Assembly (NCBI RefSeq): GCF_014197855.1
Contig: NZ_JACIGJ010000001.1
Coordinates: 248,001-312,000 of the forward strand
From: Roseospira marina
GTDB taxonomy: Bacteria > Pseudomonadota > Alphaproteobacteria > Rhodospirillales > Rhodospirillaceae
DNA: 64,000 nucleotides
Direction of reading: 5' to 3'
Shown: in pieces, positions 1 through 64,000 of the stretch
Position numbering within the stretch: the first letter of the stretch is position 1
How the letters are laid out: every line of letters starts with the position of its first letter
Translations under genes and position numbers: made by a program
Notes under the pieces: model-generated
What the model was told of the DNA's origin: nothing
Database searches by the model: none
Seen by the model: only the letters and a program-made list of their open reading frames with translations

Positions 1-2034
1 TATGAGGCCGCGCTCGATCTGCACGCCGCCGGGGCGACCGTTCACGCCATCATCGACGCCCGCGAGGCGCCGGGGCCGGGCTGGCCCGCCGCCGCCCGCG
101 CCGCCGGGATTCGCATCATGACCGGCTATGTGGTCGCGGGCACGACCGGCACGCGCCACATCACCGGCGCCAGCATTGCGAAACTCGAAGCCGACGGGCG
201 TGCGGTGCCGCATTGCCTGGAAACGATCCCTTGCGACCTGCTGCTGGTCTCGGGTGGGCTGTCGCCGGTGGTGCATCTGTTCAGCCAGTCCGGCGGCCGG
301 CTGCGCTATGACGACGACCGGCTGGCGTTCGTGCCGGAACAGGCCACCCAGGCGGTGGCGTCGGCGGGCGCCTGTGCCGGCACGTTCGATCTGGCCGGGA
401 CGCTGGCGGAGGGCGCGGTGGCCGGCGCGGACGCCGCCCGCCGCGCCGGCTTCGATCCCGGGCCGGAGGCCGCGGCCGCACCGGACTGTGAGCCCGAACC
501 GCCCATCAGACCGGCGGCGCCCCTGTGGCGGGTCCGCCCGGCCCCCGGCCTGGACCACGCTTGGGGCCTGCCGTTCGTGGATTTCCAGAACGACACCACG
601 GCGCACGACATCCGGCAGGCCGCGCGCGAGGGGCTGGAAAGCGTCGAGCACGTCAAGCGCTACACCCTCACCGGCTTCGGCACCGACCAGGGCAAGACCG
701 GCAACATCAACGGCCTGGGCGTGCTGGCGGAGGCGCTGGATCGCCCGATGGGGCAGGCGGGCACCACCACCTTCCGCCCGCCCTATACACCCGTGACCTT
801 CGGCGCCATGGCCGGGCGCGACCGGGGCGACCATCTGGACCCGGCGCGGCTGACCGCGATCCACGACCGCCATGTGGCCCTGGGCGCCGAGTTCGAGGAC
901 GTGGGCCAATGGAAGCGGCCCTGGTACTACCCGCGCGCGGGCGAAACCATGGCGCAGGCTGTCGAACGCGAATGCCGGGCGGTGCGCGAGGGCGTGGGAG
1001 TTCTCGACGCCTCCACCCTCGGCAAGATCGACATCCAGGGGCCGGACGCGGCCGAATTCCTCAACCGGGTCTACACCAACGCGTGGTCCAAGCTGGCGGT
1101 CGGGCGGGTGCGCTACGGCGTGATGTGCCGGGAGGACGGCATGGTGTTCGACGACGGCACCACGGCGCGCCTGGACGACACCCGGTATCTGATGACCACC
1201 ACGACCGGCAACGCCGCCGCCGTGCTGGATCACCTGGAGGAATACCTTCAGACCGAATGGCCGGACCTGCGGGTGCGCCTGACCTCGGTGACGGAGCAAT
1301 GGTCCACGGTCGGTCTTGCCGGGCCGCTGGCGGGCGAGCTGCTGGCTCGGTTGGCCTCCGGTCAGGACCTGTCGCCGGAGGCGTTCCCGTTCATGAGCTG
1401 GCGCCCGGCGATCGTCGCCGGCCTGCACGCCCGCGTCTTCCGCATCAGCTTCACCGGCGAGTTGCAGTACGAAATCAACGTGCCCTGGCACCAGGGCGGC
1501 GCCCTGTGGGACGCCATCCTGCGCGTGGGCGTGGACCTGGGGGTGACGCCCTACGGCACCGAGACCATGCACGTTCTGCGCGCCGAGAAGGGCTTCATCA
1601 TCGTCGGGCAGGAGACGGACGGCTGCCAGACGCCGGTTGATCTGGGCATGGACTGGATCGTGTCGAAAACCAAGCCGGACTTCATCGGCAAGCGCTCGCT
1701 CAGCCGGTCCGATACCGCGCGGCCGGACCGGCGGCATCTGGTCGGGCTGCGGTCGAAGGATCCGCGCCGGGTGATCCCGGAGGGCAGCCAGATCGTGGAG
1801 ACGGGCGCCAGCCGCCGGGCCACGCCGGTGCCGATGCTCGGCTTCGTCACCTCCGCCTACTGGAGCCCGACGCTGGACTCCGGCTTCGCGCTGGCCCTGG
1901 TCAGCGGCGGGCGCGGGCGGATCGGCGACACCGTGGCGGTCGCGCTGCCGTCGGGCGAGGTGCCGGCGGTGATCTGCGATCCCGTGATGGTCGACAAGGA
2001 AGGAGCGCGCCGTGATGGCCTCCCCGCAGCGTGA
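1..2034 (+). CDS. soxA: Sarcosine oxidase alpha subunit, 5'-truncated
   Basis: The frame is open from base 1, so the true start lies upstream; 677 residues are visible. The alpha subunit of heterotetrameric sarcosine oxidase oxidatively demethylates sarcosine, passing the methylene group to tetrahydrofolate in the cytoplasm. Residues 1 to about 130 are the end of an FAD/NAD-binding domain, with an LLLVSGGLSP stretch. The segment DFQNDTTAHDI through FGTDQGKTGNINGLG (about 197-243) is typical of the central part of SoxA. The rest is a GcvT/aminomethyltransferase-like folate domain ending with a GQETDG motif and a KPDFIGKRSL motif. It overlaps soxG by 23 bases, indicating translational coupling. 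The beta and delta subunits are expected upstream, outside the window. Confidence 0.93.
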   Translation, partial: YEAALDLHAAGATVHAIIDAREAPGPGWPAAARAAGIRIMTGYVVAGTTGTRHITGASIAKLEADGRAVPHCLETIPCDLLLVSGGLSPVVHLFSQSGGRLRYDDDRLAFVPEQATQAVASAGACAGTFDLAGTLAEGAVAGADAARRAGFDPGPEAAAAPDCEPEPPIRPAAPLWRVRPAPGLDHAWGLPFVDFQNDTTAHDIRQAAREGLESVEHVKRYTLTGFGTDQGKTGNINGLGVLAEALDRPMGQAGTTTFRPPYTPVTFGAMAGRDRGDHLDPARLTAIHDRHVALGAEFEDVGQWKRPWYYPRAGETMAQAVERECRAVREGVGVLDASTLGKIDIQGPDAAEFLNRVYTNAWSKLAVGRVRYGVMCREDGMVFDDGTTARLDDTRYLMTTTTGNAAAVLDHLEEYLQTEWPDLRVRLTSVTEQWSTVGLAGPLAGELLARLASGQDLSPEAFPFMSWRPAIVAGLHARVFRISFTGELQYEINVPWHQGGALWDAILRVGVDLGVTPYGTETMHVLRAEKGFIIVGQETDGCQTPVDLGMDWIVSKTKPDFIGKRSLSRSDTARPDRRHLVGLRSKDPRRVIPEGSQIVETGASRRATPVPMLGFVTSAYWSPTLDSGFALALVSGGRGRIGDTVAVALPSGEVPAVICDPVMVDKEGARRDGLPAA

Positions 2035-2701
2035 ACCGACCGGGTCTTATTCCGAGATTGACTACGGGCCGGGAGGCCCGGGTGGGCGCTGGGAAAACCC
2101 GCTCTATCCGCTGGCCCGGGCGATGGCGGCGGCCAGTGGCCCCTTGGTCCGGCTGGGCACCACGCCCGCCCGCTCGGTGCAGAACCTGCGTGCGACGGAG
2201 GGCATGCTGGCGGACATCGGCACGCGGTTGGGTGTGCAGCCGCCAACCACGCCCAACACCTGGACCGCCAGCCCGGACGGTCACCGCATCGCGATGTGGC
2301 TGGGGCCGGACGAGTGGCTTCTGGTCGGGCCGGACGGCACCGCGCCCGCCGTGGAGGCCACGATCCGCGATGCCCGGGTCAACGATCCGTGGCTGTCCGT
2401 CTGCGACCTGTCGCACATGTACACGACCCTTGTGCTGACCGGGCCGCGCGCGCGGTTGGTGCTGTCGAAGGGCTGTCCGCTGGACCTGCATCCGCGTGTT
2501 CTGGGTTCGGGTGCCTGTGTGCAGACCCTGCTGGGCCGCACCCGCGCGGTTCTGCGGGTCACCGACGGGGAGGGGCCCAATGGTCAGCAAGGGGGGGCTG
2601 ACGCCATTGAGATCTGGGTGCGCAATTCCATCGCCCGGTACACGGCGGCGTGGCTGATCGACGCCATGACGGGCATCGCGCACGAACCGGGGGATTTCTG
2701 A
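2012..2701 (+). CDS. soxG: Sarcosine oxidase gamma subunit
   Basis: The 229-residue product matches the SoxG family in size and in the WLGPDEWLLVGP motif near residue 95, a feature of this GcvT-like small subunit. Its ATG lies inside the end of soxA, preceded by AAGGAGCG, which fixes the start; an ATG-ATG pair leaves one codon of ambiguity. Gamma is a structural subunit of the alpha-beta-gamma-delta enzyme and holds no catalytic residues of its own in the known complex. The next gene, another folate-linked demethylating flavoprotein, starts 72 bases downstream and probably belongs to the same operon. Confidence 0.9.
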   Translation: MMASPQREPTGSYSEIDYGPGGPGGRWENPLYPLARAMAAASGPLVRLGTTPARSVQNLRATEGMLADIGTRLGVQPPTTPNTWTASPDGHRIAMWLGPDEWLLVGPDGTAPAVEATIRDARVNDPWLSVCDLSHMYTTLVLTGPRARLVLSKGCPLDLHPRVLGSGACVQTLLGRTRAVLRVTDGEGPNGQQGGADAIEIWVRNSIARYTAAWLIDAMTGIAHEPGDF

Positions 2702-2773
2702 CCGAACACACATACGGCCGGAGCGGCGCATGTCGCCGGAACCGGGCCGCCGGAACAGACAGGGAGTTAGCCT

Positions 2774-5221
2774 ATGAGAACGCATGCGCGCGTGGTGGTG
2801 ATCGGCGGCGGTGTCGTCGGCGTCTCGACCCTGTACCATCTGGCGGCCAAGGGGTGGTCCGACGTCGTGCTGGTGGAGCGGCGGGAACTGACGTCCGGCT
2901 CGACCTGGCACGCGGCGGGCCTGCTGCCGCTGTTCAACATGAGCTACTCGGTCGGGCAGGTTCACAAGTACTCGGTGGCGTTCTACCAGCGCCTTCAGGA
3001 GGAAACCGGCCAGGATGTCGGCTTCCGCAACGTCACCAACATCCGGCTCGCCCAGACCCGCGACCGCATGGACGAGTACCACCAGTACGCGGGCGTCGCC
3101 CAGACCATCGGTGTCGCGGTCGACTTCCTGACGCCGGAGCAGGTCCGCGACATCTGGCCCCTGTGCAACATCGAGGGGTTGGTGGGCGCGATCCAGCACC
3201 CGGCGGACGGCTACATTCAACCCGCCGACCTGACACAAGCGTTGGCGAAGGGGGCGCGGGCGCGCGGGGCCGAGATCAACCGCAACACCACGGTTCTGGG
3301 CATCGAGCGCACGCGCGGCGGTGAATGGCTGGTGCGCACCGACAAGGGCGAGATCACCTGCGAGCACATCGTCTGCTGCACCGGGAACTTCGCGCGCAAG
3401 ACCGGGCGTATGCTCGGGCTCGATATTCCCGTCATTCCGGTCGAGCACCAGTTCATCGTGACCGAGCCGCACCCGGAGATCGTGGCCCGCCGCCAGCAGG
3501 GCTTGCCGGACATGGGCGTGCTGCGCGATTCCGATAACGCCTGGTACATGCGGGAGGAAAACGGGGGCCTCCTGCTCGGCCCCTACGAGAAGGGCGCGCC
3601 TTGCTGCTACGTCGACGACCCGCACCCCGACACGGAGTGGGAGCTGTTCCAGGGCGATCTGGAGCGGCTGGAGCCGCATATCGAGGGGGCGATGTTCCGT
3701 GTGCCGGCGTTCGGCGAGGTGGGGGTCAAGCAGGTCTACAACGGCGCCATCGCCTACACCCCGGACGGCAACCCGATCATCGGACCGGCCTGGGGCCTGC
3801 CGAACGTCTGGCTTAACGAGGGCCACAGCTTCGGCGTGACGGCCGCCGGGGGCGCTGGCTGGCAGCTTGCCGAATGGATCGTGGAGGGTCAGCCCACCAT
3901 CGACATGCTGGGTGTCGATCCGCGCCGCTTCGGCGACTACGTCACCAAGGGCTACATGCGGCGCAAGAACGAGGAGGCCTACGCCAACGTCTTCACCGTG
4001 CACTACCCCGACGAGGAACGGCCGGCGGCCCGACCGCTGCGCACCGCCCCGTGCTACGAGCGCATGCGCGACCGGGGGGCGGTGTTCGGGCAGAAGTTCG
4101 GGTGGGAGCGGCCGAACTGGTTCGCGCCGGAGGGTGTCGCGCGCGAGGACGACTGGTCCTTCCGCCGCTCCGCATGGTTCGAGCATGTGATGAATGAAGC
4201 CCGGAACGTGGCTGAAAACGTGGGCCTTTTGGATATGACGGCCTTCGCCAAGGCGCGCGTCAGCGGCCCGGGGGCGGTAGCGTTCCTCGATCGGCTGGTG
4301 GCCAACCGGCTGCCTCGCAAGGCCGGGCGTCTCGCCCTGTGCCACGCCCTGACGCCGCGTGGCGGGGTGCATTCCGAATTCACCATACAGCGCGAGGCGG
4401 ACGATGCGTTCTATCTGGTTTCGGCCGGGGCGTTGCAGCGGCTCGACCACGATTGGCTCCGGCGCCACGCCCCCACGGACGGTTCGGTCCAGATCCAGAA
4501 CCTGACCGGGGCCATGGGCGTGCTGGTCGTGACCGGGCCGAAGGCGCGCGACCTGTTGCAGCGGGTGACCGACGCCGATCTGTCCAATGGCGCGTTCCCC
4601 TGGTTGTCGGGACAGGAGATCGACATCGGCATGGCCCCGGTGAAGGCGCTGCGGGTCAGCTTCGTCGGCGAACTCGGCTGGGAGCTGCACCACCCGATCG
4701 AGTACCAGAACCACATTTTCGATACGCTGATGGCGGCCGGCGGCGACCTGGGACTGGCGCCGTTCGGCATCCGGGCCATGGACAGCCTGCGGATCGAAAA
4801 ATCCTACCGCATGGTGGGTACCGAATTGTCGATCGAGTATGCGGCCTATGAGTCCGGCCTGGATCGGTTCATTCAGCCGGCCAAGGGTGATTTCATTGGC
4901 CGGGATGCGCTGTTGACGTGGAAGGAGACCGGGTTTCGGAACCAGTTCGCAACGCTGCGGGTGCACGATGTGACGGACGCCGACGCACTGGGCAACAACC
5001 CGATCTACGACGGCGACAGCGTGGTCGGGCGCGCGACCGGAGGAAACTTTGGCGCTCGGCTCGGGTATTCGCTCGCCCTCGCGATGCTGCGGCCGGAGGC
5101 GGCGGCGGAGGGAACGGAGCTATCCATGGACATTCTCGGCACACGCCATAAGGTGACCGTGATTCCGGACAGTCCCTACGATCCGGAGAACCTGCGCCTG
5201 CGCGGTGTGGCGCCGACCTGA
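2774..5221 (+). CDS. FAD-dependent dimethylglycine/sarcosine dehydrogenase-like protein
   Basis: The 815-residue product has an N-terminal DAO-type FAD domain starting with VVVIGGGVVGVST (Rossmann GxGxxG). An STWHAAG motif follows near residue 55; the His there corresponds, to my knowledge, to the covalent flavin site of mammalian dimethylglycine and sarcosine dehydrogenases. From about residue 430 a GcvT-like folate-binding domain follows, with the typical FVGELGWELHHP segment near 630. Such enzymes remove an N-methyl group as formaldehyde or methylene-tetrahydrofolate. AGGGAG precedes the ATG by seven bases. The position directly after soxAG supports a role in glycine betaine/dimethylglycine/sarcosine breakdown. 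The exact substrate cannot be told from sequence alone. Confidence 0.88.
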   Translation: MRTHARVVVIGGGVVGVSTLYHLAAKGWSDVVLVERRELTSGSTWHAAGLLPLFNMSYSVGQVHKYSVAFYQRLQEETGQDVGFRNVTNIRLAQTRDRMDEYHQYAGVAQTIGVAVDFLTPEQVRDIWPLCNIEGLVGAIQHPADGYIQPADLTQALAKGARARGAEINRNTTVLGIERTRGGEWLVRTDKGEITCEHIVCCTGNFARKTGRMLGLDIPVIPVEHQFIVTEPHPEIVARRQQGLPDMGVLRDSDNAWYMREENGGLLLGPYEKGAPCCYVDDPHPDTEWELFQGDLERLEPHIEGAMFRVPAFGEVGVKQVYNGAIAYTPDGNPIIGPAWGLPNVWLNEGHSFGVTAAGGAGWQLAEWIVEGQPTIDMLGVDPRRFGDYVTKGYMRRKNEEAYANVFTVHYPDEERPAARPLRTAPCYERMRDRGAVFGQKFGWERPNWFAPEGVAREDDWSFRRSAWFEHVMNEARNVAENVGLLDMTAFAKARVSGPGAVAFLDRLVANRLPRKAGRLALCHALTPRGGVHSEFTIQREADDAFYLVSAGALQRLDHDWLRRHAPTDGSVQIQNLTGAMGVLVVTGPKARDLLQRVTDADLSNGAFPWLSGQEIDIGMAPVKALRVSFVGELGWELHHPIEYQNHIFDTLMAAGGDLGLAPFGIRAMDSLRIEKSYRMVGTELSIEYAAYESGLDRFIQPAKGDFIGRDALLTWKETGFRNQFATLRVHDVTDADALGNNPIYDGDSVVGRATGGNFGARLGYSLALAMLRPEAAAEGTELSMDILGTRHKVTVIPDSPYDPENLRLRGVAPT

Positions 5222-5284
5222 TCCGTGCGGTTCCCGCTCGGCCCCGGCGGGGCCGGCCGCGCGCCTCGCGATTCGGAACACCCT

Positions 5285-6163
5285 ATGTCTCCCCATCTGA
5301 AAGGTCTGCTTCTTTCCGCCGCCGGCATGCTGGTCATCAGCCCGGACGGCATGCTGGTCAAGCTGGTGGCGGAGGCGGAGCCGCTTCAGGTCGTGTTCTG
5401 GCGGAGTCTCTTCCTCGGTCTGGTCCTGCTGGCGGTGGTCGGGTTTTGGCAGCGCCGAAACACGGGCCGGCACCTGAAGGCCATTGGCTGGGGCGGCCTG
5501 CTGGCGTCGGTCCTGATGGGTGTGACCAACATTGCCTTCGTGGTGGCGATGACCCTCACCACGGTGTCCAACGCGCTGGTGGTCATTGCCACCATTCCCA
5601 TGGTCAGCGCGCTGTTCGGGCTGGCGTTGATCGGGGAGCGGGTGCGGCTGCGCACCTGGATCGCCATGACGCTGTCGTTCACCGGGGTCGTCATCATCAT
5701 GAGCGGCTCGGTGGGCCTCGGTGGCGGCACCGTGATCGGCGATCTTGTCGCGCTGTCGGTGCCGGTCTGCCTTGGGCTCGCTTTGGTCCTGATGCGCAAG
5801 GCGGGCGATCGCGACACCCTGCCGGTGGTGGCGCTGGGCGGCATTCTGTCGGCGGCGGCGGTCCTGCCGTTTTGCGCGCCGCTGGACGTCACGCTGCATG
5901 ACTTCGGTATCATCGCCATCATGGGGCTTATCGTCTCGCCGCTGGCGCTGGCTCTGTACACCAGCGGCGCCCGCTACATTCCCGCCGCCGAGGTAGCGCT
6001 GCTGGCGTTGATCGAAACCGCGTTGGGACCGTTCTGGGCCTGGGTCGGCGTCGGTGAGGTGCCGCCCGGGATGACTCTGGTGGGGGGCGTGCTGGTCATC
6101 GGCGCGATTGCGGGCAACAGCGCGCTGGCATTGCTTCGGCGGGGCAGCCGGTCCGGCACGTGA
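5285..6163 (+). CDS. EamA/DMT-family transporter
   Basis: This is a hydrophobic protein of 292 residues with about ten predicted membrane helices in two repeated EamA halves, as in RhaT/YdcZ-type drug/metabolite exporters of the inner membrane. A GTG 60 bases upstream is also in frame, but MSPHLKGLLLSA at 5285 gives the normal family start just before the first helix. It lies 63 bases after the dehydrogenase gene on the same strand, so it may be co-transcribed and could export or import a methylated amine or amino acid; that substrate is a guess from context. A strong bidirectional hairpin follows at 6209. Confidence 0.85.
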   Translation: MSPHLKGLLLSAAGMLVISPDGMLVKLVAEAEPLQVVFWRSLFLGLVLLAVVGFWQRRNTGRHLKAIGWGGLLASVLMGVTNIAFVVAMTLTTVSNALVVIATIPMVSALFGLALIGERVRLRTWIAMTLSFTGVVIIMSGSVGLGGGTVIGDLVALSVPVCLGLALVLMRKAGDRDTLPVVALGGILSAAAVLPFCAPLDVTLHDFGIIAIMGLIVSPLALALYTSGARYIPAAEVALLALIETALGPFWAWVGVGEVPPGMTLVGGVLVIGAIAGNSALALLRRGSRSGT

Positions 6164-6208
6164 CCGGTCACCGGTCTCTTCCGCCCAACTTTGGACTCCA
6201 GCCATGCA

Positions 6209-6239
6209 AAAGGCCGGCTGTTCCGAACAGCCGGCCTTT
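6209..6239. terminator. Bidirectional intrinsic terminator
   Basis: Two perfect 15-base arms (6209-6223 and 6225-6239; AAAGGCCGGCTGTTC and its complement) flank a single base. In RNA this gives a long GC-rich stem with A runs on one side and T runs on the other in both orientations. It sits between convergent genes, the EamA transporter ending at 6163 and the small minus-strand gene ending at 6277, so it can end both transcripts. Confidence 0.85.
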
Positions 6240-6276
6240 CGAACGCATCTCTGCAAGAGGGGCGCTTGCGCGCGGA

Positions 6277-6450
6277 TCAGTCCGTCCGGGCGCCGCTGCC
6301 GGTCCACGGAGTCGACGTCTGGGACCCGGTGTCGGCCTGCGCCGTGGTGATCGGCTTGCTCGAATCGGCCGATTTCCATCCGCTGCACGCCAGTGCGGCG
6401 GAGGAGGCGAATAGGGTGGCCACGAAGGCCACGGTCGCGGTTTTGAGCAT
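6277..6450 (-). CDS. Small secreted or lipoprotein-like peptide
   Basis: This is a 57-residue protein. It begins MLKTATVAFVATLFASSAALAC, a short positively charged start plus hydrophobic core typical of a signal peptide, with a single Cys at residue 22. The box before the Cys (A-L-A-C) is a poor match to the lipoprotein consensus L-[AS]-[GA]-C, so either lipidation or ordinary cleavage is possible. The mature part is short, polar and rich in Ser/Thr. GAGGAG sits eight bases before the ATG, strongly supporting this start. The family is not recognised; it resembles entericidin-sized envelope peptides in layout only. Confidence 0.6.
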   Translation of the reverse strand: MLKTATVAFVATLFASSAALACSGWKSADSSKPITTAQADTGSQTSTPWTGSGARTD

Positions 6451-6657
6451 GGGATCGGTCTCCTCAGTCAGTCGTATTGAGGCATGGCTGAAGGAAAGCA
6501 AAGACGGTCCTGACTCTAGGCCTGTTGTCAGTATGGAGTCGTATCGCCCACGTAAACAACCCTTATTGTCCCGCGGACATATTGACAAACGTAAGGCGTG
6601 TTCAAAACGGCTCCGCCGCAGGGACGAAGAGGCAAAGGGTGACGGGGAGGGGCGCAT

Positions 6658-6686
6658 GCCCCCGGCCTTCTGACCAGACCGGGGGC
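6658..6686 (-). terminator. Possible terminator after dps
   Basis: An 8-base inverted repeat (GCCCCCGG at 6658-6665 and CCGGGGGC at 6679-6686) lies 22 bases past the dps stop codon. There is no T run after it on the minus strand, so it is only a weak intrinsic terminator candidate. Confidence 0.35.
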
Positions 6687-6707
6687 GCCGTGCGCGGTGG
6701 GACCGGA

Positions 6708-7199
6708 TCAGCCCAGGCTGGCGCGCAGCATCCACGCGGCCTTTTCGTGCGTGGCCAGACGGCCCGTCAGCAGGTCGGCGGTCGCCTCATCGCCGGCATC
6801 GCCCGCCTCGCCGATCAGGCCGCGCAGCGTGCGGGCCAGGGTGTCGTTGTCAGCAGCGAGCTGGGCCACCATGGCATCCGCACCCGGGGGCACGTCGGGC
6901 GCGTCCTCGACCGGGCTCAGCGCGGCGAAGCGGGCGAGGCCGCCCGGCGCAACCGCGGCCAAGGAGCGGATACGCTCGGCGATCTCGTCGCTGGCGCCCT
7001 GCAGATCGGTGTACTGCTCCTCGAACAGCGCATGCAGGCCGCGGAAGCGCGGGCCGGTCACATTCCAGTGGAAGTTCTGGGTCTTCAGGGCGAGCGCATA
7101 CGTGCCCGCCAGCACCGTGGCCAGCCCTTCGGCGACGTTGGCGCGGGCGTTGTCCTCAAGGCCGTTGGCGATCGGGGCAAGCCGAGTCTGTTCGGTCAT
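6708..7199 (-). CDS. dps: Dps family DNA-protection ferritin
   Basis: The 163-residue product is a Dps/mini-ferritin that oxidises and stores iron in a 12-mer and can bind DNA in starved or oxidatively stressed cells. The intersubunit ferroxidase signature is visible: NFHWNVTGPRFRGLHALFEEQY (about 44-65), followed by D and E residues in the next turns. It has the usual family length. AAGGAG precedes the chosen ATG by eight bases; an in-frame ATG further upstream would add a basic, low-complexity extension and is less likely. A sigma-70-like promoter candidate is at 7290-7316. It appears to be a single-gene unit. Confidence 0.9.
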   Translation of the reverse strand: MTEQTRLAPIANGLEDNARANVAEGLATVLAGTYALALKTQNFHWNVTGPRFRGLHALFEEQYTDLQGASDEIAERIRSLAAVAPGGLARFAALSPVEDAPDVPPGADAMVAQLAADNDTLARTLRGLIGEAGDAGDEATADLLTGRLATHEKAAWMLRASLG

Positions 7200-7289
7200 G
7201 GGTCGAAGCTCCTTCTCTTGTTTGGGGCGCGGACGCTGTGCGGTCGGAGGACCACGGCGCCTTCGCAGGCCCATACGATGCAGAGCGCA

Positions 7290-7316
7290 CATCTATGGGT
7301 CCAACGGATTGGTCAA
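7290..7316 (-). promoter_or_regulatory. Candidate dps promoter
   Basis: Read on the minus strand, TTGACC (7311-7316) and TAGATG (7290-7295) are separated by 15 bases, about 90 bases before the dps start. The -35 is good; the -10 and the short spacer are weak. Confidence 0.3.
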
Positions 7317-7364
7317 TTCGTTTTATTCGATTTTTTCGATCGCCCGGTTGGGTTCCGGGGGGCG

Positions 7365-8609
7365 TCACTGCATGGAGCGTCGCAGCCGCTGCACCGCTGC
7401 TTGCGAGGCCCACATCATGCGGGGGCTCCGGACGACGCAGTATTCGCCGCTCCGCTGGCGCTGGGCACAGATGGAGCGCGCTTGGCCGGCGGACAAGGCC
7501 GCCACATAGGCGTTGTGCTTGACCATCCCGCCGGTGCCGACCGGCACCGTGAGGGCCTTGCCGCCGTAGCGTTCGGCCGCCTGGTTGGCCATCCATCGGG
7601 CCTTGCTCAGGCTACCGGTGGAACCGAGGTTGATCGCCCAACCGCCGGCATACACCCCGCCGCAGCCTTCGACATCCGGCGCTGCGTGGTCACGCAGGGG
7701 ACGGGGCGCCCGCAGCGCATCCAGCGTCGGCAGGGCGGCGAGACCGAGGGGCGCCGGGTTCGTCTCCGTCGCAAAATCCTCAAGAGCGGCGATCCGATCA
7801 AAGCCCCGATCCATCAGGGTCGTGATTGTGGTGTTGCGCTCCATGCTGGTGCCGGCTCCCAGCACGATGGCGATGACACGATGGCCGTTCCTTTGCGCGG
7901 TGCCGGCGAGGTTGTAGCCGGCGGCGCAGGTGAATCCCGTCTTCAGGCCGTCCGCCCCGGCGTACGAGGCCAACAGCGGATTGTACGTGGGCAGAGCGCC
8001 GCCCCGGAAATGGAACACGGTGGTGCCGAAGGCGCCGAACTGCGCAGCATAGTCCCGCCAGAGCGTGCGCGCGAGTCGCGCCATGTCGCGCGCCGTGGTG
8101 ACATGGGCATCGTCCGGCAGGCCGGAGGCGTTGCGGAATGTGGTTCGCGACATGCCCAGTTCGACCCGCGCGACCCGGGTCATGTCTTCGGCAAAGGCGT
8201 CTTCGGTGCCGCCCAGGAATTCCGCCACCGCCACGGCAACGTCGTTGGCGGAGCGCGCGATCAACGCAGGGATGGCCTCCGCTACCGTGATCGAGTCGCC
8301 GGGCGCCAGCCCCAGCTTGACCGGGTTCGCCGCCGCTGCGTTGGCGGACATCGGAATCGGCGTCTGTGGTGTGATGGCGCCGGACTCCAAGGCCCGGAAC
8401 AGCATGAGCACCGTCATCATCTTGGTCAGCGAGGCCGGATACCGGGGATGGTTCGGCTTGTTCGCCGCGAGAATCCGACCGGTTGCGGCGTCCACCACGA
8501 TGTGCGCGCCGCGCTCGTCGAACGCGCGGGCGGGGGAGATCGGCGGCCCTGCCAGCCCCAGCACCGACACCAGCAGCAGCCCAGCGATTCCGCGCGCGGC
8601 GGTTCTCAT
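7365..8609 (-). CDS. D-alanyl-D-alanine carboxypeptidase (S11) with C-terminal SPOR domain
   Basis: The 414-residue protein begins with a signal peptide (hydrophobic residues 8-28, cleavage likely near SPARA). The three penicillin-binding motifs of family S11 are present: SLTK (about residue 60, catalytic Ser), SAN (about 119) and KTG (about 223). It removes the terminal D-Ala of peptidoglycan pentapeptides in the periplasm. A SPOR-like domain occupies about 320-400 (WAINLGSTGSLSKARWMANQ), which in other proteins binds denuded glycan at the septum. The ATG overlaps the stop codon of xerD by four bases (ATGA), so the two genes are translationally coupled. It is a DacA/DacF-type enzyme; which paralogue is uncertain. 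Confidence 0.9.
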   Translation of the reverse strand: MRTAARGIAGLLLVSVLGLAGPPISPARAFDERGAHIVVDAATGRILAANKPNHPRYPASLTKMMTVLMLFRALESGAITPQTPIPMSANAAAANPVKLGLAPGDSITVAEAIPALIARSANDVAVAVAEFLGGTEDAFAEDMTRVARVELGMSRTTFRNASGLPDDAHVTTARDMARLARTLWRDYAAQFGAFGTTVFHFRGGALPTYNPLLASYAGADGLKTGFTCAAGYNLAGTAQRNGHRVIAIVLGAGTSMERNTTITTLMDRGFDRIAALEDFATETNPAPLGLAALPTLDALRAPRPLRDHAAPDVEGCGGVYAGGWAINLGSTGSLSKARWMANQAAERYGGKALTVPVGTGGMVKHNAYVAALSAGQARSICAQRQRSGEYCVVRSPRMMWASQAAVQRLRRSMQ

Positions 8610-9571
8610 GGTCCGGCCCCTGGTTCTGTTTCGGACCCGGTCCCGTGGGACGGGTCGACGGCGAGATCGGCGAGCGGATGATGCTCCCCCACCAGGGCCC
8701 GCAGGCGGGCATCGAGCACGTGGGTGTAGATCTGCGTCGTGGTGATGTCCGCGTGGCCGAGCATGGCCTGCACGCCGCGCAGATCGGCGCCGTGCGCCAG
8801 CAGGTGGGTGGCGAAGGAATGGCGCAGGACGTGGGGCGACAGCCGCGACGGCGGCAGCCCAGCGCGCACCGCCAGTTCGCTCAGCATCTTGGAGAAGCCG
8901 TCGCGGGTCAGGTGGCCGGCCGCCGCGCGGGAGGGGAAAAGAAACCGTTGACCCAAGGTGCGGGACCGCCCCGTCGCGGCCAGGAAGGTCTCTCGTACCG
9001 GCAGATAGGTACGGATCGCTGCGCGGGCCGGGGCGCCGATGGGGACGACGCGCTCCTTGTCGCCTTTGCCGCGCACCAGCAGGACCTCGGGGTCACGGGC
9101 GACGGCCGCCAGGGGCAGGCCGACCAGTTCCGACACCCGCAGGCCGGCGGCGTAGACGACTTCGAGCAGGGCCGAAGCGCGCAGGCCATGGGGGCCGTCC
9201 CAGGCACGGGCGACATCGAGCAACCGCTCGACCTCGGCTTCATCGAGCAGGCGGGGCAGGGCGTGATCGGTGCGGGGGGCGTCGAGAATATCGGCCGGAT
9301 TGTCCGGCCGGCGACCCTCGGCGGCCAGGAACCCGAAAAACCGGCGCAGCGCGGAGCGGCGTCGGGCGGTCGTCCGCGGGGCCATGCCCTGCGCGGCCTG
9401 ATGCTGGAGGAACGCCCGGAGGTCATTCGTGCTGGCGCGTTCGGGGGGCGTGGCGCCCAAGAACGCGGTCAGAGCCTCGAGATCCCGGCGATAGGCATCC
9501 AGGGTGTTCGGGGAGGCCCCCCGATCCACCGCCATCATCTCCAGAAACGTCTCGATGTGGCGCGACATCAT
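8606..9571 (-). CDS. xerD: Tyrosine recombinase XerD
   Basis: The 321-residue product resolves chromosome dimers at dif with XerC. The N-terminal SAM-like core-binding domain (1-95) starts HIETFLEMMAVDRGAS, typical of XerD. The catalytic domain carries Arg in AAGLRVSEL, Lys in GKGDKERVVP, the HVLRHSFATHLL box (His and Arg), His in LGHADITTTQIY and the nucleophile Tyr in QIYTHV. The start at 9571 is preferred because GGGAG lies seven bases upstream; an ATG at 9595 is also in frame. A 4-base overlap couples it to the downstream carboxypeptidase gene, an arrangement common in alphaproteobacteria. Confidence 0.93.
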   Translation of the reverse strand: MMSRHIETFLEMMAVDRGASPNTLDAYRRDLEALTAFLGATPPERASTNDLRAFLQHQAAQGMAPRTTARRRSALRRFFGFLAAEGRRPDNPADILDAPRTDHALPRLLDEAEVERLLDVARAWDGPHGLRASALLEVVYAAGLRVSELVGLPLAAVARDPEVLLVRGKGDKERVVPIGAPARAAIRTYLPVRETFLAATGRSRTLGQRFLFPSRAAAGHLTRDGFSKMLSELAVRAGLPPSRLSPHVLRHSFATHLLAHGADLRGVQAMLGHADITTTQIYTHVLDARLRALVGEHHPLADLAVDPSHGTGSETEPGAGP

Positions 9572-9753
9572 GGCGTCGCTCCCGGCCCGACCCATCCCCG
9601 TTTTACGACCCCCATGCCGGACACGAAACCCGATCCGGGAACCCTTGTCCAGGGGGGCCGAACACCGCCCAGATCACCCCCCCTTCGCACGCGGCGAGAG
9701 ATGGGCGGATCCGGGCGGTGTCGAACCGGCGTGCGGACGGGGCCGGGACAGTC

Positions 9754-10362
9754 TTAATCGGGGTCGGACTCGTCGGTGACGCCGCCGTCCTCGATCCAGG
9801 CCTCTTCGGCATCCACGTCGATCTCGTCGCCGTCGAGGTCCGCGTCGTCCTCGGGCAGACCCGCCTCGGCGGCTTCCGCAGCGGCCGCTTCGGCTTCGGC
9901 GGCGCGCTCCGCCTCTTCCAGGCTCCGGGCCACGGTGACCGGCACGGTTACGGCGACTTCCGAGTGCAGGCCGATGCGGACCTCGGTGGTCCCGAGAAGC
10001 TTGATCGGCGTGTTGAGCTGCACCTGGGAGCGCCCGACGTCGTAGCCCTCTTCCTTCAGGGCGTCCGCGATGTCACGGGCGGTTACGGAGCCGTAGAGCT
10101 GGCCGCCCTCGGAGGCCTGGCGCACCAGGACCAGAGAGACGCCGGCCATGCGGGCGGCGACGTCCTCGGCTTCCTGCTTGCGCTTCAGGTTGCGAGCTTC
10201 CAGTTCCACCTTCTTGGCCTCGAAGTAGGCCAAGTTGGCGTCCGTCTTGCGCAGCGCCTTGTGCTGCGGCAGGAGAAAGTTGCGGGCATAGCCCGGACGC
10301 ACCTTTACGATGTCGCCCATGAAGCCCAGGTTTTCAATGCGTTCCAGCAGGATGACGTCCAT
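9754..10362 (-). CDS. rplI: 50S ribosomal protein L9
   Basis: The 202-residue product starts [21 protein letters not shown], the standard L9 N-domain with the [11 protein letters not shown] signature. The central long helix (about 40-75) and C-domain follow. The C-terminus carries an Ala/Glu-rich then Asp/Glu-rich acidic tail of about 50 residues, longer than in E. coli L9 (149 residues) but usual for alphaproteobacteria. GGAGG is seven bases before this ATG; an ATG one codon earlier is possible. It overlaps the stop of the upstream DUF2232 gene, so the two are translationally coupled. Confidence 0.96.
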
Positions 10363-11348
10363 CATTCCTCCTCCGAGGCCCGGCCGGCCGCACGCCGGCG
10401 CAAGGAAAGCGAAAATTCCACCAGTCCGGCCAGCGCCAGGGCGACGTAGCCCAGGCCCGACACGAACACAAGCACGATATAGAACGGGCTGAGCAACCAC
10501 ACCGGACGCGGCGTCGTGCGCGCGCCGGCATGGACCAGCTTCAGCCCCAGCAGCAGCACCGGCACCACCAGGAACACGGCGGCGGACTCGGCGATGTAGC
10601 CCACCGATCCGCCCGTGACGAGGGCAAGCCCCGTGACTCCCAGGAGGAGCGCGACATACCAACTCGGCAAGGTCAGCGCCATCAGGACCGGCGCCATCGC
10701 CCGAACGGTACGTCCCACGTACCCGACCAGAGACCGCGCCAGCCGATGGGCCAGCAACGCCGACCCGACCGCCCGGAGGAGCCACACCTGCGCGATGACC
10801 CCGGGGAACCATCGCACCATGGCGTCCACCCACTGCGCGCGGATGGCGGGATCCATGGTGGCGAACGGACTCCCGGGCGCCTGCGCGCTCATGACCCCTT
10901 CGACGGTGGCCCGCACGAGGTCGCGCAAGTCGCCGGCGTCACCCGCGTCGACCAGTGTCAGCGCCGCCAGAATGGGCAGCGGCGCCAGCGCCAGTCGGGC
11001 CAGGATTGCTCCCGGTGGGTACCAGTCCTCCGCCCGGCGCGGATCCGGGGCCGTGACCCCGGGATACGGCCGCAGGGCCAGCCCCACGATCAGCAACGCG
11101 GGCAGCAGGTCCGAGACGGCATACGTCGCCGCGTACAGACCGGAGCCACCGACGAGCAGCACCGTGACCAAGCCTACGCCGGCCGCGATCCCGCCCCCCA
11201 GCCGACCCAACGCCAGGCCGGCGAGGATCAGCGGCATGGGGGAGACACACCACGCCATCAGGGCGCTCGGCCCCATCAGCACCGGACTGGCGAACAAAAC
11301 AGCGTTCGCGAGGCCAGCGGCCACGGCGAGTGCGACGGTAGGGTGCAT
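10362..11348 (-). CDS. DUF2232-family membrane protein
   Basis: This is a 328-residue polytopic membrane protein with about eight hydrophobic segments. Its position between rpsR and rplI and its overall look match the DUF2232 family, which occupies this slot in many alphaproteobacteria and is of unknown function; the family is distantly related to YybS-like and S-component-like membrane proteins. It lies 58 bases after rpsR, and its stop codon overlaps the rplI start, so it is part of the ribosomal protein operon. No catalytic motif is visible. Confidence 0.8.
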
Positions 11349-11406
11349 GGCGGCCTAGCCGAGTCCCTGCCAGGTTCTCACGGGGCACCCTGCGGTGCCC
11401 GTCCGG

Positions 11407-11637
11407 TCACTGGCGGATGACGTAGGGCAAAAGGCCCAGGAACCGTGCCCGCTTGATCGCCCGCGCGAGTTCGCGCTGCTTCTTGGCGGAGACGGCGGTG
11501 ATGCGGCTGGGCACGATCTTGCCGCGCTCGGACACGTACCGCGACAGCAGCCGGATGTCCTTGTAGTCGATCTTCGGCGCATTGGCGCCGGAGAACGGGC
11601 AGGTCTTGCGCCGCCGGAAGAATGGACGTCGCGCCAT
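11407..11637 (-). CDS. rpsR: 30S ribosomal protein S18
   Basis: The 76-residue product is a typical S18: basic N-terminus ([17 protein letters not shown]), the [18 protein letters not shown] core and the [22 protein letters not shown] end. It binds 16S rRNA together with S6 in the 30S platform. The start lies three bases after the rpsF stop codon, so the two partners are made in coupled fashion. Confidence 0.98.
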
Positions 11638-11640
11638 GAC

Positions 11641-12093
11641 TTACTCTCCTGCTTCCTGACGACGGGGACGATCACCGCGGTCGCCGCGGTCACCACGATC
11701 GCCGCGGTCACCCCGGTCGCCGCGATCTCCACGATCCCGACGGCCGCCGCGTTCCGGACGGTCGCCGCGCTCGTTCTTCTGCATCATGATCGACGGGCCC
11801 TCATCCAGGGCCTCGACGCGGATGCTCATATAGCGGACGATGTCCTCGTTCAGGCGGAGGCGACGCTCGGCCTCGTGCAGCGCAGGCGGTGGCGCATCCA
11901 CGTTCAGCATGAAGTAGTGGCCCTTGCGGTTCTTCTTCATGCGGTACGCGAGGCTGCGCAGGCCCCAGTATTCCTTCTTGGTGACCGAGCCACCCATTTC
12001 GGTGATAACCGCCGTCGTCTGTTCGGCGATCTGGTCGACCTGAGCGGCCGACAGATCCTGACGCGCGATCACCACGGTCTCGTACAAACCCAT
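11641..12093 (-). CDS. rpsF: 30S ribosomal protein S6 with Arg-Gly-Asp repeat tail
   Basis: The 150-residue product begins [15 protein letters not shown] and includes the [19 protein letters not shown] segment of the S6 ferredoxin-like fold, ending near residue 100. The remaining tail is extremely charged, with seven consecutive DRG units (residues 120-140). AAGGGG lies about ten bases before the ATG. A good sigma-70-like promoter is about 200 bases upstream (12298-12325), leaving a structured leader. It is the first gene of the rpsF-rpsR-DUF2232-rplI operon, divergent from fabD. Confidence 0.96.
11668..11736 (-). repeat. 9-base tandem repeat in rpsF (DRG units)
   Basis: Seven full DRG-coding units plus a partial one are arranged in tandem. 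Codon changes between units show that it is not a very recent slippage product. Such arrays can change length by replication slippage in multiples of three residues without a frameshift. Confidence 0.85.
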
Positions 12094-12218
12094 GGTTTTT
12101 TTGCCCCTTTTGGCTTGTCTCATCCCGCAACCCGGGTCCGGCCCCCCTTGGGCGCCAGCATCGAGGCGGGCATAGCCGGTCGCGTCCGGCAAGGGTAAAG
12201 GACTGGTGTCTGTCCCGA

Positions 12219-12290
12219 CCCCGGCATCCCGGGGCGGGCCTTCGGCAGGCCAATACACAACCCGCCCGCCGACATCGCCGGCGGGGCGGG
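12219..12290 (-). promoter_or_regulatory. Structured leader of the rpsF operon
   Basis: On the minus strand the region just after the predicted transcription start folds into a strong hairpin (12261-12290; arms of 12 and 11 bases with one bulged C and a 7-base loop). A second one follows (12219-12234; CCCCGG, 4-base loop, CCGGGG). The leader before rpsF is about 200 bases. Autoregulatory leaders bound by S6:S18 are known upstream of rpsF in other bacteria; whether this is one cannot be decided by eye. Confidence 0.4.
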
Positions 12291-12297
12291 AGGGCGC

Positions 12298-12325
12298 ACT
12301 ATACACATTGCGCCTCTGCGTGCAA
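12298..12325 (-). promoter_or_regulatory. rpsF operon promoter
   Basis: On the minus strand TTGCAC (12320-12325) and TATAGT (12298-12303) are 16 bases apart, a good sigma-70/RpoD-type promoter for the ribosomal cluster. Transcription would start near 12291. Confidence 0.6.
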
Positions 12326-12338
12326 GGGAACCTTGACA

Positions 12339-12359
12339 AGTGTTACAGGGTTTAACACT
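12339..12359. promoter_or_regulatory. Palindromic operator candidate between rpsF and fabD
   Basis: A perfect inverted repeat, AGTGTTA, seven bases, then TAACACT, lies just upstream of the rpsF -35 box. It also directly follows a TTGACA (12333-12338) that could be the -35 of the divergent fabD promoter. Length and spacing suit a dimeric HTH repressor. The rest of 12094-12586 holds the rpsF leader and no further gene. Confidence 0.45.
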
Positions 12360-12586
12360 GTGCCGCCGCCCGAACCCGTCTGCTTTGCGTTCCGGCGCGG
12401 GAAGCGCTTGAATCCAGACGCGATTGACCAGCACGGACACGCGGGGCGGCGCGAGAACCGTAACTGGTCCGGACCCACGGGCGCGCCATGGTGGCGGCGG
12501 CCGGCGATGTGGAGTCGCGGTCGCAACGAAGACCCCGCAGTGCCGTCAACGAAGTGGTGCGGGCGAGGGAGGGAGACATTCTTACA

Positions 12587-13543
12587 ATGTCGCAGGCAGG
12601 TCAGACGCGGGCCTTTGTGTTCCCTGGTCAGGGGTCTCAGGCGGTTGGAATGGGCGTGGCCCTCGCCGAGGCGTTCCCGGCGGCCCGTGAGGTGTTCGAG
12701 GAAGTGGATGACGCCCTGTCGCAGCCGCTGTACCGGCTGATGGCTGAGGGGCCGGCGGAAACGCTGATGCTGACGGAGAACGCGCAGCCCGCGCTGATGG
12801 CGGTCTCGATGGCCGTGGTTCGTGTGCTTGAGCGCGAGGGCGGTGTGCGCCTCGCCGACGCCGGGCGTTTCGTCGCCGGGCATTCGCTGGGAGAATACTC
12901 CGCGCTTGCTGCAGCCGGGACCTTTTCGCTCCGAGACGCGGCGTGCCTTCTGAAGACTCGGGGTCTGGCGATGCAGCGCGCCGTTCCGGTCGGGCAGGGC
13001 GCGATGGCGGCTCTTCTGGGCCTGGATGTCGACGCCGCCAAGGCGATCGCGGCCGAAGTCGCCGGTGACCGCGTGTGTACTGCCGCCAACGACAACGCGC
13101 CGGGGCAGGTCGTGGTGTCGGGCCACACCGAAGCTGTGAAGCTGGCGGTCGAGGTGGCGGCCGACCGGGGGGCCAAGCGGGCGGTGATGCTGCCGGTCAG
13201 CGCGCCGTTCCATTGCGCCCTGATGGCGCCGGCCGCCGACGCGATGGCGGAAGCCCTGGCTCAGGTGACCATGCTGCCGCCCGACCCGCCCGTGGTGGCG
13301 AACGTGCTGGCGCGCGCCATTGAGGATCCCGAGGAGATCCGGGCCCGCCTTGTCGAACAGGTGACCGGTGCGGTGCGGTGGCGCGAGAGCGTGCTCTATA
13401 TGAAGGACGCGGGCGTCGAGACCCTCGTGGAGCTGGGGGCCGGCAAGGTTCTGTCGGGTCTGGCGAAGCGCATCGACCGCAGCCTAACCGGCATCGCGGT
13501 GTCCACGCCGGCCGATGTCGAGGCCTTCCTGACGTCTCTCTGA
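12587..13543 (+). CDS. fabD: Malonyl-CoA:ACP transacylase
   Basis: The 318-residue product loads malonyl groups on acyl carrier protein for fatty acid synthesis. It shows FVFPGQGSQ at the N-terminus, the GHSLGEYSA nucleophile elbow (Ser near residue 100), the conserved Arg further on, and a catalytic His in PVSAPFHCALM. Length is standard. An in-frame ATG at 12488 would add 33 non-conserved residues; 12587 is preferred because the FabD fold begins here and GGGAGGGAG lies upstream. It is the first gene of fabD-fabG-acpP-fabF. Confidence 0.96.
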   Translation: MSQAGQTRAFVFPGQGSQAVGMGVALAEAFPAAREVFEEVDDALSQPLYRLMAEGPAETLMLTENAQPALMAVSMAVVRVLEREGGVRLADAGRFVAGHSLGEYSALAAAGTFSLRDAACLLKTRGLAMQRAVPVGQGAMAALLGLDVDAAKAIAAEVAGDRVCTAANDNAPGQVVVSGHTEAVKLAVEVAADRGAKRAVMLPVSAPFHCALMAPAADAMAEALAQVTMLPPDPPVVANVLARAIEDPEEIRARLVEQVTGAVRWRESVLYMKDAGVETLVELGAGKVLSGLAKRIDRSLTGIAVSTPADVEAFLTSL

Positions 13544-13598
13544 GACCCGTCCGTCGCCGGACCACCCTTAGATCCCGTACGACAAGGATTCTCCGTTC

Positions 13599-14339
13599 AT
13601 GTTCGATCTGACCGGTAAGACCGCGCTGGTGACCGGCGCGTCCGGCGGTATCGGCGGCGCCATTGCGCGCGCGCTGCACGCCCGGGGCGCGACCGTTGTG
13701 CTCTCCGGGACCCGGCGCGAGGCGCTGGAGGCCGTGGCCGCCGAACTTGGCGACCGCTGCCCCATCGTGCCGTGCAACCTGTCCGATGCCGACGCCGTCA
13801 ACGGCCTCGTCGCAGCCGCGGAGGCTGAGGCGGGCACCGGCCTCGACATTCTCGTGAACAACGCCGGCCTGACGCGCGACCAACTCGCCATGCGGTTGAA
13901 GGACGACGACTGGAGCGCGGTGCTGGAGGTCAACCTGACCGCAGCCTTCCGTCTGTCGCGGTCGGCCCTCAAGGGCATGATGAAGCGGCGCTGGGGCCGG
14001 ATCGTGTCCATTACGTCCATCGTGGGCGTGACCGGCAATCCGGGGCAGGCGAACTACGCGGCCTCCAAGGCCGGGCTGATCGGCATGTCGAAGTCGCTCG
14101 CGGCCGAGGTCGCGCCGCGCGGCATCACGGTCAACTGCGTGGCGCCTGGGTTCATCACCTCGGCCATGACGGACGCCCTGTCCGATGACCAGAAGGCGCG
14201 CTTGCTGGCCGCTATTCCCGCGGGCGCCATGGGCACGGGCGCGGATATTGGGTCCGCCGTGGTCTATCTGGCGAGCAACGAAGCGGGCTATGTCACCGGT
14301 CAGACGCTGCACGTCAACGGTGGCATGGCGATGATTTGA
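13599..14339 (+). CDS. fabG: 3-oxoacyl-ACP reductase
   Basis: This is a 246-residue short-chain dehydrogenase. It shows the NADPH motif TGASGGIGGAIA, the NNAG motif, catalytic Ser in SITSIVG and YAASK (Tyr and Lys). The C-terminus, TGQTLHVNGGMAMI, is diagnostic of FabG. It reduces 3-oxoacyl-ACP in fatty acid elongation. It lies 55 bases after fabD. A 270-base gap to acpP (14340-14609) holds only a short imperfect hairpin near 14357 and no convincing gene; acpP probably has its own promoter there, as in many bacteria. Confidence 0.96.
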   Translation: MFDLTGKTALVTGASGGIGGAIARALHARGATVVLSGTRREALEAVAAELGDRCPIVPCNLSDADAVNGLVAAAEAEAGTGLDILVNNAGLTRDQLAMRLKDDDWSAVLEVNLTAAFRLSRSALKGMMKRRWGRIVSITSIVGVTGNPGQANYAASKAGLIGMSKSLAAEVAPRGITVNCVAPGFITSAMTDALSDDQKARLLAAIPAGAMGTGADIGSAVVYLASNEAGYVTGQTLHVNGGMAMI

Positions 14340-14609
14340 GCCGTTGCTCCACGATGCGAAAATGCTTCGGCCGGAAGCCCTTTGGGGATTGTCCCGGCGC
14401 TAGTCAAGGCAGGGTAAGTGTGTTAGGTAGCCCGTCTCGATTGTCCGGCCTCCGTTCGACATCGCGCGGCATGACGACAGCCGTCGCGACCCCGTCAGTC
14501 GGCCGAAGCGCACGGGGGTCCGCGTCTTTGTGACGAGGCCCCAACCGGGAACAGCCGTTCCCACTCTGCTCCCGTTTTCCAGGACCCTTTCATTCAAGGA
14601 CGAAGCAAG

Positions 14610-14846
14610 ATGAGTGATGTCGCCGAGCGCGTGAAGAAGATCGTGGTTGAGCACCTGGGCGTCGAAGAGTCCAAGGTGACCGAGAACGCCAGCTTCATCG
14701 ACGATCTGGGGGCCGACAGTCTGGATACCGTCGAACTGGTCATGGCCTTCGAGGAAGAGTTCCAGTGTGAAATCCCCGATGACGCGGCCGAAAAGATCCT
14801 GACCGTCAAGGATGCGATCGCGTTCATCAACGAGCACACGAAGTAA
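14610..14846 (+). CDS. acpP: Acyl carrier protein
   Basis: The 78-residue acidic protein carries the phosphopantetheine site [12 protein letters not shown] (Ser near residue 37) and the [15 protein letters not shown] segment of helix III. It shuttles acyl chains between FabD, FabG, FabF and partners encoded around it. ACGAAGCAAG precedes the ATG. Codon choice is more biased than in its neighbours, as expected for a highly expressed gene. Confidence 0.98.
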
Positions 14847-15072
14847 CACCGGCCGCCCTCGCTCCGTCGGGCGCGCCGTTGAACCAGGGTTGCCCGGCCC
14901 GGGTTACCCGCCGCGGATCTCCGCGTGCGTGGGCTCGGTCCGGACGGCCCCGGTGCTTACGGGTCCGGCGCGGGGGAGCCGGCGAGCCTTACTGGTGCGG
15001 GCCTCCGGGGTCGCGCGAGCATGATCCCGTGGGCAGGCCGGCCCTGGTCCCGGGGCAGGCAAGGCATAAGAC

Positions 15073-16344
15073 ATGGCAGGGGACATGAGACGAGTCGTCG
15101 TCACCGGAATGGGTATGGTCACTCCGTTGGGCGTGGGCGTTGCGCACAACTGGGACAGCATTACGAACGGCAAGTCCGGTATCCGGGCCATTGACGCGTT
15201 CGAGGTCTCCGATCTGACCGCGCGCATCGCGGGCATGGTGCCGCGAGGCGATGCGCCCGGTGCATTCGATCCGGACACCACCGTGGAACCGAAAATGCGC
15301 CGCCGGATGGACGAGTTTATCGTCTTCGGCATGGCCGCTGCCGACGAGGCGGTGAAGGATTCCGGCTGGTTGCCCGAGGCGGACGAGGATCGGGAGCGGT
15401 CCGGCGTCATGATCGGCTCCGGCATCGGTGGCCTGAAGGGCATCGCAGAGGGCGCGCTGACGTTGGAGAAGTCCGGGCCACGCCGCATCAGCCCCTTCTT
15501 CATTCCGGCGAACCTCATCAACCTGGTCTCTGGCAACGTCTCCATCCGGTACGGCTACAAGGGGCCGAACCATGCGGTGGTGACGGCCTGCTCGACCGGC
15601 GCGCACGCCATCGGCGACGCCAGCCGCCTGATTGCGTACGGCGATGCCGACGTGATGGTCGCGGGCGGCGCGGAATCGGCGGTGTGCCGTCTGGGGCTTG
15701 CGGGCTTTTGCTCGGCCAAGGCGCTGTCGACGGGCTTCAACGACCGCCCGTCCGAGGCGTCGCGTCCGTGGGACCGCGAACGGGACGGCTTCGTTATGGG
15801 CGAGGGCGCGGGCGTGGTTGTGCTGGAAGAGTACGAGCACGCCAAGGCCCGTGGCGCCAAGATCTACGGCGAGGTCAAGGGCTACGGGCTGTCCGGCGAC
15901 GCCTACCACATCACGGCGCCGGCGGCGGACGGTAATGGCGGCTTCCGCGCCATGACGGGCGCGCTGCGCAACGCCGGCCTCAACCCCGAGGACATCGACT
16001 ACATCAACGCGCACGGCACCTCGACGCCGCTGGGCGACGAGATCGAGCATGACGCCGTCAAGCGCCTGTTCGGTCCGCACGCTGCGTCCGTCTCCATGTC
16101 CTCGACCAAGTCGGCGATCGGGCACCTGTTGGGCGCGGCCGGTAGCGTCGAGGCGATCTATTCGCTGCTCGCCATGAACACCGGAGTCTTGCCGCCGACG
16201 CTGAACCTTGAGAACCCGTCCGAGGGCTGCGATATGGACCTCGTGGCCAAGGAAGCGAAGGAGCGTAAGGTCCGCCACGTGCTGTCGAACAGCTTCGGCT
16301 TCGGCGGCACGAATGCCAGCCTGATCTTCGGGCCGGCGCCCTGA
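15073..16344 (+). CDS. fabF: 3-oxoacyl-ACP synthase II (KAS II)
   Basis: The 423-residue condensing enzyme begins RRVVVTGMGMVTPLGVG. The Cys-His-His triad is visible: Cys in VVTACSTGAHA, His in NAHGTSTPLGD and His in SAIGHLLGAAG. The end, NSFGFGGTNASLIF, is the family signature. An alternative ATG at 15085 has a Shine-Dalgarno match only two bases away, so 15073 is preferred. It follows acpP by 226 bases with no gene between, and mltG begins nine bases after its stop. Confidence 0.96.
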   Translation: MAGDMRRVVVTGMGMVTPLGVGVAHNWDSITNGKSGIRAIDAFEVSDLTARIAGMVPRGDAPGAFDPDTTVEPKMRRRMDEFIVFGMAAADEAVKDSGWLPEADEDRERSGVMIGSGIGGLKGIAEGALTLEKSGPRRISPFFIPANLINLVSGNVSIRYGYKGPNHAVVTACSTGAHAIGDASRLIAYGDADVMVAGGAESAVCRLGLAGFCSAKALSTGFNDRPSEASRPWDRERDGFVMGEGAGVVVLEEYEHAKARGAKIYGEVKGYGLSGDAYHITAPAADGNGGFRAMTGALRNAGLNPEDIDYINAHGTSTPLGDEIEHDAVKRLFGPHAASVSMSSTKSAIGHLLGAAGSVEAIYSLLAMNTGVLPPTLNLENPSEGCDMDLVAKEAKERKVRHVLSNSFGFGGTNASLIFGPAP

Positions 16345-16352
16345 GCCGGTCC

Positions 16353-17456
16353 ATGGCGGACGGACCCGATAGGGACGACGGCGGCCCGCCGCAACCTCAG
16401 CCCGGTGTGGCGACGGGGCGCGGCGGAGGAGGCGCCGAACACCGCCGAGCCAAACGGCCGGGCGGCGGGATCGTGCGGGCGCTGGCCATGCTGGTTTCGC
16501 TGCTGACCGGCATGGCCGTGGTCGCCGGCTATGTCGGCTGGACCTACCTCCAGGATGCGTATCGCACACCGGGTCCCCTGACGGAGCCGGTGACCGTCGT
16601 CGTGCCGCACGGGACCACGCTGAGCGGAATCGCCGATCTTCTGGTCCAGAACGGCGTGATCCGGGACCCCCTCATCTTCGAGTGGAGCGCGCGTATCGAA
16701 CGCCGGGCCCGGGACCTGAAGGCCGGGGAATACCGGTTCGACGTGGCGGTGAGCCCGAAAGGGGCGCTCGACATCCTCACGCGGGGCGACGTGATCGCGC
16801 GGCGGATTACCGTCAGCGAGGGCCTGACGGTTCCGGTGGTGCTGGACCTTGTCCGTGCGGCGGAGGGCCTGGAAGGGGCCATTACCCTGGAGCCGGACGA
16901 AGGCAGCCTGCTGCCGGAAACCTATCACTTCACGCGAGGCGGGCAGCGGGACGCGGTCGTGCGGCGCATGATGGCGGCCATGCAGGAAACCGTTGATGAG
17001 CTGTGGGTCCTGCGATCGGAGGGGCTGCCGTTCGACACGCCGGAGGAAGCGGTGATCCTGGCCTCCATCGTGGAGAAGGAAACCGGCGTACCTTCGGAGC
17101 GGGCCCATGTGGCGGGCGTCTTCATCAATCGCTTGCGCAAGGGCATGCGCCTGCAATCCGACCCGACTGTGATTTACGGTCTGGCGCCGGACGGCGATCT
17201 GGGGCGGCCGCTGTGGCGTAAGGACCTGAGCAGCGAAACGCCATACAACACATATGTCATTGATGGGCTGCCGCCTGGCCCCATCTGTAATCCCGGCCGC
17301 GATGCGCTGCTGGCCGTTCTGAATCCGATGGATACCGACGATCTTTACTTCGTGGCGGACGGGTCCGGCGGGCACGCATTCGCCCGGACCCTAGCGGAGC
17401 ACAACCGAAACGTGGCACGATGGCGCCGGTTTCTCAGGGAGCAAGGCGAAGAGTGA
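16353..17456 (+). CDS. mltG: Endolytic murein transglycosylase MltG
   Basis: This is a 367-residue inner-membrane protein with a basic, glycine-rich cytoplasmic N-terminus (1-45), one transmembrane helix (about 46-68), and a periplasmic YceG domain. LysM-like strands near 80-110 precede the catalytic region, with the Glu in ILASIVEKET and the later LQSDPTVIYG and PYNTY...GLPPGPICNPG motifs. It cleaves nascent peptidoglycan strands and sets glycan length. The fabF-mltG order is conserved in many proteobacteria. Confidence 0.95.
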   Translation: MADGPDRDDGGPPQPQPGVATGRGGGGAEHRRAKRPGGGIVRALAMLVSLLTGMAVVAGYVGWTYLQDAYRTPGPLTEPVTVVVPHGTTLSGIADLLVQNGVIRDPLIFEWSARIERRARDLKAGEYRFDVAVSPKGALDILTRGDVIARRITVSEGLTVPVVLDLVRAAEGLEGAITLEPDEGSLLPETYHFTRGGQRDAVVRRMMAAMQETVDELWVLRSEGLPFDTPEEAVILASIVEKETGVPSERAHVAGVFINRLRKGMRLQSDPTVIYGLAPDGDLGRPLWRKDLSSETPYNTYVIDGLPPGPICNPGRDALLAVLNPMDTDDLYFVADGSGGHAFARTLAEHNRNVARWRRFLREQGEE

Positions 17457-17514
17457 CCGTCGTGCGCCAGGGTCTTGGGGGGGATGGGGCCCTGGCCGGA
17501 TCGAAAGGATAACG

Positions 17515-18684
17515 GTGCGGATCTGTATCGTTACGGACGCCTGGCGCCCGCAGATCAACGGGGTGGTGCGGGTGATCGAGGCGGTGCGTCGCGCGCTGGA
17601 GCGCGCCGGACATACCGTCGCGGTGATCGAGCCCGGGGCGTTCCGGTCCATTCCCATGCCGACGTATCCGGAAATTCGGCTGGCGGTGCGCCCTCGGCGC
17701 AAGGTGGCGCGTCTTCTGGATGCGTTCCGGCCGGATGCCGTTCACATCGCGACCGAGGGGCCATTGGGCCTGTCGGCGCGCGCGCAGTGTCTGCGCCGTG
17801 GGTGGCCATTCACGACCGCCTATCACACGCGGTTTCCCGAATACATGCACACGCGCTTTCGCACACCGTTGTCCTGGATGTATGCCTGGATGCGGCACGT
17901 GCACCGGCCGTCCGCACGGGTTTTGGTGCCGGCGGCGTCCACGCTGGCCGAGCTGCGCCGGCGGGGCTTCCGGCATCTGTCCGTATGGCCGCACGGCGTG
18001 GATACGGATACCTTCCGGCCCAGGGACCGCACGCTGGCGCCGTTCGCGCATCTGCCCCGGCCGATCTTTCTGTTCCTGGGCCGGATTGCGGTGGAGAAGA
18101 ATCTGCCGGCGTTCCTGGATCTCGATCTGCCGGGCTCGAAGGTCGTGGCGGGGGTCGGCCCCGCGCTGGAGGGGCTGCGGCGGCGCTATCCGGACGTGTT
18201 CTTCACCAGCCCACCGGACGACGCGACCATCGCCGCCTGCTATGCCGCCGCCGACGCGCTGGTGTTTCCCAGCCGGACGGATACCTTCGGCCTGGTGCTG
18301 CTGGAGGCGTTGGCCTGCGGACTTCCCGTGGCGGCGTTCCCGGTCGCGGGACCGCGTGACGTGCTGGCCGGCGTCGATCCTGCTCATCCGGTCGGGGTGC
18401 TGGACGAGGACCTGCGGCGGGCCGCGCTCAAGGCGCTCGATCTCGATCGGGAGCGCTGCCGGGCCTTTGCCCTACGGCACAGCTGGGATGCCGTGGCGGC
18501 CACGTTCCTGGATCGGCTGGCGTCGATTCCCGTCACCGCACGGGCGCCGGTGACCGCTGTCGCGGTGGCGCCGGATCCGGATCTGGCGTTTGACCTGCAT
18601 CTCGACTTTGATCTGGATTTTGATTTGGACTTTGAGCCGGAGCGCCTGCGGCATGCCGGCGAATCCAGCGGGCGCGGGGCTTAA
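17515..18684 (+). CDS. Glycosyltransferase family 4 (alpha-mannosyltransferase-like)
   Basis: This is a 389-residue GT-B enzyme starting at GTG (AAAGGATAAC upstream). The N-terminal half opens MRICIVTDAWRPQINGVVRVI and carries the TTAYHTRFPEY stretch. The C-terminal half has PHGVDTDTF, FLGRIAVEKN and the E-x7-E region FPSRTDTFGLVLLEALACGLPV. This pattern matches GDP-mannose-dependent mannosyltransferases and sulfolipid/glycolipid glycosyltransferases of this group, so a role in a membrane glycolipid or polysaccharide is likely; donor and acceptor are not determinable. The C-terminus carries an unusual Asp/Leu/Phe repeat (residues 356-373). Confidence 0.85.
   Translation: MRICIVTDAWRPQINGVVRVIEAVRRALERAGHTVAVIEPGAFRSIPMPTYPEIRLAVRPRRKVARLLDAFRPDAVHIATEGPLGLSARAQCLRRGWPFTTAYHTRFPEYMHTRFRTPLSWMYAWMRHVHRPSARVLVPAASTLAELRRRGFRHLSVWPHGVDTDTFRPRDRTLAPFAHLPRPIFLFLGRIAVEKNLPAFLDLDLPGSKVVAGVGPALEGLRRRYPDVFFTSPPDDATIAACYAAADALVFPSRTDTFGLVLLEALACGLPVAAFPVAGPRDVLAGVDPAHPVGVLDEDLRRAALKALDLDRERCRAFALRHSWDAVAATFLDRLASIPVTARAPVTAVAVAPDPDLAFDLHLDFDLDFDLDFEPERLRHAGESSGRGA
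18580..18633 (+). repeat. Short tandem repeat coding DFDL units in the glycosyltransferase tail
   Basis: Residues 356-373 consist of alternating acidic and hydrophobic residues (LDFDLDFDLDF pattern), encoded by 12-base near-repeats. It lies outside the conserved GT-B fold and is probably a slippage-derived tail. Confidence 0.75.
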
Positions 18685-18945
18685 CGCCCGTCCCGAAACC
18701 CTTTGGCCATACTGAGGTGACGTGTCACACTTGACCGTTTCGTGACACCGGCGTCGCGCGACCGGAGACACGGGCGGCGATGAGCCGTGTCCTGTTGTGG
18801 CGAGAGAGGATCGTCAGCGATCCGGCTCACCACGGAGACAGAGCCGGGGGCGCCGAGCGGTGTTTGCGGCCGCGCGACGGGGTCGCATGCGGGGCCACCT
18901 GAGGCCCCGGACGGGGCGTGCCCGCGCGAACATCACGGAGCGTAC

Positions 18946-19308
18946 ATGACGGAACGCACCGATCTGGATCTGAAGGCGCTGAGGGCCAAACTCACCACCC
19001 ACCGTGACGAGATGCGGGCGGACGAGGCCAGCACGGCGGCCGACCGGGCCACCGTCGATGCGGGGGATACCGCCATGGGCCGTCTGTCGCGCATGGACGC
19101 CCTGCAACAGCAGGCGATGGCGCAGGAAACCGAACGGCGCCGTCAGGTGGAGCTGAAGCGCATCGATGCCGCCCTCGAGCGGATGGAGGCGGGCGAATAC
19201 GGCGCCTGCCTGCACTGCGGGGCCGATATTGAGACTCGTCGTCTGGAATTCGACCCGGCCGCCCCTCTGTGCGTGTCGTGCGCCAGCGAGACTCGCGGCA
19301 AGGGATAG
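18946..19308 (+). CDS. DksA/TraR-family C4 zinc finger protein
   Basis: The 120-residue protein has an N-terminal helical coiled coil (about 1-80, many Ala/Arg/Glu) and a C-terminal four-cysteine zinc finger (CLHCGADI ... LCVSC). This is the layout of DksA/TraR proteins that bind the RNA polymerase secondary channel. The Asp-x-x-Asp tip of true DksA is not clear, so it may be a DksA paralogue rather than the ppGpp co-factor. GGAG lies six bases before the ATG. An upstream in-frame ATG at 18787 would add a low-quality extension and is rejected. Confidence 0.82.
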   Translation: MTERTDLDLKALRAKLTTHRDEMRADEASTAADRATVDAGDTAMGRLSRMDALQQQAMAQETERRRQVELKRIDAALERMEAGEYGACLHCGADIETRRLEFDPAAPLCVSCASETRGKG

Positions 19309-19440
19309 GGCGCGTCCGGCGTACCTGAGCGGGGTCGATATTCGCGACCGCCGCCATTGCCCTGCGTGCGTGATCAGTCCATGATCCGTGCATTCCCGAT
19401 GCCGACAGTCGGGCATGGACCGTCAGGGAGGAGCGCAGCC

Positions 19441-20550
19441 ATGAAGACGCGTGCCGCCGTTGCGCTGGAGGCAGGCAAGCCGCTCGTCATTGAGGAGGTG
19501 GACCTGGAAGGCCCGAAGGCCGGGGAGGTGCTGGTCGAGATCAAGGCCACCGGCGTCTGTCACACCGATGCCTTTACGCTGTCGGGCGCGGATCCCGAAG
19601 GGCTGTTCCCGTCCATCCTGGGTCACGAGGGCGCCGGCGTGGTGCTGGAGGTCGGCGTGGGGGTGACCTCGGTGCAGCCGGGCGACCATGTCATTCCGCT
19701 CTACACCCCGGAGTGTCGGCAGTGTGAGTACTGCCTCAGCGGCAAGACCAATCTGTGCCAGGCGGTCCGCGCCACCCAGGGCAAGGGGCTGATGCCGGAC
19801 GGCACCAGCCGGTTCTCGCTCAACGGCCGCATGCTGCACCACTACATGGGCTGCTCGACCTTCGCCAATCACACGGTTCTGCCCGAGATCGCGTTGGCGA
19901 AAATCGATCCCGACGCGCCGTTCGACAAGGTTTGCTATGTCGGCTGCGGTGTGACCACCGGCGTGGGTGCGGTGCTCTACACGGCGCACGTCGAGCCGGG
20001 GGCCAACGTGGTGGTGTTCGGCCTGGGCGGCATCGGGCTTAACGTGATCCAGGGTGCGCGGCTGGCCGGCGCCGACATGATCGTGGGTGTGGACCTCAAT
20101 CCGGCGCGGCGCGAGATGGCGGAGCGTTTCGGCATGACCCACTTCGTGAACCCCAACGAGGTTGAGGGAGATCTGGTCGGCCATCTGGTCGAGTTGACCA
20201 AGGGCGGTGCGGATTACAGCTTCGAGTGCATCGGCAATGTTAACGTGATGCGCACGGCCCTGGAGTGCTGCCACAAGGGGTGGGGCGTCTCCACCATCAT
20301 CGGGGTCGCGGGCGCCGGCGAGGAGATTTCGACCCGTCCATTCCAGCTCGTGACCGGCCGCAAATGGCAGGGCACGGCCTTCGGGGGGGCGCGCGGCCGC
20401 ACGGATGTGCCGAAGATCGTCGATTGGTATATGAAGGGTAAGATCGAGATCGATCCGCTCATCACCCATGTGCTGCCGCTGGAGCGCATCAACGAGGCGT
20501 TTGATCTCATGCACGAGGGCGCATCGATCCGCACCGTCGTGACATTCTGA
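19441..20550 (+). CDS. frmA: S-(hydroxymethyl)glutathione dehydrogenase (class III ADH)
   Basis: The 369-residue zinc alcohol dehydrogenase oxidises the formaldehyde-glutathione adduct. Catalytic zinc ligands are Cys in GVCHTDA and His in LGHEGAG; the structural zinc loop has four Cys ([17 protein letters not shown]). NAD binding is at [18 protein letters not shown]. Class III features such as [16 protein letters not shown] are present. GGGAGGAG precedes the ATG. Its functional link is formaldehyde detoxification, which fits the sarcosine/dimethylglycine demethylation genes at the window start, although they are 14 kb away and not in one operon. Confidence 0.93.
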
Positions 20551-20563
20551 GCAGGGGCGTGCG

Positions 20564-20582
20564 GGCGGCGTCGTGCGCCGCC
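20564..20582 (+). terminator. Stem-loop after frmA
   Basis: A perfect 7-base GC stem (GGCGGCG, 5-base loop, CGCCGCC) lies 14 bases past the frmA stop codon and is followed by only two T residues. It is a plausible but weak intrinsic terminator. Confidence 0.4.
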
Positions 20583-20689
20583 TTGGCGCTTCCAACGGTC
20601 GCCGTTCCGGTTTAGTGTCTGGCACTCCGAAAACACGGTGCGCGGTTCGGCTCTCCCCTCCGCGCGCTCGGCAGCGAGCACAGGGTCCC

Positions 20690-21040
20690 ATGTCCATTGG
20701 AACCAAGATCTTCAGCCGTCTGAACGGCCGTCTCGTCGGCAATGACCGGTTCGGCAACACCTACTTCGAGGAACGGCGCCCGCCCAAGGGCCGCCGGGTC
20801 AAGCGTTGGGTTCTGTACAAGGGAATCGCGGAGCCGTCGAAGGTTCCGCCCGAATGGAATGCCTGGCTGCACCACACCGTGGACGCGCCGCTGGCAGCGC
20901 CCGACCGGCCGTGGATCAAGGAGCATGTGCCCAATCTGTCCGGCACCCCGGCGGCCTATGTGCCCACCGGTGACGAGCGGCGCGGTGGAACCCGGCGGGC
21001 GGCCAGTGGCGATTACGAGGCCTGGACGCCGGGCGCGTGA
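20690..21040 (+). CDS. NDUFA12-family complex I accessory subunit
   Basis: This 116-residue protein is the bacterial homologue of mitochondrial B17.2/NDUFA12, one of the few supernumerary complex I subunits present in alphaproteobacteria. Diagnostic are GRLVGNDRFGNTYFEER, RWVLYKG and PPEWNAWLHHTVDAPL. It binds the hydrophilic arm of NADH:quinone oxidoreductase at the membrane. AGGGTCCC precedes the ATG. It is encoded away from any nuo operon, next to mlaD-like genes, an order seen in related genomes (recollection, not checked). The following 150 bases contain a repeat-like AT-rich patch. Confidence 0.92.
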   Translation: MSIGTKIFSRLNGRLVGNDRFGNTYFEERRPPKGRRVKRWVLYKGIAEPSKVPPEWNAWLHHTVDAPLAAPDRPWIKEHVPNLSGTPAAYVPTGDERRGGTRRAASGDYEAWTPGA

Positions 21041-21190
21041 CTCCCGTTTCGAGCAAATCCCGAGCGATCTGGAACAGATCGCGACGACGATTTACTTGGA
21101 TATCAAATAAATAGAGCGTTTTGCAGGATCCCGATGCCACTCAGGATGCTTTTGCCTCCCGGCGGGTTCCCAAAAAGTTGAGACCATGTG

Positions 21191-21688
21191 ATGAGCTTCG
21201 AGGCGCGACGTGAGATGGGGGTTGGGGCCGCTGTGCTCACGGCCGCGGTCATGATGTTCGGGTTCAGCGCGCTGGGCATTGGCGATCGGTCCGAAGGCAC
21301 GCTGGGTGGCGACGGCGCGTACGATCTGAAGGCCCGTTTCGGGCAGGCGGATGGCATCGCCCCGGGAACGGCCGTCCGCATGGCCGGCATACCCGTCGGT
21401 GAGGTGGTGAGTTTGCATCTGGATCCGTACTACCGCGCCGTCGTGACGTTCCGCGTCATGGATACGGTGGAGGTGCCGGAGGATTCGGCGGCGGCGATCC
21501 AGACCGACGGTCTGATGGGGGGCAAGTTCGTGGAACTGGAGCCGGGCGGCGCGCTGGACGTGCTGGGGCCGGGCGACTGGCTGGACTATTCGCAGGACTC
21601 CGTCATTATTGAGGATCTGCTGTCCAAGATCGTCGCCCGCGCCAAGCAGGAGCGTGGCCTTGATCCGAACAAGCCGGTGGGATACTGA
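21191..21688 (+). CDS. MlaD/MCE-domain lipid-binding protein (first copy)
   Basis: The 165-residue product has one N-terminal transmembrane helix (about 10-30) and a single MCE domain (about 40-120). The latter includes the family pattern GIAPGTAVRMAGIPVGEV and the later LMGGKFVELEPGG. MlaD hexamers in the inner membrane hand phospholipids between the MlaFE ABC transporter and periplasmic carriers. A GTG one codon upstream is an equal start candidate. Mla ATPase, permease and MlaC genes are absent nearby, so the transporter must be encoded elsewhere. A second MlaD-like gene follows 43 bases later. Confidence 0.85.
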   Translation: MSFEARREMGVGAAVLTAAVMMFGFSALGIGDRSEGTLGGDGAYDLKARFGQADGIAPGTAVRMAGIPVGEVVSLHLDPYYRAVVTFRVMDTVEVPEDSAAAIQTDGLMGGKFVELEPGGALDVLGPGDWLDYSQDSVIIEDLLSKIVARAKQERGLDPNKPVGY

Positions 21689-21731
21689 GCCGCGATAGAC
21701 GCGGCCGGGACGGCGGAGCCGTGGAGAACCG

Positions 21732-22202
21732 ATGAACCGCAATCCCCTTGAAACCATCATGGGCGCGCTCGTGCTGCTGGTCGCGGCCGTGTTCCTGGTG
21801 TTTGCCTATACGACTGCGGATCTGCGACAGGTCAAGGGCTACCCCCTCAGCGCCAGCTTCACCAAGGTGGGCGGCCTGACCGTGGGCGGCGAGGTGCGGT
21901 TGGCCGGCATTCAGATCGGCTCGGTCACCGGGCAACGCCTGGATCCGAAGACCTTCGAGGCCGTGGTGGACATGAGTCTGCTGGACAGCGTGCGTCTGCC
22001 GACCGACACCCGGGCCGTCATCACCAGCGACGGTTTGCTGGGGGGGAGCTATGTCAAGCTGATCCCCGGGACCGACGAGGCCAAGCTGGAACCCGGCGAC
22101 GCCCTGCGCTACACGCAGGATTATCAGTCGCTTGAGGATCTGGTCGGCGAGATCATCTTCCTCGCGACCCAGCCGGCCGGGGCGAGCGGCGGGCCCAACT
22201 GA
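21732..22202 (+). CDS. MlaD/MCE-domain lipid-binding protein (second copy)
   Basis: The 156-residue product has an N-terminal membrane helix (residues 8-26) and one MCE domain with GGLTVGGEVRLAGIQIGSV and the LLGGSYVKLIPG motif, the pattern of classic MlaD. The end, QDYQSLEDLVGEIIF, resembles the C-terminal helix of MlaD. GGAG in a good position precedes the ATG. It is clearly a paralogue of the gene just upstream, not a repeat of the same DNA, since identity is low outside the motifs. The two may form a mixed oligomer or serve separate partners; that is inference. Confidence 0.88.
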   Translation: MNRNPLETIMGALVLLVAAVFLVFAYTTADLRQVKGYPLSASFTKVGGLTVGGEVRLAGIQIGSVTGQRLDPKTFEAVVDMSLLDSVRLPTDTRAVITSDGLLGGSYVKLIPGTDEAKLEPGDALRYTQDYQSLEDLVGEIIFLATQPAGASGGPN

Positions 22203-22209
22203 CGGGCCG

Positions 22210-24756
22210 TCATTCGTTGCGGAGATAGGGTGCTGCCTGCCCACTCAGCGCCCGCCATGTCCCCAGGTACCCCGCCGCGAGCGTGACCAGCACGCAGGCG
22301 ACCAGCGTGGTCAGGACGACGTCGGGCAGGAACGTCCACTCGGCCTTCATGACGAACACGATGACCGCCCAGGCCCCTGCCGTGCCCACGGCGGCGGCGA
22401 TCAGGCCGGTGGCAAGGCCCAACAGCCCGTACTCCAGCAGGTAGCCGCGCAGCAGGTCACCCCGCGTCGCGCCGACCACCTTCAGCACCACGGCTTCATA
22501 GACACGCCGTCCGTGTCCGGCGGCGAACGCCCCCGCCAGCACCAGCGCGCCCGCCGCCAGCGTGACGGCAGCCGTGGCGGTGATGGCGCGGGCGGCGGTG
22601 TCGAGGATGCCGCGCACGGTCTCCAGCGCGCCTTTGACCCGGATCGCCGAGACGTTGGGGTAGGCGTCGGTCACCGCCCGTTCCAGCGCGGCCTCGGCGG
22701 TGTCATCCACCCGAACAGTCGCGATCCAGGTCCGGGGGGCGCCGGTCAGCGCGCCGGGCGAGACCATGAAGGTGAAGTTGATGCGCAGGGAACCCCAATC
22801 CACCTTGCGCGTGTTCGCCAGCGTGCCCGTGATCTCCCGGCCCAGGATGTTGACCGTCATGGTCTCGCCGATGTCCAGGCCGAAGCCCTGCGCCAGTTCC
22901 TCGGTCAGGGAGAACAGCGGCGGCCCGTCGTAATCTACCGGCCACCAGCTTCCGCGCACGATCTCCGCGTTGTTGGGTGGGGCATCGCCCGTCGTGAAGC
23001 CTCGGTCCCCGCGAATGGCCCATTGCGCGTCCGGGGCCACGTTGGCTTCGCCCACCGGGACGCCGTCGAGGCGGGTGATTCGGCCCCGGACCATATCGGC
23101 GTAGGCGGTGCGGCCCACGCCCTCGGTCTGCTCCAGGATGGCGCGGAAGCCGTCGACCTGCCCGGGCTGAAGGTCGATGAAGAAGAACGACGGGGCTTCC
23201 GCCGGCAGGCGTTCGTCGATTTGCCGGGTCATGTTGCCCTGGATCAGGGCCACGATGACCAGCACGGAGAGCCCAAGGCCGAGCGACAGCACCACGGAGC
23301 CGGTTGCCGCCCCCGGACGGTGCAGATTGGCGAGCGCCAGCCTTAGACCCGGCCGCCCATGCGCCAGCCGGGCACAGCGCCGGGCCAGCGCCTGAACGCC
23401 GAGGGCGGCCACCCCGAACAGCCCCATCGACACGGCTGCGCCGGCCACGAATACGAGCGCGAAGCGTTGGTCGACGGCGCTCAGCGCCGTGACGGCGACC
23501 AGGGCGCCCAGCGCGAGCGCCAGCAGCAGCAGATAGCGGGGGCGGGGCCAGCGGCCGGGATCGGCCAGAGCGCCCTTGAAGATCGCCAGGGCGGGAATGT
23601 CGCGCGCCCGGGCCAGCGGCCAGACCGCAAACACCAACGCGACCAAGGCGCCGCTGGCCAGGGCGAGCAGCGCCGGCTCCGCATAAACCGCCACGCGGGC
23701 GCGGATGGGCAGCCAGTCACCGGCCAGGGCCTGCACGAGGAAGGGGGCGCCCACACCTGCCGCCACGCCGATCGCCACGCCCAGCAGCGCCAGCAGGCCG
23801 ATCTGGATGAAGTAGACGCGGAAAATGGTTCCGGCCGGGGCTCCGAGGCACTTCAGCGTTGCGATGGTGGTCATGCGGCCCTGCAGATAGGCCCGCGTGG
23901 CATTGGCAACCCCGATGCCGCCGACAAGCAAGGCGGTCAGGCCCACCAGCGTCAGATAGAGCGTCAGGTTCTCCAGGAACCGGGTCAGGCCGGGGGCCGC
24001 CCGGTCGGTGCCTCGGATGCGCCAGCCGGCCTCCGGGAAGGCGTCGGTCAGGCGTGTCCGCAGGGCGTCGGCGGGCACGCCCTTGTCGGCCCGCAGAAGC
24101 GTGTCGTACTCGACCAGACTGCCCGGCTGGATCAGCGCGGTGGCGGGCAGGGCCTCGGCATGGATCATCAGCCGTGGGCCAAGCGAGAACAGGCTTGCCA
24201 CCCGGTCGGGCTCCCGCGCGATGGTGTCGCGGATCTGCACCGTGGCGTCGCCCACGCGCACGAACGCGCCGACGTTGACCCCGAGCCGGGTCAGCAGGTT
24301 CGGGTCCGCCACCGCGCCCCAAACGTCCCCGCGCTGCGCCAGCGCATCCGAGAGAGTCTCGCGGCCGGTCAGCTCCAGGGTGCCGTAGAGCGGATAGGCG
24401 TCATCCACGGCCTTGAGTTCGACCAGCGCCCGCTCGCCGGCGTCACCGGGGACGATCGCCATCGCGCGCATGTCCACGGTCTGTGAAACCGTCGCCATCG
24501 CCTCCATGGCGGTGCGCTGGGTGGTGTCGGGCGGCTGATAGCGGCGCTCCACCTCCAGGTCCCCCCCCAGTAGCGCCTGGGCATCGGCCTCCAGCCCCGC
24601 CTGGATGGCCCGGTTCATGGAGCCGGCGGCGGCGATGGCGAACACACCCAGCGCGAGGCAAGCAACGAGGACGCGGAATCCCGCGAGGCCGCCGCGCAAT
24701 TCGCGCAGGGCCAGCCGGACGGAGAGGGGCAGGGCGCGGATCACGCTGTCCGTCAT
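22210..24756 (-). CDS. FtsX-like ABC transporter permease (YbbP-like)
   Basis: This 848-residue inner membrane protein begins [23 protein letters not shown]. It has an N-terminal helix, a periplasmic domain, and two FtsX domains (about residues 250-390 and 720-840) with further helices near 400-480. This ten-helix layout matches YbbP of the YbbAP exporter. It overlaps the ATPase gene by four bases (ATGA), so it is made with it. The YbbAP-TesA linkage seen in E. coli is kept here, with tesA divergent. The substrate is unknown. An upstream in-frame start would run into the ATPase gene and is rejected. Confidence 0.88.
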   Translation of the reverse strand: MTDSVIRALPLSVRLALRELRGGLAGFRVLVACLALGVFAIAAAGSMNRAIQAGLEADAQALLGGDLEVERRYQPPDTTQRTAMEAMATVSQTVDMRAMAIVPGDAGERALVELKAVDDAYPLYGTLELTGRETLSDALAQRGDVWGAVADPNLLTRLGVNVGAFVRVGDATVQIRDTIAREPDRVASLFSLGPRLMIHAEALPATALIQPGSLVEYDTLLRADKGVPADALRTRLTDAFPEAGWRIRGTDRAAPGLTRFLENLTLYLTLVGLTALLVGGIGVANATRAYLQGRMTTIATLKCLGAPAGTIFRVYFIQIGLLALLGVAIGVAAGVGAPFLVQALAGDWLPIRARVAVYAEPALLALASGALVALVFAVWPLARARDIPALAIFKGALADPGRWPRPRYLLLLALALGALVAVTALSAVDQRFALVFVAGAAVSMGLFGVAALGVQALARRCARLAHGRPGLRLALANLHRPGAATGSVVLSLGLGLSVLVIVALIQGNMTRQIDERLPAEAPSFFFIDLQPGQVDGFRAILEQTEGVGRTAYADMVRGRITRLDGVPVGEANVAPDAQWAIRGDRGFTTGDAPPNNAEIVRGSWWPVDYDGPPLFSLTEELAQGFGLDIGETMTVNILGREITGTLANTRKVDWGSLRINFTFMVSPGALTGAPRTWIATVRVDDTAEAALERAVTDAYPNVSAIRVKGALETVRGILDTAARAITATAAVTLAAGALVLAGAFAAGHGRRVYEAVVLKVVGATRGDLLRGYLLEYGLLGLATGLIAAAVGTAGAWAVIVFVMKAEWTFLPDVVLTTLVACVLVTLAAGYLGTWRALSGQAAPYLRNE

Positions 24757-25466
24757 GCCGCTGCGTCCCGGGTGGCCCGGTTGTCGGTGATGGCGCCGTC
24801 CTGAATGCGGATCACGCGGTCGCACCGCCCGGCCAAGGCTTGATCGTGCGTGATGAGCATCAGGGTCGTGTTCTGCTCGTCGTGCAGGCGGAACAGCAGG
24901 TCCATGACCAGCGCGCCGGTTTCCCCGTCCAGGTTGCCGGTCGGCTCATCCGCCAGCAGCAGGCGGGGGCCGGGGGCGAAGGCGCGGGCCAGGGCCACAC
25001 GCTGCTGCTCCCCGCCCGAAAGCTGGCCTGGGTAGTGCCCCATCCGATGCCCCAGACCGACCGCGTCAAGCTGCGCGCGGGCGACGTCGAAGGCATCCTT
25101 GCGCCCGGCGAACTCCAGCGGGACGGCCACGTTTTCTTCGGCGGTCATAGTCGGGATCAGGTGGAAGCCCTGGAACACAACCCCGACATGATCCCGGCGG
25201 AAACGGGCGAGGGCGTCCTCGTCGAGCAGCCCGAGGTCCTGACCGGCGACCGTGACGGAGCCTGCGGAGGGGCGTTGCAGACCCGCGGCGACCATCAGGA
25301 GGCTGGATTTGCCGGCCCCGGAGGGACCGACCAGCCCGACGGCGGCCCCCTGGGGAATCTCCAGATCGACGTCGCGCAGGATGTTGACCGCGCCGGCCGG
25401 ACCCTTCAGGGTCAGGCTCACGCTGGACAGGCGAACGGTGGGCGGCGCACTGGGGGAGACAGTCAT
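24753..25466 (-). CDS. ABC transporter ATPase (YbbA/LolD-like)
   Basis: The 237-residue nucleotide-binding subunit shows Walker [13 protein letters not shown]-loop [12 protein letters not shown], signature [15 protein letters not shown], Walker [13 protein letters not shown] and switch His in LITHD. It belongs to the MacB/LolD/YbbA group that powers FtsX-like permeases. Its start codon shares two bases with the tesA start on the other strand, and only a weak Shine-Dalgarno (GAG) precedes it. A TTG at 25526 is an alternative start, so the exact N-terminus is uncertain. It is co-transcribed with the permease. Confidence 0.88.
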
Positions 25467-26178
25467 GAGGCAAACTCGCGTTGCGTCGGGGTGTCCGGGA
25501 TATGGGCCCCTGCGCCGCTGGTTCAAAGAGAACGGGTCGGTTGCGGTCGGCGCGCTGGTGGCCGTGGCGCTGATGCTACCGGGCGTGCCCGCGCAGGCGG
25601 ACCCCCTGCGGCTGCTGGCGTTCGGTGATAGTTTGACCGCCGGCTACAACCTGCCGCAGGACGCTGCATTTCCGGTTCAGCTTGAGGCCGCGCTGCGCGA
25701 CCGTGGCCACGACGTCACGGTCCTGAACGCGGGTGTCTCCGGCGATACCACGGCCGGAGGCCGATCCCGGCTCGATTGGGTTCTGGCCGAGACGCCCGAT
25801 GCGGTCATCGTGGCCCTCGGCGCCAACGACGGTCTGCGCGGCCTGGATCTGGCCCAGACGCGGGAGAACCTGACGGCCATCGTCCGCCGCTTCAAGTCGC
25901 AGGAGGTCCAGGTGCTGGTCGCCGGTATGCTGGCGCCCCCCAATCTGGGCCGCGAGTACGGGGAGGCGTTCAACGCCGTGTTCCCGGAGGTCGCGGAGCG
26001 AACCGGCGTGCTGTTCTACCCCTTCTTCCTGGAGGGTGTCGCCGCCGACCCGGCGCTGAACCAGGCGGACGGCATGCACCCGACGGCCGAGGGCGTTGCG
26101 GTAATGGTCGAGAACATTCTGCCCTCGGTTGAAGAGCTGTTGCGAAAGGCCGATCCATGCGGCTGTTCATCGGACTAG
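25465..26178 (+). CDS. tesA: GDSL arylesterase/acyl-thioesterase (TesA-like)
   Basis: The 237-residue product is a secreted SGNH hydrolase: hydrophobic export segment (about 26-44), then blocks I (FGDSLTAGYN, nucleophile Ser), II (NAGVSGDTT), III (GANDGLRG) and V (DGMHPTAEG with the Asp and His). In E. coli TesA is a periplasmic thioesterase/lysophospholipase and lies next to ybbA, as here. GGGGGAG seven bases upstream supports this ATG, which overlaps the divergent ATPase start (bases CATG). The end overlaps thpR by 22 bases. Confidence 0.9.
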   Translation: MRQTRVASGCPGYGPLRRWFKENGSVAVGALVAVALMLPGVPAQADPLRLLAFGDSLTAGYNLPQDAAFPVQLEAALRDRGHDVTVLNAGVSGDTTAGGRSRLDWVLAETPDAVIVALGANDGLRGLDLAQTRENLTAIVRRFKSQEVQVLVAGMLAPPNLGREYGEAFNAVFPEVAERTGVLFYPFFLEGVAADPALNQADGMHPTAEGVAVMVENILPSVEELLRKADPCGCSSD

Positions 26179-26690
26179 AACCCCCGGCTGACCTTCGGTG
26201 TGAACTAGCGGCGCTGGCCATCGGTTTGCCCGGGGCGCGGTGGGTGGCGGCGGACAACCTGCACATGACCCTGCGGTTCCTCGGCGAGGTCGATCCCGCC
26301 GGGGCGGAGGACCTGGACGCCGAGTTGCGCATGATGCGGGCCGCGCCGCCGACCGTGAGCCTTCAGGGCATCGGCACCTTCGGGCAGGGCCGCAAGATCC
26401 ATACTCTGTGGGTGGGCGCACACCGGGAGCCCGCGCTGGTGCATCTGCGCGACCGGGTGGAGGCCGCCGCCGTGCGCGCCGGCTTTGCGCCGGAGGGGCG
26501 GAAGTTCACCCCGCACGTCACCCTGGCCCGCCTGAAGGCCCCCGATGCCACGCGGCTGGAGGGCTTCATCGGCGCCTACAACGACCGGGCGTTTCCGCCG
26601 TTCACGGCGACGGAGGTGGTGCTGTTCGAAAGCCACCTGACCCGCGACGGCGCCCAGTACGAGGCGTTGGAGCGGTATCCGCTGGCGTAG
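26157..26690 (+). CDS. thpR: RNA 2',3'-cyclic phosphodiesterase (ThpR/LigT)
   Basis: This is a 177-residue 2H-phosphoesterase. Both catalytic His-x-Thr-x motifs are present: HMTL near residue 41 and HVTL near 122. The MRLFIGLEPP start is typical. It hydrolyses 2',3'-cyclic phosphate ends of RNA; the natural role is unclear. The ATG lies within the end of tesA, so the two are translationally coupled. It converges with the ABC1 kinase gene, with seven bases between the stop codons. Confidence 0.9.
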   Translation: MRLFIGLEPPADLRCELAALAIGLPGARWVAADNLHMTLRFLGEVDPAGAEDLDAELRMMRAAPPTVSLQGIGTFGQGRKIHTLWVGAHREPALVHLRDRVEAAAVRAGFAPEGRKFTPHVTLARLKAPDATRLEGFIGAYNDRAFPPFTATEVVLFESHLTRDGAQYEALERYPLA

Positions 26691-26697
26691 GCGGGCT

Positions 26698-28035
26698 CTA
26701 CAGATACGGCTCCACGATGCCCCGCAGGTCGACGCGCGCCTTCAATCGACTGGCGAGGAAGTAGAACCCGCTGAACTTGCGCTGCATGAACAGCGTGTCC
26801 ATCGGCGGGATGTGCCAGAAATCGCGGTCGTGCCCCAACGCCATGCCTGCGTCTCGCATGCGCAGGGCCAGATCGTTGTTCGCGAAATCGAACGCGCCGG
26901 GGCGCCGCAGCGGTTCCATGGACAGTTCGAACATATCGACCATGCTGTCCTGGTGATGGGCGGCCGTGGCCTCGGCGAAAAAGCCGATGTCGAGCAAGGT
27001 CGCGCGGATGGCGGCCCGGTCGCCGTCCAGACCGGCGTTCAGCAGGCGGCGGAACTGGGTCGCCATGCCCGGCGCGAACTCGCGCGAGGCGCCGAAATCC
27101 AACAGAACGATACGGCCCGACTCCGGCTGATAGCGGTAGTTCGCGAAATTGGGGTCCGTCTGCATCATCCGGAACGCGAACAGTTCGCGGAAGACCAGCC
27201 CGATCAGTTGTGCCATGACCCGGTCGCGGGTGGCCTGCGGGGCGGTGGCCAGGGTGTCGATCGCCACACCCTCGACGTAGTCCATGGCGAGCACATCGGT
27301 GGTGGTTAGGTCCGTGTACAGCCTCGGAACGACGAACTCCGGCGCGTCCGCCAGCAGGGCGCCGAACCGCTGGAGGTAGTGGCCTTCGCGGGCGTAGTCG
27401 GCCTCCTCGTGAAGCTGGCGCTTGGCCTCGTCCAGCATCGGCGTGATATCGAGCGTCTTGGGCATGACCCCGGACAGGCGCATCAGGGTGGCCACGTTGT
27501 TCACATCGCTGTCGATGCTGCGGCGCACGCCGGGATACTGAACCTTGATCGCCAGATCCCGCCCGTCCACCGTGCGGGCGCGGTGCACCTGCCCGATGGA
27601 GGCGGCGGCGATGGGCCGCGTGTCGAACTTGGCGAAGCGTTTCAGCCAGGTCGCCCCCCAGGCTTTGGTCAGCACCGTCTTAAGCTGACTGCCCGGCATG
27701 AAGTGCGCATCCGATCGCAGCCGCCCGAGAATCTCGGCCAGTTCCGGCGGCAGCATGTCGCCCGCGTCCATCGAGATGAGCTGGCCCACCTTCATCGCCG
27801 CACCGCGCATATGGGCGAGTTGGTCGGCCACCCGGCGGGCGTTGGCCGGCGTCAGCAGCAGGTCGCGCGCTTGCGGGCGGGTGCCGGAGGCCATCTGGCG
27901 CGCGCCGTTCCAGGCCATGGTGCCGGCGATGCCGGAGGCGAGGCCGCCGAAGCGGGCGACTCGTTCCAGGCGGCCGCTCGGCACGGTTCGCGCGCGGGAT
28001 TTGGAGAGATGGGAGTCCGGTTTCTCGTCAGGCAT
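26698..28035 (-). CDS. ABC1/COQ8-type atypical kinase
   Basis: This 445-residue protein-kinase-like ATPase is of the UbiB/COQ8 family, linked to ubiquinone synthesis and lipid handling at the membrane. Seen are the KxGQ motif (AMKVGQLIS), the Ala-rich loop AAASIGQVH replacing a Gly-rich loop, IKVQYPGV with the catalytic Lys, and DPNFANY with LLDFGASREF. The QTDPNxxN form, instead of QTDPHPGN of UbiB, resembles mitochondrial COQ8/ADCK3. AAGGA eight bases upstream fixes the start. It is transcribed divergently from coaBC, with a palindrome at 28092-28106 between them. Confidence 0.92.
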   Translation of the reverse strand: MPDEKPDSHLSKSRARTVPSGRLERVARFGGLASGIAGTMAWNGARQMASGTRPQARDLLLTPANARRVADQLAHMRGAAMKVGQLISMDAGDMLPPELAEILGRLRSDAHFMPGSQLKTVLTKAWGATWLKRFAKFDTRPIAAASIGQVHRARTVDGRDLAIKVQYPGVRRSIDSDVNNVATLMRLSGVMPKTLDITPMLDEAKRQLHEEADYAREGHYLQRFGALLADAPEFVVPRLYTDLTTTDVLAMDYVEGVAIDTLATAPQATRDRVMAQLIGLVFRELFAFRMMQTDPNFANYRYQPESGRIVLLDFGASREFAPGMATQFRRLLNAGLDGDRAAIRATLLDIGFFAEATAAHHQDSMVDMFELSMEPLRRPGAFDFANNDLALRMRDAGMALGHDRDFWHIPPMDTLFMQRKFSGFYFLASRLKARVDLRGIVEPYL

Positions 28036-28091
28036 GTGTGAGTCCTTGGCGTGAGGTTGGGTGCAGCCTAACCGGACCGCCACCGCGGGAC

Positions 28092-28106
28092 CGTGACTAA
28101 GTCACG
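28092..28106. promoter_or_regulatory. 15-base palindrome between COQ8-like gene and coaBC
   Basis: CGTGACTAAGTCACG is a perfect odd palindrome centred on the A at 28099, 57 bases from the COQ8-like start and 93 bases from the coaBC start. It is a candidate operator for a dimeric regulator acting on one or both divergent promoters. Confidence 0.45.
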
Positions 28107-28198
28107 ACGTCGTCCCCGGGGGCGCAGGCGGCCAGGATTGCGTTTCCGGCGCGCCCTTCGTACCGTGCGCCATCTTTCTCGGCCTGGAGGCCCCGACC

Positions 28199-29413
28199 AT
28201 GCCCTTGAACGGCCGCCGTACCCTGCTGATCGTCGCGGGCGGTATCGCCGCCTTTAAAACGCTGGAGCTGATCCGCCGCCTGCGGGAGCGGGGGGCGGCC
28301 GTGCGCTGCGTGATGACCCAGGCCGCGCATGAATTCGTCACGCCGCTGTCGCTGTCCGCGCTGACCGGGGACAAGGTCTATACCGACCTGTTTTCGCTCA
28401 CTGATGAGGCGGAGATGGGGCACATACAGTTGTCCCGCGACGCCGACCTTCTGGTGGTGGCCCCGGCAACCGCCAATCTTCTGGCGCGCATGGCCCATGG
28501 GCTCGCCGACGATCTGGCCGCGACGGTTTTGCTGGCGACCGACACGCCGGTTCTGGTGGCGCCGAGCATGAACGTGCGCATGTGGGAGCATCCGGCGACG
28601 CAGGCCAACATGGCGACGCTGCGCGCGCGCGGCGTGGCGGTGGTCGGCCCGAATCCCGGCGACATGGCGTGTGGCGAATACGGTCCCGGCCGGATGGCCG
28701 AAGCCGCCGAGATCCTGGCGGCGATCGAGGGCGCGCTGGGTGCCGGCACCGGTCCCCTGGCGGGCCGGCGCGCCCTGGTGACCAGCGGCCCGACGCACGA
28801 ACCCATCGACCCGGTGCGCTTCATCGCCAACCGCAGCTCCGGCAAGCAAGGCCACGCCATCGCGTCGGCGCTCGCGGCCCTGGGGGCGGAGGTCACTTTG
28901 GTGAGCGGCCCCGTCACGCTGCCCGATCCCCCCGGCGTGACCACCGTGCATGTGGAGAGCGCGGAGGCCATGCTGGCGGCCTGCCGCGCGGCGCTGCCGG
29001 TGGACGTGGCGGTCTGCGCGGCGGCCGTGGCGGACTGGCGGGTGGCCGATGCCGCCGACCAGAAGCGCAAAAAGCAGCCGGGGCAGGACACGATGGCCCT
29101 CACCCTGACGCAGAACCCGGACATTCTGGCCACGCTGTCGCGGCCCGGCGAGGGCCGTCCGATGCTGGTGGTAGGCTTTGCCGCCGAGACCGAACGCGTG
29201 ATCGAGCAGGCGCGGGAGAAGCGGGACCGCAAGGGCTGCGACTGGATCCTGGCGAACGACGTCAGCGCCACCAGCGGCACGTTCGGCGGTGATGCCAACA
29301 CGGTGCATCTCATCACGGCGGACGGCGAGGACGCCTGGCCCGTTCTGAGCAAGGCGGAGGTCGGCCAGCGTCTTGCGGCGCGGATCGCCGAAACCCTGGG
29401 AGGGGAAGCGTAA
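28199..29413 (+). CDS. coaBC: Bifunctional phosphopantothenoylcysteine synthetase/decarboxylase
   Basis: The 404-residue fusion makes 4'-phosphopantetheine for coenzyme A. The N-terminal FMN-dependent decarboxylase (1-180) has [14 protein letters not shown], the PASANxxA-like [14 protein letters not shown] and [13 protein letters not shown]. The C-terminal CTP-dependent synthetase (186-404) has [27 protein letters not shown] and the KKxP region at [13 protein letters not shown] eight bases before the ATG fixes the start. The stop TAA overlaps the dut ATG by one base, a common coaBC-dut pairing. Confidence 0.95.
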
Positions 29414-29877
29414 TGGACGAACCGAGGGCTGCGGTGTCGGTGGATGTGGTCCGTCTGCCCCATGCGGAGGGGCTCGACCTGCCGTCTTATGCGACAGCCG
29501 GCGCGGCGGGCCTGGACCTGATGGCGGCGGTTGCAGAGCCGGTCGTTCTGGAGCCCGGGGCGGTCCAGGTGGTGCCGACCGGGGTGGCGATCGCACTTCC
29601 GCCCACGCATGAGGCACAGGTGCGCCCGCGATCCGGTCTGGCGGCGCGGAACGGCGTCACGGTGCTGAACGCGCCCGGGACGATCGACGCGGACTATCGC
29701 GGGGAGGTCGGGGTGATCCTGATCAACCACGGTTCCGCGCCGCTGACCATCGAGCGCGGCATGCGCATCGCCCAGCTTGTCGTGGCACCGGTTACGCGGG
29801 TGGCCTGGGCGCCGGTCGACACCCTGCCGGAGACGGCGCGCGGTGCCGGAGGCTACGGGTCCACCGGGACCGGCTAG
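29413..29877 (+). CDS. dut: dUTP diphosphatase
   Basis: The 154-residue trimeric dUTPase removes dUTP and supplies dUMP for thymidylate. Motifs in order: AGLDLMAA (I), [12 protein letters not shown] (II), [16 protein letters not shown] (III, catalytic Asp and Tyr), [13 protein letters not shown] (IV) and the Gly-rich C-terminal arm [10 protein letters not shown] (V). All catalytic residues are present. It overlaps coaBC by one base and converges with recX, with six bases between the stop codons. Confidence 0.97.
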
Positions 29878-29883
29878 CCGCCA

Positions 29884-30531
29884 TCAGATTTCGGGCTCGT
29901 CCCCCGCTACCAGCGCATCCAGGGCGTCCACATCGGCCGCGTCGAGCACCGTGAGTGCCACGGACGGGCTGAACCCCTTGCGGGCCAGGGCGGCGAGATC
30001 ACGCTGGCGGTGGGTGGCGCGATCGTCGTCCGACAGCCGGTACGGTCCCAGGCGCTTGCGTCGCGCCAGGGTCGCGGCGGCGGCGAGGTCCGGATCGGGA
30101 CCGGGCGTGTCGTCCGCCAGTCCGTCCAGGGTGTCACCGATCGTATCGCGGTCCAGGCCCTCGGCCCGCAGGCGCGCGGCGATGGCCCGGCGGGATTCCC
30201 CCCGGCGGAACAGCGCGCCCGCCTTCGTCTCCGCGTGCCGGACGTCATCCAACAGGCCGAGGCGCTGGAGCTTGGCCAGCAGAGCGTCGATCCAGGCGGC
30301 GGCCTCGGCCCGGTCGACGTCGGGATGCATGCGCGCGGATCGCTCCACGCGCCGCGCGAGCACCCGCCGCAGACGCTCCGTGCTGGCGGAGTAGCGCTGC
30401 AGGTAAAACACCGCTGCGTTCTCCAGCGAGGTCGGGGTGACCTTTCGGGGCGGGCGGCGTGTCCGGGGCGGGGCGTCCGCCGGACGGTCGGAGGCGCGAT
30501 GTGGGCGCGTGCGGTCTTGCTGTGGCGTCAT
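29884..30531 (-). CDS. recX: RecA regulator RecX
   Basis: The 215-residue protein has a disordered basic N-terminus (1-35) followed by three-helix RecX repeats. The typical segments are YLQRYSASTERLRRVL, KLQRLGLLDDVRHAETKAGALFRRGESRRAIAARLRAEGL, and the last repeat near RKGFSPSVALTVLDA. RecX inhibits RecA filament extension. It is not next to recA here, as is common in alphaproteobacteria. The reading frame is intact and of normal length. Confidence 0.88.
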   Translation of the reverse strand: MTPQQDRTRPHRASDRPADAPPRTRRPPRKVTPTSLENAAVFYLQRYSASTERLRRVLARRVERSARMHPDVDRAEAAAWIDALLAKLQRLGLLDDVRHAETKAGALFRRGESRRAIAARLRAEGLDRDTIGDTLDGLADDTPGPDPDLAAAATLARRKRLGPYRLSDDDRATHRQRDLAALARKGFSPSVALTVLDAADVDALDALVAGDEPEI

Positions 30532-30666
30532 GACGCCCCAGATAGCACGCAGGCCCCGGCCAATACCATGCCTGCGCCCACGCGGACCGCGGGACCGATG
30601 GCATCATCGGATCGTCCCTTGCCGCGCCGGTCCAGCGGGCCTAAACACCGGACCAACGACCGGCGC

Positions 30667-30708
30667 GACCGGCTTTTTCGACCGCCGGCGGGACCGGCTT
30701 TTTTGACC
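30667..30708 (+). repeat. Direct repeat with terminator-like hairpin before the ABC-2 permease
   Basis: Two 17-base copies (30667-30683 and 30692-30708; GACCGGCTTTTT then C or T then GACC) differ at one base. The second copy completes a hairpin GCCGG, 5-base loop, CCGGC, followed at once by six T (30684-30704), which looks like an intrinsic terminator. The first copy allows only a 4-base stem before its five T. The permease Shine-Dalgarno AGGAGG follows at about 30713. This may be leftover termination signal or a leader attenuator. Confidence 0.5.
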
Positions 30709-30724
30709 CACAGGAGGATCGACC

Positions 30725-31549
30725 GTGCGCGACAGCGCCAAGATCGAACACGACGTGCTGCCGCCGCCGCGCCGCATCGGCGCGGTCAACTGGCGCGGCA
30801 TGTGGGAGTTGTACCTGAAGGAGGTGCGGCGCTTTCTTAAGGTCTACATGCAGACCGTGATGGCGCCCATCGTCACAACCCTGATTTTTTTGGCGATTTT
30901 CGTGCTGGCGCTGGGCCGCGATGTGGCGAACCACGTGCCGGGCGTGTCGTTTATGGAGTTTCTGGCGCCGGGCCTCGTCATGATGGCGATGGTTCAGAAC
31001 GCGTTTGCCAACACCTCGTCCTCCGTCATCATCTCGAAGGTCCAGGGCAACATCGTCGACGTGCTGATGCCGCCGCTGTCCGGCGGGGAGATCCTGGCGG
31101 CGTACTCTCTGGGCGGGATGAGCCGGGGCGTCGTGGTCGGCGCGGCCGTCCTGGCCGCGATGACGCTGTTCGTGACCATCCACATCCATAACGTCGGCTA
31201 CATCCTGTTCCACGCGGTCGGGGCGTCGCTGATGCTCTCGCTGCTCGGCATCATCGCGGGAATCTGGGCGGACAAGTTCGACCATATGGCGGCCGTGACC
31301 AATTTCATCGTCACGCCCCTTTCGTTTCTGTCCGGGACGTTCTATTCCATCGATCGGCTGCCGGAGAACATGCAGGTCATCGCCCACGTCAATCCGTTCT
31401 TCTACATGATCGACGGGTTCCGCTACGGGTTCATCGGGCATGATGACGCACTGCCCGTGACCGGCCTTGTGGTGGTCGGGACGACCAACGTTGTCCTGCT
31501 TATCATTGGCTACGTGATGCTGCGATCCGGCTACAAGCTCAAGGCCTGA
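30725..31549 (+). CDS. ABC-2 type transporter permease
   Basis: The 274-residue membrane protein has about six helices and an ABC-2 domain, close to YadH/NodJ-type permeases (LAPGLVMMAMVQNAFANTSSS, and PLSFLSGTFYSIDRLPE before the last helices). It starts at GTG with AGGAGG seven bases upstream. Such permeases pair with a separate ATPase; none is encoded next to it, so the partner must be elsewhere. It is upstream of lgt on the same strand, 36 bases apart, and may be co-transcribed with it. Substrate unknown. Confidence 0.88.
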   Translation: MRDSAKIEHDVLPPPRRIGAVNWRGMWELYLKEVRRFLKVYMQTVMAPIVTTLIFLAIFVLALGRDVANHVPGVSFMEFLAPGLVMMAMVQNAFANTSSSVIISKVQGNIVDVLMPPLSGGEILAAYSLGGMSRGVVVGAAVLAAMTLFVTIHIHNVGYILFHAVGASLMLSLLGIIAGIWADKFDHMAAVTNFIVTPLSFLSGTFYSIDRLPENMQVIAHVNPFFYMIDGFRYGFIGHDDALPVTGLVVVGTTNVVLLIIGYVMLRSGYKLKA

Positions 31550-31585
31550 TCCTGAACCTGACTGTCGAGTGGGGCCTGAGCCGCC

Positions 31586-32401
31586 ATGCCGTATCCGATG
31601 ATCGATCCGGTCGCCTTCGAGCTGGGCCCGCTGGCGATCCGCTGGTATGCCCTGGCCTATATCGCGGGGCTGCTGCTGGGCTGGTGGTATGTGCGCCGTT
31701 TGGCGCAGGTGCCGCCGGCGGTGACGACCCCGGAGCGGATTGATGACTTCCTGGTCTGGGCCACTCTCGGCGTCGTTCTGGGCGGTCGACTGGGCTATGT
31801 GCTGGTCTACAATCCGGCGTACTATTTCGCCCATCCGGCCGAGATCGCCATGGTCTGGCAGGGGGGCATGGCCTTCCACGGCGGGTTGGCCGGCGTGGTG
31901 GTGGCTCTGCTGCTGTTCTGCCGCCGACACCGGATCGCGCCGCTGGCCCTGGGCGATGTGATCGCCTGCGCCGCCCCCGTCGGCCTGTTTTTCGGCCGGC
32001 TGGCGAACTTTGTGAACGCCGAACTGTACGGCCGGCCAGCGCCGGACCTGCCCTGGGCGATGGTGTTCCCCACCGATCCCACAGGCCTGCCGCGCCACCC
32101 GAGCCAGCTGTACGAGGCGACGCTGGAGGGGCTGGTTCTGTTCGTGATCCTGGCCCTGCTGTGGCGGGTTCGGGCGGTGCGCCTGCGGCGCGGCAGCCTG
32201 ATCGGTGTGTTCCTGGTGGGCTACGGCCTGGCCCGGTTCACGGTCGAGTTCGCGCGCGAACCGGATCCACAGCTTGGCTATCTGTTCGGGGGCGTGACGA
32301 TGGGCCAGATCCTGTCGCTGCCCATGATCCTGGCCGGGCTCGGCTTCCTGGTCTACGCCTGGACGCGGCCGCCACAGGATCCTGAACAGGAATCTCCATG
32401 A
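31586..32401 (+). CDS. lgt: Prolipoprotein diacylglyceryl transferase
   Basis: This 271-residue, seven-helix inner membrane enzyme transfers diacylglycerol to the lipobox Cys of prolipoproteins. Signature elements are IRWYALAYIAGLLLGW, GGRLGYVLVYNP, WQGGMAFHGGLAG, the family box FFGRLANFVNAELYG (Arg and Asn essential) and PRHPSQLYEA. Length is normal. The stop overlaps the start of the next gene in an ATGA. The nearby pgeF and lipoprotein genes make a loose envelope-related operon. Confidence 0.96.
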   Translation: MPYPMIDPVAFELGPLAIRWYALAYIAGLLLGWWYVRRLAQVPPAVTTPERIDDFLVWATLGVVLGGRLGYVLVYNPAYYFAHPAEIAMVWQGGMAFHGGLAGVVVALLLFCRRHRIAPLALGDVIACAAPVGLFFGRLANFVNAELYGRPAPDLPWAMVFPTDPTGLPRHPSQLYEATLEGLVLFVILALLWRVRAVRLRRGSLIGVFLVGYGLARFTVEFAREPDPQLGYLFGGVTMGQILSLPMILAGLGFLVYAWTRPPQDPEQESP

Positions 32402-33480
32402 TCTCCACACCCTCTCTGGACACCCAGCTTCGGCAGCGGATCGCGGCCGAGGGTCCCCTGGCGGTTGAGACTGTCATGGCTGAGGCCAACGCCGCGTATT
32501 ACGCCCGGGGCGAGGCCATCGGCGCAGCGGGGGACTTCGTGACCGCGCCCGAGATCAGCCAGGTGTTCGGCGAACTTATCGGTCTGTGGCTCGCGGTCGT
32601 CTGGCAGATGCTGGGGGCGCCCGAGCGCGTCCTCCTGGTCGAGTGCGGGCCGGGTCGGGGCACCCTGATGGCCGACGCGTTGCGCGCGCTGGCACCGGTG
32701 CCGGCGTTCCGGGCGGCGGTCGAGGTGCATCTGGTCGAAACCAGTCCGGTGCTGCGCGAGACCCAACGTGCCGCCCTGGGTGCGGCCGTGACGGCGTGGC
32801 ACGACACCCTGGACACCGTACCGGAAGACGCACCGGTTCTGCTGGTCGCCAACGAGTTCGTGGATGCCCTGCCGGTCCGCCAGTACGTCCGCGCGGAAGG
32901 CGCCTGGCATCTACGGCGGATCGGCCTGGATGCCGACGGCGCGCCGGTGTTCGTGGTGGGTGAGGCCGTGCCGGCCGATGATCTGGCGCCGCGCTTGCGG
33001 GCCGGCGTGCCCGAGAGAGCTATCGCCGAGGTCTGCCCGGCGGGCCGGGCCTTCGCCGCCGATGTGGCGCGACGGGTCACGGCGCAGGGTGGGGCCGGGC
33101 TCATCATCGATTACGGGCATGGTCTGTCGGCGACTGGGGATACACTCCAGTCCGTACGCGCCCATAATTACCATCCCGTTCTGCGGGATCTTGGCAGCGC
33201 CGATTTAACTACCCATGTGGACTTTGAGGCCTTGGGACATGCGGCGGTCTCCGCGGGGGGGTGCATTCAGGGTCCAATCGAGCAAGGCGCGTGGTTACGC
33301 GCGCTGGGCGTGGAAGCGCGGGCGGCGGCCCTGCGTCGAACCGCGTCCCCCGACCAGGATCGCGCGATTCACCTTGGTGTTCGTCGCTTGATCGATCCGG
33401 CGGAAATGGGCAGGTTGTTTAGGGTGATTGCCGTGGCCACGGCGGGGCTGGCCACGCTCCCGGGGTTTGAGGGGACGTAG
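32398..33480 (+). CDS. SAM-dependent methyltransferase, MidA/NDUFAF7 family
   Basis: The 360-residue COG1565 protein is a homologue of NDUFAF7, which dimethylates an arginine of the complex I 49-kDa subunit early in assembly. Visible are GDFVTAPEISQVFGELIG near residue 43, the SAM motif VECGPGRGTLMADALR near 80, and ANEFVDALPVRQY and LIIDYGHG further on. AGGA precedes the ATG by six bases. It is coupled to lgt by a 4-base overlap and followed by pgeF five bases later; this lgt-midA-pgeF order is common in alphaproteobacteria (recollection). Confidence 0.93.
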   Translation: MISTPSLDTQLRQRIAAEGPLAVETVMAEANAAYYARGEAIGAAGDFVTAPEISQVFGELIGLWLAVVWQMLGAPERVLLVECGPGRGTLMADALRALAPVPAFRAAVEVHLVETSPVLRETQRAALGAAVTAWHDTLDTVPEDAPVLLVANEFVDALPVRQYVRAEGAWHLRRIGLDADGAPVFVVGEAVPADDLAPRLRAGVPERAIAEVCPAGRAFAADVARRVTAQGGAGLIIDYGHGLSATGDTLQSVRAHNYHPVLRDLGSADLTTHVDFEALGHAAVSAGGCIQGPIEQGAWLRALGVEARAAALRRTASPDQDRAIHLGVRRLIDPAEMGRLFRVIAVATAGLATLPGFEGT

Positions 33481-33484
33481 AAGA

Positions 33485-34252
33485 ATGATCACCGTATCGG
33501 CGTTGAATGCGCTAAGCCGGGTCCGCCACGCGTTTTTTACCCGGGAAACAGGGATATCGGAAGGTCTGTACGCGAGCAATAATTGCGGATTTTCGTCTCA
33601 GGATGATCCGGCCAAGGTCCAGCGCAATCGCATCCGTGCTATCGAACGCATGGAAATGCCCCCGGAAGCGCTGGTCACCGTGGCGCAGCAGCACACCACC
33701 GATGTTCTTCTGACCGACACCCCGTGGCCGCTGGATAAACTCCCGGTCGCGGACGGCATCGTGACCACGCGTCCGCGTCTGGTCGTGGGCGTGCTGACGG
33801 CCGACTGCGCCCCAGTCCTGATGGCCGACGGGAAGGCCGGCGTCGTCGGGGCGATCCATGCCGGGTGGCGCGGTGCCCTGAACGGTGTGCTGGCCAACGC
33901 CGTGGCCCGCATGGTGGAAGCCGGGGCCAAGCCGGATCGTATCGTCGCCGGCATCGGTCCGTGCATCGGGCAGCGCTCCTACGAGGTGGGCGCCGAATTC
34001 TATGCCGCGTTCACGGAAAAAGACATCGACAACCAGGTGTTTTTCTCGTCGTCGCGGCGCGAGGGGCATTACATGTTCGATCTGCCGGGCTTCGTCGCAA
34101 AACAGCTTGCGCGCTCGGGTGTGCGGGAGATCATGCCCATGCCGTGCGACACCTGTCGCGAGGAAGGACGCTTCTTCAGTCATCGTCGGGCCACATTGCG
34201 CGCCGAAGGCGACTATGGGCGCCAGTTGTCGGCCATCGCGTTGGAGCGTTGA
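33485..34252 (+). CDS. pgeF: Peptidoglycan editing factor PgeF (laccase-domain)
   Basis: The 255-residue YfiH/DUF152 protein has zinc-binding and catalytic elements: VAQQHTTDV, LTADCAPVLMAD and IHAGWRGAL (one His, Cys and second His), then GPCIGQRSYEVG and FDLPGFVAKQL. PgeF removes L-Ser wrongly incorporated into muropeptides; some members are called polyphenol oxidases. The ATG five bases past the upstream stop is preferred because family alignments begin ITVSALN. Base composition is slightly less GC-rich in the first 150 bases than in its neighbours. Confidence 0.92.
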   Translation: MITVSALNALSRVRHAFFTRETGISEGLYASNNCGFSSQDDPAKVQRNRIRAIERMEMPPEALVTVAQQHTTDVLLTDTPWPLDKLPVADGIVTTRPRLVVGVLTADCAPVLMADGKAGVVGAIHAGWRGALNGVLANAVARMVEAGAKPDRIVAGIGPCIGQRSYEVGAEFYAAFTEKDIDNQVFFSSSRREGHYMFDLPGFVAKQLARSGVREIMPMPCDTCREEGRFFSHRRATLRAEGDYGRQLSAIALER

Positions 34253-34262
34253 GGGAGGCACC

Positions 34263-35405
34263 ATGCCGCGTCGCGTGTCGGGCGACGGGCGTCGACCGGG
34301 CATGCTGAGTCGGGTTCTGCTTGTGCTGGGCGCTGTCGCACCGTTGCTGGCGTGCGGCCTGCCCCAACCCTTCCGTCACACGGCTTACGCGCCGGATTCC
34401 AATCCGTTGGTGAGCCTGCGCTCCGGCGCCGGGGTTCATGTGCTGCCGGTGGTCGACGCGCCACTCCCCATGGATCGCATGATCGCAATCGATCTGGCGG
34501 ACTGGCTGCGGAGCCGGGAAATTCCGGCTGTTGCCGTGATCGATCCGCCGACGAAGCCCGTCGGCCTGACGCTTGTAGGGTGGCTGCGGGAGGCTGTGGA
34601 TGAACGCACGGAGCGGCCCGAAGCGCCGGCTATGCTGCGCCTGACGGTGCAGTGGACCCTCGTGGCCTCCGATGGGACGGTTCTAGAAGAAACTCTGCAT
34701 ACGACACGGGTGCCGGCCCGCGCATGGACCGATCTGGACCCGCGCGCGGCCACCTTGATGGTGCGGGATTCCGGGCGGGCCGTGGCGGCGCTTGTGGTTC
34801 CGGATCAGAGTCTTACCGTTGCGACGCGGCGCCCTGTGGCGGGGTCAGGCCGTGCGGGCCCGCAGGCGTCCGGGGCCGGGGAGGGCGCACGGGCGGCGCC
34901 GACCGAGTCCCCGGAAGGAGCACCCGCAGGTCAGGAGAACGCGACCGTGGCCGCCGAGGCGGCCGCGCCCGCGGCGCCCGCCTCGGCGGCATCCTCCCCG
35001 CCGCGCGAACCCGCCCGCTCCGTGACCGCCCTGGTCATGGCCCCGCCGGAGGTCACCCGGGCGCCCGGCGACGGCAAACCGGCCCTGGAACGCGCGGTCG
35101 CCCAGTTGTTCCGCATGAATGGCGTGCGGATCGCGGAAGCCCCCTCGGACGATCGTCTGAGGGTGCGCGGCGCGGTCGAGGTGTTGCCTGGCGATCGCTC
35201 GGGCGAGGAGGCGGTGTCGATCGTCTGGGAGCTTTTGGATGCCGACGGAGCGTCGCTTGGGCAGGTCAATCAAGCCAATACCATCCCGAAGGGGTCGCTG
35301 GACGGCGCCTGGGGGGACACGGCGGCCCTGATCGCGGAAGGCGCGGTGATGGGGATTGGTGAGATTCTGGTGCGCAAAGGTTTGGTCGCGTCGCCCGGGA
35401 AATAA
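34263..35405 (+). CDS. Hypothetical lipoprotein
   Basis: The 380-residue product has a signal peptide with lipobox LLAC (Cys about residue 33), so it is probably an envelope lipoprotein processed by Lgt encoded 1.9 kb upstream. A first folded region (about 40-180) is followed by an Ala/Pro/Glu-rich linker (about 190-255) and a second compact region (about 260-375). The two folded parts have similar features: an inhibitory-looking [12 protein letters not shown] versus [17 protein letters not shown] segment. GGAGG precedes the ATG. The family is not recognised; its location right after pgeF (10 bases) suggests a conserved operon partner. Confidence 0.75.
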
Positions 35406-35496
35406 CCCGTGTAGAATGATACCAGCCGCCGGTGCCGTCCGGGGGGCCGGGGCGTCGCCACCTAAAAAGTGTTATGACATCTCCATGAATGCCGTG

Positions 35497-35525
35497 TTGT
35501 CGGTCTCCGGCGCGATTGGTATAGT
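35497..35525 (+). promoter_or_regulatory. prs promoter
   Basis: TTGTCG (35497-35502) and TATAGT (35520-35525) are separated by 17 bases, about 130 bases upstream of the prs start. This is a good sigma-70-type promoter. No gene is apparent in 35406-35658. Confidence 0.55.
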
Positions 35526-35658
35526 CCGCCCGCTTGACGGCGAGGGGCGCCCGACCCCCGCTTGTTCAAGCCGCGCGGGAGCCTTCGGGTCGGGGTCTCG
35601 TGGATGCCGTCGCGTCGGCCCGGTCATGCCCGCCCATCGCCTCCAGGGACATCGCCCC

Positions 35659-36591
35659 ATGAAACTTGTGGCCTGCAACGGCAACCGCCCGCTTGCCGAA
35701 GCCATCGCCGCCTACCTCAACCTTGAACTGACCAATGCCTCCGTTCGCCGGTTTTCGGACATGGAAGTGTTCGTGGAGATCCACGAAAATGTTCGCGGTG
35801 AGGATGTGTTCGTCATCCAGCCTACGTCGTATCCCGCCAACGACAACCTGATGGAACTGCTGGTCACGCTGGATGCGTTGCGCCGCAGTTCCGCCCGCCG
35901 CATCACGGCGGTGATTCCTTATTTCGGGTACGCCCGGCAGGATCGCAAGACCTCGCCGCGGACCCCGATCACCGCCAAGCTCGTCGCCAACGTGATCGCC
36001 GTCGCCGGGGCCAGTCGCGTGGTTACGCTGGACCTGCACTCCGGTCAGATCCAGGGCTTCTTCGATATCCCGTTGGACAACCTGTTCTGCGTGCCGGTGT
36101 TCGCCAAGGACATCCTGGACCGCTATCCGGGCGAGCGCCCGATGGTCGTGTCGCCCGACGTCGGCGGCGTGGTCCGGGCGCGTGGTCTTGCCAGCCGGAT
36201 CGAGGCGGACCTGGCCATCATCGACAAGCGGCGTGAGCGGGCCGGAGTTTCCGAGGTGATGAACATCATCGGTGACGTGCGCGGGCGCCTGTGCATCCTG
36301 ATGGATGACATCGTCGATTCCGCCGGCACGCTGTGCAACGCGGCGGTCGCGCTGAAGCAGGCCGGCGCCACGGCCGTCAGCGCCTACGTCAGCCACGGCG
36401 TTCTGTCGGGCGGTGCGGTTGCGCGGGTGACGTCGTCGCCCCTGGACAATCTGGTGATCACCGACAGCATCCAGGCGACGGAGGCCATGCGCCTTGCCAA
36501 GAACGTGCGCCAGATCACCATCGCGCCGCTGATGGCCGAGGCCATCCAGCGGATCAGCGACGAACGGTCCGTCTCCAGTCTGTTCGACTGA
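35659..36591 (+). CDS. prs: Ribose-phosphate pyrophosphokinase
   Basis: The 310-residue enzyme makes PRPP from ribose 5-phosphate and ATP for purine, pyrimidine, His and Trp synthesis. Seen are the ATP/flexible loop [21 protein letters not shown], the [11 protein letters not shown] motif, and the PRPP-binding loop [16 protein letters not shown]. Length is standard. An open frame extends much further upstream, but AGGGA precedes the ATG at 35659 and the conserved [17 protein letters not shown] begins there. Confidence 0.97.
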
Positions 36592-36616
36592 TCCAAGCGC
36601 TTGTCTGGCACAGCGG

Positions 36617-36642
36617 CCGCCGGTGTCGAGGGATGCCGGCGG
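36617..36642 (+). terminator. Possible prs terminator
   Basis: A 7-base GC stem (CCGCCGG, 12-base loop, CCGGCGG) lies 25 bases after the prs stop codon, followed by a mixed TCGTTCTGTG. It lies between convergent genes and is weak because there is no clean T run. Confidence 0.4.
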
Positions 36643-36663
36643 TCGTTCTGTGTTCGCTGTCGG

Positions 36664-37722
36664 TTATGACGCCTCCAGCCGCTCCGACAGAAAGCTGTGT
36701 ACGCAGTGCACCAGCTCATTCCGGCGTCGGTCGAGCACGGTCCAATGCCCGGCTCGGCCCAGAAGCACCAGACGCCGCACCTGGGCGCTGGACAGGGCGT
36801 GGAACAACCCGCGCGCCTGATCCGGGGGTGTTTCCTGGTCCCACTCCCCGACCACCAGCAGACTGGGCGCGCGCACCGCTTTCGGATCATAGGGCACGTC
36901 GCCGATGCACCAGGAGTCCAGCGAGTCCTGTATGGTGCCGTTCGGAGCCCGGATCGCCGGGGGCGTGCGGAAGCGGGCGACGGGATCGCTGTCCAGCACG
37001 GCCCGTTCCCAAGTCTCAAGCCATGCGTCCGGTACTAGGGACTCGTGTTCCGAGGGCGGTGTTCCGTTCATGCGGCGCGGGCGCATGTCCGGCAGAGGCA
37101 CCCAACGATAGGCGCCGATGCTGGTCGCGCCGGGCGCGATGATCGGTGGTCGTTCGTGGAACCACTGCGGGCCGACGAGGACCAGGCGCGCCACCGCATC
37201 GGGATCCTGCCCCGCGAGCGCCGCGCACAGGGCCGCGCCCCAGGACCAACCCAACAAAGCGATCCGGGCATGCCCCGTCTCGCGTCGGAGGACGTTCAGG
37301 GCCGCGGCAACCGCAGCCATGGCTTCCGGGCTTCGCGTCTGAGGTGGGGATGCCGAGGGACCGCGCTCCATCGCATTGGAGCGCTGCGATCGGCCGTAGC
37401 TGGGAAGGTCGACGGCGTAGGCCGGCTGACCCAACGCGGCCAGGAGTTCCAGGAACGACACCCCATCCAGCGGCAGGTCGAACGTGGCATGGCCGGGAAA
37501 CGTGGAGCCGTGCACGCACAGCAGGGGCGGAGGGCCTTCGCCCGGTCGCATGCGCGCCGGCTGCCAGCCGCTCAGGAAAAGCTCGGAGGCACCGCCGTCC
37601 GGCCCGGGGATCATGCGCTCAAGGTGCACGAGGCCGCGACCGCGCGGGTCGAGGATCCGCTGGTCGGACAGCGGTCCACCAAGACAGGACTCGCTGGAAA
37701 CGGACGGAGGCACGCGCGTCAT
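36664..37722 (-). CDS. Alpha/beta hydrolase
   Basis: The 352-residue product has an alpha/beta hydrolase fold. PLLCVHGSTFPGHATFDLPL provides the oxyanion strand, and GWSWGAALCAALA is the nucleophile elbow (Gly-x-Ser-x-Gly in the variant form GWSWGA). A late Asp (VVGEWDQETPP) and a His (LLGRAGHWTVLD) complete the triad. The substrate cannot be named. The start at 37722 has no good Shine-Dalgarno of its own, but a 21-codon mini-ORF with a strong one ends in an ATGA overlap exactly there. The unspecific N-terminal 30 residues leave room for another start. Confidence 0.8.
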   Translation of the reverse strand: MTRVPPSVSSESCLGGPLSDQRILDPRGRGLVHLERMIPGPDGGASELFLSGWQPARMRPGEGPPPLLCVHGSTFPGHATFDLPLDGVSFLELLAALGQPAYAVDLPSYGRSQRSNAMERGPSASPPQTRSPEAMAAVAAALNVLRRETGHARIALLGWSWGAALCAALAGQDPDAVARLVLVGPQWFHERPPIIAPGATSIGAYRWVPLPDMRPRRMNGTPPSEHESLVPDAWLETWERAVLDSDPVARFRTPPAIRAPNGTIQDSLDSWCIGDVPYDPKAVRAPSLLVVGEWDQETPPDQARGLFHALSSAQVRRLVLLGRAGHWTVLDRRRNELVHCVHSFLSERLEAS

Positions 37723-37784
37723 GGAGTCCGCGGCCGCCAATCGTGCCCCGACGTCCGTGCCGACACGCCGGTCGGTCCGGTCAT
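37719..37784 (-). CDS. Possible leader mini-ORF coupled to the hydrolase
   Basis: A 21-codon reading frame starts at 37784 with GGAGG six bases upstream. Its TGA overlaps the hydrolase ATG by four bases (ATGA). The hydrolase itself lacks a good ribosome site, so translation may be coupled through this leader. Alternatively a single-base frameshift separates a real N-terminus from the rest. The peptide shows no family resemblance. Confidence 0.4.
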   Translation of the reverse strand: MTGPTGVSARTSGHDWRPRTP

Positions 37785-37863
37785 GTGTTTCCTCCCTCGC
37801 CAGCAGAGTCCCCGTCGGTATCCCCGTCGGTTTCAAGCCCGCGCGCGGGGTCCTGGAAAGCCG

Positions 37864-37892
37864 TTTCCTCGGCGGCAAACATGCTCTAGATT
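37864..37892 (+). promoter_or_regulatory. Weak promoter candidate for the GapR-like gene
   Basis: TTTCCT (37864-37869) and TAGATT (37887-37892) are 17 bases apart, about 48 bases before the gene start. The match to consensus is modest. Confidence 0.28.
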
Positions 37893-37939
37893 GCCCCGCC
37901 CCACGGCGCTGCCGGCCACCTTGGACGCGGAGGACACCT

Positions 37940-38209
37940 ATGAGCGACGACGCACCCCGGAACGGCGAGTCCGACGTCGGCGGCATCGCCGCCGATCAAC
38001 TCCGCTCATTCATTGAACGTATCGAAAACCTTGAGGAAGAAAAAAGCAACCTCCAGAACGATATAAAGGACGTCTACGCCGAGGCTAAGTCGACCGGCTT
38101 CGATACCAAGATCATGCGCCAAATTGTGCGCTTGCGAAAAATGGACCGGGATGATCTTGCCGAGCAAGATGAACTCTTGGACCTCTATCGGCGTGCCGTG
38201 AACGTTTAA
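37940..38209 (+). CDS. GapR-like DUF2312 nucleoid-associated protein
   Basis: This 89-residue helical protein is of the DUF2312/UPF0335 family, which includes Caulobacter GapR, a clamp that binds overtwisted DNA ahead of replication and transcription. The core AADQLRSFIERIENLEEEKSNLQNDIKDVYAEAKSTGFD, then MRQIVRLRKMDRDDLAEQDELLDLYRRA is diagnostic. GGAGG lies six bases before the ATG. Its GC content is lower than that of its neighbours, as expected for a strongly expressed small gene. It ends 17 bases before the sodium channel gene, which may be co-transcribed. Confidence 0.92.
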   Translation: MSDDAPRNGESDVGGIAADQLRSFIERIENLEEEKSNLQNDIKDVYAEAKSTGFDTKIMRQIVRLRKMDRDDLAEQDELLDLYRRAVNV

Positions 38210-38226
38210 GCGGGCAGGCAGCACGT

Positions 38227-39126
38227 ATGGCGGACAGGAACCCAAAGTCGCCGTCCGGCGGCTGGATCGCGCGCGTCGGGCGGTGGGTTGAAGGCCCCGG
38301 CTTTCAGCGCGCCATCATCACTCTCATCATTCTGAACGGCGTGTCGCTCGGCCTCGAAACCAGCGCCACCGCCGTGCAGGCGATCGGGCCGGCGCTGCGG
38401 ACGTTCGACGCAGCGGTGCTGGCGGTGTTCGTGTTCGAGATCGGAGTCAAGCTGGCCTATCGGCGCAGCACATTTTTCCGCGACGGCTGGAATGTGTTCG
38501 ATTTCCTCATCGTCGCCGCGGCCCTGATCCCGGCATCGGGACCGTTGGCCGTGCTGCGGGGGCTGCGGATTCTGCGCGTGCTGCGCCTTCTGTCCGTCGT
38601 TCCGCAGATGCGCCGCGTGGTGGGGGCGCTCCTGGCCGCGATTCCCGGCCTGATGTCGGTCGGGGCGATCATCGTGTTGGTGTTCTACGTCGGCGCGGTG
38701 CTGTCCACGAAGCTGTTCGGCGCCGCCTTCCCGGAGTGGTTCGGGACCATCGGCGCGTCCATGTACACCTTGTTCCAGATCATGACGCTGGAAAGCTGGT
38801 CGATGGGCATCGTGCGACCGGTGATGGACGCCTTTCCGTATGCGTGGTTGTTTTTCGTGCCGTTCATCGTTGCGACGAGCTTCGCGATTCTCAACCTGTT
38901 CATCGGCATCATCGTGGACGCCATGCAGGTCGTCCACCAGCGGGAGCAGGATGAGGCCGAAGCGGCGGCCGAAGCGGCGGGAACGCCCTATGCGCCGGAC
39001 CGGCAGACGGCGCTGGTGCTGGCGGAGGTGCGGCAGTTGCGCAGAGAGGTCGCCGCCTTGCGTGCGGCGGTGCCGGAGACGTCCGACCGGGCCGGAGTGC
39101 CACCGTGGGATGCCCCGCCGTCGTAG
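38227..39126 (+). CDS. Voltage-gated sodium channel (NaChBac/NavMs type)
   Basis: This 299-residue six-helix channel subunit forms homotetramers. S4 is visible at LAVLRGLRILRVLRLLSVV (108-125) with Arg every third residue. The pore-loop selectivity filter TLESWSM (187-193) is the sodium-selective LESW type, the same as I recall in NavMs. S6 (about 205-230; FVATSFAILNLFIGIIVDAM-like) leads into an Ala/Glu-rich neck and a C-terminal coiled coil (about 265-285), typical of bacterial Nav channels. It suggests sodium-linked physiology, often seen in marine or saline bacteria. Confidence 0.95.
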   Translation: MADRNPKSPSGGWIARVGRWVEGPGFQRAIITLIILNGVSLGLETSATAVQAIGPALRTFDAAVLAVFVFEIGVKLAYRRSTFFRDGWNVFDFLIVAAALIPASGPLAVLRGLRILRVLRLLSVVPQMRRVVGALLAAIPGLMSVGAIIVLVFYVGAVLSTKLFGAAFPEWFGTIGASMYTLFQIMTLESWSMGIVRPVMDAFPYAWLFFVPFIVATSFAILNLFIGIIVDAMQVVHQREQDEAEAAAEAAGTPYAPDRQTALVLAEVRQLRREVAALRAAVPETSDRAGVPPWDAPPS

Positions 39127-39256
39127 GGCGCGCGGCCTTGGGACGCTGACGACGCGCCACGGACGGCGTTGTTTTGTGTCAGGCGCCTGAACCACCGGGT
39201 GGCCGGGTGTGGTTCACACCGGGCGGCGCCCCGGGGCCGGCGTCGGTTTGTGAGAG

Positions 39257-39655
39257 TCATGCCTCCGCGGCAAGGGCACGCGCCAGCTGACTCAGGGCGT
39301 CCTGATGCCGCTCGTTGCGAATCATGGCGAAGTTGCGGGCCAACTCCAGGCACATGCGCTGACGATTCTGACTGTCCTGCTCCGCGTCGCTTTCCAGGCC
39401 TTCGAAGAAGAAACTGACTGCCACGCCCAGAACTTGGGCGATTTCAAAAAGGCGGCCGGCGGAAATACGATTAATTCCGCGCTCATACTTGTGGGCCTGC
39501 TGATATGTCACTCCGATCATTTCGGCCATTTGCTGCTGGCTGAGTCCCAGCATCACGCGGCGCTCCCGGATACGCTGTCCCACGTACCGGTCCACGTCGC
39601 TGGCTCGGTTTGCCGGCCGGGCCGGTACCATGTCCAAGGCGCTCAAGCGATTCAT
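39257..39655 (-). CDS. Cro/C1-type HTH regulator (PraR-like)
   Basis: The 132-residue protein has a central XRE helix-turn-helix (about 25-80): VDRYVGQRIRERRVMLGLSQQQMAEMIGVTYQQAHKYERGINRISAGRLFEIAQVL. This pattern belongs to the alphaproteobacterial PraR/PhrR/SinR-like family, in which some members control biofilm, polysaccharide or symbiosis genes. The C-terminal region (about 90-132) is helical. The start at 39655 (MNRLSALDM) has GGGA nine bases upstream; an ATG seven codons earlier (39676) is possible. Its own palindromic target may lie in the long upstream gap. Confidence 0.85.
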   Translation of the reverse strand: MNRLSALDMVPARPANRASDVDRYVGQRIRERRVMLGLSQQQMAEMIGVTYQQAHKYERGINRISAGRLFEIAQVLGVAVSFFFEGLESDAEQDSQNRQRMCLELARNFAMIRNERHQDALSQLARALAAEA

Positions 39656-40245
39656 CACCTCAAATCCCGATTCCATACAGACCGTCACGCAGCGCGAGAT
39701 CCAGACACGCTGACATTCGGGTATTCTGCATACATTGAACGTAGAAAGTCTGGGGCTGGTCCGATCTGGATTCGGACCGTGGTGCGCGACACATCGTATT
39801 GCGTGTTCACCACGCGCGACATCACGCACGTGCTATACTCTAGGTACCGCTCGCAAGCACACGACGGCAAGAGCGACACACGTGTTTTGCGCTGTTGTTC
39901 ACAAGATTTAAAGAATGCCCGAGCCGCAGGATCAGGCGATTCTGGCTGGTCGTGCAGTGCAATCCTAGTTTCTTTGCAATTTTTATGTAGAATAAAGGCG
40001 AAATACCGGCATCCGCATGGAGGGCCGTAACCCGGAACGGCCCTGAATGGGGGCGGCGTTGTTCGAGGGCGCAACAGTGACGATATCCGGTGCGGAGCCG
40101 GCGGCGCAAAATGGGTACCACGTCAAAATGGGAACCACACAGGGGCTCTCTGTGGAGCGCGAAGTGCTTTTAACACTTTGATTGTAAAGCGGGTTCCCGC
40201 GTCAAAACGGAGGCCGACCACGAGCCGGGTGTGGTGCGACTGGTT
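39656..40245. other. Lower-GC noncoding stretch with IS-end-like repeats
   Basis: This gap of almost 600 bases is visibly less GC-rich than the surroundings and holds no credible gene. Three related repeats occur: CAAAATGGGTACCAC (40107-40121), CAAAATGGGAACCAC (40124-40138) and CGTCAAAACGGAGGCC (40200-40215, diverged). The inverted GGTTCCC is at 40192. Such TCAAAATGGGAACC repeats resemble the multiple terminal repeats of IS21-family elements, so this may be a relic insertion end. Promoter signals for the HTH regulator should also lie near 39660-39800. A TATACT at 39834 on the plus strand has no -35 partner. Confidence 0.4.
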
Positions 40246-40911
40246 CTATGCGGCGTCGTCCAAGGTTACGCCGCCCACGGGCAGGGCGAACAGGTACTCC
40301 ACACCCTCGTGGCGCGAGAGGCCCTGGGTCGCCGCGCCGATGGCACGGTTCACGGCCTCATATGCTCCAATCCCCAAGCGCCGCATGAGTGTGTTGACGG
40401 GGCCGGATGTGCTGTCCGCAGGTGTGGTTCCGGAGCCGGAAGACGGTGGGGGCCGGCTGTCTAGGCTTTGACCGAAAAGCTGGGCCAGAACACCGATGGA
40501 GCCGGAGAGCAGGGCCGTTTGCCCACCACTGGGTGGGGTCGGCACGCCGTTGGCATCAACAGGAAGCGCGGAGCGCCGGTACCGGTCGCGAGTCGCTGTG
40601 CGAGCCTGGGCGGCTTCGTCCCGCCGGGCGGCGGCCTCTTCCGCCGCGGCGCCATCCTCGGGCCGGCGCGCGCTTGCGTTCTCTGGCGCACCGCGACCAC
40701 GCGGGCTTGTGCCGGGGCGATCCTGGGTGTCGCGTGGATCCGGGCCGCCGGCCCGGGTGTTCTGTGGGTCCAGGGTTACCCGACGGAACGCAGGGCTGAG
40801 CGCGTCCTCGGAGGGACCGGACGCCAGAGATCGGCGCGCGCCACCCTCTCGGGTCAGACGCGCGACGTCTATCGGGGTCAAGAAGCCTGTGCGTTCAGGC
40901 GACGACAGCAT
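40246..40911 (-). CDS. Hypothetical protein, low-complexity middle
   Basis: The 221-residue product is not assigned to any family. Residues 1-40 look ordered (FLTPIDVARLTREGG). About 45-115 are rich in Arg, Ala, Pro and Glu and likely disordered. About 130-215 look folded again (LLSGSIGVLAQLFGQSLD and VNTLMRRLGIGAYEAVNRAIG). GGAG lies seven bases before the ATG, and several longer open frames on the plus strand have no such site. No signal peptide or membrane helix is seen. Confidence rests on start signals and codon pattern only. Confidence 0.5.
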   Translation of the reverse strand: MLSSPERTGFLTPIDVARLTREGGARRSLASGPSEDALSPAFRRVTLDPQNTRAGGPDPRDTQDRPGTSPRGRGAPENASARRPEDGAAAEEAAARRDEAAQARTATRDRYRRSALPVDANGVPTPPSGGQTALLSGSIGVLAQLFGQSLDSRPPPSSGSGTTPADSTSGPVNTLMRRLGIGAYEAVNRAIGAATQGLSRHEGVEYLFALPVGGVTLDDAA

Positions 40912-41139
40912 TCATCCGCTCCGTCAAACGGCCGACGGGTCGGGGACGGTCCCCTGCGTGTCCGCAGCGTGCCGGGTCGAAGGTTTTCGGTGTCGCGGTA
41001 CCCACAGAGGGGCGCGACAGCGCGTGGCCAACCGGCAGGCGTGCGATACGACACGCTTTCAACCGATTAAACCACAACGGCCGTCGAATGAGGACTCGAA
41101 AAGGACCGTTGCCGAATCGACTGGCCGTAAGCCATAGGC

Positions 41140-41979
41140 CTAGCCGGCCAAGTCCTGGGAGCGTTGCGTGGCGGCGGCCACGGCGCGGGACATCAGAGGG
41201 CCGAGCCCGCCGCTCTCCTGCATCAGAACCTCCAGCGCGGCGGCGGTGGTGCCGTTCGGGCTGGTCACGTTGCGGCGCAGCGTGGCGGGGTCTTCCGGAC
41301 TCGCATCCATGAGGGCGCCGGCGCCGCAGACGGTGGCACGGGCGATGCGGGCGGCCAGATCGGCCGGAAGGCCGCCGTCGATCCCGGCCTGTGTCATGCA
41401 CTCGGTCAACCAGAAGACGTAGGCCGGGCCGCTGCCCGACACGGCGGTGACGGCGTCGATCAAGGCTTCGTCGGTCACCCAGGCGATATCGCCGACCGCG
41501 CCCAGCAGGGCCTCGCAGGTGGCGCGCGCCGTGTCTGTAACATGGCCGTTGGCGCAGGCGACGGTCATGCCGCGATGCACGGCGGCCGGCGTGTTCGGGA
41601 TGCTGCGGACCACGGGCGTGCCGGGGCCGAACGCGGTCTCGAACCCGGCGATCAGCCGCCCGGCGGCGACCGAGAGCACGACGGTGGGGCCGCCGCCAAG
41701 CGCGCGGTAGGCCGGCAGGACCGAGTCCATCACCTGCGGCTTGACCGCGAGCAACAGGACGTCCGGGGCCGGCCCTTCAGCCAACGGCGCCGCCGGGTCG
41801 GCGGCAAGACGGACCCCGTGCGGTCCCTGATCCAAGCCGGGATCGATCACGGTCACGTTGTCCGGGGCCACGCCGTGATCCAGCCAGCCGGTGAGCAGGG
41901 CGCCCCCCATTTTGCCCCCACCCACGAGCCAGACACGGGCGGCGGAAAGGGCGGCGCGGGTCAGATCGGCGGCGGGCAT
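41140..41979 (-). CDS. proC: Pyrroline-5-carboxylate reductase
   Basis: The 279-residue NADPH-dependent enzyme makes proline. The Rossmann motif VWLVGGGKMGGALLTGWL, LLAVKPQVM, RSIPNTPAAVHRGMT, and the signature VSGSGPAYVFWLTE followed by RNVTSPNGTTAAALEVL are all present. Length is normal. The gene starts three bases after the ybjN-like gene, so the two form an operon; proC next to a YbjN-domain gene is common in Rhodospirillales-type genomes (recollection). Confidence 0.95.
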   Translation of the reverse strand: MPAADLTRAALSAARVWLVGGGKMGGALLTGWLDHGVAPDNVTVIDPGLDQGPHGVRLAADPAAPLAEGPAPDVLLLAVKPQVMDSVLPAYRALGGGPTVVLSVAAGRLIAGFETAFGPGTPVVRSIPNTPAAVHRGMTVACANGHVTDTARATCEALLGAVGDIAWVTDEALIDAVTAVSGSGPAYVFWLTECMTQAGIDGGLPADLAARIARATVCGAGALMDASPEDPATLRRNVTSPNGTTAAALEVLMQESGGLGPLMSRAVAAATQRSQDLAG

Positions 41980-41982
41980 CGG

Positions 41983-42483
41983 TCAGGCTTCTCCCACGGT
42001 ATCGAGCATCGCGGCGGCAATGGCTTCGCTGGCACTTTTGCCGCCCCAGATAACGAATTGGAACGCGGGATAGAAGCGGTCGCACTCCGACACCGCGATT
42101 TCCATCAGGTCGCGGGCCTCTTCGGCGGCGAGGCGTCGGTCCGCCAGCAGAACGGTGTGCCGGAACATGGGCGAGCCTTCCTCGCTCCACAGCGCGAAAT
42201 GGCCCAGCCATAGGCGTTCGTTCAGGTGCGCGAGCAGTTCATACACGGACGTGCGCCGACCCTCGGGGACCCGCATGTCGAAAGCGCAGGACAGATGAAG
42301 GGCGCTCAATTCTTCGGACCACGCCAGGAACAGGCCGAGCGTGCACCACTGGCTGGGCACCTCAACCACCATCTCATCCTCGGCGCGGCGGTCGAACACC
42401 CAATCCTTCACCGACAGGAACTGCTCGATCATGTCGAGGGGGTTGGCGGTGGAGTTTTCGACGCGAATGGCCGACGTGGTCAT
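41983..42483 (-). CDS. YbjN-domain protein
   Basis: The 166-residue protein shows the YbjN-type fold pattern, resembling type III secretion chaperones but found outside such systems: NPLDMIEQFLSVKDWVFDRRAEDEMVVEVPSQW near the start and ALWSEEGSPMFRHTVLLADRRLAAEEARDLMEIAVSECDRFYPAFQFVIW later. The function in alphaproteobacteria is unknown; a link to sensing or motility has been proposed for E. coli YbjN. GGGAGG upstream fixes the start at 42483. It leads the ybjN-proC pair. Confidence 0.85.
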   Translation of the reverse strand: MTTSAIRVENSTANPLDMIEQFLSVKDWVFDRRAEDEMVVEVPSQWCTLGLFLAWSEELSALHLSCAFDMRVPEGRRTSVYELLAHLNERLWLGHFALWSEEGSPMFRHTVLLADRRLAAEEARDLMEIAVSECDRFYPAFQFVIWGGKSASEAIAAAMLDTVGEA

Positions 42484-42615
42484 GACGCCCTCCCAGACTG
42501 TACAGGGCCCGGCGCGCGGCGTCGCCACGCATCCTGATCCCAGACCGGAGGCGTACCCCCCCTTACTCCGGTCGGATCGCCCCCAACATCGCGACAGGTC
42601 CGCGCCTCCCGCCAG

Positions 42616-42635
42616 AACCCCAACATATTGGGGTT
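42616..42635. promoter_or_regulatory. Perfect inverted repeat upstream of ybjN-proC
   Basis: Eight-base arms AACCCCAA and TTGGGGTT flank CATA, 133 bases upstream of the YbjN-like start. The region 42484-42806 otherwise holds no gene; no clear promoter or ggt terminator was found. The even spacing and lack of GC-rich stem plus T run favour an operator rather than a terminator. Confidence 0.4.
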
Positions 42636-42806
42636 ATTCCCACCAGCGGGATACTATTGACAGAGTGCCAAAGGGTCCCGGAGGAGGCAAGGCCCGCGCG
42701 TGGCCCGGCGTCGCCGCGTGGAGGGAGGCCCTGGCTCCCCGCCGCATGGACCTTTCGGTTACCAGCCCCGGCGGGTCGGCGCAAGGCTGGCAAACGATGT
42801 AGTGAC

Positions 42807-44459
42807 TTACGACACACGCGGTGTGGCATCCGTGCTGGCGCAGACATCGGCCCACGGATGGGCCGGATCCGCCCCGCCGAGCGCGAGTCCGGGCCGCCGT
42901 TGCGCCACGCCGACGGTGCCGAACCAGGCCGGATAGGGTACGGGCGGCCGGATATCGACGGCAAAGCCGGCGGCGGCCAGGGCGTCCAGGGTTTCGACGC
43001 ACAGCCGGGCATCGGCGGTGACGGTGTCCAGGCCGCTGACATCCAGGCGCGGTTGATGTATGGCGCCCTCCAGGTCTAGGCCGTGGTCGATTAGAAACGC
43101 AATCAACTGGGTCACGGCGCCGATGATGCGCCGTCCGCCGGCCGCCCCCAGGGCCAAGCCGCCGCCGTGCGTCAGAACCAGTGTCGGCGCATAGTTGCAC
43201 AGCGGGCGTTTGCCGGGGCCGATGGAGTTCGGCCGACCGGGCCGGGGGTCGAACCAGTAGACCCCATTGTTGAGCAGCAGGCCCGAATCCGGGGCCACCA
43301 CACGGGCGCCGAACATGGACAACAGCGTCTGGGTCAGGGCGACGAGATTCCCGTCCCGATCGGCGACGGAGATGTGCGAGGTGCAGGACTCCTCGGCCGG
43401 AGACGGTCCGGTATCGGAGGGGCGACCGCGATGGCCATCCGTATCGCCCATGCGCGCCAAGCGGTCGATGAAGGCGTGCCGCAGCGCGTGGGCATAGGCC
43501 ACGTAGGCATCCGGCCCCGGCGGTCGACTGCCACCGCAGGTCATGGCGGCCAGCGCCTCCAGCGCCACCAGGATCGACGGGCCGCCGTTCAGGTCCGGCG
43601 CGACGGCGACGGTGGTGCCCCGGTAATCGGCGGTGGCCGGGGTCAGGATGCGCGCGCGGTAACCGGCCATGTCCGCCATCGACAACGTGCCGCCCGTCGC
43701 GCGGGCGGCGCGGACGATGGTCTCGGCCGGGGCGCCCTCGTACAGCGCGCGCGGGCCGTCCTGGGCCAGCGTGCGCAGGGTGGCGGCCAGGGGGGCCTGG
43801 GACAGGCGATGGTCGGCGCGGGTGTCCATGAACGGCGCGCCGCCGGGCAGGAAGGCGTCCACCGAGCCGGCGAACCGCCCCAACTCCGATGCGTTGGCGC
43901 CAATCAGAAGGGCGGCATGCGCGTCGATCCGCAGGCCGGCATCCGCTTGGTCGACGGCGGGCGCCACCAGGTCCGCCCAGGGCCGCGTGCCCAGAGTCTC
44001 CAGGGCCACCCGGTACAGGTCGATCAGGCCCGGCACGGCGACGGCGGCCCCCCCAAGGACGTTACGGGCGTCCTCCACCGGGGGCCATCCGAACAGATCG
44101 CGGTCCGCCGGGCCCGGAACGACGGGATAGGCGGACGGGTCGAGCGCGGTCGGGGCGACCATGCCGCCATCGATGACCACGGTCCGGTCCTCCGCCGCGA
44201 TATGGGCCAGCATCAGGCCGCCGCCGCCGGGGCCGCTCATCCAGGGTTCGACGACGCCGACGCACAGGCCGGCGGCGATGGCCGCGTCGACCGCATTGCC
44301 CCCGGCGGCCAGGACGCGGGCGCCGGCCTCGGCCGCGGCCGGATGCTGCGCGCAGACCACGCCGCCGTTTTCGCTGCGCACCACCGGTTTGCGGATCGTC
44401 CGACGGGGGCTGTGGGCGCCCCAGGCGGCACGGCGGGCGCGGGCGAGGGGGGACGGCAT
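42807..44459 (-). CDS. Gamma-glutamyltransferase family protein
   Basis: The 550-residue Ntn hydrolase cleaves itself at a Thr to form large and small subunits. The nucleophile lies in ESCTSHISVADRDGN (Thr near residue 366). The large-subunit pattern GGNAVDAAIAAGLCVGVVEPWMSGPGGGG is clear, and GPGKRPLCNYAPTLVL with LGAAGGRRIIGAV near the end matches the family. There is no signal peptide, unlike E. coli Ggt, so it may act in the cytoplasm; some such proteins are glutaryl- or cephalosporin-type acylases. It shares the region with a glutamine synthetase-like gene, but a common pathway is only a guess. Confidence 0.88.
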   Translation of the reverse strand: MPSPLARARRAAWGAHSPRRTIRKPVVRSENGGVVCAQHPAAAEAGARVLAAGGNAVDAAIAAGLCVGVVEPWMSGPGGGGLMLAHIAAEDRTVVIDGGMVAPTALDPSAYPVVPGPADRDLFGWPPVEDARNVLGGAAVAVPGLIDLYRVALETLGTRPWADLVAPAVDQADAGLRIDAHAALLIGANASELGRFAGSVDAFLPGGAPFMDTRADHRLSQAPLAATLRTLAQDGPRALYEGAPAETIVRAARATGGTLSMADMAGYRARILTPATADYRGTTVAVAPDLNGGPSILVALEALAAMTCGGSRPPGPDAYVAYAHALRHAFIDRLARMGDTDGHRGRPSDTGPSPAEESCTSHISVADRDGNLVALTQTLLSMFGARVVAPDSGLLLNNGVYWFDPRPGRPNSIGPGKRPLCNYAPTLVLTHGGGLALGAAGGRRIIGAVTQLIAFLIDHGLDLEGAIHQPRLDVSGLDTVTADARLCVETLDALAAAGFAVDIRPPVPYPAWFGTVGVAQRRPGLALGGADPAHPWADVCASTDATPRVS

Positions 44460-44566
44460 GCGGGGCCTCCGGTCAGCGTGCGGGAACGGCGCGGCGGGGT
44501 GGGGGCGCCGACGGCCTCAACCATACGCCAACGTCGGGCGGTTGCCACGGGGCGCGCCACGAAAAA

Positions 44567-44590
44567 GGGCGGGGCCCGAAAGCCCCGCCC
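44567..44590 (-). terminator. Intrinsic terminator of the S-layer-like gene
   Basis: On the minus strand a perfect 9-base GC stem (GGGCGGGGC, 6-base loop, GCCCCGCCC) is followed by TTTTTC, 37 bases past the stop codon. It is a textbook intrinsic terminator. Confidence 0.88.
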
Positions 44591-44627
44591 ACGCTCGCCT
44601 GGACCGGTTTGTGCCGGTGGCGCGGCG

Positions 44628-46955
44628 TCAGGGAACCGGGAAGTTCCCGGCCTCAAGGTCATCCACATCCACGCCTTGCAACGTCATGATGTGTTCGACT
44701 TCGATTGTTTCAGAGCCCGCCGTTGTGACGTCGACGGCGTAGATACCGGTGGCCGTGCCGCTGCCGTTGCCGAGCGCGACGAGGATGTCGTTGCCATCGC
44801 TGAGCGTCGTGAGATCGATGGCCGCGATGATCGCCGTTTCCACCGCGCCGCTGTCGGCGTCGTCGGTCAAATCCGCGGCGCTGTGCGACGCCTCGGTGAT
44901 CGTGACGACATATTCTGCACCAGTTACGGCACCATTCGAATCAATGCCTTTGTCGATGCCATCCAAACCATCGCTGCCGTTGAAGCTGAAGGCAATTTTG
45001 TCCGCGCCGGCTACGGCGCCAGCGGTGAAGTTATTGATCGTGGCCGCGTTTCCGGCCAAAGCGATAGCGGCGCCCGGAGCCACGGCAATGGTATCGGCTC
45101 CCCCGGTCGCCAACGCGACCGTGGTCAACTCACGGTTCGCGGCGCTCGACCCGATGGTGATCGTGTCGTTGCCCTGGCCGTCGGTGATGGTCAGCTTGGT
45201 CGTGACCACGAAGGCGGAGGCATCCAGCGTCACCTTTCCCGACGACTCCGAGGCGTCGATGGTCGCCGCCGCGCCCGGTGCCATCGCGCCGGTGGTGAAG
45301 GTCGAATCGGTCACGAAGGTGACGTTGATCGTCTCGACGTTGACCACATCGCCGCTGCCCGTGGCCACGCCCGTGATGTTCAGGATGTCGGTTCCGCCCG
45401 CGCCGTCGATGTCGTCATCGGCCGTGAGGCCGTTTGCAAAATTGAAGGTCTCCACCCCGGCGGCGCCGACGACCTTCATGTCTCCGGTCGCCGCGTTGAA
45501 CGTGTTGTTGCCGGTCTGAAACTTGTAGATCGCGGGGCGCGCAGTGCTGGTGCCGATTTCCGTGACGGTTTTTGCCGTGACGGTCCCGGAGTCATGGAAG
45601 GCCAGAACGCCCCCGTTTGTGCCGGCGCCTTCCTGCGATTCTATGGTGGTGAACTGGTTGTACTGCGCGATGTTCAGCTGAAGGTAGGTGTCGGCAGAGT
45701 GCAGGACCAGATTTTCGAAGTTCTTCACGGTGCCTTGCCAGATTTCAGCCACGTCTCCGCCCACTTCGACGTTGCCGGTGACCGTGCCGGTCCCTTTGAC
45801 CGCGTAGAATGTATCGGTGCCGGTCCCCCCGTCGATCACGGTGTTGGCCGTGAAGTTAACGATCTTGCTGTCCCCGTTCGCCGTCGTTGTTCCGAACGAG
45901 TCATCGCCACTGCCAAGATCGACGTTCATATTCGCCGTTGTGGTGGGATCGCCCTTCGAATCGTCCAGATAATCATATATGTACAGAGTGTCATTCCCAG
46001 CCCCCAAAGAAATGGAGGCGCCGTCTCTCATCGCGGTTGTTCCGTAGATTTGATCTTTGCCGTCGCTGCCAACAATGGTTTTGAAGGTCGTTGTTTGATC
46101 GAACTGTGCGACCTTATTGGTTCCGCCACTGGCCAATTTCAGCGTTTCAATGTTCGTGAAGTCGGTCAGCGCATAATCCGAAGCGCCAAGGCCCGAGAAT
46201 TTGATGGTGTCATTCATCACATCGGACATGACGAGCGTGTCGGTGCCGTCGAGCCCATCAACCTTCGATCCGCTCAGATTGGCGTACGACGACTTGATCG
46301 TATCGGCGTTCACGGTCGTGACGGCGTCGGCGTTGGTCTTGGTCGTTCCGTCGACAACGGCGCTCGGGGCCGACAGTGTAATTGTGTTGCCGCCCGTCGA
46401 GCCCCCGCCACCGCCGGTGTCGTCGTCATCGTCCCCCGGGCCTGGGACAACGGGGGTGACGTCGTCGTTCTCCAGCGGGGTTATCGTCTCGCCCGTGGTG
46501 TTTTTGGCCGGCCGTCCCTCGAACTGGCCGTGGTTGATGAAGTGCTGGTACGCCTCCGCCGGCGTGTCGAGCCCGGCCGCCCCGAGGTCCGGGTTGTTGG
46601 CCAGATAGGTTGTGGCGTCGAAATTGGCACGCGACGGAATCGAGGCGTTGGGGGAGCGGCCCTCTGCGACGCCGAACTGCTGAAAATGCTGGAACGGATT
46701 GACGCCGGCGGCCGCGACATCGGGATTGGCGGCCAGATAGGCCGAGGTGTCGAACGTGCTGTTCGGGTTGCGCCGTTCGTTCCAACCGAACGTCTCGAAA
46801 TGGAACCGGGCCAAGTCGAACCGATCAACATCGCCGTCGCCGTCGTAGTCGGTCGTCACACCACCGCCGAACAGTCCGTTGGCGATCGCGTTCAGAACGT
46901 CGATGTTTTGGCTGAGGTAGTTCACCGGGTCGAACTGCGTTGTCGGCGTGGCCAT
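44628..46955 (-). CDS. S-layer/RTX-like secreted protein with YLAxNPDV repeats
   Basis: This is a 775-residue acidic protein without any Cys or N-terminal signal peptide, as in type I secretion substrates. An N-terminal tract has repeats of the form FDxxxYLxxNPDV...HFxxxGxxEGR (clear at about 67-110 and 113-155, degenerate at 8-60). The first contains an EF-hand/dockerin-like calcium loop DYDGDGDVDRFD (residues 36-47). A Gly/Asp linker (about 172-190) is followed by a long Thr/Ser/Gly-rich beta-strand region with GSGDDS, GTGTDTF and GGTDIL type RTX-like motifs. GGAGG precedes the ATG. No secretion genes are nearby. It is likely a surface layer or adhesin protein. Confidence 0.8.
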   Translation of the reverse strand: MATPTTQFDPVNYLSQNIDVLNAIANGLFGGGVTTDYDGDGDVDRFDLARFHFETFGWNERRNPNSTFDTSAYLAANPDVAAAGVNPFQHFQQFGVAEGRSPNASIPSRANFDATTYLANNPDLGAAGLDTPAEAYQHFINHGQFEGRPAKNTTGETITPLENDDVTPVVPGPGDDDDDTGGGGGSTGGNTITLSAPSAVVDGTTKTNADAVTTVNADTIKSSYANLSGSKVDGLDGTDTLVMSDVMNDTIKFSGLGASDYALTDFTNIETLKLASGGTNKVAQFDQTTTFKTIVGSDGKDQIYGTTAMRDGASISLGAGNDTLYIYDYLDDSKGDPTTTANMNVDLGSGDDSFGTTTANGDSKIVNFTANTVIDGGTGTDTFYAVKGTGTVTGNVEVGGDVAEIWQGTVKNFENLVLHSADTYLQLNIAQYNQFTTIESQEGAGTNGGVLAFHDSGTVTAKTVTEIGTSTARPAIYKFQTGNNTFNAATGDMKVVGAAGVETFNFANGLTADDDIDGAGGTDILNITGVATGSGDVVNVETINVTFVTDSTFTTGAMAPGAAATIDASESSGKVTLDASAFVVTTKLTITDGQGNDTITIGSSAANRELTTVALATGGADTIAVAPGAAIALAGNAATINNFTAGAVAGADKIAFSFNGSDGLDGIDKGIDSNGAVTGAEYVVTITEASHSAADLTDDADSGAVETAIIAAIDLTTLSDGNDILVALGNGSGTATGIYAVDVTTAGSETIEVEHIMTLQGVDVDDLEAGNFPVP

Positions 46956-47496
46956 GTGGGACTTCCTCCACGTCAGGTGATGGGGCGACGGTACGATGGC
47001 TGCGACGCGGCCGTTTCCTGCGCCGAACCGAGGTCCGTCTGCGCATGTCGGCTGCGACCAAAGACGCATCTCCATCAAAACGAGTGTTTGGTGGAGAGTG
47101 GCGATCTTTAAGCGGTGAAATGTAGCATCGGACGCGAAACGAAGTCGATAACTTGAGTGATAAAATAGGGATTGTATTTTGGCAATTCTTAGTCGAGTGT
47201 ACCTTTGATAGATTTAAGTCTGTTTGTGTGCGAGTAAAAAAGGAGTGTAGCGACCCGTTTCTCGTGTGTCCGACGTGTGTCACGGGCGTTCCGCTGCGGA
47301 GCGATCCGTCGTGCTGTCATGCCCAGGCGGCGTCGATGCTGTAGCAGGCGCCGCCCTTCGGGACGCCCGCGCATGTCGCAAAACGGGCGTCCGACCCGGG
47401 CGAAAACCGGTTTCCTGGCATCGGAAGCCGCGCTACGCTCACAGTCATTCGAGGTCCAATGATCGACCGCACTCCACGGAAGAGGCAGGAAATCTT
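46956..47496. other. Divergent control region between S-layer-like and GS-like genes
   Basis: Of this 541-base gap, about 47100-47270 is strongly AT-rich compared with the rest of the window. It carries the S-layer-like promoter (47157-47185) and a leader of about 200 bases before that gene. On the plus side, the GS-like gene has AGGA before its ATG but no obvious promoter. No credible gene lies within. Confidence 0.5.
47157..47185 (-). promoter_or_regulatory. Promoter of the S-layer-like gene
   Basis: On the minus strand TTGCCA (47180-47185) and TATCAC (47157-47162) are 17 bases apart inside an AT-rich tract. The start of transcription would fall near 47150, giving a leader of about 195 bases. 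Confidence 0.5.
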
Positions 47497-48867
47497 ATGC
47501 AGTCCGGCTTTACCTTCGATGCCCTGAAGCAGGCGGTCAGCGTCGGCGAGATCGACACGGTTCTGGTTGTATTCCCCGACATGCAGGGGCGGTTGATCGG
47601 GAAGCGGTTTCACGCGGCCTTTTTCATGGACGGCGGACATGAGGAAACCCACGCCTGCGATTACCTGCTGGCCAACGACATCGACATGGAGCCGGTGCCT
47701 GGGTATGCCGCACACAGTTGGGAGCTGGGCTACGGCGATTTCGTCATGAAGCCGGACATGAGCACGCTGCGCCGCTGCACCTGGCTGGAGGGCACGGCGA
47801 TGGTGCTGTGCGACGTGCTGGACCATCACGACCATGCGCCGCTGCCGCACTCACCCCGCGCCATGCTGAAGGCCCAGGTGGGGCGGCTTGAAGCGATGGG
47901 CCTGACGGCCTTCGCGGCGTCGGAGCTGGAGTTCTATCTGTTCGACGAGGATTACGGGGCGCTGCGCGACAAGCACTACCGCGACGCCCGCACCGCCGGG
48001 TCGTACATCGAGGACTACCATATCTTCCAGACCACCAAGGAAGAGGGCGTGGTGCGCGCCATGCGCAACCATCTTCAGGACTCCGGGATTCCTGTCGAAA
48101 ATTCGAAGGGCGAGTGGGGCCCTGGTCAGGAAGAGCTGAACATCCGCTATTGCGATGTGCTGAGCATGGCCGACCGTCACGTGGTCATGAAAAACGCGAT
48201 GAAGGAAATCGCGCACGACCATGGCAAGGCGGTCACCTTCATGGCCAAGTGGGCCTGCGACCTCGCGGGCAGCTCGTGCCATATCCACATGTCGCTGTGG
48301 GATGCGGTCGGTGAGACGCCGAAGTTCTACGACCCGAGCAAACCCTACGGCATGTCCGACCTGATGCGCCATTTCGTGGCGGGCCAGATCGCCTACGCCT
48401 CCGACATCACCTGGTTCCTGGCGCCCTACATCAACTCGTACAAGCGATTCCAGAACGGCACGTTCGCGCCGACCAAACTCGTATGGAGCCGGGACAACCG
48501 CACCGCCGGCTTCCGCCTGTGCGGGGAGGGCACCAAGGCGATCCGCTGCGAGTGCCGGGTGCCGGGCGCGGACGCAAACCCGTATCTGGCCTACACCGGC
48601 CTGTTGGCGGCGGGGATCGCCGGCATCAAGGAGGGGTTGGAACTGCCGGAGCCGTTCGTCGGCGATGCCTATGGGAAAGGCACGCTGAAGAACATTCCCA
48701 CAACCCTGCGCGAAGCCGCCGCGCACCTGAAGACATCCAAGATGCTGCGGTCCGCGTTGGGTGACGCGGTCGTGGACCACTACGTCCACACGGCCAACTG
48801 GGAGCAGCTTGAATACGACCGCCGCGTGACCGACTGGGAGCTGATGCGCGGCTTCGAACGGTATTAG
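47497..48867 (+). CDS. Glutamine synthetase family ligase (gamma-glutamylamide type)
   Basis: The 456-residue protein has the GS fold: N-terminal beta-grasp (DTVLVVFPDMQGRLIGKRF), and catalytic motifs ASELEFYLFDEDYG, GPGQEELNIRYCD, FMAKWACDLAGSSCHIHMSLWD and NRTAGFRLCGEGTKAIRCECRVPGADANPYLAY. These and INSYKRFQ are typical of PuuA/GlnT-like enzymes that link glutamate to amines rather than of the GlnA type I enzyme. The amine is unknown. AGGA is seven bases before the ATG; the open frame continues upstream but is not conserved. It is divergent from the S-layer-like gene. Confidence 0.88.
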   Translation: MQSGFTFDALKQAVSVGEIDTVLVVFPDMQGRLIGKRFHAAFFMDGGHEETHACDYLLANDIDMEPVPGYAAHSWELGYGDFVMKPDMSTLRRCTWLEGTAMVLCDVLDHHDHAPLPHSPRAMLKAQVGRLEAMGLTAFAASELEFYLFDEDYGALRDKHYRDARTAGSYIEDYHIFQTTKEEGVVRAMRNHLQDSGIPVENSKGEWGPGQEELNIRYCDVLSMADRHVVMKNAMKEIAHDHGKAVTFMAKWACDLAGSSCHIHMSLWDAVGETPKFYDPSKPYGMSDLMRHFVAGQIAYASDITWFLAPYINSYKRFQNGTFAPTKLVWSRDNRTAGFRLCGEGTKAIRCECRVPGADANPYLAYTGLLAAGIAGIKEGLELPEPFVGDAYGKGTLKNIPTTLREAAAHLKTSKMLRSALGDAVVDHYVHTANWEQLEYDRRVTDWELMRGFERY

Positions 48868-49079
48868 CGCGGCCGGTCGTGCGGCGCCCGCGTTGCGGGG
48901 GCACGGGCCGTCACCGCCGCATGCGGCCTCGCCGCTCCCGCGCGACCGAGGCCGCCGAAAAGGTCATTTCCTTCAGCGGGATCGCGGTGTAAGCCATCGC
49001 ATGTTCAGGTCCCTGTTCGGGGCTTCGCCCTGCGTGGACCGCGCGGGGCGGTGTGCGAATACACGCCGGAGATGTGGTG

Positions 49080-50603
49080 ATGCCGTTTGATTCCCTACGC
49101 GATTTCATGGGCCGACTGGATCGGGAGGGGCGACTGGTTCGGGTCGGGACACCCGTCTCCCCCGTCCTGGAAATGACCGAGATCCAGACCCGGCTTCTGG
49201 CCGAGGGCGGGCCGGCCGTGCTGTTCGAAAACGTGGTCGGGAAGGGCGGACGGCGCTACGACATGCCGGTGCTGGTCAACCTGTTCGGCACCGTGGAGCG
49301 CGTCGCCTGGGGCATGGATCGCACGCCGGCCGAGTTGCGGGAGGTGGGAGAGACGCTTGCCTTCCTGAAACAGCCGGAGCCGCCGGGGGGATGGCGCGAG
49401 GCGCTGGAACTGATGCCGCTGTTCAAGACCGTGCTGGCGATGAAGCCGCGTTCGGTTTCCAAGGCGCCGTGCCAGGAGGTGGTTCTGACCGGCCAGGACA
49501 TCGACCTCGGGCGTTTGCCGGTGCAGAGCTGTTGGCCCGGGGAGCCGGCGCCCCTCATCACCTGGGGCGTGGTGGTCACGCAGGGCCCGCAGGCGGACCG
49601 GAAGGGCGGCCGCAAGGAAGACGTCTTCAACCTCGGCATCTACCGCATGCAGGTGACCGGTCGCGACACCGTCCTGATGCGTTGGCTGAAGCATCGCGGG
49701 GGTGCGCAGCATTATCGGCGCTGGGCGGCGGAGAAGAAGGAGCCGCTGCCGGCCGCCGTCGTGATCGGTGCCGATCCCGGCACGATCCTGGCGGCGGTGA
49801 CGCCGGTGCCGGACACCCTGTCGGAATACCAGTTCGCGGGCCTGCTGCGCGGCCGTAAGGTCGATCTGGTGGACTGCAAAACCGTGCCGCTGAAGGTGCC
49901 CGCCACCGCCGAGATCGTGCTGGAAGGGCACGTGATGCTCGACGAGTTCGGGGACGAGGGGCCGTACGGCGATCACACCGGCTATTACAACGCGGTCGAC
50001 CAGTTCCCGGTGTTCCGGATTTCGGCCATCACCATGCGGCGCAAGCCGATCTACCTGAGCACCTTCACCGGCCGGCCGCCGGACGAGCCGAGCGTGCTGG
50101 GCGAGGCCCTAAACGAGGTGTTCATCCCGCTGTTGATCCAGCAGTTCCCGGAGATCGTGGATTTCTGGCTGCCGCCGGAGGGGTGCTCCTATCGCATTGC
50201 CGTGGTGTCCATGCGCAAGGCCTATCCCGGCCACGCCAAGCGCGTCATGATGGGCGTGTGGTCGTTCCTGCGCCAGTTCATGTACACGAAGTTCGTCATC
50301 GTGGTGGACGACGACATCAATGCCCGCGACTGGAAGGACGTCATGTGGGCGATCTCCACCCGCATGGACCCGGCGCGCGACATTACCGTGGTCGAGGGCA
50401 CGCCCATCGACTACCTGGACTTCGCCAGCCCGGAAAGCAGCCTCGGCGGCAAGATCGGGCTCGACGCGACCAACAAATGGCCGCCGGAAACGCACCGTGA
50501 GTGGGGCGAGAAAATCCGCATGACCGACGCTGTCATCGACGAGGTGACGCGCAAGTGGGCGGACTATGGTCTGCCCGGCTCCGGTAAGCCGATCTGGAAG
50601 TAG
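49080..50603 (+). CDS. ubiD: UbiD-family decarboxylase
   Basis: The 507-residue protein is a prenylated-FMN-dependent decarboxylase. Typical elements are the start [44 protein letters not shown], and the catalytic Arg/Glu region around [25 protein letters not shown], then [19 protein letters not shown] and [20 protein letters not shown]. Its length and motif wording match UbiD, which decarboxylates 3-polyprenyl-4-hydroxybenzoate in ubiquinone synthesis, though paralogues act on other aromatic acids. The prFMN-making UbiX is not nearby. GGAG precedes the ATG. Confidence 0.92.
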
Positions 50604-50714
50604 CCTGATTGCGACCGGCGCTTTCGGTTGGATCCCGGCCGTTGCCCTCGCGTCGGCGCCGCGAAGGCTTTAGGATCGCCGCTTCTGACCGCGTACCCAT
50701 CGGAGACCTGCTGC

Positions 50715-52058
50715 ATGTCCGAGGCCGAGACCCTCTCCCTGCTCGAAGATTTGATTGCCCGCGCCAAAACCGCCGGGGCCGACGCCGCCGACGCCATCCT
50801 GATGGACGGCATCTCGCTGTCGGTGGCGTGGCGCATGGGCGCGTTGGAGCGTCTGGAGCGATCGGAGGGGGGCGACATCGGCCTGCGGGTGTTCGTCGGC
50901 AAGCGCCAGGGGATCGTATCCAGCGCCGACCGGTCGCCCGAGGCGCTGCGGGACCTTGTGGACCGCGCCGTTGCCATTGCGCGCACGGTGCCGGAGGACC
51001 CTTTCGCGGGACTTGCGGATCCAGACCAGATCGGGCGCGATCTGCCGGGTCTGGAAAGCTGCGATCCGGCCGAACCGTCGGCCGAGGAGCTGACGGCCAT
51101 GGCGCGGGCGGCCGAGGATGCCGCGCGGGCGGTGCCGGGGGTGACCAACTCCGAGGGGGGCGAGGCCGGCTGGTCGCAGACTCGGGTTGCCCTGGCGGCC
51201 TCCAACGGCTTTTCGCAAAGCTACGCGCGCACCGGGTCGTCCCTGGCCGCGAGTGTGATCGCCGGGGACGATGTCGGCGGCATGGAACGGGACTACGACT
51301 ACACGGCCGCGGTGTTCCGGGCCGACCTGCGGGACGCGGCGGAGGTTGGACGGTCCGCCGGCCAGCGCGCCGTCCGCCGCCTGGGCGCGCGGCGCCCCCG
51401 CACCGGGCGTGTCCCGGTGGTGTTCGATCCGCGCGTGGCGCGCTCTCTCATCGGGCACCTTCTGGGCGCCATCAACGGGGCCTCGATCGCGCGCGGGACC
51501 AGCTTCCTGAAAGACAAGATGGGGGAGCAGGTGTTTGCGGAGGGGATCCGGATCATCGACGATCCGCACCGCCATCGGGGCCTGAAGTCGCGGCCCTGCG
51601 ACGCCGAGGGGCTCGCCACGCGGCCGTACAACCTGATCGACGACGGCCGCCTGACCACATGGCTTCTCGATTTGCGTTCGGCGCGCCAGCTTGGTTTGCC
51701 GCCCACCGGGCACGGCGTGCGCGGCACCGGCTCGCCGCCGCGGGCCTCGGCCAGCAACGTCTATCTGCAACCGGGATCGCTGACGCCCAACGACTTGATG
51801 TCGGACATAAAAGACGGCTTCTATGTCACTGAATTGGTTGGGCAAGGCGTCAATACCATCACCGGGGACTACTCCCGGGGCGCCGCCGGGTTCTGGATCG
51901 AAAACGGTGAGATCGCCTATCCGGTCAGCGAGTGCACCATTGCCGGGACGTTGCAGGCGATCTTTGCCGGCCTGACGCCGGCGGATGATCTTGTCCTGCG
52001 CTATGGCACCGACAGCCCGACCGTGCGGGTCGACGGCCTGACGGTTGCGGGGCAGTAA
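50715..52058 (+). CDS. pmbA: TldD/PmbA-family metallopeptidase-like protein
   Basis: The 447-residue product matches the PmbA (TldE) branch: SLSVAWRMGALERLERSEGGDIGLRVFVGKRQGIVSSAD near the start, PVVFDPRVARSLIGHLLGAINGASI in the middle, and VRGTGSPPRASASNVYLQPG with GVNTITGDYSRGAAGFWIENGEI near the end. In E. coli the TldD-PmbA heterodimer degrades unfolded peptides and processes microcin B17; the zinc is held by TldD, which is not seen here. GGAG lies ten bases before the ATG. It may be co-transcribed with the threonine aldolase gene 15 bases downstream. Confidence 0.9.
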   Translation: MSEAETLSLLEDLIARAKTAGADAADAILMDGISLSVAWRMGALERLERSEGGDIGLRVFVGKRQGIVSSADRSPEALRDLVDRAVAIARTVPEDPFAGLADPDQIGRDLPGLESCDPAEPSAEELTAMARAAEDAARAVPGVTNSEGGEAGWSQTRVALAASNGFSQSYARTGSSLAASVIAGDDVGGMERDYDYTAAVFRADLRDAAEVGRSAGQRAVRRLGARRPRTGRVPVVFDPRVARSLIGHLLGAINGASIARGTSFLKDKMGEQVFAEGIRIIDDPHRHRGLKSRPCDAEGLATRPYNLIDDGRLTTWLLDLRSARQLGLPPTGHGVRGTGSPPRASASNVYLQPGSLTPNDLMSDIKDGFYVTELVGQGVNTITGDYSRGAAGFWIENGEIAYPVSECTIAGTLQAIFAGLTPADDLVLRYGTDSPTVRVDGLTVAGQ

Positions 52059-52073
52059 GGCGCGGGAGCCATC

Positions 52074-53117
52074 GTGGATTTCACCAGCGATAATGTGACC
52101 GGGGCCGCGCCGGAGATTCTGCGCGCCCTCGCGGATGCGTCGGAGGGGACCGCGCCACCCTATGGCGCCGATTCTTGGACCGAGCGGCTGACGCGCCGGG
52201 TCTCCGACCTGTTCGAGACACCGGTCGAGGTCTACCCCGTCGTGACGGGCACGGCCGCCAACGCACTGGCCCTCGGCCAACTGTGCCCGCCGTTCGGGGC
52301 CGTGTTCTGTCACGAGGACAGCCATATCAACACGGACGAATGCGGCGCGCCCGAAATGTTTACGGCGGGCGCGAAACTGGTTGGGATTCCCGGACCCGGG
52401 GGCAAGCTGCATCCCGACGCGCTGGACGCGGCCATCCGCCGAACCGGCTTCCGCAAGGTGCACCGGGTTCGACCGGCCGTGGTCAGCCTGACGCAGGCGA
52501 CGGAGTGCGGCACGCTCTACGCACCCGACGAGATCGCGGCCATCGCCGAGGTCTGCCGTCGATACGACCTCCGCCTGCATATGGACGGGGCCCGATTCGC
52601 CAAAGCGGCGGTCGCGCTGGGATGTGCGCCGGCGGATATCACGTGGCGGGTGGGCGTGGACGTCCTAAGCCTTGGGGCGACCAAGAACGGCGCCTGGGCG
52701 GCCGAAGCGGTCGTGTTCCTGCGCCCCGGCCTGTCCGAGGATGTGGAGGAGCGGCGCAAGCGGGCCGGCCACCTGGTGTCCAAGGGGCGGTTCGTGGCGG
52801 CGCAGCTTGTCGCGTATCTGGACGATGATTTGTGGCGGCGGAACGCCAGCCACGCCAACGCGATGGCGCGGCGTCTGGGGGATGGACTGTCGACCCTGTC
52901 CGGTGTCCTCCTGCCGGATCCGGTTGAGGCCAACATGGCCTTTCCGGTGCTGCCGGACGCGGTGCGGGAAGGTTTGCGGGCCGCCGGGTATGCGTTTTAC
53001 GACTGGCCGTCGGACACGCCCGGCACGGTGCGGCTGGTGACTCACTTCGCCACGCGACGCGCCGATGTCGATGCGCTGATCGCCACGGCCCGGGGGTTGC
53101 TGGCGGCGTCGGCCTGA
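52074..53117 (+). CDS. ltaE: Low-specificity L-threonine aldolase
   Basis: The 347-residue fold-type I PLP enzyme cleaves L-threonine/allo-threonine to glycine and acetaldehyde. The substrate/PLP region FTSDNVTGAAPEI, catalytic His-containing EDSHINTDECGAPE, HMDGARFAKAAV, and the PLP Lys in SLGATKNGAWAAEAVVF are present. It starts at GTG with GGGAG six bases upstream. Length is standard. Producing or consuming glycine, it is metabolically near the sarcosine genes, but they are 50 kb apart and no operon link exists. Confidence 0.92.
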   Translation: MDFTSDNVTGAAPEILRALADASEGTAPPYGADSWTERLTRRVSDLFETPVEVYPVVTGTAANALALGQLCPPFGAVFCHEDSHINTDECGAPEMFTAGAKLVGIPGPGGKLHPDALDAAIRRTGFRKVHRVRPAVVSLTQATECGTLYAPDEIAAIAEVCRRYDLRLHMDGARFAKAAVALGCAPADITWRVGVDVLSLGATKNGAWAAEAVVFLRPGLSEDVEERRKRAGHLVSKGRFVAAQLVAYLDDDLWRRNASHANAMARRLGDGLSTLSGVLLPDPVEANMAFPVLPDAVREGLRAAGYAFYDWPSDTPGTVRLVTHFATRRADVDALIATARGLLAASA

Positions 53118-53200
53118 CGGCGCGCTGCGCCGGTGGAGGTTCACGGGCGCGGGCCGTGCGGCGGGCATGACGCGTCGCGTTCTTTTTATGTGTGGTTCAC

Positions 53201-53236
53201 AAAAAACGACGGCGCGCCGGGTCTCCCCGACGCGCC
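53201..53236 (-). terminator. Intrinsic terminator of glgC
   Basis: On the minus strand, 11-base arms (53226-53236 and 53211-53221, one G-U pair) close a GAGA tetraloop and are followed by GTCG and six T. It lies 25 bases past the glgC stop codon and is a strong intrinsic terminator. Confidence 0.88.
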
Positions 53237-53261
53237 ACCTCTGTCTGCGCTGTGGCGTCGT

Positions 53262-54587
53262 CTACAGCGACAGCCTGTCGATCATGTCCTGGGTAATCAG
53301 GGTCACCCCGTTCTCGGTGCGGGTAAAGCGGCGGGCGTCCTCCTCCGCATCCTCGCCCACGACCAGCCCCGCGGGAATGCGCGTGCCGGCGGCGATGACG
53401 GCCTTCTTAAGGTGTGCCCGACGCCCGATGTCCACGCGCGGCAGAACGACACAGTCCTCGACGACAGAGTACGAGTTCACGCGGACGTCATTGAACAGAA
53501 GCGAGTGCTTGATCTGGCCGCCCGAGACGATGCAGCCGGCGGCCAGCACTGAGTCCACGGCCATGCCGCGCCGGTCGGCTTCGTCGAAGACGAACTTCGC
53601 GCCCGGGCGCTGCACCTGATCGGTCCAGATCGGCCAGGCCGGGTCGTAGAGATCCAGGTCCGGGGTGACTTCCACCAGATCCAGGTTGGCCGCCCAGTAG
53701 GCGTCGATGGTTCCGACGTCGCGCCAGTACGGCTCGTCGGTGGCGTGCGGTGGGAACACGCAGCTTTCCTCGAACCGGTGGGCGGCGAGGCGGCACCGCC
53801 CGAGCAGGCTGGGCAGGATGTTCTTGCCGAAATCGCGGGACGAATTGGGGTCGTGCGCGTCCTCTTCCAGCACCCGGATCAGGAACTCGGCGTTGAACAG
53901 ATAGATGCCCATGGACGCGAAGGCGCGGTCCGGCTTGCCCGGGATGCAAGGCGGATCGGCCGGCTTTTCCAGGAACCCGATGATGGTGTCGTGGTCGTCG
54001 ACGTCGACCACACCGAAGGCCGTGGCTTGTTCGCGCGGGACCTCGATGCAGGCCACCGAGACGTCCGCGCCGGAGCGCAAGTGCGTGGCCATCAGCTTGG
54101 AATAGTCCTGCCGGTACACATGGTCGCCCGCCAGCACGAGAATGTGCTCTGCGCCGTGAAACTGGATGTGCTCGATGTTCTGGAACACAGCGTCGGCGGT
54201 GCCTTGGTACCAGGACCCGGCGGCGGTCTGCTGCTGCGCCGGCCACAGTTCGACGAACTCCCCAACCTCTGCCCGCAGGAAGGCCCAGCCGCGTTGAATG
54301 TGGTGAATCAGCGTATGGGCCTTGTACTGCGTCAAAACGGAGATGCGACGCAGGCCGGAATTGATGCAATTCGACAGCGGGAAGTCGATGATCCGGTACT
54401 TGCCGCCGAACGGCACGGCCGGCTTGCTTTCCTTGTCGGTCAGATCGAGCAGGCGGGAGCCGCGGCCCCCCGCCAGCACCAGGGCCAGAGTCCCGCGCAT
54501 GGCCTTGTTGACGCCGCTGGCGAAGGCGAGTTCATCCGCGACGTTTGGCCCGCTGGGAGGGACGTCCGACCGTGTGTCCTGTGGCAT
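53262..54587 (-). CDS. glgC: Glucose-1-phosphate adenylyltransferase
   Basis: The 441-residue enzyme makes ADP-glucose for glycogen. Motifs: LALVLAGGRGSRLLDLTDKESKPAVPFGGKYRIIDFPLSNCINSG (nucleotidyltransferase signature), WYQGTADAVFQN, ILVLAGDHVYRQDY, FLEKPADPP, YWRDVGTIDAYWAANLDL, and C-terminal left-handed beta-helix repeats. GAGGGAA precedes the ATG at 54587; an in-frame start at 54683 would add 32 unconserved residues. It is divergent from glgA, with 246 bases between the starts that should hold both promoters. Confidence 0.96.
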   Translation of the reverse strand: MPQDTRSDVPPSGPNVADELAFASGVNKAMRGTLALVLAGGRGSRLLDLTDKESKPAVPFGGKYRIIDFPLSNCINSGLRRISVLTQYKAHTLIHHIQRGWAFLRAEVGEFVELWPAQQQTAAGSWYQGTADAVFQNIEHIQFHGAEHILVLAGDHVYRQDYSKLMATHLRSGADVSVACIEVPREQATAFGVVDVDDHDTIIGFLEKPADPPCIPGKPDRAFASMGIYLFNAEFLIRVLEEDAHDPNSSRDFGKNILPSLLGRCRLAAHRFEESCVFPPHATDEPYWRDVGTIDAYWAANLDLVEVTPDLDLYDPAWPIWTDQVQRPGAKFVFDEADRRGMAVDSVLAAGCIVSGGQIKHSLLFNDVRVNSYSVVEDCVVLPRVDIGRRAHLKKAVIAAGTRIPAGLVVGEDAEEDARRFTRTENGVTLITQDMIDRLSL

Positions 54588-54833
54588 GTATCTGGTTCCC
54601 TCTCTCGGGGCTGGTGTGGTTTGGCAGTGGGGGTTCGACTCGTGCCCGTTTCGCGGGACCATATACACGCGTGTCGCGGCCAATCAATGAACGGAATGTG
54701 ACTGTGCCCGATTTCTTCGTCCGGCGCGCTCCCGGCCATCTTTAGTCGGCAATGCGGCGTGCGGGGCTTTGCTTCCAGGCGGCGGGACGCTAAGGTCCCG
54801 CCCACCTGACACTGGACCCGGGATCCCCCCTAA

Positions 54834-56276
54834 ATGCGCGTGCTGTTCGTGACATCGGAAGCCCATCCTCTTGTGAAGACGGGCGGACTGGCCGACGTGT
54901 CCGGAGCCCTGCCCGTGGCGCTGACGCGCCTGGGCGTGGACGCCCGCATTCTGATGCCGGCCTACGCGGGCCTCCTGGACCGCGTCGAGACAACCGGTCC
55001 CGCGATCAGCCTGGGGGAGGTGCTGCCCAACGTGTGGGCTCGCCTGATTCCGGCGACGGAACCCGCGACCGGACAGTCCCTGCTGCTGATCGACTGCCCG
55101 CCGCTGTTCGAGCGGCCGGGCGGCCCTTACCTCAACGAGTACGGCCATGACTGGCCCGACAATTTTCTGCGCTTCGGCCTGCTGGGACGGGTCGGGGCCA
55201 TGGTGGCGGCGCAGGGCGTGGTGCCGGAGTGGGTGCCGGATGTCGTTCATGCCAGCGACTGGCAGGCGGGGCTCACGGCGGCCTACCTGTGGCTCTGGGG
55301 CGTGCCGCGGCCGCGCACCGTATTCACCGTGCACAACCTCCATTACCAGGGCATATTCGGGCGCGAGATCCTGCCGATGGTCGGGCTTCCCGACATGATG
55401 TTCGGGGTGGAGGGGCTGGAGTTCTACGGCCACGTCTCGTACCTGAAGGCAGGCCTGTACTACAGCCATTTCCTGACTACCGTCAGCCCGACCTACGCCC
55501 GCGAGATCCAGACTCAGATGGGCGGGGAGGGGCTGCACGGCCTGCTGTCCAGCCGGGGCGCGCGCCTTCAGGGCATCCTGAACGGAGTCGATCAGCAGGA
55601 GTGGAATCCGACCACCGATCCCTACATCGCCGCGCCCTTTGACGCGGAAAACCTGGATGGCAAGGCGGTGTGTAAGGCGGCCCTTCAGCGGGAGCTGGGG
55701 CTGGCAGAACGGCCCGACGCGCCGCTGTTCGGTGTGGTCAGCCGGTTTGTCGAACAAAAGGGCATCGATCTGGCGCTGTCTGTTATTTCAACTATTCTGG
55801 ACAGCGGCGGGCAAATCGTCATCCTGGGATCCGGGGACCCCGGACTGGAATGGCATGTGCAGGGGGCCGCCGGCGCGCGGCCGGATGCGGTGGCGGCCCG
55901 GATCGGCTACGACGAGGGGCTGTCGCACCGTATCCAGGCGGGCAGCGATGCGCTGCTCGTGCCGTCGCGGTTCGAACCCTGTGGTTTGACGCAGATGTAC
56001 GCCATGCGGTACGGCACGTTGCCGGTGGTGCGGCGCACGGGCGGGCTTGCCGACACCGTGATCGACGTGGCGGAGGCGGAGATGGGCACGGGCATCGTGT
56101 TCGATCATGCGGATCCGGGCGAAGTGATCCACGCCGTGCGCCGGACCGTCGAATTGTATCGGGACCGCGAGACTTGGGCGGCCGTCGTGCGGCACGCGAT
56201 GACGGTGGACCATGGATGGGATCGGGTGGCGAGCGATTACCTTGGTCTCTACAGCGAAGTTCTGCACGCGGATTGA
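54834..56276 (+). CDS. glgA: Glycogen synthase
   Basis: This 480-residue GT5 enzyme extends alpha-1,4-glucan from ADP-glucose. Seen are the N-terminal substrate loop HPLVKTGGLADVSGALPVAL (Lys-x-Gly-Gly), the HASDWQAGL and FTVHNLHYQG motifs, VSPTYAREIQT, GILNGVDQQEWNP, GVVSRFVEQKGIDL and the retaining E-x7-E region PSRFEPCGLTQMYAMRYGTLPVVRRTGGLADTV. All catalytic residues are present. The Shine-Dalgarno before the ATG is weak, which may mean a low translation rate. glgP follows 117 bases later on the same strand. Confidence 0.97.
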   Translation: MRVLFVTSEAHPLVKTGGLADVSGALPVALTRLGVDARILMPAYAGLLDRVETTGPAISLGEVLPNVWARLIPATEPATGQSLLLIDCPPLFERPGGPYLNEYGHDWPDNFLRFGLLGRVGAMVAAQGVVPEWVPDVVHASDWQAGLTAAYLWLWGVPRPRTVFTVHNLHYQGIFGREILPMVGLPDMMFGVEGLEFYGHVSYLKAGLYYSHFLTTVSPTYAREIQTQMGGEGLHGLLSSRGARLQGILNGVDQQEWNPTTDPYIAAPFDAENLDGKAVCKAALQRELGLAERPDAPLFGVVSRFVEQKGIDLALSVISTILDSGGQIVILGSGDPGLEWHVQGAAGARPDAVAARIGYDEGLSHRIQAGSDALLVPSRFEPCGLTQMYAMRYGTLPVVRRTGGLADTVIDVAEAEMGTGIVFDHADPGEVIHAVRRTVELYRDRETWAAVVRHAMTVDHGWDRVASDYLGLYSEVLHAD

Positions 56277-56393
56277 TATCGCCCTCGGCGATGTCCGGGT
56301 CTGGACCCGGCACACGATAAGACGCAGTCACACATGGAACGGGGCCGCGTCGACCACGACGGCGCGGCCACGACGAGACGGGGACAGGCAAAT

Positions 56394-58871
56394 ATGGACC
56401 ATCTGGTCAAGGAAGCCCTCGAGGGTGAATTCCGCGTCAACCTCCATGACGCGGACAGCATCCGCCGGGGCCTGATTTCCTACATGGTGCGGGTCGTGGG
56501 GCACGATCCGCTCGCCGCGGGGCCGCGCCAGTGGTTCCAGGCGCTGGCCCATATGCTGAAGGGCATTCTGTCCGAACGCGGCATGGGTACCAGCCGGGCG
56601 CAGTATGGCCAGGACACCCGACGGGTCTATTACTTGTCCATGGAGTTCCTGACCGGCCGCCGCCTGAAGAAGCACCTGCTGGACTTCGGTCTTGAGGAGA
56701 ACGTGCGCGAGGCGCTGGCGAGCCTGGGCCAGGATCTGGACGTGCTGGCGAAGGAAGAGGCGGATCCGGCCCTCGGCAACGGCGGCCTGGGGCGGCTGGC
56801 GGCCTGTTTCCTCGATTCCATGGCGACGCACCGCTACCCGGGCCATGGCTACGGCATCCACTACGAATTCGGCATGTTCTCGCAGACCATCGAGGACGGC
56901 CAGCAGGTGGAGCATCCGGACAGCTGGCTGCACGGCGGCAATCCCTGGGAGTTCCTGCGTCACAGCGTCACCTACCCCGTGCGGTTCAACGGCCGCATCG
57001 TCTGCTTCAAGGACGAGAAGGGTCATGAGCGCTGCGAATGGGTGGACACCAACGACGTCCACGCCGTCGCGCACGACATGAAGATCACCGGCTTCGACAG
57101 CCCGGCGATCTCCAACCTGCGCCTGTGGGCGGCCCGGGCGACTAACGACTTCGATCTGCGGTTCTTCAACGAGGGCAACTACATCGAGGCCGTGAAGGAC
57201 AAGACGACCTCGGAGACGTTGTCCAAGGTGCTGTACCCGATGGACAGCACGGTGCTGGGCCAGGAACTGCGGCTGAAGCAGGAGTACTTCTTCGTCTCTG
57301 CCTCGCTGCAGGACATCATCGCCCGCCACCTGCGCGTCCACAATGATCTGCACAATTTCCACGAGAAGATCGCAATTCAGCTCAATGATACGCACCCCGC
57401 CTTGGCGGTGCCGGAGCTGATGCGGTTGTTGATGGACGTGCATGAGATGGAGTGGGACGAGGCCTGGGCGATCACGCGCGAGACCTTCTGCTACACCAAC
57501 CACACCCTGCTGCCAGAAGCCCTGGAGACCTGGCCCGTCGGTATGCTGGAGCATGTCCTGCCGCGCCACCTGGAGATCATCTACCTCATCAACCACGACC
57601 ACTTGCAGCAGGTCCGGTTCCGCTTCCCGGGCGAGATGGAGGTGCTGCGCAAGATGTCGCTGGTGGACGAGGACACCCAGCGCATCCGCATGGCGCACCT
57701 CGCCATCGTCGGCAGCAAGCGCGTGAACGGCGTGGCCGCGCTACACACCAAGCTGCTGCGCGAGAAGGTGTTCCCCGAGTTCGACGCCATGTATCCGAAC
57801 CGCTTCGTCAACGTCACGAACGGCGTGACCCAGCGGCGCTGGCTGTTGCAGTGCAACCCGAAGCTCTCCGACCTGATTTCGGAGGCCATCGGCGACTCCT
57901 GGAAGACCGATCTGACCGCGCTGCACGCGCTGGAGCCGCTGGCCGAGGACGCCGCCTTCCGCGAGCGGTTCAATGCGATCAAGCTGGCGAACAAGGAGCG
58001 GCTCGCGCGGCATCTGGAGACCCGGACCGGCTTCACGCTGGACCCGACCTCCATGTTCGACGTCCAGGTCAAGCGAATCCACGAATACAAGCGCCAGCTC
58101 CTCAACCTGCTGCACGTCATCCACCGCTATGTGCAGCTTCGCGAGGGTCGCATCGCCAACCCGGTGCCGCGCACCGTGGTGATCGGCGGCAAGGCGGCGC
58201 CGGGCTACTATTTGGCCAAGCAGATCATTCGCCTGATCGGCGACGTTGCCCTGACGATCAACAACGATCGGGCCGTCAACGATACGCTGAAGCTGGTGTT
58301 TCTGCCGAACTACAATGTGTCGAACGCCGAGATCACCATCCCGGGGGCCAACCTGTCGGAGCAGATCTCGACGGCCGGGACGGAGGCGTCCGGCACCGGC
58401 AACATGAAGTTCGCGCTGAATGGCGCCTTGACGATCGGCACGCTCGACGGGGCCAACATCGAGATCAAGGAAGAGGTTGGGGACGACAACATCTTCATCT
58501 TCGGCCTGACGACCGAGCAGGTTCAGGAGACCAAGCGCAAGGGCTACAATCCCTGGAAGGTCGTGGAGCACGACGCCGATCTGCGGCGTGTCGTCGACAT
58601 GATTTCGTCGGGCTATTTCAATCCGCAGCAGGTCAACCGGTACAACTCTATCCGCGACACGCTGTTCGATGGCGGTGACCAGTACATGGTGCTGGCCGAC
58701 TTCCGGGCCTATGTCGAGGCCCAGGCCCATGTCGATGACCTGTTCACCGATTCGGATGCCTGGGCGCGTAAAGCAATTTTGAACGTGGCGCGCATGGGGC
58801 TGTTCTCGTCGGACCGCTCCATCCACACCTACGCTCGGGACATTTGGGGCGCCAAGCAGATGGATCTCTGA
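56394..58871 (+). CDS. glgP: Glycogen/alpha-glucan phosphorylase
   Basis: The 825-residue GT35 enzyme phosphorolyses glycogen to glucose 1-phosphate. The family pattern VYYLSMEFLTGRRLKKHL, GNGGLGRLAACFLDSMA, YEFGMFSQ, NDTHPALAVPELMRLL, MFDVQVKRIHEYKRQLLN, GGKAAPGYYLAK, and the PLP-lysine box EASGTGNMKFALNGALTIGTLDGANIEI are all visible. AGG five bases upstream favours 56394; an in-frame ATG at 56334 would add 20 residues. With glgA it forms a synthesis/breakdown pair; branching and debranching genes are not in the window. Confidence 0.96.
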   Translation: MDHLVKEALEGEFRVNLHDADSIRRGLISYMVRVVGHDPLAAGPRQWFQALAHMLKGILSERGMGTSRAQYGQDTRRVYYLSMEFLTGRRLKKHLLDFGLEENVREALASLGQDLDVLAKEEADPALGNGGLGRLAACFLDSMATHRYPGHGYGIHYEFGMFSQTIEDGQQVEHPDSWLHGGNPWEFLRHSVTYPVRFNGRIVCFKDEKGHERCEWVDTNDVHAVAHDMKITGFDSPAISNLRLWAARATNDFDLRFFNEGNYIEAVKDKTTSETLSKVLYPMDSTVLGQELRLKQEYFFVSASLQDIIARHLRVHNDLHNFHEKIAIQLNDTHPALAVPELMRLLMDVHEMEWDEAWAITRETFCYTNHTLLPEALETWPVGMLEHVLPRHLEIIYLINHDHLQQVRFRFPGEMEVLRKMSLVDEDTQRIRMAHLAIVGSKRVNGVAALHTKLLREKVFPEFDAMYPNRFVNVTNGVTQRRWLLQCNPKLSDLISEAIGDSWKTDLTALHALEPLAEDAAFRERFNAIKLANKERLARHLETRTGFTLDPTSMFDVQVKRIHEYKRQLLNLLHVIHRYVQLREGRIANPVPRTVVIGGKAAPGYYLAKQIIRLIGDVALTINNDRAVNDTLKLVFLPNYNVSNAEITIPGANLSEQISTAGTEASGTGNMKFALNGALTIGTLDGANIEIKEEVGDDNIFIFGLTTEQVQETKRKGYNPWKVVEHDADLRRVVDMISSGYFNPQQVNRYNSIRDTLFDGGDQYMVLADFRAYVEAQAHVDDLFTDSDAWARKAILNVARMGLFSSDRSIHTYARDIWGAKQMDL

Positions 58872-58873
58872 CG

Positions 58874-58900
58874 GTCCGCCCCAACGAAACCGGGGCGGAC
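58874..58900 (+). terminator. Stem-loop just after glgP
   Basis: A perfect 9-base stem (GTCCGCCCC, 9-base loop, GGGGCGGAC) begins two bases past the glgP stop codon. It has no T run, but it may protect the mRNA end or help termination with the next hairpin. Confidence 0.45.
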
Positions 58901-58922
58901 GAAACCAGGGGCAGACGACACC

Positions 58923-58956
58923 ACGGGCCGCCGGTCAGCTTGGATCGGCGGCCCGT
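58923..58956 (+). terminator. Terminator hairpin between convergent glgP and EamA gene
   Basis: Perfect 11-base GC arms (58923-58933 and 58946-58956) around a 12-base loop are followed on the plus strand by TT and GC. It overlaps the end of the minus-strand transporter gene, so it probably serves glgP. Confidence 0.6.
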
Positions 58957-59912
58957 TTGCGTGCCGCTGTGACGCGCTCCCGGTGGATGATGTACAGCCC
59001 CGCCACCGTCAGCAGCGCGACGCCGGCCCAGGTTGTCGGGGCCGGGAAGTCCCCAAAGACGACATACCCCAGAACGGTCGCGTACAGGATGTAGCTGTAG
59101 TCGAACGGCGCGATCAGCGACGCGGGCGCGAGGCTGAAGGCCCGGACGAGGCAGAATTGCGCCAGGCCGCCCACGGCGCCGATCGCGATCAGGCCCAGGG
59201 CCTGCATCGGGGTCGGTGGCACCCACGCCCACAGGATCAGGGGCAGCGCGAGCAGCAGCATGATGACAGCGTTGGTCACCGCGACCACGTAGGACGAGAC
59301 GGTCTTGCCGGCGCGCCGCAGGCTGATGAACCAGAGCGAATAGCTCAGGACGCCGAGCCCTCCCCACAGCGCCCCAATGCCGAACACCGCGCCCCCCGGC
59401 TGGAGCACGATCAGCACCCCCACGAATCCGAGAAGGACGGCGCTCCAGCGGTGCACGCCGACCGGTTCTTTCAACAGGGGAACAGACAGCGCGGTCACGA
59501 TCAGCGGGGCTGCGAACAGAATGGCCGCGACCTCCACCAGGGGGAGGGTGCGCCACGCCATCAGGAAGCTGACCAGGGCCCCCGCGCCCAGAAGGCCGGC
59601 GACCAGAAGCGTGACTTCCGCGCCTCGGATCCGCCCCCAGGCACCCGGGCCGGCCAGACGCAGCGCCAGCGGCACCAGGATGACCAGCGCGGCCGCAGCG
59701 CGGAAGAACAGGATCTGACCAACCGGAAAATGTGGCGTCAGGGCCTTGGCCAGCGTGTCCATGACGGAGAACAGAGCGACGGCCGCCAGCATGAACAGGA
59801 TGCCGGCAAACGGCCGGTCGTCTGTGCCCTTGGCGCTGTCCTCGCGCGCGGCCGGGCCGGCGGTGGCCGGGCCGGGACCCCGTGATGGCTCGGCAGGACG
59901 CGGCGATGTCAT
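58935..59912 (-). CDS. EamA/DMT-family transporter
   Basis: The 325-residue protein has a Pro/Ala-rich, charged cytoplasmic N-terminus (1-35) and about ten membrane helices in two EamA repeats (FAGILFMLAAVALFSVMDTLAKAL begins the first; LWGGLGVLSYSLWFISLRRAG begins the second). AAGGA eight bases before the ATG fixes the start. It is a paralogue of the transporter at 5285 in family only. The substrate is unknown. Its final codons overlap a hairpin that terminates glgP from the other side. Confidence 0.88.
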   Translation of the reverse strand: MTSPRPAEPSRGPGPATAGPAAREDSAKGTDDRPFAGILFMLAAVALFSVMDTLAKALTPHFPVGQILFFRAAAALVILVPLALRLAGPGAWGRIRGAEVTLLVAGLLGAGALVSFLMAWRTLPLVEVAAILFAAPLIVTALSVPLLKEPVGVHRWSAVLLGFVGVLIVLQPGGAVFGIGALWGGLGVLSYSLWFISLRRAGKTVSSYVVAVTNAVIMLLLALPLILWAWVPPTPMQALGLIAIGAVGGLAQFCLVRAFSLAPASLIAPFDYSYILYATVLGYVVFGDFPAPTTWAGVALLTVAGLYIIHRERVTAARKRAADPS

Positions 59913-60270
59913 GGGTGTATTCCTTGTAACCGGCGGGGGGCAGGGGCGCCCCACGCCTCCCTTACCGGGCCCCGTTCGGCCGGGGCAAGGTGAAACTCCG
60001 GTAACATGGACACTCCAGGGGTGGCGCTCCGATGGCGGGGCCTCCATATCAACGATGACGTTCGGCGCGGGTCCGATCCGGTTCGATAGTGACTCTGTTC
60101 GATGCAGGGACGGCAAACTGCGTTCATGACGTCAATCGTGATCTGAAACGATGCTCATCATGTTTCTATGAGGTCGGCGGCGGTTCGGGAAAATCCATAT
60201 GCGTGTGTGGACTTCGGTCTTAGTGATTTGACGCAAGTCCTAACGTTCGCCTGACTTTTTCCGATCGTCC

Positions 60271-60298
60271 TTGATGTTTTTGTTGGCTTCTGCATAAT
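60271..60298 (+). promoter_or_regulatory. Promoter of the unknown gene at 60435
   Basis: TTGATG (60271-60276) and CATAAT (60293-60298) are 16 bases apart. Transcription would begin near 60305, which rules out an in-frame ATG at 60297 as the start and gives a leader of about 130 bases. The remaining bases from 59913 to 60270 hold no gene that I can support. Confidence 0.5.
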
Positions 60299-60311
60299 GA
60301 GCGCGCGTTTG

Positions 60312-60377
60312 AGGTCGGGTTTCGACCTGAATCGTAGAAAACACTATCGTTCGATAGATGCTTCGTTCCTTCGAAGG
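60312..60377 (+). promoter_or_regulatory. Leader with three successive palindromes
   Basis: Between promoter and gene are AGGTCG, 5-base loop, CGACCT (60312-60328); the perfect 14-base palindrome CTATCGTTCGATAG (60343-60356); and CCTTCGAAGG (60368-60377). A strong Shine-Dalgarno-like GAAGGGAGGAGG (60373-60384) follows but has no ATG, GTG or TTG at a useful distance. It could be a cis-regulatory RNA or a set of operators. Confidence 0.4.
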
Positions 60378-60434
60378 GAGGAGGCGCTGGCAGCGAACGA
60401 CGGTAGGTTCACGGTCCGGATGAAAGCGGGAACC

Positions 60435-60794
60435 ATGAAAACGGGTGCGTTGAAGCGGGGCGCCGAAGCGCTCACAACGTCGAACGCTGGAGTTGGGTCG
60501 CGGCATGTGACCGCCGGCGGACATGGGATGACCGACCGTCAGGACAATGGCGGCCATGTGCTCGGTGCGTTTCGCAATGATGTGGATGCGTTCGGTGGTA
60601 ACGCCGAACCGGCCATGGTGGATGTGCTGAACGAGCCGATCGTTCGCACGGTCATGCGTCGGGACGGTGTCGCCATGGACTCCCTGCAAGCCATTTTGCG
60701 CGACGCGGAACGCTCGGTCACGCGCCGGCCGGATGGGGCGCCCGATGGGGCTCAGGTCGCGATGGCCGTGGAGACCGCTGTCAAGAACGGGTGA
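60435..60794 (+). CDS. Hypothetical protein
   Basis: The 119-residue product is of unknown family. Residues 1-65 are polar and Gly-rich; the C-terminal half includes VDVLNEPIVRTVMRRDGVAMDSLQAILRDAERS, which looks like a short helical domain. GCGGGAACC precedes the ATG; a second in-frame ATG is at 60420. A promoter upstream and a strong intrinsic terminator 47 bases past the stop support a real single-gene transcript. No signal peptide or membrane helix is seen. Confidence 0.55.
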   Translation: MKTGALKRGAEALTTSNAGVGSRHVTAGGHGMTDRQDNGGHVLGAFRNDVDAFGGNAEPAMVDVLNEPIVRTVMRRDGVAMDSLQAILRDAERSVTRRPDGAPDGAQVAMAVETAVKNG

Positions 60795-60841
60795 ACGCTG
60801 GACGTGGCGTCGTAGACGCGCGTGAGGCAAACCCACGCGAT

Positions 60842-60877
60842 AAGGGGGGCGGCCGTCGCATCGGCGCGCCCCTTTTT
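60842..60877 (+). terminator. Intrinsic terminator after the unknown gene
   Basis: A GC-rich, slightly imperfect stem (AAGGGG then GCG and GCCG on the left; CGGCGCGCCCC on the right) ends in five T (60873-60877). It lies 47 bases past the stop codon at 60794 and separates this gene from pepA. Confidence 0.75.
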
Positions 60878-61050
60878 CGTGGGGGTGGTGTACCGGAATG
60901 GCGCGCCCCCCTTTCCCCCGGCGTCGCGGCTTTGTAGACTTTGCCACTCGGCCATCCAGTCTCGCGGGCCGGATGCGGCCCAGGTCGGCGCGCGGCCGAG
61001 CCGGCGCGGGACGGCGCTCCGACCTGTTCGTGTCACCGAAGGAACCCTCC

Positions 61051-62628
61051 ATGAAACTCTCGTTCGCCAAGCCTGATATTCCCGCCAAGGGCGCCCTGGT
61101 CGTCGGCGTGTTCGACGGCAAGACGCTGGGGGCCACTGCCACCACGCTCGACGATCTGACCGGTGGCCAGCTCAGCCGCGCCCTGGCGAGCGCCCGGTTC
61201 AGCGGTGAGAGCGGCAAGACGTTGGTGGTTCCCGCGCCTCACGGTGTGACCCTGGACCGGATCGTTCTGGTCGGGCTTGGGGCGCCGGACGCCGTAACGG
61301 CCACCACCCTGGAAACCATGGGCGGGGTCGCCGTCTCGACCCTGGGGGGACTGGGCGACGAGACGGCCGCGCTGGCCGTGGATCTGCCAGAGGGGGCGAG
61401 CCTGACGGCGGCGGAGGCGGCCAGCCACGCGGCCTTCGGCGCGCATCTCAGTGCGTTCCGCTTCGACAAGTACCGCACCAAGGAAACGGCGGACGAGAAG
61501 CCCGCCCTGACCGCGCTGACCCTCCTGTGCGACGACCCGGCCGGTGCAGAGACGGCCTTTGAGCCCGCCAAGGCCTTGGCGGAGGGCGTGCTGCTGACCC
61601 GCCGGCTGGTCAGCGAGCCGGCCAACGTGATCTACCCGGAAACGTTCTGCGACACGGTGGCGGACCTTGCCGATCTCGGTATTGCCGTCGAAGTGCTCGA
61701 CGAGGCCAAGATGCGCAAGCTGGGCATGGGCGCGCTGCTCGGTGTGGCCCAGGGCTCTGCGCGCCCGCCGCGGCTTCTGGTGATGGAATACCGGGGCGCG
61801 AAGGACAAGAAGGCGCCGCCGGTCGCGTTCGTCGGCAAGGGTGTCACCTTCGATTCCGGCGGCATCAGCATCAAGCCGGCCGCCGGCATGGAAGACATGA
61901 AGTGGGACATGGGCGGGGCCGGCGTGGTCGCCGGTCTCATGAAGGCCCTGGCGGGCCGCAAGGCGCGCGCCAACGTGGTCGGTATCTGCGGTCTGGTGGA
62001 GAACATGCCGTCCGGTACCGCGCAGCGCCCAGGCGACGTGGTGCACACCATGTCGGGTCAGACGGTCGAGGTTATCAATACCGACGCCGAGGGCCGGCTC
62101 GTGCTCGCCGATGCGCTCTGGTACTGCCAGGACCGGTTCAAGCCGACCCATATCGTCGATCTTGCCACCCTGACCGGCGCCATCATCATCAGCTTGGGCA
62201 GTGAGCACGCCGGCCTGTTCTCCAATGACGATGCCCTGGCCGGGGCCATCACCGCGGCCGGTGTGTCGGTCGGGGAGAAGTGCTGGCGCCTGCCGCTGGC
62301 CGATGCCTACGACAAGATCATCAAGTCGGATATCGCCGACATGAAGAACACGGGCAACCGCGAGGCCGGGTCGATCACCGCCGCGCAGTTCCTGCAGCGG
62401 TTCATCAAAGACACCCCCTGGGCGCACATCGATATCGCCGGGGTCACGTGGTCGAAGAAGGATGCGCCGACGGTGCCGAAGGGTGGCACCGCCTTCGGTG
62501 TGCGCCTGCTGGACCGCTTCGTGCGCGATGTGATTGAAAGCGGCGTCCAGGACAACACCGACGACAAGTCAGGCAAGGGCAAGGACAAGGAAAAGTCCGC
62601 GAAGGGCAAGGGCAGTAAGAAGAAGTAG
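61051..62628 (+). CDS. pepA: Leucyl aminopeptidase with Lys-rich tail
   Basis: The 525-residue M17 aminopeptidase removes N-terminal residues from peptides as a cytoplasmic hexamer with two metal ions; it can also bind DNA at Xer sites. The metal and catalytic region is present: VGKGVTFDSGGISIKPAAGMEDMKWDMGGAGVV and the signature NTDAEGRLVLADAL. AAGGA seven bases upstream fixes the start. The last 25 residues are almost only Lys, Gly, Asp and Ser (KGKDKEKSAKGKGSKKK), outside the conserved fold, and could be a nucleic acid-binding tail. Confidence 0.96.
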   Translation: MKLSFAKPDIPAKGALVVGVFDGKTLGATATTLDDLTGGQLSRALASARFSGESGKTLVVPAPHGVTLDRIVLVGLGAPDAVTATTLETMGGVAVSTLGGLGDETAALAVDLPEGASLTAAEAASHAAFGAHLSAFRFDKYRTKETADEKPALTALTLLCDDPAGAETAFEPAKALAEGVLLTRRLVSEPANVIYPETFCDTVADLADLGIAVEVLDEAKMRKLGMGALLGVAQGSARPPRLLVMEYRGAKDKKAPPVAFVGKGVTFDSGGISIKPAAGMEDMKWDMGGAGVVAGLMKALAGRKARANVVGICGLVENMPSGTAQRPGDVVHTMSGQTVEVINTDAEGRLVLADALWYCQDRFKPTHIVDLATLTGAIIISLGSEHAGLFSNDDALAGAITAAGVSVGEKCWRLPLADAYDKIIKSDIADMKNTGNREAGSITAAQFLQRFIKDTPWAHIDIAGVTWSKKDAPTVPKGGTAFGVRLLDRFVRDVIESGVQDNTDDKSGKGKDKEKSAKGKGSKKK

Positions 62629-62690
62629 ACAGCGATGGCCGCCGCGCCGGGGCGCGTCCTCGGCGCGGCGCGAGCGGGAGCAGGCAGCCC

Positions 62691-64000
62691 ATGCAGGGCG
62701 TGGAACTTGATCGGGCGTGGAACCTGTCTCCGCAGGCCGTTGTTCTGCTGGATCAGAACGGGATCATCGTGTGCGGCAACACCGCCGCCGCCGAACGGCT
62801 GGGTGTGGGGGATGCCTATCGGCTGGTTGGCGTGGACTATTTCGCGCGGCTTCCGCCCGCCCTCGCGGCCGAGCGGCGGGCGCGCATGGTGGCCGTGCTC
62901 AATCCTGCCACCAGCGAGGCGATGCCCCGCGCGGTGATCGAAACCGCGCCCGTTAGCGCCGACGGCACATGCGGGTTGGTGCGCTGCACGATGGTGCCGA
63001 TTGGCTTGCCTGCGGAACCGCCGGTGGCGTTGGACGCCGTACTGGCCGTGTTCGAGGATGCGGGTGTAGCGGCGCAGGGGACTGTGGGGGAGCGCCGCAG
63101 CGAAAGCCGTTTTCGCAATGCCTTCGATCAGGCGCCGTACGGGATGGCGCTGCTGGATATGAGCGGGCGGTGGCGCCGGGTGAACCGGGCGTTGACGCTC
63201 ATGCTCGGCCGCTCGGCGGACGACCTGATGGGGCATTCGCCGCTGTCGGTGACTCACTCCGACGACTGGCCGGCCATGACGGCGTGGCTCGACCGGGCCG
63301 TGGCCGGTGACACGGTGCCGTATGATGGCGAGCAGCGATTCCTGAAGCCGGACGGAACCGTTCTATGGGCGCGCATGACCGCGGCTCTGACCCGAGGTCC
63401 GGATGGGGCGCCGCTGGAAATCGTGGCGCAGGTGGCCGATGTTACACGGCGCCACGCGGCGGAGCACGCCCTGAGGGCTAGCGAGAGCCGCTTCCGGGAG
63501 ACCTTTGCCGCGGCGCCGCATGGCATCGCGATGGTCTCGCTGGACGGGAACTTTCTGGAGGTCAACGGTGCCCTTTGCACCATTCTGGGGCGGGACGAGC
63601 GGGCGATGCTCAGTCTCGACATGGCGGCGGTGTCGCACCCGGAGGATCACAACGTCGAACTGGAGGCCGCCCGCCGCCTGCTGGCGGGGGACGTCCGGGT
63701 GTTCACGGCCGAGAAGCGCTACCTTCGGCCGGAAGGGCAGGTGGTCCGGGCCCGGGTCAGTCTGGCATTGGCGCGCGACGGCGAAGGGCGCCCGCATCAC
63801 TTCATCGCGCATGTTCAGGACGTCACGCGACAGGTCGAGGCGGAGGAGCGCCTGCATGACGCGATTGCCGCCGCCGAGCAGGCGCTGTTGGCCAAAACGC
63901 GGTTCCTGGCGGCTGCGAGCCACGACCTGCGTCAGCCCTTGCAGGCCCTGAACCTGTTCGTGTCCGTGCTGTCCGGGCGGGAGACCGATCCGTTCAAGTG
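62691..64000 (+). CDS. Multi-PAS sensor histidine kinase, 3'-truncated
   Basis: The frame stays open to the window end, giving 436 residues without a stop. A first PAS-like region (about 5-110) is followed by two clear PAS/PAC units, at about 140-260 (ESRFRNAFDQAPYGMALLDMSGRWRRVN) and 265-385 (ESRFRETFAAAPHGIAMVSLDGNFLEVN). The H-box FLAAASHDLRQPLQALNLFVSVL (His about 411) marks a histidine kinase, of the type often carrying a C-terminal receiver. No transmembrane segment is seen, so it is probably cytoplasmic. The ATG has GGGAG ten bases upstream. The ATPase domain lies beyond the window. The signal is unknown. Confidence 0.9.
   Translation, partial: MQGVELDRAWNLSPQAVVLLDQNGIIVCGNTAAAERLGVGDAYRLVGVDYFARLPPALAAERRARMVAVLNPATSEAMPRAVIETAPVSADGTCGLVRCTMVPIGLPAEPPVALDAVLAVFEDAGVAAQGTVGERRSESRFRNAFDQAPYGMALLDMSGRWRRVNRALTLMLGRSADDLMGHSPLSVTHSDDWPAMTAWLDRAVAGDTVPYDGEQRFLKPDGTVLWARMTAALTRGPDGAPLEIVAQVADVTRRHAAEHALRASESRFRETFAAAPHGIAMVSLDGNFLEVNGALCTILGRDERAMLSLDMAAVSHPEDHNVELEAARRLLAGDVRVFTAEKRYLRPEGQVVRARVSLALARDGEGRPHHFIAHVQDVTRQVEAEERLHDAIAAAEQALLAKTRFLAAASHDLRQPLQALNLFVSVLSGRETDPFK

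Follow-up and report, generated by a model that had tools for sequence, protein, structure and literature searches.

A conserved leader with a displaced Shine-Dalgarno-like tract, possibly a cis-acting RNA, precedes a small-protein gene in Rhodospira and Roseospira

The window, by which we mean the whole 64,000-nt stretch of DNA analysed (G000:C1:248001-312000), lies within the 4.6-Mb draft genome of a purple non-sulfur alphaproteobacterium of the Rhodospira/Roseospira group. Between an EamA transporter gene upstream (minus strand) and a leucyl-aminopeptidase (Peptidase_M17) gene downstream it contains a gene for a small protein, preceded by a leader and followed by a terminator. The features of this locus, in window positions, are as follows.

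60270-60298, plus strand: conserved promoter, CTTG..TTTTT; 16 of 29 columns invariant in four species, matched by a promoter scan, its pattern present in four of the six genus genomes.
60305-60336, plus strand: P1, a predicted 5'-terminal hairpin whose sequence varies between species (fold of -14.2 kcal/mol, z -2.9 in the window).
60337-60385, plus strand: conserved leader core, AAACAnnATsGTTCGwTnGrnGsTkC...CCTTCnAAGGrAGGA; 30 of 49 columns invariant in four species.
60350-60364, plus strand: predicted 5' strand of helix P2 in its consensus register, from the RNAalifold consensus of alignment A4 and alignment-dependent.
60368-60381, plus strand: predicted hairpin P3, CCUUC-GAAG-GGAGG, which carries the SD-like tract; five pairs possible in 4/4 sequences.
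60374-60384, plus strand: Shine-Dalgarno (SD)-like tract AAGGGAGGAGG; AAGGRAGGA in all four aligned species, degenerate in G001.
60390-60401, plus strand: predicted 3' strand of P2, CRAAYGA in alignment A4, from the RNAalifold consensus.
60420-60794, plus strand: small protein of 124 aa (ATG at 60420) or 119 aa (ATG at 60435), with counterparts in all five congeners.
60579-60725, plus strand: C-terminal helical domain of ~45 aa, from an unnamed alphaproteobacterial family found in 40 of 289 genomes of the class.
60838-60877, plus strand: intrinsic terminator; 60838-60882 folds at -27.1 kcal/mol (z -3.4), with TTTTT at 60873-60877.

The locus was compared across a genus set of six genomes, G000 itself and five Rhodospira/Roseospira congeners (G001-G005). 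A query of the named collection with the single protein gave no match, and a search with a protein alignment found six loci, all of them in Rhodospira/Roseospira; the named records that carry the protein are Roseospira navarrensis, Rhodospira trueperi, Roseospira visakhapatnamensis and two Rhodospira MAGs, and the congeners were taken as these, being G004, G002, G001, and G003 with G005, respectively. In G004, G002 and G001 the small-protein gene has EamA beside it; the 6.4-kb stretch examined in G003 showed no EamA, and no pepA was seen in any of the stretches examined in relatives. The leader and the gene therefore remain linked despite a changing context.

The initial annotation had proposed a 119-residue protein of unknown family and had suggested that 60435-60794 be checked for coding conservation, which is indeed found; dN/dS is ~0.2 (0.29/1.30 against G004, or ~0.22; 0.46/2.02 against G003 and 0.42/2.07 against G002, these last two resting on high dS), which indicates purifying selection on the coding part. 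The ATG at 60435 is conserved, but so is an in-frame ATG 15 nt upstream at 60420, kept in four species, which would give 124 residues. The two in-frame ATGs lie within a 15-nt near-repeat, ATGAAAGCGGGAACC / ATGAAAACGGGTGCG (60420-60434 and 60435-60449), and both are kept in the four species; in G001 the protein start corresponds to the second ATG in the DNA alignment and to the first in the protein alignment.

The family was rightly called unknown, as the whole protein has no match in Pfam or NCBIfam and the family of its C-terminal domain is unnamed. The count of 40 genomes for this domain was made at E<=0.01, includes the window's own genome and contains a few weak members; the motif is EPxLxxLLxDPIVxxVMxRDGVxxxxLxxLI and 23 of the 29 open frames listed are shorter than 200 codons. 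When 17 members were compared with Pfam, NCBIfam, PHROGs and PDB sequences there were scattered weak matches, the best at E 0.035, none of them convincing. AlphaFold predicts short helices at high confidence over residues 66-101 (block-mean pLDDT 85-94 over residues 61-100); confidence in the N-terminal half is low (mean pLDDT 70), and a comparison of the predicted fold with the PDB gave a single match at E 6.2, which is of no use. A paralogue of the domain (L058, G000:C1:323416-323562, minus strand) lies ~11 kb past the window, and Rhodospira trueperi has a second copy of the small protein at another locus (L075 / L054), where the leader model has no match. At L091 and L093, in two genomes of one genus, the domain forms part of a longer open frame, close to its C-terminal end, and the sequence ahead of it (...KREILAFWASDACAVDSRP...) is similar in the two; the longer frame of L091 has no Pfam match. 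Inspection by eye of the neighbours at 16 of the 29 listed loci revealed nothing in common apart from L083, L094 and L103, in three genomes of one genus, where the domain gene lies near a common upstream neighbour, with a 21-residue stretch in L094 and L103 that is alike in L083.

The gene would seem to be transcribed as a unit of its own. The promoter claimed in the initial annotation, TTGATG-N16-CATAAT at 60271-60298 (-35 TTGATG at 60271-60276, -10 CATAAT at 60293-60298), is borne out both by a sigma-70-type scan of 59000-62000, in which it is the sole match (shuffles mean 0.2), and by its conservation, the alignment of G000, G004, G003 and G002 containing an island CTTGnnnTTTTTn10GCATA; transcription would be expected to start near 60305. 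The good terminator that was claimed is there also, since none of 200 shuffles folds as well as 60838-60882, and a consensus terminator scan missed it; that same scan reported no terminator-like site on the plus strand of 59000-62000. No T-run longer than three occurs in 60305-60419; by these two criteria the leader shows no terminator such as an attenuator would have.

The four-species alignment of the upstream region (G000, G004, G003 and G002) shows two islands of conservation, the promoter and the 49-nt leader core. Three 60-nt blocks just before the promoter contain 6, 4 and 5 invariant columns (7-10%); the promoter has 16/29, the P1 stretch (60299-60336) 3/38, the core 30/49, the interval between core and start 9/34 and the start-codon region 24/30. 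Searched through the six genus genomes, the core pattern (<=3 mismatches) has one match each in four of them, at the locus, and the promoter pattern (<=1 mismatch) likewise matches the locus in four of the six, with no match in the reversed controls of either; the G005 contig ends 22 nt before its match, so its leader is not assessable in these counts, and as the patterns were derived from the alignment the locus matches arise by construction, the informative part being that nothing is found elsewhere save one stray 1-mismatch promoter match in G003. The SD hairpin was also considered as a genome-wide motif and was rejected, CCTTCNAAGGGAG (<=1 mismatch) having 54 matches against 59 in the reversed control over the six genomes (matches/control for G000 to G005: 14/11, 6/13, 9/7, 7/7, 13/5 and 5/16); the four exact copies inspected outside the locus (L022, L023, L025 and L027) are without the rest of the core.

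The leader appears to be confined to the genus. The covariance search proposed in the initial annotation was run over 73 genomes of the family with a model built from the four leaders; it recovers those four, as it must by construction, and the remaining 69 genomes give one match at E 0.87, which is also all that the 67 family genomes outside the genus yield under stricter filters. At 13 further loci (four with the G001/G005 gene, three paralogues and six distant homologues) there was no match to the model. With filters off, a weak leader remnant without the SD tract can be seen at the expected place in G001 (7.7 bits, E 0.11, in 1.2 kb), which suggests that the leader device is dispensable for some orthologues. 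The window has no match to any Rfam family at gathering score, and a limited literature search, which took in published sources in part, turned up no account of this leader.

A conserved stretch in front of a gene may of course be coding itself, and the frame is open from 60297 in the window, and through the conserved block in G004 and G002 as well, so that the real gene might be a 165-aa ORF. However, the sole in-frame ATG upstream of 60420, that of 60297, shares bases with the -10 box (P1 contains an in-frame TTG, at 60309), and in G003, where the spacing from SD box to ATG is 56 nt as against 52 nt in G000, the frame is shifted and there are stops on either side of the block (by eye). When the 81 nt before the ATG at 60420 are read as codons in the frame of the gene (27 codons, G000 and G004, ungapped) pS is 0.28 and pN 0.25, a small sample of 21 differences, compared with 0.62 and 0.24 in the coding sequence (112 codons); the leader is therefore constrained at sites that are free to vary in coding DNA. 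By this comparison a coding leader is disfavoured, and we regard it as highly improbable; the leader looks to be conserved as nucleic acid and not as protein.

The most distinctive element of the core is the strong SD-like tract, which the initial annotation correctly described as having no start codon nearby. In the window ATG, GTG and TTG are missing from its ordinary reach and the nearest conserved AUG is at 60420; the tract precedes this and the AUG at 60435 by 35 and 50 nt, which is too distant for ordinary initiation. Around it ATGAAAGCGGGA is the same in the four species save for a last base G in G004, and ATGAAAGCGGG is common to all four. The leader might nevertheless be an ordinary one, with a constitutive promoter and a strong SD that serves, unregulated, a non-AUG or species-specific start, as the tract of G004 is followed at once by an in-frame ATG and the window has an in-frame CTG at 60387; against this, G003 has a nearby GTG that is out of frame, G002 has no ATG, GTG, TTG or CTG in reach (both by eye), and 30 invariant columns in 49 exceed what a simple SD would need, which makes this reading quite unlikely. 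What follows the tract thus differs among species, so that conservation of the tract is not accompanied by that of a start codon in ordinary reach. Nor does any start codon common to the four species follow it that could open a conserved short upstream ORF (by eye), as a leader-peptide attenuator would call for.

The folding of the leader was approached from single sequences and from alignments. The three palindromes of the initial annotation are present in the window (AGGTCG/CGACCT at 60312-60328, CTATCGTTCGATAG at 60344-60357 and CCTTCGAAGG at 60368-60377) and also extend as longer imperfect arms; CTATCGTTCGATAG, however, is not preserved as a palindrome in relatives, and the single-sequence fold of 60300-60440 has a z of only -1.5, with 13 of 200 shuffles as good. 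For scale, of 200 pieces of 81 nt spaced evenly along the window, 10% have a z of -1.64 or below. As the single-sequence fold goes just mildly beyond shuffles, the argument from the palindromes alone is weak. With 500 shuffles, and in the order G000, G004, G003, G002 and G001, the whole leaders give z of -2.1, -1.5, -1.1, -1.3 and -0.7 and the stretches from core to ATG -1.6, -1.8, -3.2, -1.7 and -2.0; for P1 the p values are 0.012, 0.022, 0.72, 0.052 and 0.18, the z outside the window being -2.7 in G004, +0.6 in G003, -1.8 in G002 and -0.9 in G001.

In the RNAalifold consensus P2 is a helix that encloses P3 and pairs the GUUCGUU stretch with CRAAYGA. This consensus fold exceeds column shuffles (z -3.6, p 0.005, 1000 shuffles), and a sub-block of it chosen post hoc reaches z -4.9. 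Four MAFFT settings were compared. For the four sequences, P2 appears under two of them (z -3.6 and -3.8) and is lost under the other two, which keep P3 (z about -0.8); when G001 is added, z is -3.4, -2.0, -4.2 and -3.3, and P2 appears under three settings. With alignment A3 the z is -1.3, alignment A6 was excluded from the model with one P2 strand off by a base, and when G000 is left out the consensus has z -1.9 and a different fold. In the window's own minimum-energy fold P2 is paired in another register, and an alignment-free comparison of the duplex between core and pre-ATG stretch with shuffles gives p of 0.066 for G000, 0.080 for G004, 0.004 for G003, 0.634 for G002 and 0.382 for G001. 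When the partners are slid along each other, the share of paired cells falls from 92.6% to 36-59%, as is expected of a structure derived from the same sequences. P3 shows a single change, from U-G to U-A, among the four sequences, and over the fold as a whole 2 of 17 pairs are changed on both sides, which 240 of 500 shuffles also reach, there being only four sequences. On these models P2 may form in the cell.

RNA thermometers of the ROSE and FourU types contain a pyrimidine strand that can pair with the SD tract, and in this they resemble the present leader, where the anti-SD CCUUC adjoins the tract; the idea that the leader is a thermometer which masks the SD at low temperature was therefore considered. 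The predicted opening of the tract between 20 and 50 C nevertheless barely changes in three of the four leaders (in G002 it rises from 0.03 to 0.22), so that there is no clear predicted temperature switch, there is no Rfam match at gathering score, and the distance from SD to AUG is unusual for such elements. In the predicted ensemble of G003 the tract is unpaired at all temperatures. The nearly flat opening and the open tract of G003 speak against a thermometer, and also against a simple hiding of the SD in every species; disfavoured by the predicted melting, a thermometer is extremely improbable.

In a rival explanation, which leaves the RNA out of account, the conserved block just past the promoter works as a DNA operator: a dedicated regulator, which might be the encoded protein itself, would bind there, and any RNA folding would be incidental. 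Strong conservation beside a conserved promoter, in one copy per genome in four of six, is what an operator would show, and the RNA covariation is no better than in shuffles. The block does, however, extend into the SD-like tract and lies ~35-80 nt past the presumed start of transcription, its GTTCGTT part is not palindromic in relatives and P3 can form in 4/4 sequences; we consider an operator rather unlikely.

Taken together, the find of the initial annotation is a genuine conserved unit. That it is self-contained is seen in its own promoter and terminator and in the linkage of leader and gene in four species; that it is regulated, as was also claimed, is a prediction from the leader. For the cis-acting RNA that was suggested as a possibility, the conservation as nucleic acid, P3 in all four sequences and a consensus fold that beats shuffles in some alignments stand on one side, and covariation equal to shuffles and the open tract of G003 on the other; it is the likeliest reading.

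In its specific form we would give this reading about an even chance: the gene would form a transcription unit by itself, and its cis-acting 5' leader, specific to the lineage, would tune translation, perhaps by means of a ribosome standby hairpin. This reading is consistent with the conservation, the non-coding signature, the restriction to one gene in six genomes and the pairing potential of P3. RNA polymerase would start near 60305 at the conserved promoter and produce a leader of ~115 nt, the 5' end of which could form P1; the conserved block AAACA...GUUCGUU... would then fold back and so place the purine-rich SD-like tract in P3. The tract, at 35 and 50 nt from the AUGs at 60420 and 60435, is most likely a standby or loading site for the ribosome, and P2 and P3 would set its accessibility and in this way control the translation of the small protein.

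As a cis-acting structured 5' leader it is akin to the ribosomal-protein leaders and riboswitches of Rfam, and differs in having no gathering-score match and in preceding a gene for an unnamed small protein. Standby sites in structured 5'-UTRs are an established concept, in the part of the account drawn on here (PMC3936740). As far as that part goes, the two are alike in having a structured leader and ribosome binding well upstream of the start, whereas here the SD-like tract itself is in a hairpin and is conserved between species, and its role is predicted from sequence. A more ambitious proposal, which we hold to be unlikely, is that such leaders make up a class of cis-regulatory RNA specific to this genus of purple bacteria; a conserved hairpin would present an SD-like tract, 35-50 nt before the real start, as a standby site or decoy for ribosomes, possibly with feedback by the encoded helical protein, whose domain of an unnamed family is spread through the Alphaproteobacteria.

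The locus offers a well-bounded and testable case of a conserved leader whose ribosome-binding tract is displaced. It also draws attention to a small protein domain which is present in 40 of the 289 alphaproteobacterial genomes sampled and is without a convincing match in the databases.
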